A DNA stretch of 33,123 bases from Bacillota bacterium (GTDB lineage Bacteria; Bacillota; Proteinivoracia; UBA4975): contig JAAYHI010000134.1 of assembly GCA_012727415.1 (NCBI GenBank), positions 1 through 33,123 on the forward strand, given 5' to 3'. Position numbers and translations under genes: made by a program. Positions 1 to 33,123 of the stretch are shown here, one piece after another (the stretch's first letter is position 1; the number at the start of each line of letters is the position of its first letter). The notes beneath the pieces were generated by a model. That model was not told the origin of the DNA and ran no database searches. It worked only from the letters and a program-made list of their open reading frames with translations.

Positions 1-7
1 CGCCCCC

Positions 8-631
8 TTATTCACCCTCCGATTCCGTTTCCGGTTCCGCGGTTTGTTCTGCTTCAGTTTCTTCTGCCTCAAGGTCCTCAACTTCTTCTTCGAGGCGTGG
101 AGCAAGGATTGAAACCACCACTTCGGTATCCGGCGTCAACACTTCAATCTCTTCGGGGATGACAATATCAGCCACCGTTGCGGAATCCCCAATGCCAAGG
201 GAGCTGATATCCAGCTCGATTCCCTGGGGGATTTCAGTAGGCAGGCACCGCACTTCAATCTCCCGGGTTTGCTGCTGCAAAATGCCGCCTTCTTTGACTC
301 CGGGGGATTCGCCAACCAAGAGGACAGGAACGGTGGCGGTGAGTTTTTGCTCCAGGTCCACTGCATAAAAGTCCAGGTGGAGGACATCTCCTCTAATCCT
401 ATGGCGCTGTATATCCTTCAACATTACGGTATATTTTTTCTTGCCTGCTGTTAAGTCAATCAACATATTGGCAGTTCCATGCTGAATCAACTGGTTGACC
501 TCTGCCACCGGCAAAGACAGATGGATTGGCTCCACCCCGCGTCCGTATAAAACCCCGGGAACCTGTACATCCCGGCGCACCTTGTATCCTTTGTCAGTGC
601 GGATCTCTGCTTTCAACGCATATTGCTTCAT
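8..631 (-). CDS. rplY (ctc): 50S ribosomal protein L25 / general stress protein Ctc
   Basis: 207 aa ORF with L25/TL5-type N-terminal domain (RTDKGYKVRRDVQVPGVLYGRG), a TL5 C-terminal domain and an acidic tail; lies downstream of prs as in B. subtilis. Confidence 0.93.
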   Translation of the reverse strand: MKQYALKAEIRTDKGYKVRRDVQVPGVLYGRGVEPIHLSLPVAEVNQLIQHGTANMLIDLTAGKKKYTVMLKDIQRHRIRGDVLHLDFYAVDLEQKLTATVPVLLVGESPGVKEGGILQQQTREIEVRCLPTEIPQGIELDISSLGIGDSATVADIVIPEEIEVLTPDTEVVVSILAPRLEEEVEDLEAEETEAEQTAEPETESEGE

Positions 632-693
632 AATTTATCTCTCCTTATACGATTTCCCAATACAGTATACTCTGACCAAAAAATCAAGTCAAA

Positions 694-1647
694 CTAAGTA
701 GCATCAAATAGAGTACTGATAGATAAATCTTCGTGAATCCTGACAATCGCATCCGCCAGTAATGAAGCGACAGAGCATTGGTGCATTATTGGCAGCTTCT
801 TGTTATCCGGCAGCGGTATTGTATCGCAAACCACCACTTCACTTATGCAGGAATTGGCGAGCCTTTCCACTGCCGGACCGGAGAAAACAGGGTGGGTGCA
901 GCAGGCAGAGACCTTGGTGGCACCATGGTCGATTAGGGCCTGGGCACCAAGGACAATTGTGCCGGCAGTATCGATAATGTCATCTACCATGACAGCATGC
1001 TTGCCCCGGACGTCGCCAATTATGTTCATAACCTCAGCCACATTTGCCTGGGGACGACGCTTGTCAATGATGGCAATGGGCACTCCCAACCGCTGCGCCA
1101 TATCTCTGGCTCGGGTCACCCCTCCCATATCCGGGGAAACAATGACCAGATCCTTACTTTCTTTTGAGGCGAAATGTTCGGCCAGCAGGGGCACGGCAGT
1201 CATATGATCGACGGGAATATCAAAAAAACCCTGAATCGCCCCGGCGTGCAGGTCGATGGTCAAAACCCGGTTACTGCCGGCGACAGTCAAGAGGTTGGCG
1301 ACTAATTTTGCGGTAATGGGATCCCTGGGACGAGTCTTGCGGTCTTGCCGGGCGTACCCATAGTAGGGAATGACAGCTGTAATTCTCTTGGCCGAAGCAC
1401 GTTTAAGGGCATCAATCATTACCAGCAGTTCCATCAGATTATCATTGCAGGGATTACAGGTCGATTGAACTATGTAAACATCGGCACCCCTGACTGATTC
1501 GTCAATGCGGACAGAGACTTCGCCGTCGCTGAAGCGAATCACCTGGCCGTTGCCCAACGGGATTTCAATCTTTTCTGCAATTGCGGCAGCAAGGGGGATG
1601 TTGGAAGTGCAGCTGAAAATCTTTAGTTTGCGGTCGTAATAATACAT
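694..1647 (-). CDS. prs: Ribose-phosphate pyrophosphokinase
   Basis: 317 aa; PRPP synthetase motifs [26 protein letters not shown] and [12 protein letters not shown]; adjacent to glmU. Confidence 0.97.
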
Positions 1648-3015
1648 TTAATCCTCTTCCCTCCTCCAGTCGGTTTTAGTAGTTTGTCTTGCTCTGGCAA
1701 TAGCCAGGGCTTTTGCAGGCACGTCTTCAGTAATAGTAGATCCCGCCGCCACGTATGCACCATCCTCAACCTTAACCGGCGCAACCAAATTGACATTGCT
1801 GCCGATGAAAACCCCATCGCCGATTTCGGTCCTGCTTTTTTTGGTGCCGTCGTAGTTGGCGGTAATCACCCCGCAACCAATATTAGAATAAGCTCCCACC
1901 CGGGCATCGCCGACATATGCCAGGTGCGGGACTTTGGATCCCTGACCGACTGAAGAATTTTTTATTTCGACAAAATCCCCAATCTTGACCTGCCGCCCAA
2001 TTTGGGCCCCGGGCCTAAGATATGCAAAGGGCCCAATAGTAGCCCCGTCATCTACAGCAGCGACTTCCAGTACTGCATAACGGACGACAACGCCGGTTCC
2101 TAAGGTACAGGAGTCGATTGTAACATTGGGACCGATATGGCAGTTGCCGCCAATTTTAGTGCCGCCCTTAATAATTGTTTGGGGAAGGATTATTGTCTCT
2201 GCCCCCACCTCAACATCGGCATCAATCCACGTGGTGTCGGGGTCGAGGATTGAAACCCCTTGCCGCATAAGCTTGTGGCATATCCGCAGGCGCATTGTCT
2301 TTTCTGCCTGGGCTAATTGCACCCGGTCGTTGGTTCCCATGATCTCCCGGTAATCAGACACAGAATAAGCGCCGGTTTTTTCGCCATTAAGAACCAGCAG
2401 GGAGAAGATATCTGTGAGATAGTATTCTCCCTGAGCATTATTTGCACTCAAGCGGTCGAGCATTGGCTCCACCTTGGCCCAGTTAAAACAATAGGTGCCG
2501 CTGTTAATCTCATTGATTTTCTTTTGCATGGCATCGGCATCTTTTTCCTCGGCAATTGCAATGACGCTGCCATTGTTGCCCCGGACAATCCTGCCGTACC
2601 CAGTCGGTTGAGGAACCTTGGCGGACAAAACTGTGGCCGCATTTTTCCCGCGAGTGTGTTCGGCAACCAGGGCCCGCAATGTGTCAACAGTAAGCAGGGG
2701 AGTATCCCCTGCCAGGACGAGAACGTCCCCTGCATATCCCCGCAGCTTGCTGCCTGTCTGGGATAAGGCGTGGCCCGTCCCCAATAGTTCTCTTTGCTCA
2801 ACCCAGGTAATGGGGCCATGAATCGCTGCCTTTACTTTTTCAGCCCCATAGCCGACAACTACGAAAATATCTTCAACCCCAGCTTCCACAAGGATATCGA
2901 CAATATGCTGAAGCATAGGCTTGCCGGCGACGGGAAACAAAACTTTGGGTATTTCTGACTTCATCCGCGTCCCCTTACCCGCTGCCAACACAACCGAGAC
3001 AATTCTTCCCTTCAC
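1648..3015 (-). CDS. glmU: Bifunctional UDP-N-acetylglucosamine pyrophosphorylase / glucosamine-1-phosphate N-acetyltransferase
   Basis: 455 aa; VVLAAGKGTRMKSEIPKVLFPVAGKPM, left-handed beta-helix hexapeptides and ITANYDGTKKSRTEIGDGVFIGSNVNLVAPV; GTG start with upstream GGAGGA. Confidence 0.97.
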   Translation of the reverse strand: MKGRIVSVVLAAGKGTRMKSEIPKVLFPVAGKPMLQHIVDILVEAGVEDIFVVVGYGAEKVKAAIHGPITWVEQRELLGTGHALSQTGSKLRGYAGDVLVLAGDTPLLTVDTLRALVAEHTRGKNAATVLSAKVPQPTGYGRIVRGNNGSVIAIAEEKDADAMQKKINEINSGTYCFNWAKVEPMLDRLSANNAQGEYYLTDIFSLLVLNGEKTGAYSVSDYREIMGTNDRVQLAQAEKTMRLRICHKLMRQGVSILDPDTTWIDADVEVGAETIILPQTIIKGGTKIGGNCHIGPNVTIDSCTLGTGVVVRYAVLEVAAVDDGATIGPFAYLRPGAQIGRQVKIGDFVEIKNSSVGQGSKVPHLAYVGDARVGAYSNIGCGVITANYDGTKKSRTEIGDGVFIGSNVNLVAPVKVEDGAYVAAGSTITEDVPAKALAIARARQTTKTDWRREED

Positions 3016-3070
3016 CTGGCATTCCTCCTTTATCCTGATATGAATATACCGTAACTAAAGGATAAAGGTC

Positions 3071-3110
3071 AAGAAGCTTAAGGGGAGCCTTGGCTCCCCT
3101 TAAGCTTCTT
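3071..3110 (-). terminator. 19-bp inverted repeat overlapping the spoVG stop codon (terminator or processing hairpin)
   Basis: AAGAAGCTTAAGGGGAGCC-TT-GGCTCCCCTTAAGCTTCTT; no clear T-tract follows on the minus strand, so intrinsic termination is uncertain. Confidence 0.55.
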
Positions 3111-3366
3111 CTGCTTCTAACTGATTGTATACGTCCAGGATCATTGTTTGCATCATATTCCTTGTTTCAGTAGTAATGGGGTGGGCAACATCCCGGAATT
3201 CACCGTCTGCTCCTTTGCGGCTGGGCATGGCGACAAAATATCCGTTGTTGCCTTCAACTACCTTGATGTCGTGGACGACAAACTGGTCGTCAAAGGTCAC
3301 AGACACCACCGCCTTCATTCTTCCCGCTGAGCTAACCCTTCGAATCCTTATGTCGGTAATATTCAA
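3100..3366 (-). CDS. spoVG: Septation/sporulation regulator SpoVG
   Basis: NITDIRIRRVSSAGRMKAVVSVTFDDQFVVHDIKVVEGNNGYFVAMPSRK. The likely start is TTG at 3366 after AAGGTGG, not the longer ORF start. Confidence 0.95.
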   Translation of the reverse strand: MNITDIRIRRVSSAGRMKAVVSVTFDDQFVVHDIKVVEGNNGYFVAMPSRKGADGEFRDVAHPITTETRNMMQTMILDVYNQLEAEEA

Positions 3367-3400
3367 ACTTTCACCACCTTGATTGAATGTCATTGCTACT

Positions 3401-3425
3401 ATTCTGCATAGATTTCCAAAATCCT
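3401..3425 (-). promoter_or_regulatory. Sigma-H-type promoter of spoVG
   Basis: Minus strand GCAGGATTT ... GCAGAATAG; AGGATTT-N14-GAAT, matching the sigma-H consensus RnAGGAwWW / RnnGAATww, about 35 nt upstream of the TTG start. Confidence 0.75.
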
Positions 3426-3493
3426 GCAAGTAAAAGGAAATATTTATAGGAATTTCAACTTCCCCTTGCCTTCAGGAGTTCACAGTGTCTACG

Positions 3494-3545
3494 TACAAAA
3501 AAAGCTGGCCCCGCCTTATGAATGCAGCTGGGTCAGCCCCTTTTA
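3494..3545 (-). terminator. Putative terminator after the nucleotidyltransferase gene
   Basis: Minus strand GGGGCTGACCC...GCGGGGCCAGCTTTTTTT: GC-rich imperfect stem followed by a T7 run. Confidence 0.6.
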
Positions 3546-4289
3546 TTTTGCCAGTTTGAGCTCAGCACTGATGATTTTATAGTCGCTTTCCTTATCAACG
3601 TCGGTGCCAATCTCAGGGTAAGGGGTAATCACAGCTTTACATTTAATCCCCAGTATCTTTTCCATTTTCGCTTGCAGTTCTTTTATAGTCAATTTGTGCA
3701 CCAGGAACTTGGCTAGGGTAGGGACGCCTATTAGACTCGCTAATTGCACCGGGCTTTTCCGGGCAGCAAAAAATGCTGAGGCAGGATCTGCTGCAATCTC
3801 AACTTTGCTGGATTTTATCAGGATAATATTGCCGCCGGTATATTCTCCGTCGGCTAACTTAACCCAGGTCCTCTCCATGCAGGGAAAGACCCGCTGGCAA
3901 TCCTCTTTTGCCACCACAGGATAATACATATCCGCCCCCTGACAGCGGGACAGCAGATCCCTGATAGCCTCCGGAGTAATCAGGGGAATGTCACAGGAAC
4001 TGAGTAACAGCCACCCATGCGGGAAAACAGCGGCGGCAGCCCTTATATTTGCTATTAAGTCGCCCTGCTGGGGGATATAAGTCACCCCATCGATATCGCT
4101 TAATTCTGCTGCAGGGCCAATGATTCCTATCCCAGCAAGCTCCTTGACAGCCTTATAGCAGTCAAGGACATAGTCCACCATCCGTCGGCCGTTGATAGGC
4201 ACAAAAGCCTTATTTGCGACGACACTGCCTGGCATAATCTTACGATCTTCACTGTCTCCAGCTAAAACAATTGCATATACAGGCTTCAA
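3543..4289 (-). CDS. MobA-like NTP transferase domain protein (nucleotidyltransferase family)
   Basis: YAIVLAGDSEDRKIMPGSVVANKAFVPINGRRMVDYVLDCY, a nucleotidyltransferase N-terminus; start likely TTG at 4289 after AGGAGG. Confidence 0.8.
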   Translation of the reverse strand: MKPVYAIVLAGDSEDRKIMPGSVVANKAFVPINGRRMVDYVLDCYKAVKELAGIGIIGPAAELSDIDGVTYIPQQGDLIANIRAAAAVFPHGWLLLSSCDIPLITPEAIRDLLSRCQGADMYYPVVAKEDCQRVFPCMERTWVKLADGEYTGGNIILIKSSKVEIAADPASAFFAARKSPVQLASLIGVPTLAKFLVHKLTIKELQAKMEKILGIKCKAVITPYPEIGTDVDKESDYKIISAELKLAK

Positions 4290-4290
4290 T

Positions 4291-5154
4291 TCAGGGGACC
4301 TCCTTAAAAGTAGTAATGTATGCAAAATCAACTTGATTTTTGAGGCCATTGTAGATTGCCGCTGCGCGGCGACTGTCTGCGGCCAAAGCAAAGATCGTCG
4401 GCCCGCTGCCAGTCATCTGGGAGGCAAAGGCCCCATACTCCAAAGCCTGTTGCTTAAGATGGCCCAATATAGGCAGCAGAGAGAAGGTCACGCTTTCCAG
4501 GACATTGGCCATGGCTTTAGTAATGTCATCCTTGGACCCTGCAGCCAGGGCGGCTATTAATGCTTCATTATTCGGGCGACTGCGCACAAAAGCCGGATTA
4601 TATCTTTTATATACATCGGCAGTAGAAACCCCCTCCCTTGGCTTTAGCAGTACCACCCAAAATAATTGGGGAGGTGGCAGAGGCGTCAGCAGTTCACCTA
4701 TTCCCCGGGCTAAAGCCGTGCCGCCCATGAGGCAAAAGGGAACATCTGCCCCCAGTTGCAACCCCGCCCGTGCCAGCTCCCCAGGGGAAAGCTTTAAACC
4801 CCAAAGGAAATTAAGCCCTTTAAGGACAGCTGCAGCATCAGCACTGCCTCCTCCTAAGCCTGCGGCCACAGGTATGTTTTTTGTGATTGTAATACTGGCC
4901 CCAAGGTGCATATTTCCGCTTAACTCTTTGAGAAGGCTGGCGGCTTTGTACGCTATATTCTCTTCATCGGCGGGGACCTGCGGGTGAGAGCAGCGGACCA
5001 GGATTTGGCCATCTGTCCTTGTCTCAAGACAGATATTGTCACATAGTCCTATCGTCTGCATAACCATTTCCAAGTTATGATACCCGTCATCCCGACGCCC
5101 AAGGACATCCAGGGAAAGGTTGATTTTTGCCGGCGCGTTCAGGTTCAAAGTCAT
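4291..5154 (-). CDS. ispE: 4-diphosphocytidyl-2-C-methyl-D-erythritol kinase
   Basis: 287 aa; APAKINLSLDVLGRRDDGYHNLEMVMQTIGL and PVAAGLGGGSADAAAVL (GHMP kinase); AAGGAGG RBS. Confidence 0.97.
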   Translation of the reverse strand: MTLNLNAPAKINLSLDVLGRRDDGYHNLEMVMQTIGLCDNICLETRTDGQILVRCSHPQVPADEENIAYKAASLLKELSGNMHLGASITITKNIPVAAGLGGGSADAAAVLKGLNFLWGLKLSPGELARAGLQLGADVPFCLMGGTALARGIGELLTPLPPPQLFWVVLLKPREGVSTADVYKRYNPAFVRSRPNNEALIAALAAGSKDDITKAMANVLESVTFSLLPILGHLKQQALEYGAFASQMTGSGPTIFALAADSRRAAAIYNGLKNQVDFAYITTFKEVP

Positions 5155-5184
5155 TACAATCCTCCTTAGAATACAATATACAAT

Positions 5185-5209
5185 ATTCTGCCGGGAAATG
5201 TAAATTCCT
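5185..5209 (-). promoter_or_regulatory. Candidate sigma-H-type promoter of ispE
   Basis: Minus strand AGGAATT-N14-GAAT (CAGGAATTTACATTTCCCGGCAGAATAT), same spacing as the spoVG element, about 30 nt upstream of the ispE ATG. Confidence 0.5.
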
Positions 5210-5214
5210 GATCC

Positions 5215-7799
5215 TTACTGGCTGCACAGAGAATCCAGATATTGTTGCAGTGGCTTGAAACATTCATAAAAAACGACTATCAGATCCCCCGGCTGATGGC
5301 TTTTAACTGCAGCCTCGAGAGCTTTTACTTCGTCATGGATTATCTTGACTGCAGCCTTGGATTGAACGCTGCTTATTCCTTTTGCCAACAGGGCTGCCAC
5401 CTCACCGGGCTTTCTTCCCCGCAGATCCTTATCCTCTTTTACATATATTACATCAAAGCCCCGTCCGCACAGACTTCCGGCCTGAATTACATCCTCATCG
5501 CAGCGGTCCCCCGGCATACCAATAATCCCCACTTTCCTTAAAGGCTGCAGGGCATCTACCAGGTCCAGCATGGACTTAAAGCCTGCAACATTGTGCCCGT
5601 AATCCAGCAGCACCTGAAATGTGCCGAAATCGTAGTGATTTCCCCTTCCCGGGTTGTCCTGCCAGCTGAACTCCTTCAAACCAGAGGCGATTTCCTCTGG
5701 TTCCACCTCCAGTGCCCACAGAGCCCCAGCAGCAGCAAGACAGTTGGCCACATTGTGTCGGGCTGCGCCAGCAAAGGTTATTGGCAGTGACGCGATATCC
5801 GTCAAGGCCAGAGACTTGTTCCCTGTTACCAGGTACATTTTGTCATCCATAAGCATTACTCCCCGGCCTCCCGCCGCCAGGTGCCGGGCAAGGGTTTTAT
5901 TGTCACGACAACAGCTAAAATAGATGACCTTTCCCGGACAGCCTTCGGCCATGGCAACTACCCGTTCATCCTCGGCATTGAGGACGGCAAAGCCATTTTC
6001 GCTTACCATTTCTACCACCAGAGACTTGACATGGCAAAGCTCGTCAAGGGTATTTATGCCATCACAACCCAGGTGATCGTTGGCGATATTTGTCACCACC
6101 GCCACGGTGGATTCAGTGTAACCCAGGCCCCTGCGTACCAGCCCCCCCTGGCGGTTTCCAGCACCGCCACCTCCACTGCCGGATCAGCCAGAATTGCCTC
6201 GGCGCTTACAGGGCCTGTATTGTCCCCGGCATCGATGCAATGGCCATCGATGTATATTCCGTCTGTGCAAGCAAGGCCTGTCGTCTTTCCCTGTCGGGCC
6301 AGGACATGGGCAACGAGCCGGGCTACAGTAGTCTTGCCATTGGTCCCGGTTATACTTACCAGGGGGATGCTGTGAGGGCGTCCCCAGGGGAATAGATAAT
6401 CGACAATTGCGTCGCCAACCTGCCGCTGCATTCCCTGATGGGGATACAGGTGCATCCTGATACCGGGAGCTGCATTTACCTCAATCACAGCCCCATTTCC
6501 TTCCCCCAAGGGAAGAGAAATATCTTCGGTCACAATATCGATGCCGGCCACATCCAAGCCCAGCAAGCGGGCAATTCTGCACGCCAGCTCTTTGTTGTCA
6601 TTGTGCACACTGGCAGTTACATCTACAGCTGTGCCGCCGGTGCTTAAGTTAGCATTGTCCCGCAGATTTACTGTCTCGCCTGCGCTGGGAACATAGTTCA
6701 TTGTAAGGTTTTGCCGGGCAAGGACGTTGAAGACAATTTGGTCAACTTTTATTTTAGTCAGAGGTTTCTCATGTTCCTCTCCCCGCAGGGGATTGCAGTT
6801 CTCAATATCAATGAGGTCTTTGATTGAACTCACGCCGTCACCAAAAACTCTTGCCGGAAACCGTTCCGAGGCCGCTACCACTTTATTGTTTACAACAAGA
6901 AGGCGGTAATGGCGACCGCAGATTTGCTCCTCCACCAGAATTTTGCTGCCATAGTTTTCTGCCACCTTATACGCCGCGCGCACCTGAGCTTCGCTGGCGA
7001 GGTTGAGACTGACCCCCTTGCCTTGATTGCCGTCTACAGGCTTTACTACTGCCAGCTTTCCCATCTCCCTGGCAATCGCCACTGCATCGTCTTCGTCTCT
7101 GGCGACTTTGCCATAGGGAGTGGGGATTAATGCACTGGCGAGGATGGATTTTGTCAGTGTCTTATCCGTGGCGATATCGACCCCAATGCAGGATGTCTGC
7201 TCAGTTATTGTTGCTTCAATATACTGCCTGTACACCCCTGTACCCAAGCGAAGGAGGCTGCCATGACCCAGCATGCTGACAGGAATTCCCCTGCTGGTGG
7301 CAGCATCAACAATGGCCTGGGTGCTTGGCCCGGGCTTTTCCCGGGCAAGCTGCTCCTCAAGCTTCTCAACATCCGGAGGGCCACAATCCAAACCCTGGAG
7401 CAGTTTGGATATCATACTCATTGCCATTTCAACTGCCATGAGGGCAGTCTTTGGCCACTGACACTGGATGACGATTTTATACAATCCCTCATTAAGGGCA
7501 CGAGTTTTGCCATAGCTTGATTGATAACCAGCCATATTCAGCAACTCAATGGCTGAATGCTCCACCACGTGGCCAAAATAAGTGCCTTTTTGCATGCGCA
7601 GCACAAAGCCTCCCTGGCGGCCGATACCGCAGACATGCTCCTTCAGACCCGGCAACATCTTGAGCAAGGCAGGCGCAAAGCCGGGAAATTCACTGGTTTC
7701 TCTGCCCGCCATTTCTTCCAGATCGATAACCACCTCCAAAGCCGGTTTAAAACAATGAACATTAATCCCCGGAAAATGCCTGGACTCAACTAGCCTCAT
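5215..7799 (-). pseudogene. cphA: Cyanophycin synthetase, interrupted by a -1 frameshift at a homopolymer (ORFs 6093..7799 and 5215..6105)
   Basis: N-terminal CphA and ATP-grasp domains (DGNQGKGVSLNL, STGGTAVDVT), then Mur-ligase domain SITGTNGKTTVARLVAHVL. Reading breaks after ETARGG at a 7-G run (6142-6148) and resumes in the overlapping ORF VAVVTNIANDHLGCDGINTLDEL. Could be a real mutation or a sequencing/assembly indel. Confidence 0.85.
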
Positions 7800-8616
7800 T
7801 TTTATCCTCTCCCGGCACCAGGGCCCGCCTGTTCAGAAAATCATACCCGTAACCGCGGGGAAGAATATGGACAGTGATTGCAGTAATCCCCAAGGGCTGC
7901 CAGGGTTCTGCTTCAGAAACGTTGGTATGTTCACAGTTGTTGCCATCAACCACCGTTACTGTCTGGGAGCCAATGACCCGCATGTGGTTGTTGCTATCAA
8001 TGATAACAGCGGTGTCTTCATCAATGCCAACCCCTAAAATGGCCGGTTGTTTAGCCACTGCGGCAACAAGGCGGCCCAGCCTTCCCCTCTGGGCGAAGTG
8101 CTGGTCAATAACTACCTGGTGAACCAAGCCCATTCCCGGCCCCATGCTGATTGCTCCGGGGTAGGGGGTGCTGTCCTCATCGCCGCCAATAATCATCGTT
8201 GCGCTCATTGCTGAGGCACCCGCACTGGTCCCTGCTATAATCGTTCCCCTTCTGTATGCCTCATGGAGGGCATAATCGACCTCCGTCCCCCCCAAGAGGC
8301 TGGTGATCCGAAGCTGATCACCCCCAGTGAAAAAAATCCCCCCTGCGGACAGGATTGTCCTGGCAGAACTGGATAACTGGGCTTGCTGTCGGGAAGGAAT
8401 ATCAAGGCTGACCACCTCTTCACCCCCCAGGCGACGAAATATTTTCAGGTATTCGCTGCTGACCTTTTGCGGGCTCTGGGCTGCAGCAGTCATAATTACC
8501 AAGGGGCCCTTTCTCTTTCCTGCCAATCTGACGAATTCCCGCAGTATCTCGCAATCGCCTTCTTTATCCTCAGCACCGCCAATAATTAACAGGGTGCCCT
8601 CAGCTACATCTGTCAT
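7786..8616 (-). CDS. cphB: Cyanophycinase (S51 serine peptidase family)
   Basis: LLIIGGAEDKEGDCEILREFVRLAG, IIAGTSAGASAMSATMIIGG and DQHFAQRGRLGRL; start ATG at 8616 after GGAGGTAAGGAC; stop overlaps the cphA start. Confidence 0.95.
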   Translation of the reverse strand: MTDVAEGTLLIIGGAEDKEGDCEILREFVRLAGKRKGPLVIMTAAAQSPQKVSSEYLKIFRRLGGEEVVSLDIPSRQQAQLSSSARTILSAGGIFFTGGDQLRITSLLGGTEVDYALHEAYRRGTIIAGTSAGASAMSATMIIGGDEDSTPYPGAISMGPGMGLVHQVVIDQHFAQRGRLGRLVAAVAKQPAILGVGIDEDTAVIIDSNNHMRVIGSQTVTVVDGNNCEHTNVSEAEPWQPLGITAITVHILPRGYGYDFLNRRALVPGEDKNEAS

Positions 8617-8701
8617 GTCCTTACCTCCGCAAATATCTCTCCTCATATTATTTGCCAGGATTTTGGGATTAACCAAAAAGGAAACTTGTGTTTACTGCAA
8701 T

Positions 8702-8730
8702 AAAAATCCCCCCGACGGGGGAGCATTTTT
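8702..8730 (-). terminator. Rho-independent terminator after nrdJ
   Basis: Minus strand GCTCCCCCGTCGGGGGGATTTTTATT: C5/G5 stem and T5. Confidence 0.75.
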
Positions 8731-8732
8731 GT

Positions 8733-10940
8733 TTAGCCGCAATGGGAGTAACCACAATTGAGACAGATGGTGCAACCGCCCTCATGCCGTATAGGGCTGC
8801 CACAATCGGGACAATGGCCACCGCTAGCAGCTGCGGCAGAAATCTTTGGACCCTCTTTGGCGAATTGCTGCAGAGAAATAGGAGCAGGATTGGCGACGCT
8901 TTTTTTCAGGGCTTTGGCAATGGCGTCAGGACATGAGGTTACATTGACCCCGGGGCGGCGGATGCAGGCGGGGCAACGAATTCCCCGCAATTGCTCCACA
9001 AGGGTGTCGACAGAAATACCTGAACGCAAGGCAATGGATACAAGGCGGCTAGTAGCCTCAGATTGAGAGGCGCAGCCGCCCTCGCGGCCTGTGTTGGTAA
9101 ATACTTCACATATCCCATGCTCATCAGAGTTGACGATAATGTATAAATTGCCGCAACCAATTTTCACCTTCTCCGTTCTGCCCACAGTAACCTCCGGCCG
9201 GGGGCGGGGCACGATGCCTCCGGCAACCGGAGTGGTCTTTTCTCCGCCGACACTGAGAACCTGGCTGTCCCTGCTGCCGTCGCGATAAACAGTTACACCC
9301 TTGCAACCCAATTCGTAGGCCAGGGTGAAGACCTTGGCCACCTCTTCCCGGGTCGCATCATGTCTTAAGTTCACCGTCTTGGAGACGGCGTTGTCGGTGT
9401 ATTGTTGAAAAGCCGCCTGAATCTGAATGTGCCACTCAGGATCGATGTCATGGGCAGTGACAAATATTTTGCGAATGTCTTCAGGGACCGATGCAATGCC
9501 CTGGACGCTGCCCACCTTTGCCACCTGGTCGATGAGCTCTTCGCTGTAAAACCCTTGTGCTTTGGCAACTTCTTCAAACAAGGGATGGACTTCCACCAAG
9601 CGTTGGTTATCCAGAACATTGCGGCTATAACACAGGGCAAAATTGGGCTCAATGCCGCTGGACGTCCCGGCAATTATGCTTATGGTACCGGTGGGAGCAA
9701 TCGTGGTAGTAGTTGCATTGCGCATGGGTTGCATTCCCAGCTGTTGTTGACGGCTTCCCTGAAAATTTGGATATGCACCCCGCTCTTCTGCCAGCTGGCG
9801 GGAGGCCTCCCGGCTGGTGCGCTGAATAAATTCCATCAGCTCGCGGCCCTTCTCCACCGCCTGGAAACTGTTATAGGGGATGGACAACATGTACAGGGCA
9901 TCGGCAAAGCCCATTAGCCCCAAGCCGATCTTGCGATTGCCCCTGACCATCTCCTGAATTTTTCCCAGGGGATAACTGCTCATGTCAATGACATTGTCCA
10001 AAAAACGCACGGCTTGATGGACTACCTGCTCCAGGCGTTTGTAATCTACGGTATTGCCTGTAACAAACCGGGAAATATTTATCGACCCTAAATTACAGGC
10101 CTCGTAGGGCAACAGGGGCTGTTCCCCGCAGGGGTTGGTACTCTCAATGTCGCCTAACTGAGGAGTAGGATTGTCCTTGTTGACCCGATCGAGAAAGATA
10201 ATTCCCGGCTCGCCGTTGCGCCAGGCAGCATCCACCAGCTTGTCAAATACTTCTCTTGCCTGCAAAGAAGATGCAGGGAGCCCTGTCCTGGGGTTAATAA
10301 GGGCGTATTCGCGATTGGCCTTGACTGCATCCATAAATTCTTCCGTCAGCGCTACCGAAATATTGAAATTAGTCAGTTCGCTATTATCCTCTTTAGCGGT
10401 AATAAAACTGAGAATATCCGGGTGATCCACCCGCAACATCCCCATATTGGCCCCCCTGCGGGTACCCCCTTGCTTCACTGCCTCGGTAGCTGCGTTGAAT
10501 ACTTTCATAAAAGAAACTGGCCCGCTGACAACACCGCCGGTGGACATAACCAAGTCATTTTGGGGCCGGAGGCGGGAAAAAGAAAAACCCGTGCCGCCGC
10601 CGCTTTTATGTATCAACGCAGCGTACTTTATGGAGTCAAAAATATCCTCCATTGAGTCCTCCACCGGCAAAACAAAGCAGGCAGCCAATTGCTGCAGTTC
10701 GCGACCAGCATTCATCAGGGTAGGAGAGTTGGGCATAAAGTCCAGAGAGGTCATCAACTGATAAAAAATTTCCTCCCACTTGTCCGGGTCGCCGGCGGGA
10801 TAGTTTTTTTCGGCTTGGGCAATATTCCGGGCAACTCGCCGAAACATGTCCTCGGGAGTTTCGACGACCTTGCCCTCTTCCTTAACCAGGTATCTTTTTT
10901 CAAGCACTGTCAGGGCATTTTCCGATAAAACGAGGGCCAT
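8733..10940 (-). CDS. nrdJ: Adenosylcobalamin-dependent (class II) ribonucleotide reductase
   Basis: FMPNSPTLMNAGRELQQLAACFVLPVEDS, STNPCGEQPLLPYEACNLGSIN and a C-terminal zinc-ribbon/Cys tail CPDCGSPIRHEGGCTICLNCGYSHCG. ATG at 10940 after GAGGAGTG. Confidence 0.96.
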   Translation of the reverse strand: MALVLSENALTVLEKRYLVKEEGKVVETPEDMFRRVARNIAQAEKNYPAGDPDKWEEIFYQLMTSLDFMPNSPTLMNAGRELQQLAACFVLPVEDSMEDIFDSIKYAALIHKSGGGTGFSFSRLRPQNDLVMSTGGVVSGPVSFMKVFNAATEAVKQGGTRRGANMGMLRVDHPDILSFITAKEDNSELTNFNISVALTEEFMDAVKANREYALINPRTGLPASSLQAREVFDKLVDAAWRNGEPGIIFLDRVNKDNPTPQLGDIESTNPCGEQPLLPYEACNLGSINISRFVTGNTVDYKRLEQVVHQAVRFLDNVIDMSSYPLGKIQEMVRGNRKIGLGLMGFADALYMLSIPYNSFQAVEKGRELMEFIQRTSREASRQLAEERGAYPNFQGSRQQQLGMQPMRNATTTTIAPTGTISIIAGTSSGIEPNFALCYSRNVLDNQRLVEVHPLFEEVAKAQGFYSEELIDQVAKVGSVQGIASVPEDIRKIFVTAHDIDPEWHIQIQAAFQQYTDNAVSKTVNLRHDATREEVAKVFTLAYELGCKGVTVYRDGSRDSQVLSVGGEKTTPVAGGIVPRPRPEVTVGRTEKVKIGCGNLYIIVNSDEHGICEVFTNTGREGGCASQSEATSRLVSIALRSGISVDTLVEQLRGIRCPACIRRPGVNVTSCPDAIAKALKKSVANPAPISLQQFAKEGPKISAAAASGGHCPDCGSPIRHEGGCTICLNCGYSHCG

Positions 10941-10962
10941 ATTAAACACTCCTCATCTATAT

Positions 10963-11010
10963 TATCAATATATTGTGTATCGACAATTATACCACCACTA
11001 TATGTAGTAG
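10963..11010 (-). promoter_or_regulatory. Tandem NrdR-type boxes flanking a -10 element upstream of nrdJ
   Basis: Minus strand CTACTACATATAGTGG and ACACAATATATTGATA, cores CTACATATAG and CAATATATTG, 32 nt start to start; TATAAT (10986-10991) lies between them. Confidence 0.75.
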
Positions 11011-11054
11011 TCCAGAGAAAAAAACAAATTCCCGGCTGGCCCTGCGTAAAAAAT

Positions 11055-11085
11055 AAAAAAGGGCAGCTCCCGCTGCTCCAGAAAC
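11055..11085 (-). terminator. Rho-independent terminator after the SPOCS/LysM gene
   Basis: Minus strand GGAGCAGCGGGAGCTGCCCTTTTTTATTTTTT. Confidence 0.7.
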
Positions 11086-12581
11086 TAATTCTTAATCTGA
11101 TAGACGGGTATTATCAACTTATCTCCGGGTACCAGGCCCTCATCCCCCTCAAGATTGTTATATCCCCGTAACAGCTCCTGAGTAGTGTTAAACCGCCGGG
11201 CCAAAGCAAATAAATTGTCACCTTTTTGAACGGTATAGAGGATGACGCTGGCAGCAGCAGGGATGTGGGAGGGATCAACCACATGCACATCAGTAACGGC
11301 AGTGAACTCAACATCCTCGAAGACTTCGACGCGAACCAGCACTGGCACGGAATATCGCCCCTGGGAGCAAGAAGCACCTTCAGGCCAGACCCAGCATTTG
11401 ACGCCATATCCCCTGAGGCTGCCAGGCAAATCGAAGAACTGGGTGAATTCCTCTTCCTGGACCAACACCCGTGGCGTATTGTTTTCATCGGTATAGAAAA
11501 TGTTCAAGGCAATGAGCCCGCGCAGGAGGATCTTACCCTCCAATGCTTGGGTCTCGGTAATGCGAACCCTGGGCAATACCAGTTCTGCATCCGGGGGTGT
11601 GCTGACCAAGGGACAATTGCCTTCCAGGATTAGTTTAAATTCGCTTTCACCAATGCGATTCCTCAGCAGAATCCTCTTCTGCTGGCTGTCAGCTCTATCT
11701 ACGCTGGAGACATATTCCGCGACCTGCTGACTGTACCCTTTTGCCCGGGCCTGGAGGACCAAGTTTAGCTCCAACGCAGCTCCCTCGTCAATTGTCTTCA
11801 GACTTACCCTGTCAAAGATGCAATCCAGGGAACTGTCCCGTACTTCAGGGGCTGCGAAGTCCATTTCAAGCCGGAATTCCCGATTGCCCGTCAGCAGTGC
11901 AAGCTTTCCCTCTCCACTGAGGCAATACACTTTTGCCAAAACAATACCCTCAGCCGTCAGACTCCCCTCTTCAACCTGCCAGCTTAAATTGCCAATGCAA
12001 AGCTCCGTTGCCGCAGGTGCCGTCTCTGGAGGAAGAGCAAATTGCATAGATATGTTTTGCTGAGATGCAATTTCCTCCATAATACTTTGCACCCTGACGC
12101 TATTTGTCTCCGCCAGCAGATCGCCCCCCTTGACAGCATTGACAATCTCCACCCCTTGAGTTTGCAATGCCCGCAAAGATATGACTATATAGGCCGTAAT
12201 GTTGGCGACATTGCCCTCACTGAGATCCACCTCGACACCGTCAAAATGCATATCTGCTTCAAGCCTGACCTTGGGATCGAGAACCGGGGCAGAAAAAGCT
12301 GCCATAAACTCCAGAGCAGGCACAGGCAAGGTGCTTACTTCTTCCCCACTGCCGACACAGGACACTATTCCTTCCATTTCGCCCTGCACCCTGATTTTTC
12401 CCGGCCCTTGGACAATAGTGATTCTGTCTTTAGGCAATATCAAGACTGGCTTCAACAAAAATTGTGTACCCTCAGGAATCGTTATGCTTGCCGGCACTGT
12501 TACCTCCTGCTCAGCGCTATAGACAACGGTTTCCAGGTAGTATTCCCGGCGGCTGACATTGACCTGGTCCTTCCTCGACAT
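11085..12581 (-). CDS. SPOCS (DUF3794) and LysM domain protein, probable spore envelope protein
   Basis: 498 aa; repeated SPOCS-type segments (e.g. KVRLEADMHFDGVEVDLSEGNVANITAYIVISLRA) and C-terminal LysM ILYTVQKGDNLFALARRFNTTQELLRGYNNLEGDEGLVPGDKLIIP. Confidence 0.88.
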   Translation of the reverse strand: MSRKDQVNVSRREYYLETVVYSAEQEVTVPASITIPEGTQFLLKPVLILPKDRITIVQGPGKIRVQGEMEGIVSCVGSGEEVSTLPVPALEFMAAFSAPVLDPKVRLEADMHFDGVEVDLSEGNVANITAYIVISLRALQTQGVEIVNAVKGGDLLAETNSVRVQSIMEEIASQQNISMQFALPPETAPAATELCIGNLSWQVEEGSLTAEGIVLAKVYCLSGEGKLALLTGNREFRLEMDFAAPEVRDSSLDCIFDRVSLKTIDEGAALELNLVLQARAKGYSQQVAEYVSSVDRADSQQKRILLRNRIGESEFKLILEGNCPLVSTPPDAELVLPRVRITETQALEGKILLRGLIALNIFYTDENNTPRVLVQEEEFTQFFDLPGSLRGYGVKCWVWPEGASCSQGRYSVPVLVRVEVFEDVEFTAVTDVHVVDPSHIPAAASVILYTVQKGDNLFALARRFNTTQELLRGYNNLEGDEGLVPGDKLIIPVYQIKN

Positions 12582-12644
12582 TCCATCCCCTCCCGCACTA
12601 GTGTAGAACTATAATAATATATGCGGAAAAAGGATTAACATGCC

Positions 12645-12670
12645 AAAAAATAACCGCCTCAGGCGGTTAT
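12645..12670 (-). terminator. Rho-independent terminator of veg
   Basis: Minus strand ATAACCGCC-TGA-GGCGGTTATTTTTT: perfect 9-bp stem, T-tract; overlaps the veg stop codon. Confidence 0.88.
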
Positions 12671-12936
12671 GAGGCGGTGTAGCAGTAACGTTTTTCTCCG
12701 AAAGTAATTTCAACTGTATTGGTTAAAATGTCCGCATAGGAAAATGACATCTTGCGATTATAATAAGTTTCGTCCAGTCGGATTAGAAAGTGAGAAGGAT
12801 AGGTTTTTTCCAGTATTCCTGTCCTTTCTATAGATTTTTTGCGTCCCCGATTGGCTTTAAGGGTGACCTCTTTACCGATATACTGATCCAGATCCTGTTT
12901 GATATTTGCCAAAGTGTTCTTATCTGCCAAATACAT
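12667..12936 (-). CDS. veg: Veg family protein
   Basis: LANIKQDLDQYIGKEVTLKANRGRKKSIERTGILEKTYPSHFLIRLDE; start placed at ATG 12936 because the upstream promoter excludes the longer ORF start. Confidence 0.93.
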   Translation of the reverse strand: MYLADKNTLANIKQDLDQYIGKEVTLKANRGRKKSIERTGILEKTYPSHFLIRLDETYYNRKMSFSYADILTNTVEITFGEKRYCYTAS

Positions 12937-12960
12937 CACCCCACGCATTTTTATACATAA

Positions 12961-12989
12961 AGTATACCATGTCCGACGCCCACTGTCAA
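12961..12989 (-). promoter_or_regulatory. Sigma-A promoter of veg
   Basis: Minus strand TTGACA-N17-TATACT (TTGACAGTGGGCGTCGGACATGGTATACT). Confidence 0.88.
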
Positions 12990-13042
12990 AATGAAATATT
13001 TGATTATAACAAGACCTCCCGATAGCTGTCAAGGGGTATTTT

Positions 13043-13068
13043 AAAAAAAGACCCAGTTACCTGAGTCT
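13043..13068 (-). terminator. Rho-independent terminator of yabG
   Basis: Minus strand AGACTCAG-GTAA-CTGGGTCTTTTTTT. Confidence 0.82.
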
Positions 13069-13903
13069 ATTTTTCTTCTATTTTTGGCAAGCCCAGGCGA
13101 AACTGCCCCCGGGTCTCAATGCCTCCGATGCCTGAAGGACCAGTAACGCTTTGCTGGAGAATTTCCTCGATGTTTGCCGTCCTGGAGACTGAAGTATATG
13201 CCACTTTTTGTACCACCAGGACGGGATCAAGGGTATGAATCAAAACCCTTTCGGGGGAACTGGCCAAATTAGCCCCTGCAGCCAGCAGCCCCTGATACCA
13301 GGATTGGCAGGCCCCGGCAAAAATCACCAGGTCATCCTTGCTGGGCTGGTAGCGGCGGGCGTTTCTCACGGCCTCTGTAAAGTATAGGGAATTGTGATAA
13401 TGGGCTGGGCCATCATCTCCGGACAGCTGCTTGTTCGTACCGTCATGGCCGGTGAGAACCAGGATATCCGGATTATGCTGCTTTAACAGAGAACCCACCT
13501 TACTCGGTTGGTCTTTCTCCGGGATATACAGGCAAGTGTTGACAATCTGCAAATCATTGTACGCCTTCCGGCATGTTTCCATATATTCTGCGTCCCCGTC
13601 CAGGTGCAGGACAGTTCCTGGAATTTCTACAAAGTCGGGGCGGTTTTTTTTGCTGGCTGACATGTTTTCCTCCCTGATCTGGGAGATAATTTCTGCCTGC
13701 AGCTTCAGCGACCTGGCTCTGAAGTTAGCTATTTCACCAATGCCGGGTTTGACCAAATCGGAAAGGGGGGCATCTGCATATAAGCGAATCTCCAGGCCCC
13801 GGAGCAATGCCGTTGCCGTCGACGGATCTACAGATTCTACTTTAAAAAAAATGTCTTTGCCATGGGATATGCGCACCACTATATCGCCTTTTGCAATATC
13901 CAT
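13067..13903 (-). CDS. yabG: Sporulation peptidase YabG
   Basis: 278 aa; GDIVVRISHGKDIFFKVESVD, PGTVLHLDGDAEYMETCRKAY and PDILVLTGHDG; positioned between rsmA and veg. Confidence 0.95.
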   Translation of the reverse strand: MDIAKGDIVVRISHGKDIFFKVESVDPSTATALLRGLEIRLYADAPLSDLVKPGIGEIANFRARSLKLQAEIISQIREENMSASKKNRPDFVEIPGTVLHLDGDAEYMETCRKAYNDLQIVNTCLYIPEKDQPSKVGSLLKQHNPDILVLTGHDGTNKQLSGDDGPAHYHNSLYFTEAVRNARRYQPSKDDLVIFAGACQSWYQGLLAAGANLASSPERVLIHTLDPVLVVQKVAYTSVSRTANIEEILQQSVTGPSGIGGIETRGQFRLGLPKIEEK

Positions 13904-13912
13904 TCCACATGC

Positions 13913-13947
13913 CTCCTGGGACAGTATATGAACCTGTCGACCAGGAG
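13913..13947 (-). promoter_or_regulatory. Hairpin enclosing the yabG Shine-Dalgarno
   Basis: Minus strand CTCCTGG-TC-GACAG-GTTCATATA-CTGTC-CCAGGAG: 7+5 bp stem with a 2-nt bulge; the right arm contains the AGGAGG RBS. Confidence 0.6.
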
Positions 13948-13959
13948 TAACTGGGCATG

Positions 13960-14799
13960 TTAAACTTGCCCCGCCAGCTTATCTGCCAAGACCACAAAGT
14001 TTTCCAGAGAAAGCTTTTCCCCCCTGATGCCTTCTGCCAGGCCAACCTGCATCAGGGCCCTGCCGGCCTCTTCCTTGGACAGATCAAGAGCTGATGCCAA
14101 TAGCCCCTTTAGCATTTTGCGGCGCTGACTAAAGGCAATCTTGACGAGGCGGAAAAAAAATTCTTCATTACGGGGCTGGAAGGGAGAAGGCCGTAGGAAG
14201 AGCCTTACCGCAGCCGAATCTACTTTGGGCGGGGGGAAAAAGTTTCCGGGACCGAGTTTAAACAGGATATCCGTGTGGCAATAATACTGCATCAATACCG
14301 TCAGGGCGCCATAATCCCGCGTTCCTGGTGAGGCCGTCAGGCGCCGGGCAACCTCCCACTGGAGGAGGACAATTGCCCGTGATGGCGGGTGGGGCTGTCC
14401 CATGAGTTTCAGCAGCAGCGGGCTGCTGATATTATACGGGAGATTGGCTACAACAATGTAGGGCTCAGAGAACAGCAAGGAAAAATCCTGGTCCAGGGCA
14501 TCCCCTTTGACGAGGTGAAAGTTTTCCCGCTGCAAAAAGCGATGAGAGAGAAACTGGCACAGCAATGGATCGATTTCCACAGCCACCACTTTAGCGGCTT
14601 TTGCCAGCAGCGGTTCCGTCATTACGCCCAGGCCTGGGCCAATCTCCAATACTGTTTCACAACCTGTGAGCTGGGCAGCGGCGATGAGCTTCGCTACGAC
14701 TTCCCGGTTGACCAGGAAATTCTGGCCCCAGCTCTTGCGGGGAGAAAAACCCAGGCGCAGGAAGAGGTCAGCGATTTCCTTTGGTCTCGTCACATCCAT
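13960..14799 (-). CDS. rsmA: 16S rRNA (adenine(1518)-N(6)/adenine(1519)-N(6))-dimethyltransferase
   Basis: KSWGQNFLVNREVVAKLIAAAQ, VLEIGPGLGVMTEPLL and VVANLPYNISSPLL. Confidence 0.97.
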   Translation of the reverse strand: MDVTRPKEIADLFLRLGFSPRKSWGQNFLVNREVVAKLIAAAQLTGCETVLEIGPGLGVMTEPLLAKAAKVVAVEIDPLLCQFLSHRFLQRENFHLVKGDALDQDFSLLFSEPYIVVANLPYNISSPLLLKLMGQPHPPSRAIVLLQWEVARRLTASPGTRDYGALTVLMQYYCHTDILFKLGPGNFFPPPKVDSAAVRLFLRPSPFQPRNEEFFFRLVKIAFSQRRKMLKGLLASALDLSKEEAGRALMQVGLAEGIRGEKLSLENFVVLADKLAGQV

Positions 14800-15337
14800 T
14801 TAATTCAGCCTCCATTTGTTCCAGGGCCGCATCGAATTCGCTCCTGGCAATCCCCAAAGCATTAAGGCGCCAGAGGAAGTTTTTGCTGTTTCCGTACCCT
14901 ATGGCCAACAGCCGTCCTAGTTTTTCCCGGCGAATTGCTGCCTGCGGGGTGCCAGTAAGGCCACCCCGGATTAAATCCTGCATGCCAAAAGTGGTGCCGG
15001 CCCGGCGGCCCCTGCGCGCCTGTTTTAAAGCTTGTTGTATGGCAGGGATGGCGGCCGCCTCAACACCAACTTTCCCCTTGCTGGTGGCCTGATTCCGCGG
15101 GATAAAGGCATGGCGGCAATTAGGCAGCAGGGCAGCGAGCCGCCTGCGAATTTGCTCGCCGGCATGATCGGGATCAGTGAAGATAATAACCCCCCGCCGC
15201 CGTTCTGCTGTTTGCAGCGCTTCAATTTGGCCTGCAGTCAAGCCCCAGCCATGGGTTATCATAATATCCGCCCCCGGAAATGCTCTGCGCACGGCCTCAG
15301 CATCTTTTTTCCCTTCAACAACTATCAGTTCTTTCAT
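14768..15337 (-). CDS. rnmV: Ribonuclease M5
   Basis: TOPRIM protein: LIVVEGKKDAEAVRRAFPGADIMITHGW, IFTDPDHAGEQIRRRLAALLPNCRHAFIPR; next to rsmA. Confidence 0.94.
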   Translation of the reverse strand: MKELIVVEGKKDAEAVRRAFPGADIMITHGWGLTAGQIEALQTAERRRGVIIFTDPDHAGEQIRRRLAALLPNCRHAFIPRNQATSKGKVGVEAAAIPAIQQALKQARRGRRAGTTFGMQDLIRGGLTGTPQAAIRREKLGRLLAIGYGNSKNFLWRLNALGIARSEFDAALEQMEAELNGCDETKGNR

Positions 15338-15353
15338 CCTGCCTCACTACCTT

Positions 15354-15377
15354 AAAAGGGACAGGTTTCCCTGTCCC
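15354..15377 (-). terminator. Putative terminator after the yabE-like gene
   Basis: Minus strand GGGACAGG-GAAA-CCTGTCCCTTTT: perfect 8-bp stem with GAAA loop. Confidence 0.75.
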
Positions 15378-15383
15378 TACAGA

Positions 15384-16499
15384 TTATTCCGCAGTAACGC
15401 TCTCAACAATAAAGACCCGAACCTTTCTCCTTCCATAGTACCAAGCGACCCAATGGTTGTCAAACAAAATATCAATGCGGTTGCCTTTTATTGCGCTGCC
15501 GGTATCCGCAGCAAGGGCAAAGCCATCTGTAATAATGCGGCCATGCCTGGTGGTAACGCCTCCACCCTTGAAACTCAGATAGCAGAGAGTTCCCAGGGGG
15601 ATTACCTTGGGATCAACGGCAATGATGTAAGGATTGTTCCGGGAGCCGTCCCCGGCTTTGGCTTTACGTCCTGTGGCGGTATAGCCTGTGGCTTTGCCTG
15701 TACATTGGGAGTATCCCCTTGCGTCAACGGGACAGCCTGTGCCTTCCACGCCGGAACAATAGGCAGTACTTTGCACGTCCAGGACACGGCTGATGCCAAT
15801 TTTAAGCCCCCCCCGGCTTATCGAGGATATGGTGCCGTACTCCACAATCTTGTCCTGGGCAGCGACAACAAGCTCACTGCTGATGACCTTGCGCTCCACC
15901 AATTGATTGTCATGATACACTGCTTTGATGTTATTCACCTGCCGGCCATTAATTCCGGATTGGACAAGGCGCTCCTGTCCGCGATACAGAGAATCATTGG
16001 CAACCCTGATAACTGCATAGGGCAGTGTAACTGCTTCCTGAATGTGCTCTGAACTGACCCGAACCAGGGTTATTTCGCTGCCAGCCGCTGTGCTCTCCAC
16101 TGGGGGAGTAATTATATCTTGCTCTTGCCAGCTAAGACCTGCCCCCAACAATACATCTGCCACCTTGGGGCCAACAGACCAAATTTCTGTGCGCATCCCG
16201 TCATGGTTGATTACATAAGGTTGAGCATGTACAACCGCAATCGCTGCCATCCGCTTAAGCTTATTCTCTCTGGGTGGGTAGACATAGTCTTCTTCCCTTA
16301 GCTCCAGGCCGATTTCTTCAAGGACTTCTTCAACGCTTTCTGCTAAAGTAACACATCGGTAAGTTTCCCCGTTGACATACACTGTTGCCCACTTAAAGTT
16401 TGATAGGTACAAAATGGCTGTTCCTGTCATCATCAACATCAGAATGACAAAGGCCGTCACCTTGAAAAATTTCGGGCTGGAGGTGAAATACCGTACCAT
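15384..16499 (-). CDS. G5 and 3D domain protein (YabE-like, cell-wall lytic)
   Basis: N-terminal TM segment, DUF348 repeats, G5 domain (YGTISSISRGGLKIGISRVLDVQSTAY) and 3D domain (IIAVDPKVIPLGTLCYLSF, LAADTGSAIKGNRIDILF). Confidence 0.9.
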   Translation of the reverse strand: MVRYFTSSPKFFKVTAFVILMLMMTGTAILYLSNFKWATVYVNGETYRCVTLAESVEEVLEEIGLELREEDYVYPPRENKLKRMAAIAVVHAQPYVINHDGMRTEIWSVGPKVADVLLGAGLSWQEQDIITPPVESTAAGSEITLVRVSSEHIQEAVTLPYAVIRVANDSLYRGQERLVQSGINGRQVNNIKAVYHDNQLVERKVISSELVVAAQDKIVEYGTISSISRGGLKIGISRVLDVQSTAYCSGVEGTGCPVDARGYSQCTGKATGYTATGRKAKAGDGSRNNPYIIAVDPKVIPLGTLCYLSFKGGGVTTRHGRIITDGFALAADTGSAIKGNRIDILFDNHWVAWYYGRRKVRVFIVESVTAE

Positions 16500-16537
16500 T
16501 ATTTAACCTCCCTGTGCCTGCGAATTAGATTCGCTCC

Positions 16538-16566
16538 ATTTTAACCACTTAAGAAATATTTGTCAA
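16538..16566 (-). promoter_or_regulatory. Sigma-A promoter of the yabE-like gene
   Basis: Minus strand TTGACA-N17-TAAAAT. Confidence 0.8.
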
Positions 16567-16609
16567 ACAGGCATGTCCCTGGGCAATAGTATTGACACAA
16601 TCAGGTAAT

Positions 16610-17386
16610 TTATTCAGTGATATTAAACAAACTTTTAGCATTCTGTGTACATGCCGCTATTAATTGATCAGCGTCAATGCCTCGCAGGCGAGCTATTTCC
16701 GCTGCAATGAGCGGCAGGTAGCCCGGTTGATTGGTCTTGCCCCGGTGGGGGTGGGGAGTGAGATAGGGGCAATCTGTTTCCAGCACAAGCCTGTCCAGGG
16801 GAACGCTGGCCGCCACCTCCTTGGGACGCCGGGCATTGGTGAATGTCACTGGTCCCCCCAAGCCGACACAAAGGTTTAAATCAATACATTTGCTCATGGT
16901 CTCCGTTGAGCCCGAAAAACTGTGCATTACCCCGCCACGGGGCAAAGGCCCTACAGCAGCCAATATTGACAGGGTGTCTGCCACGGCCTCCCGCTGATGG
17001 ATGACAACGGGCAACCCCAGCTGGCAAGCCAGCTCCAGTTGGAGCATAAAAGCCTCCCGCTGTGTCTTCCGGGGCGAAAAGTCATAATGATAGTCCAGGC
17101 CAATCTCACCTATGGCAACCACTCGGGGATCTGCAGCAAGTTCTTTCAACAACTGCAGGCATTCCTTGTCCAAATCCTTGGCAGAATGAGGATGAAATCC
17201 CACTGCCGCCCAGATATTGGTATGCTCACGGGCCAAAGACACCGAAGCAATACTTGATTCTCTGTTATGGCCAATGTTAATCATTTTAGTGACATTATTT
17301 TCAGCGGCGAAAGCCAATACCTGATCCAGTTGACTGCTCAGGCGCCTGTCGTCGAGATGAACATGGGTGTCGATTAATTCAGGCAT
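16610..17386 (-). CDS. tatD: TatD family hydrolase
   Basis: ELIDTHVHLDDRRL, AVGFHPHSAKDL, AIGEIGLDYHYDFSPRKTQREAF and LETDCPYLTPHPHRGKTNQPGYL. Confidence 0.95.
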   Translation of the reverse strand: MPELIDTHVHLDDRRLSSQLDQVLAFAAENNVTKMINIGHNRESSIASVSLAREHTNIWAAVGFHPHSAKDLDKECLQLLKELAADPRVVAIGEIGLDYHYDFSPRKTQREAFMLQLELACQLGLPVVIHQREAVADTLSILAAVGPLPRGGVMHSFSGSTETMSKCIDLNLCVGLGGPVTFTNARRPKEVAASVPLDRLVLETDCPYLTPHPHRGKTNQPGYLPLIAAEIARLRGIDADQLIAACTQNAKSLFNITE

Positions 17387-19110
17387 GAAATTTCGCTCCC
17401 TTCGGGGATATCATCGGCGATAAAAACCGGCCTTCGTTGCCCTGTTTCTGTTGCAAGTACCAGGATCTCTCCTTCATTTTTGAGACCTTCAGTTTCGGTG
17501 GGCATGAGATTGGACAATAGCACTACTTTTTTGCCCTCCAGCGATTCTGGCGGACTTGACCTGGCAACAGGTGCAAACACAGAATAGCGCTGCCGGCCGT
17601 CGTAGAGAATTAAATGCAACAGTTCCTCATATTCTGCAACCGCTTCGGCTGAAAGCACCCTGGCCACAACCATGTTGATGCGGGCCAATTCCTCCCGGTG
17701 GATTAAATCCCGGTAGGGACCAATCCCCCCGTACCCCGGAATTATTCTGGGGAATAACACCGACTGGGGGGTGACCTTGCTGTCGACGGGCAATAATCCC
17801 CACTGCCCCAGCGAACTCCAGGCACCAAGCTCGGCAATTCCCTCTATCCCCAGCTGCTCCATAATCCTTTGGGCAGTCTCGGGCATAATGGGCTTCAGAG
17901 AAACGGCAATGAAGCGCAGGGATTCACATATGTTATACAGCACTGTATTTAAGCGCTCTTGCTGATCTCCGTCAGCGGCCAGTTGCCAGGGAGCAGTGGA
18001 GACAATGAATCTGTTGGTGACTCCAATTAAGTTTTTTATGGCCTTAATGGCCTGGGGCAGCTCCTGAGACTTGATATGCTTTTCCACTTTTCCGGGGGTA
18101 TCCAGGGCGCGTTCTCTCAGTTCCAAATCGGCATTTTGCCTTGTGAGAATATTGGGCGCAGGCACCATCCCCCCGGCAAAGTGGACAACCAGGGAAATGA
18201 CCCTGGTCACCAAGTTGCCTAACTCATTGGCCAAGTCATGGTTTATGCGTTGAATGATTTGGTCCTCTGAGTAGATGTTTTCTGAGGTGGCAGCTTTTGC
18301 AGCCAGCAACAAGTACCTGATGCTGTCCCGACCGTAATTTTGGGCCAGCAACAGAGGGCTGACCTCCTGCTGGTTCTGGTCCAGGAGCTTAATCCCGCTG
18401 TGGCAAACAAACCCGCCGGGTTGAGGCAGATTAAGTGCAAGCAGCACACCGCACCAATAATACATGTCGCTGAGGGATTCTCTGGGGAAGAAGAAATATG
18501 TATTAGGCCACAGGCGTTGAAAGCCCCCGTCGTCTACAGAATAACCGCTGCCTGTAAGAACACTGGCCAATTCACTAAACCCGTCCACAGGCAATAATTC
18601 TTGTTTGTCCCTGGAAACCTTAATGGCAAGAAGATAATCCTCAGCAGGCATATTGCTGAAGCAGTTCAGGATATAGCCCTGCTGAAATTTTGGAAGCACC
18701 ACATTCTCGCTGCTTATGAGTGCGATGATTTTTTCGCTGTATTTCTGAATGCGTAAATAATAGCCCTCCCTTTCAGCGGAAATGATATTGCCTCCGCATT
18801 TATTGCATTGCTGGGATTGGGAGCCAGGGTATCCACAGCCTTGACAAATTGCAAAAAGGCTTGTACGCTTATATACAGCCCCGGCTTGTTGCAGGCGAGT
18901 TAGCAGGAGGGAAACCCCGCTTTCATTTTCGGCGCAGCCCTCTGCAAAACCTATATTAAAAACCCTTGCAAACTCAGCAGGGGCAAGATACAGGTTGACA
19001 TCCCACCCCAACAAGTCATGGAGCCTGGCCAAGGCGTCGGCAGGAAGCTGCTGCCACTCACTATTGGGGCCTCCTGGCAGGACCCAAATATTGGCCTGCT
19101 TTTTCGGCAC
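17374..19110 (-). CDS. Methionyl-tRNA synthetase-like protein lacking recognisable HIGH and KMSKS motifs
   Basis: 578 aa, in the metS slot. Retains MetRS-like landmarks: ADALARLHDLLGWDV, paired CxxC knuckles (CQGC...CNKC), ALNLPQPGG, YGRDSIRYLLL, QRINHDLANELGNLVTRV and a C-terminal tRNA-binding-domain-like region. GTG start with AAAGGAGG RBS. Confidence 0.85.
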   Translation of the reverse strand: MPKKQANIWVLPGGPNSEWQQLPADALARLHDLLGWDVNLYLAPAEFARVFNIGFAEGCAENESGVSLLLTRLQQAGAVYKRTSLFAICQGCGYPGSQSQQCNKCGGNIISAEREGYYLRIQKYSEKIIALISSENVVLPKFQQGYILNCFSNMPAEDYLLAIKVSRDKQELLPVDGFSELASVLTGSGYSVDDGGFQRLWPNTYFFFPRESLSDMYYWCGVLLALNLPQPGGFVCHSGIKLLDQNQQEVSPLLLAQNYGRDSIRYLLLAAKAATSENIYSEDQIIQRINHDLANELGNLVTRVISLVVHFAGGMVPAPNILTRQNADLELRERALDTPGKVEKHIKSQELPQAIKAIKNLIGVTNRFIVSTAPWQLAADGDQQERLNTVLYNICESLRFIAVSLKPIMPETAQRIMEQLGIEGIAELGAWSSLGQWGLLPVDSKVTPQSVLFPRIIPGYGGIGPYRDLIHREELARINMVVARVLSAEAVAEYEELLHLILYDGRQRYSVFAPVARSSPPESLEGKKVVLLSNLMPTETEGLKNEGEILVLATETGQRRPVFIADDIPEGSEISCLN

Positions 19111-19140
19111 TTTTTTTCCTCCTTTTTTACTTAAAATCTA

Positions 19141-19169
19141 TTGACTATCATGGAAGTAATTGGTATACT
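19141..19169 (+). promoter_or_regulatory. Sigma-A promoter of abrB
   Basis: TTGACT-N17-TATACT. Confidence 0.85.
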
Positions 19170-19210
19170 CTTAATGTATCATATATTTAATAAAGGAAGG
19201 GGATTAAAAA

Positions 19211-19456
19211 ATGAAATCCACAGGAATTGTACGCAAAGTAGACGAACTAGGCCGTGTTGTCCTACCCATTGAACTACGCCGCACTCTGGACATTAACCTA
19301 AAAGACTCCTTGGAGATCTATGTTGACGGTGAGAAGATTATCCTGAAGAAATACACCCCGGCCTGCATCTTCTGCGATGAAGCCGACGGCATTGTCTATT
19401 TTAAGGGGAAAAACATCTGCCCCAATTGCCTGAAGGAAATGCAAAATCTCGACTAA
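19211..19456 (+). CDS. abrB: AbrB family transcriptional regulator
   Basis: MKSTGIVRKVDELGRVVLPIELRRTLDINLKDSLEIYVDGEKIILKKY followed by a CxxC...CxxC C-terminus (CIFC...CPNC). Confidence 0.95.
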   Translation: MKSTGIVRKVDELGRVVLPIELRRTLDINLKDSLEIYVDGEKIILKKYTPACIFCDEADGIVYFKGKNICPNCLKEMQNLD

Positions 19457-19482
19457 AGGACACTCAGGTGTCCTTTTTTTTT
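19455..19482 (+). terminator. Rho-independent terminator of abrB (convergent with rsmI)
   Basis: AAAGGACAC-TCAG-GTGTCCTTT plus a T-tract; the rsmI stop codon lies in the loop. Confidence 0.9.
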
Positions 19483-20300
19483 ATGAGCAGCTGATATATT
19501 TCCCGGCGAGGAACTCCCGTTTCCCCGCTGATTTTGTCTGCGGCATCCCTGACGGACATACCTTCTCCCAGGAACTGTTGCGCCAAGGTCAGCACGTCCC
19601 GTTCCGCCGGAGTAAATCTTTCCTGACCGGGGCCAAGGACAACGGTATATTCTCCCCGCTCTAAGTTTTCAGCCTCTACCTGCGCCAATAAATCCTCTGC
19701 CCTTCCCCGCAACAACTGCTGGTGAACCTTGGTCAGTTCTCTGGCCAGCATGATTTCCCTGTCCGGCATGTGCTTGCCAAAGGCGCCCAGAAGGGCGACA
19801 ATCCTGCGCGGTGACTCATAAAGCACAACGGGATGTTGGACGGCCGCCAATGCCGCAACGGCATTGTCAAGCCCTTTCCGCGGCAAAAAACCCTTAAAAG
19901 TAAAAGAGGCCAGGGGAAACCCACTGGCGGACAGAGCTGTAACAGCCGCACAGGGGCCGGGGAGGGGATCTACTTCAATCCCCTGGTCAATGCAGGCCTT
20001 TATTAAGACCTGCCCGGGATCAGATATTGCAGGGGTACCGGCATCGCTTATAAGGGCAATGTTCTTGCCTGCCAGCATGGCAGACACCAGTTTTTCTGTC
20101 TGTTTCGGGCTGCTGTGCTGGTGAAAACTGGTGACGGGGGTGCGGATTTCGTAGTGAGCCAACAGTTTCCTTGTATGCCTGGTGTCTTCGGCAGCTATCA
20201 AATCCGCTTCCTTCAGTACTCTGACAGCCCTGAAAGTGAAATCTTCCAGGTTGCCTATGGGGCTGGGACAGATGTACAATTTGCCTTTAATTTTTACCAT
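19464..20300 (-). CDS. rsmI: 16S rRNA (cytidine(1402)-2'-O)-methyltransferase
   Basis: KLYICPSPIGNLEDFTFRAVRVLKEADLIAAEDTRHTRKLLAHYEI and ALISDAGTPAISDPGQ. Confidence 0.97.
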   Translation of the reverse strand: MVKIKGKLYICPSPIGNLEDFTFRAVRVLKEADLIAAEDTRHTRKLLAHYEIRTPVTSFHQHSSPKQTEKLVSAMLAGKNIALISDAGTPAISDPGQVLIKACIDQGIEVDPLPGPCAAVTALSASGFPLASFTFKGFLPRKGLDNAVAALAAVQHPVVLYESPRRIVALLGAFGKHMPDREIMLARELTKVHQQLLRGRAEDLLAQVEAENLERGEYTVVLGPGQERFTPAERDVLTLAQQFLGEGMSVRDAADKISGETGVPRREIYQLLIKKKDT

Positions 20301-21000
20301 CTCCCCTGAGAATTAATGGGGCCAATGTCCTCAGGCCCGGCTTCGCTCCTTTTTCTGCCTCCACCAGCACCATGTTGGCCTCCAGGCCCGGTCGGGGGTG
20401 AACGAACTGCAGCCGCTTTGGTTCCATACCATTTTCCCGGAAGAGGCAAAAAATATCCCCCAGGCGTTGAGGGCGGTGAACCAGTGCTGCCTTGCCCCCA
20501 TACCGCACCAGCCAGGCAAAAGCTTTTATCACATCTTCCAGTTGGCAGCACAATTCATGGCGGGCGATGGCAACAGACTTGTTTGCATTGATCAGGGAAC
20601 CGGTGACAGGCATATAGGGCGGGTTGCAAGTAGCCAGGTCAAAGGACTCCGGGGAGAAGAGCTCATGCACATTGCGGATGTCGCCCTGAATCACCTCAAT
20701 CGTCCCCTCCAAATTATTGAGTCTGATTGAGCGCTGACACAATTCCACCAGCTCCGGCTGCAATTCCAGGGCGGCGATATACTTGAGTTTCTTTCGCGCA
20801 GACAATAACAGGGGAATAGCACCTGTCCCCGAGCCTAAATCGATAACCCTGTCCTGGGAGTAGAGGCTGGCAAATTTGCAAAGAAGGGCTGTATCGGTCC
20901 CCAGGGCAAACATATCTCCGCGCTGAATGAGCTTAAGTCCGTCGCCAATGTCATCAATGCGCTCTGTCATTTTTTCAGCAAAGAGATGCAAAACAAACAA
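20287..21000 (-). CDS. tRNA1(Val) (adenine(37)-N6)-methyltransferase-like protein (YabB)
   Basis: [18 protein letters not shown] and [12 protein letters not shown] (N6-adenine MTase NPPY). Start uncertain (ATG near 20970 possible). Confidence 0.9.
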
Positions 21001-21260
21001 TCCCCTTCAGTGCGCAGATTGCCGTATTGCATGTGACAAATGTGAAATCCTTCATAATATAGTCTGGCCAGGGCGTCCTGGCCCTCTTTATGGGCAAAGG
21101 GAGAGTCAGGTTTTCCCGGCAGCTGTTCCCGCAGCCACTTATTTTCTTTTTCAAGGCGTTGATTTTCCAGACGCAGATTTTCACATTCCTTTTTCAGCTG
21201 GTTAAGGGCTATATAAAATTGTTCCAGGGAATCCTCAATCGCTCTTACAATTTCTTCCAC
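20967..21260 (-). CDS. yabA: Replication initiation control protein YabA
   Basis: N-terminal coiled coil and [32 protein letters not shown] zinc-binding tail. GTG start at 21260 after GGAGGG. Confidence 0.93.
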
Positions 21261-22071
21261 AATCGTTCCCTCCAGCACATGTCTTCACAGGCACTTCGAT
21301 GGTGCCGCCATCATCGGAGAGCTGGACACTGACAGTTTTTTTGAGCACGTTGACTTCCACAACTTTCCCGGGGCCCTGAGAAGTGTCAATAATGTCACCT
21401 ATATGAGGCATGCATTTTTTCGCGTCGTGATAATGCTCAGATTCATAGCGGAGGCAACACATTAAGCGGCCACATAAACCGGATATCTTGGCGGGATTAA
21501 GGGAAAGGTTTTGATCTTTCGCCATCCTGATGGATACAGGTTCAAATTCGTTGAGAAATGTTGCGCAGCATAAAGTGCGACCGCAACTGCCAAGCCCGCC
21601 CAGCATTTTCGCTTCGTCCCGCACTCCAATTTGGCGCAGTTCAATGCGGGTTTTAAAGATTGCCGCCAAATCCTTGACCAAGTTGCGAAAGTCAATGCGG
21701 CCGTCAGCAGTAAAGTAAAAAATTACTTTGGAATTATCAAAGGTGTACTCCGCGTCGACGAGACGCATGGCCAAGCCGTGGCTTTCTATCTTTTCAGCAC
21801 AGATTGCCAGGGCTTTTTTGGACTTATCAAGATTTTCTTCCACCTTGCGCAAGTCCCCTTCAGTAGCTATCCTCACAACCCGCTTCAAAGGAAGAACTAC
21901 TTGATCACCCGGCACCTGCTTTGGCGGGACAACAACTCTGCCAAATTCGACTCCCCTGACAGTCTCGACAATAACCGGAGTGCCCTCAGTCAGCTCCAGT
22001 TGCTCCGGGTTGAAATAATATATTTTACCGGCATCCTTAAAGCGGATGCCAACTACATTATACATTTCCAT
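21235..22071 (-). CDS. yaaT: PSP1 domain protein YaaT (RicT-like)
   Basis: [97 protein letters not shown] at 22071 after GGGAGG. Confidence 0.96.
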
Positions 22072-22073
22072 AT

Positions 22074-23033
22074 CTAAACCTCCCACATCTTCAAGGCCAG
22101 GCAATCAAAGACCAGGCGAGGGTTGCACCTCGTCTGTAAATACTCCCGGACCGCCGCACAATAGTCCAGCAAGGCAATGCACTTGTCCGCCGGACAATTG
22201 CGCATACAAGCATCTAAATAGCTTTGTAAATCTCTGTTTACCGGAATATAGTCAGGGTTAATCTGGGACAGCAACATATCCCGCAACCAGGACTCCAGCA
22301 AATCTAAGGCTTCCTCAGGCTGAACCTGCCAATTGTCGGAGGATTGCAGGGGATTCCTGCGCCGGGCAAGGATTTCTTGTATCTCTGTGGCCATTTGTTG
22401 CCGCCTAAGCCAAAAGTCCTCATCTTCGAGAAGTTTCAAGGCGCGGCCCAGCACTCCCTGGGAAAAACCTGCCAGGAACCAAGACCGCTGCTGGGGGACA
22501 TTGCGTTTCTCTAGGGCATGGGAAATAACCTCTCTGGACAAGGGCGCCAATGTATACACCTGACTGCGAGAAACCAAAGTCGGCAGCACATTGTCCGCAC
22601 TGTCAGCAGTAAGGATACAAACAGAAGCTTGAGGGGGATCCTCAAGGATTTTCAGCAAACTGTTGCCAGCCTCCACTGTGAGATTTTGACAATCTTCCAA
22701 CAGGGCTACTTTGTAAGCCGCAGTGTTAGGGGGAGCAGCAAGAAATTCTTTTAATTGACGGGCATGTTCCAACTTTACACTGCCTTCAGAGGCAATGTGC
22801 AGGTAATCAGGGTGAATGCCCCGGGCCAGCATTGTACAGTTTGGACAGAGTTGGCACGAGTCTGGACAAAACAGCCTTTGGACGACAAAGCCAGCCAGGG
22901 ATTTTTTGCCGCTGCCGGCAGGCCCAGCAAATAGCAGGGTGTGGGCAAACCTGCCTGTACTGATCCCCCGCAACAATGCCCCAACGATGCGCTCATTGCC
23001 CAAAAAACCCTCAGGGTTGTTAAACTTGCTCAA
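22074..23033 (-). CDS. holB: DNA polymerase III subunit delta'
   Basis: LLFAGPAGSGKKSLAGFVVQRLFCPDSCQLCPNC, NSLLKILEDPPQASVCILTADS, LPTLVSRSQ; start probably TTG near 23033. Confidence 0.93.
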   Translation of the reverse strand: MSKFNNPEGFLGNERIVGALLRGISTGRFAHTLLFAGPAGSGKKSLAGFVVQRLFCPDSCQLCPNCTMLARGIHPDYLHIASEGSVKLEHARQLKEFLAAPPNTAAYKVALLEDCQNLTVEAGNSLLKILEDPPQASVCILTADSADNVLPTLVSRSQVYTLAPLSREVISHALEKRNVPQQRSWFLAGFSQGVLGRALKLLEDEDFWLRRQQMATEIQEILARRRNPLQSSDNWQVQPEEALDLLESWLRDMLLSQINPDYIPVNRDLQSYLDACMRNCPADKCIALLDYCAAVREYLQTRCNPRLVFDCLALKMWEV

Positions 23034-23352
23034 ACCTCTCCACATCCACAACAAATATGGTGGCACCACCAACCACAACTTCAACAGGATAGGGAACATA
23101 GGACTCAATGGCCCCGCCTATTGGGGACATAGTGGTTACAATTTTTTCTCTGGACTGGCAGACGGTGCGAATAACGGATACAACATCGTCAACCTGCTCC
23201 TGAGTTACCCCAATAAGCATTGTCGTGTTTCCGGCTTTAAGGAACCCGCCTGTACTGGCGAGTTTGGTTGCCCGGTAACCCTTGTCCACCAGACTCTCCA
23301 TTAGTTTAACACTGTCTTTATCTTGAATGACGGCAATTACCAGCTTGTTCAT
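23020..23352 (-). CDS. darA: Cyclic di-AMP receptor, YaaQ/DarA family
   Basis: MNKLVIAVIQDKDSVKLMESLVDKGYRATKLASTGGFLKAGNTTMLIGV; RBS GAGAGGAG. Confidence 0.95.
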   Translation of the reverse strand: MNKLVIAVIQDKDSVKLMESLVDKGYRATKLASTGGFLKAGNTTMLIGVTQEQVDDVVSVIRTVCQSREKIVTTMSPIGGAIESYVPYPVEVVVGGATIFVVDVERFEQV

Positions 23353-23365
23353 CCCCGCACTCCTC

Positions 23366-23995
23366 TCATAATGTATTTTCACTTTCCAGGATGTCAACTA
23401 CTTGCCGATGGATTTCTTGAATTGGTGCAGTTCCATCCATTGTGATAAAGCCATATTCCTTCGCCAGCAGTTGATATCCTTCCACAACTCTCTGGAAAAA
23501 TCCTTCATCTCGCTGTTCGATTCGATCTAACCCCCGCCGGTTGGCCTGCCTGGCTAAACCAACATCGGGTTCAATATCCAGGAGGAAAGTCCAGTCGGGC
23601 ATCAGCCCGCCGACAGCTTCCAAATTGATTTGTCTTACCAGTTCCACATCCTGCCTCAGCCCATACCCCTGGTAGGCCAGGCTGGAAAATAAGTAGCGGT
23701 CGCAGACGACAACCATGCCCCGGACCAAAGCCGGACGGATGACATCCTGGACCAGTTGCGCCCTGGCGGCAGCCAGCAGCAGCACTTCACCCCACCGGGT
23801 AAGTACAGTGTCGGGATCCAACAGAATCTGCCGCAACTTATCTCCAACGTCTGTCCCTCCAGGCTCCCTGACATGGAGATATTCTGCCCCGCGGCAAGAA
23901 AAGTAATCCGCCAGCAGTTGGGCCTGGGTAGTCTTGCCACAGCCATCCAAGCCCTCAAACACAATAAAGCGCCCTTTTATATTACTTCTAACCAT
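23366..23995 (-). CDS. tmk: Thymidylate kinase
   Basis: GRFIVFEGLDGCGKTTQAQLLADY, REPGGTDVGDKLRQILLD, DRYLFSSLAYQGYG. Confidence 0.97.
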   Translation of the reverse strand: MVRSNIKGRFIVFEGLDGCGKTTQAQLLADYFSCRGAEYLHVREPGGTDVGDKLRQILLDPDTVLTRWGEVLLLAAARAQLVQDVIRPALVRGMVVVCDRYLFSSLAYQGYGLRQDVELVRQINLEAVGGLMPDWTFLLDIEPDVGLARQANRRGLDRIEQRDEGFFQRVVEGYQLLAKEYGFITMDGTAPIQEIHRQVVDILESENTL

Positions 23996-25308
23996 TGGGG
24001 TATCACCTTCCTGGCATGTAACTTGTGCAAATAATCAATATGTTCTTGTTCCAGGCGCTGCCCCGGGGCCACCACCATGGTCCCGGGAGGATAGGGGGCA
24101 AGAACCTGACGGGAGATTTGCCCTTTGGCCTTGGCAATGGGGACTTTTTTCCCAGGCCGCGCCCAGGCTTCCCTGGGGGAAATTTCCTGTTTGGGCAGAG
24201 GCGGGGGCAGAATTTCCTCCTCCGGCCTTGCCGGCAGTGCGGCAATAAGGGGAAGCAGACGGTAAAGGGCAGCTATCCCCTGGGGTACCAGGGCATCCGC
24301 CATTGTTAACATAAAGAGCACTTTGTCCCCCTGGATAAGTTCAGGGAACATTCCCTGGCTGCGAAGGAGGCCCTCAAGACCCCTGCGATTGGGCAGAAGG
24401 AATTTTGTCCAATCCCTGTATGGCAAGGTGGCGGGGAAATCAAGATTGAGCTGCTTACAGCGCAAATACAACATATCTGCAAGGATTTTCAGGCGCCTGA
24501 GCATGGCTGCGCCATGGGAGTTGGCCCAGCAGGCTGCATACTCCAAGGAACTCAGGAGCAAGTAACTGGGGCTCGTAGTATGGAAGAGGTTTAGGGTTTC
24601 CTGAAGTTTTTCCCCCAAGGCCAAATCAGTAATATGCATCCATGCAGCCTGAGTGAGAGCTGGCAATGTCTTGTGGGGGCTTTGCACAATGACGTCACAA
24701 CCAGCAGCAGCAACAGCACTTTGAGGAAGGCCAATTGCCTGCCCCCATTGCAAATGGGCGCCATGGGCCTCATCGACGATGACGGCAATCCCAGCCTCCC
24801 GACATACCTGGGCAAGGGCGGCAATATCGGGAGTCAGCCCATAGTAATCCGGGTTGGTGAAGATTGCTGCCTTAATGGCATGTTTTGCAATCAGCTCTTT
24901 GACAGCTGCGGGGGAAGGAGGCAGCCAATGGCGCAGGCGGGGGCAAAGGGTCTGTTCAATCCACACTGGCATGGCCCCGCTGTGTATGAGTCCTGCCAGC
25001 ACAGACTTATGACAATTTCTCGCTGCGAGGACGCCGTCCCCTGCCCTGGTCAGGGCAGTAATGGCAGACATTATCCCTACGCTGCTGCCATTTACCAGAA
25101 AATATGTCCTCGCTGCCTGGTATATACCTGCTACTCTTTCCTGGGCACGGCAGAGGACATCCTCAGGGCAATGAAGGTTGTCCAGGCCCGGAATCTCGGT
25201 GGTGTCATAATTGCCAAAGAGAGCGGGGAACCGCCCTTTGTGGCCGGGCATATGAAAGGAGTACTTGTCCGCAACCGCTGCTTGCCGCAGCCTTTTTCTC
25301 AGTTCCAT
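23977..25308 (-). CDS. Orn/Lys/Arg decarboxylase-family PLP enzyme (YaaO-like)
   Basis: FHMPGHKGRFPALF, YFLVNGSSVGIMSAI, VDEAHGAHLQWG, PLP-lysine motif VQSPHKTLPALTQAAWMH. Confidence 0.93.
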   Translation of the reverse strand: MELRKRLRQAAVADKYSFHMPGHKGRFPALFGNYDTTEIPGLDNLHCPEDVLCRAQERVAGIYQAARTYFLVNGSSVGIMSAITALTRAGDGVLAARNCHKSVLAGLIHSGAMPVWIEQTLCPRLRHWLPPSPAAVKELIAKHAIKAAIFTNPDYYGLTPDIAALAQVCREAGIAVIVDEAHGAHLQWGQAIGLPQSAVAAAGCDVIVQSPHKTLPALTQAAWMHITDLALGEKLQETLNLFHTTSPSYLLLSSLEYAACWANSHGAAMLRRLKILADMLYLRCKQLNLDFPATLPYRDWTKFLLPNRRGLEGLLRSQGMFPELIQGDKVLFMLTMADALVPQGIAALYRLLPLIAALPARPEEEILPPPLPKQEISPREAWARPGKKVPIAKAKGQISRQVLAPYPPGTMVVAPGQRLEQEHIDYLHKLHARKVIPQWLEVI

Positions 25309-25347
25309 CGCAATGTCCCATTTCCTTTGTTTTAATTATTATACATA

Positions 25348-25376
25348 ATAAAAAAGGGGAAAGGCAATTCTTTCCC
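25348..25376 (-). terminator. Rho-independent terminator of gin
   Basis: Minus strand GGGAAAG-AATTGC-CTTTCCCCTTTTTTATT. Confidence 0.8.
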
Positions 25377-25552
25377 TATCCCGCCTGCCACAGCTCCTTG
25401 AGCCTGGCAACAAAATATGCGTACATTGTGTCCCCCACCTGAGTGCCGCCTATTAGCCTCAGGCAGTCGGGACAGATATACCCTGCCGCCAGGCGCACTC
25501 CATCTAAGGCGTCCCCCTGGCAGATGTGACATTTTCGGCTTGGGGTATCCAT
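25376..25552 (-). CDS. gin: Sigma-G factor inhibitor Gin (CsfB family)
   Basis: CHICQ...YICPDCLRLIGG...YAYFVARLKELW zinc-knuckle protein upstream of the yaaO-like and tmk genes; start MDTPSRKCHICQ at 25552. Confidence 0.85.
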   Translation of the reverse strand: MDTPSRKCHICQGDALDGVRLAAGYICPDCLRLIGGTQVGDTMYAYFVARLKELWQAG

Positions 25553-25581
25553 GCTGCTCACCAACCTTACCGGCTTTGCCA

Positions 25582-25611
25582 ATATTTTACCTGTTTATTA
25601 CCCACTTATTC
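25582..25611 (-). promoter_or_regulatory. Candidate sigma-F-type promoter of gin
   Basis: Minus strand GAATA-N15-GGTAAAATAT against sigma-F consensus GYWTA-N15-GGNRANANTW (one mismatch in each element), in the 38-bp gap after guaB. Confidence 0.5.
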
Positions 25612-25621
25612 CTGCTACAGT

Positions 25622-27073
<1,452 letters not shown>

Positions 27074-27106
27074 GGCAATTCCCCCATTGTTTTTGATAAT
27101 TAACGT

Positions 27107-27135
27107 ATTATACCAGTTTACCGGGACGAGCACAA
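27107..27135 (-). promoter_or_regulatory. Sigma-A-type promoter of guaB
   Basis: Minus strand TTGTGC-N17-TATAAT. Confidence 0.6.
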
Positions 27136-27139
27136 CTTC

Positions 27140-27170
27140 GACAAATTCGGGGACGGTCCTCAAATTTGTC
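27140..27170. repeat. Imperfect palindrome in the guaB/spoVB-like divergent intergenic region
   Basis: GACAAATTCGGGGACGGTCCTCAAATTTGTC. Confidence 0.6.
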
Positions 27171-27232
27171 AGCAGTCTAAATTTTACCGCCAGGAAATAT
27201 AACTAGCGTAGAGAATTCCGAGGTGGTAAAAA

Positions 27233-28744
27233 TTGAAGCGGGTGAAACTGATATTTCTCAATTTCCTGACCGTAACAGGTGCATCTCTGTTCCTGCGCAT
27301 TATCGGCATGTCCTTTCAAGTATATCTTTCCCAGAAAATTGGCCCTGCTGGTCTCGGCTTACTGCAACTTGTAATGTCTGTATATTACCTGGCAGCCACC
27401 TTTGCAATTTCCGGGAGCCGCCTGGCAGTCACCCGCTTAGTGGCTGAAGAGCTGGGGACAGGAAAAGAAAGAGGAGCCCGAAAGGCGATAAAAATATGTC
27501 TTCGTTACGCACTGGTAATAAGTATAGCCGTCGCACTGCTTTTGTTTGTCGCCGCAGGCAGCATCGGCGAACACTGGCTGGGGGACTCCAGGACAATATT
27601 AGCCCTGCGCATTCTCTCCTTTAGCTTGCCCTTCCTTGCCATATGTGCTGTCCTTGGCGGTTATTTCACGGCAGTGCGTCGCCTGCTGAAAATGTCCGCG
27701 GCATTGATTGCAGAGCAGGTCTTTCGAATAGGCGCCACTGTATTTGCAGTATCGGTGCTGTTGCCCAAGGGTTTGGAATATGCTATCGCCGGGATAGCAG
27801 TCGGTGCATGTATTGGTGAAATCGCCAGTTGTGTTTTTTTATTTTTTCTCTACCGCGCAGACAGCCGCATTCTAAAGAACAAGGCCTGCAGCAAAGATTT
27901 GCCCCGGAGAATGCTGCAAATCGCCGTGCCGGTGGCTCTGAGCGCTTACATAACTTCTTTTATTCGCACTGTCCAGCAGACCCTTATACCCTATGGACTC
28001 AGAAAAAGCGGTGCCTCAGGAGAAAGGGCCCTGGCGGCTTATGGCACTATTCAGGGAATGGCGATACCCCTCCTGATGTTCCCTGCCGTCTTCCTCAATG
28101 CCATCTCGGACCTGATTGTGCCGGAACTGGCCGAATGTCAGGCCCGGGGCCACCCTAACCGTCTGAGTTACATCGTCAATCGGGTGCTGAATCTTGGGCT
28201 GTTGTCAGCCATTGGGGTTTTTGGTCTGTTCTTTCGTTATTCTGCCCAACTGGGCACAGCAGTGTATCAAAGCAATGCAGCCGGATATTATATACGGATC
28301 CTCGCAGTTTTAGTGCCTATTATGTATATGGACTCCCTTGTCGACGGCATGCTCAAGGGCATCGGCCAGCAGGTATCTTCTATGGGCTATAACATTTTCG
28401 AATCGCTGATTGGGGCCAGTCTCATTTACCTGCTGCTGCCCAAATTCGGCATTGCCGGCTATATCTTTACCTTAATGCTCACCAGGACTCTGAACTTTGC
28501 CCTGAGCATTAACCGCCTGCGCAAATTCGTGCCCCTGAAAATCAAAGCCGGGGGAATAGGCAAACTGGTCTTTGCAATGGTCAATGCCCTCATTGTCTCT
28601 AATTTATTCCTCACCGCCCTGGGCATCCAATGGCTTCCCCTGTGCATCTGTGTAGCAGCCGGTGTCTATTACCTGCTCCTCCGCTTGTTGTCCTGTATAA
28701 CCCGGGAGGACTTGTCCTGGTTTAAATCCATTTTCTCCCCTTGA
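27233..28744 (+). CDS. SpoVB/MurJ-type polysaccharide flippase (MOP superfamily)
   Basis: 503 aa, about 14 hydrophobic segments; ASLFLRIIGMSFQVYLSQKIGPAGLGLLQLVMSVYYLAATFAISGSRLAVTRLVAEE; TTG start after AGGTGG. Confidence 0.9.
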   Translation: MKRVKLIFLNFLTVTGASLFLRIIGMSFQVYLSQKIGPAGLGLLQLVMSVYYLAATFAISGSRLAVTRLVAEELGTGKERGARKAIKICLRYALVISIAVALLLFVAAGSIGEHWLGDSRTILALRILSFSLPFLAICAVLGGYFTAVRRLLKMSAALIAEQVFRIGATVFAVSVLLPKGLEYAIAGIAVGACIGEIASCVFLFFLYRADSRILKNKACSKDLPRRMLQIAVPVALSAYITSFIRTVQQTLIPYGLRKSGASGERALAAYGTIQGMAIPLLMFPAVFLNAISDLIVPELAECQARGHPNRLSYIVNRVLNLGLLSAIGVFGLFFRYSAQLGTAVYQSNAAGYYIRILAVLVPIMYMDSLVDGMLKGIGQQVSSMGYNIFESLIGASLIYLLLPKFGIAGYIFTLMLTRTLNFALSINRLRKFVPLKIKAGGIGKLVFAMVNALIVSNLFLTALGIQWLPLCICVAAGVYYLLLRLLSCITREDLSWFKSIFSP

Positions 28745-28757
28745 ATCCCACCGGCAA

Positions 28758-28790
28758 GGAAAAAGGGCAGCTTCCGCCGCCCTTATTTTT
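28758..28790. terminator. Bidirectional terminator between the spoVB-like gene and the ferredoxin subunit gene
   Basis: AAAAAGGGCAGCTTCCGCCGCCCTTATTTTT between convergent genes. Confidence 0.8.
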
Positions 28791-29049
28791 CTTCCGTCTT
28801 GATAATGCGAATCGCTGCATCGGGACACACCAATTCGCAGTTCCTGCAGGCGATACACTTATCCTGATCACTGGTGCACACTGCCGGAGTGCCGTAGACA
28901 CCCAGGTCTGTAGACCAGATGATAATTTTTACGGGACACTTTTGGATGCATAGCCCGCAGCCTTTGCACAGATCAGGGAAAAGGTTGAAGCTGGCTTTTT
29001 TTCCGTCTTGGGTAAGAGCTGTTCTCTTTACTTCTGCCATAGAACTCAC
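28783..29049 (-). CDS. 2-oxoacid:ferredoxin oxidoreductase, 4Fe-4S ferredoxin (delta) subunit
   Basis: Two 4Fe-4S motifs, CKGCGLCIQKCP and CIACRNCELVCP; follows the gamma subunit gene. Confidence 0.9.
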   Translation of the reverse strand: MSSMAEVKRTALTQDGKKASFNLFPDLCKGCGLCIQKCPVKIIIWSTDLGVYGTPAVCTSDQDKCIACRNCELVCPDAAIRIIKTEEK

Positions 29050-29052
29050 CCC

Positions 29053-29712
29053 CTATACCAGGCGCTCTACAAGGCTCATACCCTTGTCCAGGGCCTTGTA
29101 ATTGAGCTCTCTTAAGGCTGGATTCTTTTCGAACTTATCCCCCAGCTTGGTCTCAATGGCTTCTTTTATGCGCTCCAGGGGGACGACAGCGGTGGCCTTG
29201 AGCAAAGTCCCGAGAATGATAATGTTGAAGACCCGGGGGTGCAATTCATTCTTGGCAATGTCATTGGCAGGAATCCCGATGATATTTGCAGCCTTTTCCG
29301 GAAGCTTTACCTGGTCTTTTTCTTTGCTGCTGTCGGTAAGCTCGGGGATCCGCTGGGATCTGGGATCTGCTTCCACAGCTTGAATTCCCATGGCCTCCTC
29401 AGCGATTTCCGCAGCGGAAATAAGGGAGGTATCATAGATAAAAGTGGTTCTTTCATCCACATACTGGCGAGTGCGCTCGACGGCACGATTGCTCAGGGCG
29501 ACGACGATGTCAGCCTTGGGGAATTTTGGCGAACCAATGCTCTTGTCATCTATCTGGACAAAAGCAATCGATACGCCGCCGCGTTGCTCAACGCCAAAAT
29601 TGGGGATATATGCAGCTTCTTTGCCCTCAGCATATGCTGACTCAGCCAGCATGTTGGCAATAATCTGGACACCCTGGCCGCCTTCGCCGGCAAGGACTAT
29701 TTTAATTGCCAT
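29053..29712 (-). CDS. 2-oxoacid:ferredoxin oxidoreductase, gamma subunit
   Basis: MAIKIVLAGEGGQGVQIIANMLAESAYAEGKEAAYIPNFGVEQRGGVSIAFVQI. Confidence 0.94.
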   Translation of the reverse strand: MAIKIVLAGEGGQGVQIIANMLAESAYAEGKEAAYIPNFGVEQRGGVSIAFVQIDDKSIGSPKFPKADIVVALSNRAVERTRQYVDERTTFIYDTSLISAAEIAEEAMGIQAVEADPRSQRIPELTDSSKEKDQVKLPEKAANIIGIPANDIAKNELHPRVFNIIILGTLLKATAVVPLERIKEAIETKLGDKFEKNPALRELNYKALDKGMSLVERLV

Positions 29713-29713
29713 A

Positions 29714-30481
29714 CTACTTCTCCTCCTTTTGGCCGGGAACCTTAAACTCGCCTACGGGGAAGTACTCAGCCATGTCTTTTTCGACAAAGTTCCAGGTGGC
29801 CTCGGCATTTGTCCTCCAGTTGGTAGGACAGCTGGAAAGCACTTCTACAAAGGAAAAGCCGTTGCCGTCCATTTGATTTTGAATAGCCTTTTTGAGGAAT
29901 CGTTTCAATTGCCGGAGGTTGGCGATGCTGCCTCTGGCCACATAAGCCCCTTCCCTGGCTATGGCCGCCACCATTTCTGGTCCCAAGGTGGGGTAACCGG
30001 TTTCTTCGGGGTCGCGTCCGTAAGGAGTTGTTTCGGTCTTTTGGCCGGGCAAAGTGGTGGGGGCCATCTGGCCGCCGGTCATTCCATAGTTGGTGTTGTT
30101 GATAAGAATTGCCGTGATCTTTTCGTTGCGGGTAGCGGAGTTTACCAGGTGCTGGGCTCCGATGGCATAACCGCCGCCATCTCCCATATAGGCAATGCCA
30201 ACAATTTCAGGGCGAGCACGTTTTATTCCCGTGATAACCGGGGTTGTGCGGCCATGATGAGTTTGCACTGAATCCACATTAAAGAAATCCCAGGACAAAA
30301 GGGAACAGCCGATGTCGCAACCAAAGACAACTTTGTCCTGAATTCCCAGTTCATCAATTGCTTCCCCCAGCATTTTCAAGGCCAGACCGTGACCGCAGCC
30401 GGGACAAAACTTATGGGGTTTGGTCTCTGGGTTCCAGCATTTAGGCATTTGAGGAGCCAAAGTAATTTTTTCTCGTGTCAC
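29714..30481 (-). CDS. 2-oxoacid:ferredoxin oxidoreductase, beta (TPP-binding) subunit
   Basis: KFCPGCGHGLALKMLGEAIDEL, GDGGGYAIGAQHLVNSATRNEKITAILINNTNYGMTGGQMAPTT. Confidence 0.95.
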   Translation of the reverse strand: MTREKITLAPQMPKCWNPETKPHKFCPGCGHGLALKMLGEAIDELGIQDKVVFGCDIGCSLLSWDFFNVDSVQTHHGRTTPVITGIKRARPEIVGIAYMGDGGGYAIGAQHLVNSATRNEKITAILINNTNYGMTGGQMAPTTLPGQKTETTPYGRDPEETGYPTLGPEMVAAIAREGAYVARGSIANLRQLKRFLKKAIQNQMDGNGFSFVEVLSSCPTNWRTNAEATWNFVEKDMAEYFPVGEFKVPGQKEEK

Positions 30482-30486
30482 GGTTC

Positions 30487-31575
30487 TTACCTCCCTTCCT
30501 GAATCAGCTGAACGATTTCTTCAGCTGTGACGCCGGCACCGGGGCGCAGCAGAGTATCGATGGGCTTATCCATGCCGTAAAGGGCTTCTTTAACCAGTTT
30601 CAAAAGTTGGCCATAAGCGGACTCGACGACCAGGATGCGCCTGGCCTTGGCTGCTGCACGGCGCATTTGCTCTTCTGGCATTGGCCTGAGGGTAATTGGC
30701 CGGAAATGACCAGCGCGAATGCCTGCATCCTTTAAGAGGGGCAGCGCTCCCTGGGCAGCCCTGGAGACAACTCCGTGGGCGAGAATGAGGATATCCATTT
30801 CGCCTTCGGTGTCGAACTCCTGCCATTCAATAATTTCCGGGGCTGCTTTTTCATAGTCCCTGGCGATTTCAATTACCACATCGTACAACTCTTCTTCTGT
30901 ATTATACGTATTGCGCAGGTGTTGCACAGGGCGATCCACCCCCGGGGTTCCAGGCAACCCTACCAGAGGCTCGGTCTTCACCATCTCAATTCCCCGTTCT
31001 GCGGGGTCATAGATGGTCAGGGGCTCACGCATTTTTGCCTGATAGCCGTCCCCCAGGACAAAGGTGGGGAATCTGTACTTCCAGGCAGTGTTAAAGGCTT
31101 TGATTGTGTAATCGTAAAGATCCTGATGGCCGGCAGTGGAATAGACAACCCGGAAGCCTTCGCCGTTACCGCCAAAGGTGGTCATAGTCACTTCCTGCTG
31201 GGAATAGATTACCGTGGCTGTCGAAGGTCCGCCCCTTTGGGGGAGCAAAACCACTGTCGGAATGCGCATCATTTCCGCCATCGACATGGGTTCCTGAAAC
31301 AAGGTGTTTCCGGGCCCAGTAGTGGCTGAAAAGGCACGTTTGCCGGCAATTACCCCGCCGACAGTTGCAAATCCCGCAGAAATCTCATCCTCCGTCTGCA
31401 AAAACTTTCTGCCATACTTAGGTGCAAGACGAGTCCAGTACTGCATGATATCTGTCTGGGGGGTAATCGGATATCCGTACATGATATCTGCTCCGGCTGC
31501 CAGGGCGGCCCAGGCACACACTTCGTTGCCCGTCATGAATACCCGCCTTGAACCTATTACAGGCTTTTCATTCAT
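30487..31575 (-). CDS. 2-oxoacid:ferredoxin oxidoreductase, alpha subunit
   Basis: MTGNEVCAWAALAAGADIMYGYPITPQTDIMQYW, SATTGPGNTLFQEPMSMAEMMRIPTVVLLPQRGGPSTA; ATG at 31575 after GGAGGAG. Confidence 0.95.
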   Translation of the reverse strand: MNEKPVIGSRRVFMTGNEVCAWAALAAGADIMYGYPITPQTDIMQYWTRLAPKYGRKFLQTEDEISAGFATVGGVIAGKRAFSATTGPGNTLFQEPMSMAEMMRIPTVVLLPQRGGPSTATVIYSQQEVTMTTFGGNGEGFRVVYSTAGHQDLYDYTIKAFNTAWKYRFPTFVLGDGYQAKMREPLTIYDPAERGIEMVKTEPLVGLPGTPGVDRPVQHLRNTYNTEEELYDVVIEIARDYEKAAPEIIEWQEFDTEGEMDILILAHGVVSRAAQGALPLLKDAGIRAGHFRPITLRPMPEEQMRRAAAKARRILVVESAYGQLLKLVKEALYGMDKPIDTLLRPGAGVTAEEIVQLIQEGR

Positions 31576-31610
31576 GAATATCACTCCTCCTAACTTATTT
31601 ACCCTCATGT

Positions 31611-32270
31611 TTACCAGAAAGCTTGGGGCATATAGCGTTTGATAATCTTTACGGGGTTTCCCATTTTATCTGTGGCAGCAAAATGCTCCGCCAATTCCTG
31701 GCTTACCGCCGTGTACACAACAGGAATCCCCAATTCCAGGGCTGCCTCAGTTACAATGCGGGCACCTTCTTCAACAACTTCCGGTGTGGTTTCATCGCCG
31801 AGATGGGTGTTGTTAATGAGGCCATCCACTCTGCCCAACTCCTTGATATAGGAGACGATATCTTCCTTCACAGCTGTCAAGGGGCGTGCGGTATTGACAA
31901 CGGCGTATACTTTTAAATCGGGATCGGTTGCCGCACCCTCAATGAGATTAAAGATGCCGGCTCCATGGACTCCATAGCCAATATCCAATACAATGCTGCC
32001 TTCATTTTTCAGGGCCCAGATCATTTCCTGCCTGAGCAATGAGCCGGCTTCGCCTAAACCCATGGTTTCCTCAGGTGACCAGGCGACTACATTGAGGCCC
32101 ATTGCCTGCAAATCCTTTTTCAAAGGCCGCAAGGTATAGAAAGGCTCAATGGTATCCAAATCAACCAATGTGACTTTGTGGTTGTGCCTTAATAATTCCA
32201 GGCTTCTGTTTATTGCGTTCTCGCTTTTGCCGCTTGCATATTCACCGACAAAGGCTTCGACGATTCTCAC
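31611..32270 (-). CDS. P-loop NTPase of unknown function, first gene of the oxidoreductase cluster
   Basis: GEYASGKSENAINRSLELLRHNHKVTLVDLDTIEPFYTLR (variant Walker A) and SIVLDIGYGVHGAG; GTG start. Confidence 0.75.
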   Translation of the reverse strand: MRIVEAFVGEYASGKSENAINRSLELLRHNHKVTLVDLDTIEPFYTLRPLKKDLQAMGLNVVAWSPEETMGLGEAGSLLRQEMIWALKNEGSIVLDIGYGVHGAGIFNLIEGAATDPDLKVYAVVNTARPLTAVKEDIVSYIKELGRVDGLINNTHLGDETTPEVVEEGARIVTEAALELGIPVVYTAVSQELAEHFAATDKMGNPVKIIKRYMPQAFW

Positions 32271-32422
32271 TGTCTTAATACAGCCCCCCTTGGCAGCATC
32301 TGTTATAATACAATAGAAATATTATATGCAACAGTCGCCGTGAGTTCATTTCCCCACCCCCTAAAGACTATAACACTGAGACCGTAATTAGTATAACAGA
32401 ATGCTGACAATTGCTCAAGAGA

Positions 32423-32447
32423 AAAAAAATACCTGCCTGTGCAGGTT
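32423..32447 (-). terminator. Rho-independent terminator of the yaaL-like gene
   Basis: Minus strand ACCTGC-ACAG-GCAGGTATTTTTTTT. Confidence 0.85.
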
Positions 32448-32649
32448 AACTTTGTCGCAATTGCTTCAGCAAGTAATTATAGCGTTTTTCCGCTGCTTGC
32501 AGATTGTTGATTGCCGCATCCACAAGTTCCGGGTCCTTAACAAATTCAAAGTGTTCTCTGGCCAGGCGCCATTGCTCCCTGGCCTGGTTAACTAAACGAT
32601 AAAGAACCTGTTTATCCCCGCTCCATACAGGCACATGTTCTCCCGGCAT
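32446..32649 (-). CDS. YaaL-like (DUF2508) protein
   Basis: 67 aa immediately downstream of recR; LVNQAREQWRLAREHFEFVKDPELVDAAINNLQAAEKRYNYLLKQLR. Confidence 0.83.
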   Translation of the reverse strand: MPGEHVPVWSGDKQVLYRLVNQAREQWRLAREHFEFVKDPELVDAAINNLQAAEKRYNYLLKQLRQS

Positions 32650-32718
32650 TTGTCAACACCATCCTCTGATTTCTACTAAATAGTATTGACTGATTATGCC
32701 GGTTTAATCATTATTTTG

Positions 32719-33123
32719 CTAAATCTGCTGCCTGCCTGCCAAAGCTCTGGCCAAGGTCATTTCATCCGCATATTCCAGGTCGCCGCCCACAGGCAAGCCA
32801 TGGGCAATCCGTGTAACTGTTATATTCAATGGTTTTAATATTTGTGCAAGGTACATTGCTGTGGCCTCTCCCTGGACATTGGGATTAGTTGCAATAATTA
32901 CTTCCTCGGGGGGAGTTTTTTGTACTCTTTTCAGAAGGGATTTAAGATTAAGCTGGTCAGGGCCAATTCCGTCCAGGGGTGAAATGGCGCCATGGAGAAC
33001 GTGGTAGCGACCTTTGAATTCATTGGTCCTCTCCAGGGCCAGGATGTCCTTGGACTCCTGAACCACGCAAATATACTTGTCATCTCTTTTGGGATCAAGG
33101 CAAATGGAGCAGGGGTCGCTGTC
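32719..33123 (-). CDS. recR: Recombination protein RecR (5' part runs off the window)
   Basis: Reads in frame from the window edge [31 protein letters not shown]...[29 protein letters not shown]...[20 protein letters not shown]. Confidence 0.97.

Follow-up and report, generated by a model that had tools for sequence, protein, structure and literature searches.

A methionyl-tRNA synthetase gene without an active site and with a conserved anticodon-binding domain is retained under selection in an order of uncultured Bacillota

In an order of uncultured Bacillota, the native metS slot holds an intact gene whose product is homologous to type 1 methionyl-tRNA synthetase (MetRS1), yet by its sequence lacks the features that define MetRS function. 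This gene, here called dead metS, is maintained by selection and is not a decaying pseudogene. A complete MetRS of another type, MetRS2, is encoded elsewhere in the same genomes. The reading that we favor, with a probability of about 0.55, is that the product of dead metS is the displaced native MetRS1, now non-aminoacylating and probably dimeric, which would bind CAU anticodons while leaving the tRNA 3' end free.

Results

A MetRS-derived gene in the native metS slot. Dead metS lies in a 33,123-nt stretch of DNA (contig JAAYHI010000134.1, assembly GCA_012727415.1), which was analyzed as a whole and is referred to as the window (Table 1). A sequence-only reading of the window had described an intact 578-codon open reading frame (ORF) with a good ribosome-binding site, placed between abrB and tatD where Bacillus subtilis has metS. 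The frame is indeed uninterrupted, the ribosome-binding site is in place, and the gene neighbors agree with the metS slot (rsmI/abrB - metS - tatD). The order rsmI (beyond the abrB-like gene, from 19464), divergent abrB, metS, tatD, yabE-like, rnmV-like, and ksgA is B. subtilis-like, the names beyond metS being assigned from the translations. The start codon of tatD is located 13 nt inside the 3' end of dead metS.

The proposed homology to MetRS was borne out by profile searches, although the match to NCBIfam PRK12267 (E=3.1e-72, 244 bits) falls below the family cut-off of 598 bits. The class I catalytic model of Pfam, tRNA-synt_1g, aligns with residues 98-304 only, and Pfam tRNA_bind matches residues 480-572. 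Judged from these matches, the ORF is clearly MetRS-derived and a homologue of MetRS1. With type 1 bacterial MetRS (metS of B. subtilis and Staphylococcus aureus; PRK12267) it shares the locus, the domain order, a single zinc knuckle, the anticodon-reading Asn/Arg/Trp residues, and the C-terminal OB domain; it differs in being ~60 residues shorter and in having lost HIGH, TDEHG, the Met pocket, KMSKS, and the 3'-CA pocket.

Table 1. Positions of dead metS, its flanking elements, and its domains and residues in the window
Feature	Position	Strand	Description
tatD	16610..17386	-	13-nt overlap with the 3' end of dead metS
Dead metS, catalytically ablated MetRS1	17374..19110	-	578 aa, GTG start, no internal stops
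Ribosome-binding site AGGAGG	19118..19123	-	read from sequence, 7 nt 5' of GTG
abrB-like gene	19211..19456	+	divergent from dead metS
Collapsed Rossmann/CP part	18376..19110	-	residues 1-245
HIGH slot	19048..19068	-	PNSEWQQ, 6-residue deletion; alignment with canonical MetRS1
TDEHG slot	18964..18987	-	LAPAEFAR; alignment with canonical MetRS1
Single zinc knuckle	18796..18846	-	C89-x2-C92 ... C102-x2-C105; invariant, 7/7 dead proteins
KMSKS slot	18376..18390	-	KLLDQ; alignment with canonical MetRS1
Anticodon-binding helical domain	17743..18255	-	residues 286-456
N299 (18214-18216) and R303 (18202-18204)	18202..18216	-	equivalents of E. coli N391/R395, readers of the CAU anticodon
W375	17986..17988	-	equivalent of E. 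coli W461
OB-fold tRNA_bind domain	17377..17697	-	residues 472-578; fold kept, 3'-CA pocket lost
E548	17467..17469	-	Glu at the position of Trbp111 M85

The catalytic elements are gone in all full-length orthologues. In an alignment of the ORF with canonical MetRS1 proteins from the phylum, the substitutions named in the sequence-only reading proved right, both at the three motif slots of Table 1 and at SxGM, which reads KNEGEI; the paired CxxC knuckles are likewise present. The missing motifs are thus real, while the extent of the loss had been understated: missing in addition are ~50 residues of the Rossmann/CP region, along with the EDLxVSRTTFxWG segment and YVWFDAL, so that the methionine pocket segments (TDEHG, YVWFDAL, VSRTTFxWG) are lost as well. 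Among the seven full-length orthologues, HIGH is deleted or replaced in every one and KMSKS is absent from every one. Since seven distinct intact orthologues (the window included) with a mutual identity of 35-87% share these lesions, chance, sequencing error, and recent decay were rejected as explanations. Invariant residues persist within the collapsed part, namely, D25, R29, W201, W219, and P231. A still-active MetRS with displaced or unrecognized catalytic motifs is therefore a reading to which we give next to no weight: it has overall homology in its favor and nothing more, against the loss of HIGH, TDEHG, VSRTTFxWG, YVWFDAL, and KMSKS and the presence of a full MetRS elsewhere.

An AlphaFold2 model (18 sequences), a check suggested in the sequence-only reading, gave a confident fold with a mean pLDDT of 86.5 and a pTM of 0.74. 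The anticodon domain is predicted with high confidence, and the shrunken Rossmann part is predicted to be still folded. The best PDB match of the model by Foldseek is the Mycobacterium tuberculosis MetRS 5xgq (E=1.6e-29, TM 0.66 over the query).

The anticodon domain is kept and the 3'-CA pocket is not. Conserved columns were defined as those with at least 90% conservation in 27 canonical MetRS1 sequences, and as kept when found in at least six of the seven dead orthologues (catalytic/CP part). By this measure, 29 of 38 columns are kept in the anticodon domain versus 14 of 103 in the catalytic/CP part (Fisher p = 3.5e-12). E. coli MetRS reads the CAU anticodon with N391, R395, and W461, whose Aquifex aeolicus equivalents are N353/R357/W422 (PMC10535265); the residues that align with the E. 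coli set, N299, R303, and W375, are invariant in 7/7 dead proteins. The conservation of anticodon residues could in part be a product of fold constraints.

The C-terminal region had been called tRNA-binding-domain-like, and this holds for the domain and its fold, which is that of the Trbp111 / Arc1p / EMAPII OB domain (PF01588; best PDB match 8vtz, 5e-15), while the residues by which Trbp111 holds the tRNA 3' CA are lost. The OB domain of Trbp111 contacts the 3' CA only, via E32/K33, K73, R75, I77, F78, S82, and M85; K33A, S82A, M85A, and F78A impair tRNA binding, and R75A nearly abolishes it (PMC11286949). Canonical MetRS1 tails have K33 in 25 of 26 sequences and both S82 and M85 in 26 of 26. 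In the seven dead tails, Glu replaces Met at the M85 position in all (7/7), Lys is found at the K33 position in none (0/7), position 78 is mostly acidic, and position 82 is Asn or Ser. Thus the OB fold of Trbp111-like binders is there and their pocket residues (K33, F/R78, S82, M85) are not. Six of the seven dead tails carry a net charge of -4 to -7, more acidic than any canonical tail (-3 to +5). Because the catalytic pocket and the OB 3'-CA pocket have both been lost, both acceptor-end contacts of the dead protein are gone.

Distribution and descent of the dead form. Eight genomes of the order, representing three families, were examined: the window's own (G000), four of the same genus (G001-G004), one of the same family (G005), and two from other families (G006 and G007). 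The dead form stands beside tatD in all eight; the G001 copy is interrupted by a run of N, the other seven are full-length, and no truncated orthologue occurs. Named records with the dead form are UBA5509, UBA5496, UBA5286, UBA4975, AS09scLD_78, and CSSed10_237R1, all of them uncultured assemblies. In a search of 399 genomes of the phylum, the dead clade, leaving aside the N-gapped copy of G001, scored 817-1044 bits and the match that followed 389. No dead homologues were recognized outside the order in one contig scan and this phylum search, in which weaker matches were motif-checked in part. We found no description of a dead-MetRS1 family in the open-access papers searched.

Another family of the class has a canonical MetRS1. 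In a tree built on the KMSKS-side/anticodon region, the dead proteins are monophyletic (100/99), and their sister is this canonical MetRS1 (92/85). One dead clade that is sister to the MetRS1 of the class is most simply explained by a single inactivation, in place, of the native MetRS1 gene. Descent from MetRS1 is supported by that grouping together with the single zinc knuckle, following the typing of PMC8165550.

The working enzyme is a T-box-controlled MetRS2. The sequence-only reading had anticipated a genuine MetRS elsewhere in the genome, and a complete one was found on contig C152 (PF09334, 478 bits over positions 1-391), with HLGH and KLSTS, 548 aa, two knuckles, and no C-terminal tRNA_bind domain. 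The PDB entry that it matches best is Pyrococcus MetRS 1rqg (E=4.6e-139), and under the MetRS1/MetRS2 scheme of PMC8165550 its sequence features class it as type 2. Orthologues accompany dead metS in 8/8 order genomes (that of G002 reads in two frames and that of G005 is cut by a contig end), with 69-88% identity among full-length aligned members; since they occur in every order genome, contamination was rejected as the origin of the second MetRS.

A T-box at Rfam gathering score precedes the MetRS2 gene in G000-G004, G006, G007, and G011. In the seven leaders from the order, the conserved GAA is followed by C-AUG-purine (six) or G-AUG-G (G006), which we read as an AUG specifier. The Rfam scan found no T-box at the dead genes scanned. 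In G010, a genome without MetRS2, a T-box is found at metS. G011, of the sister family, combines an intact MetRS1 with a MetRS2 that is under T-box control and 51% identical to that of the order (loci L106 and L087); with both enzymes present, it may resemble the intermediate state that preceded catalytic loss in MetRS1. We also looked for odd tRNA biology in the form of a missing tilS, fmt, or CAU tRNA and did not find it. Both genes are present, along with three CAU tRNAs, as is usual for bacteria; no other aspect of CAU-tRNA biology thus signals a special need.

Selection on dead metS. By the Nei-Gojobori method, dN/dS of dead metS is 0.096 for the pair G000-G004 (dS 1.09) and 0.113 for G003-G002 (dS 0.64), deeper pairs being saturated at synonymous sites. 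These values are on par with those of its neighbors rsmI (0.097 and 0.139) and tatD (0.089 and 0.104), in line with the proposed purifying selection on the retained frame; MetRS2 has 0.080 (G000-G004). For G000-G004, pN is 0.06 in the anticodon domain versus 0.16 in residues 116-245. Between families, identity is 14-28% in residues 1-65, 18-20% in residues 116-245, and about 50% in the anticodon domain. The dead protein is constrained yet faster evolving, since its identity between families is 35-41% as against 69-73% for MetRS2.

The start of tatD within the last codons of dead metS would allow a pseudogene whose frame is held by translational coupling alone. A dN/dS near 0.1 and domain-specific conservation are unexpected from frame maintenance alone, and on these grounds pseudogene and coupling explanations were ruled out; we would assign coupling at most a very slight residual chance. 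Selection for a non-aminoacylating role, as put forward in the sequence-only reading, has come through each computational test proposed there (second MetRS, dN/dS, no truncation) and is the role that the data suggest.

Other observations. An in-frame TAA (26435-26437, minus strand) interrupts the IMP dehydrogenase gene guaB (25622-27163); as guaB is open in the seven related genomes checked (7/7), the TAA seems to be a lesion or assembly error confined to the window's assembly. A frameshift divides a cyanophycin synthetase-like gene (5215-7799, minus strand) into ORFs of 568 aa and 296 aa that overlap each other; a cyanophycinase-like ORF (7786-8676) adjoins this gene. A free-standing 110-aa tRNA_bind protein (Trbp/CsaA-like) is encoded at G006:C76:9340-9627, in G006 only among the order genomes.

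Discussion

We propose that a type 2 MetRS became the working enzyme and thereby freed the native MetRS1 from aminoacylation, and that the MetRS1 active site would then have been removed at the base of the order. The remnant would be folded and probably dimeric, with a helical domain that goes on reading the CAU anticodon, while its former acceptor-end contacts, the catalytic pocket and the C-terminal 3'-CA pocket, are gone. It most likely binds CAU-anticodon tRNAs, charged or not: elongator and initiator tRNAMet and possibly unmodified tRNAIle2. As a holding or regulatory factor, it might adjust how much free tRNAMet is available to MetRS2, to the tRNAMet-sensing T-box of metRS2, or to initiation. 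tRNA binding, dimerization through the OB domain, and regulatory use are what we infer for the dead protein, and the step to regulation, be it by holding tRNAMet, by way of the T-box, or in initiation, is an argument from logic. A tentative extension of the favored reading, to which we give roughly one chance in three, is that this bacterial protein has become dedicated to binding CAU anticodons and holds tRNAMet by the anticodon alone, whether or not the tRNA is charged.

Arc1p pairs with MetRS, and the dead protein might similarly be an accessory subunit of MetRS2, a tRNA-binding, dimerizing platform for an enzyme without its own C-terminal domain. MetRS2 does end without a tRNA_bind domain, carriers of that domain in most order genomes are the dead protein and PheT-sized proteins only, and the two genes occur together in 8/8 genomes; SLIMP, the partner of mitochondrial SerRS2, is a precedent (PMC10570016, PMC9437257). 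We consider this, the main rival of the favored reading, less likely, since the 3'-CA pocket, which is what made Trbp/Arc1p domains useful, is lost and MetRS2 and the retained anticodon site would be competitors for the same bases; furthermore, the MetRS2 of G011 is equally long and exists beside an intact MetRS1. More doubtful still is a non-tRNA ligand, for example an mRNA hairpin whose loop carries CAU, that would make the dead protein a translational regulator. Retained anticodon readers without either acceptor-end contact would fit an anticodon-like loop alone, but dead metS has a divergent promoter region of ~100 nt with no Rfam element. It is improbable, too, that a new catalytic or ligand-binding function has arisen in the collapsed Rossmann/CP part, with tRNA binding as an incidental property: this part is predicted to be folded and has the invariant zinc quartet and the five other invariant residues, yet it is the least conserved part of the protein when compared between families with the anticodon domain.

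Synthetase-like proteins without aminoacylation are a known kind, and the sequences suggest that what is new here is a class I, bacterial case that arose in place, not by duplication, and kept its anticodon half. Most characterized bacterial synthetase-like proteins have kept the catalytic fold and given up or changed tRNA binding. HisZ, which regulates HisG, and YadB (Glu-Q-RS), which has a working catalytic domain and no anticodon domain, had been named as precedents; they are apt as bacterial, synthetase-derived proteins with non-canonical roles, but both keep the catalytic-domain fold, whereas here it is the anticodon domain that is conserved. A closer parallel in the combination of an ablated active site with purifying selection, which dead metS displays, is SLIMP, a SerRS-like protein of animal mitochondria that forms a heterodimer with the working SerRS2 (PMC10570016, PMC9437257). 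Both derive from a synthetase and coexist with one that still works on the same amino acid; SLIMP is a duplicate of a class II eukaryotic SerRS and pairs with its parent, while the dead MetRS is class I and bacterial, sits at the original locus, and was displaced by a non-orthologous MetRS2. LeuRS-I of the Sulfolobaceae, a second synthetase that binds tRNA without aminoacylating it, still makes leucyl-adenylate (PMC9437257), whereas the dead MetRS has no adenylation motif left.

The annotation "methionine--tRNA ligase" would be wrong at the dead metS locus, which is relevant to MetRS1-directed drugs. Dead metS presents the reverse of the usual case, with acceptor-end contacts all lost and the anticodon-reading half kept across an order, and offers a clean, testable example of what purpose a synthetase may serve once aminoacylation is removed. 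It suggests that MetRS replacement need not always end in gene loss. If the proposed role is true, the protein would represent a novel type of regulator, acting at the level of tRNA on methionine charging, on the metRS2 T-box, or on initiation.
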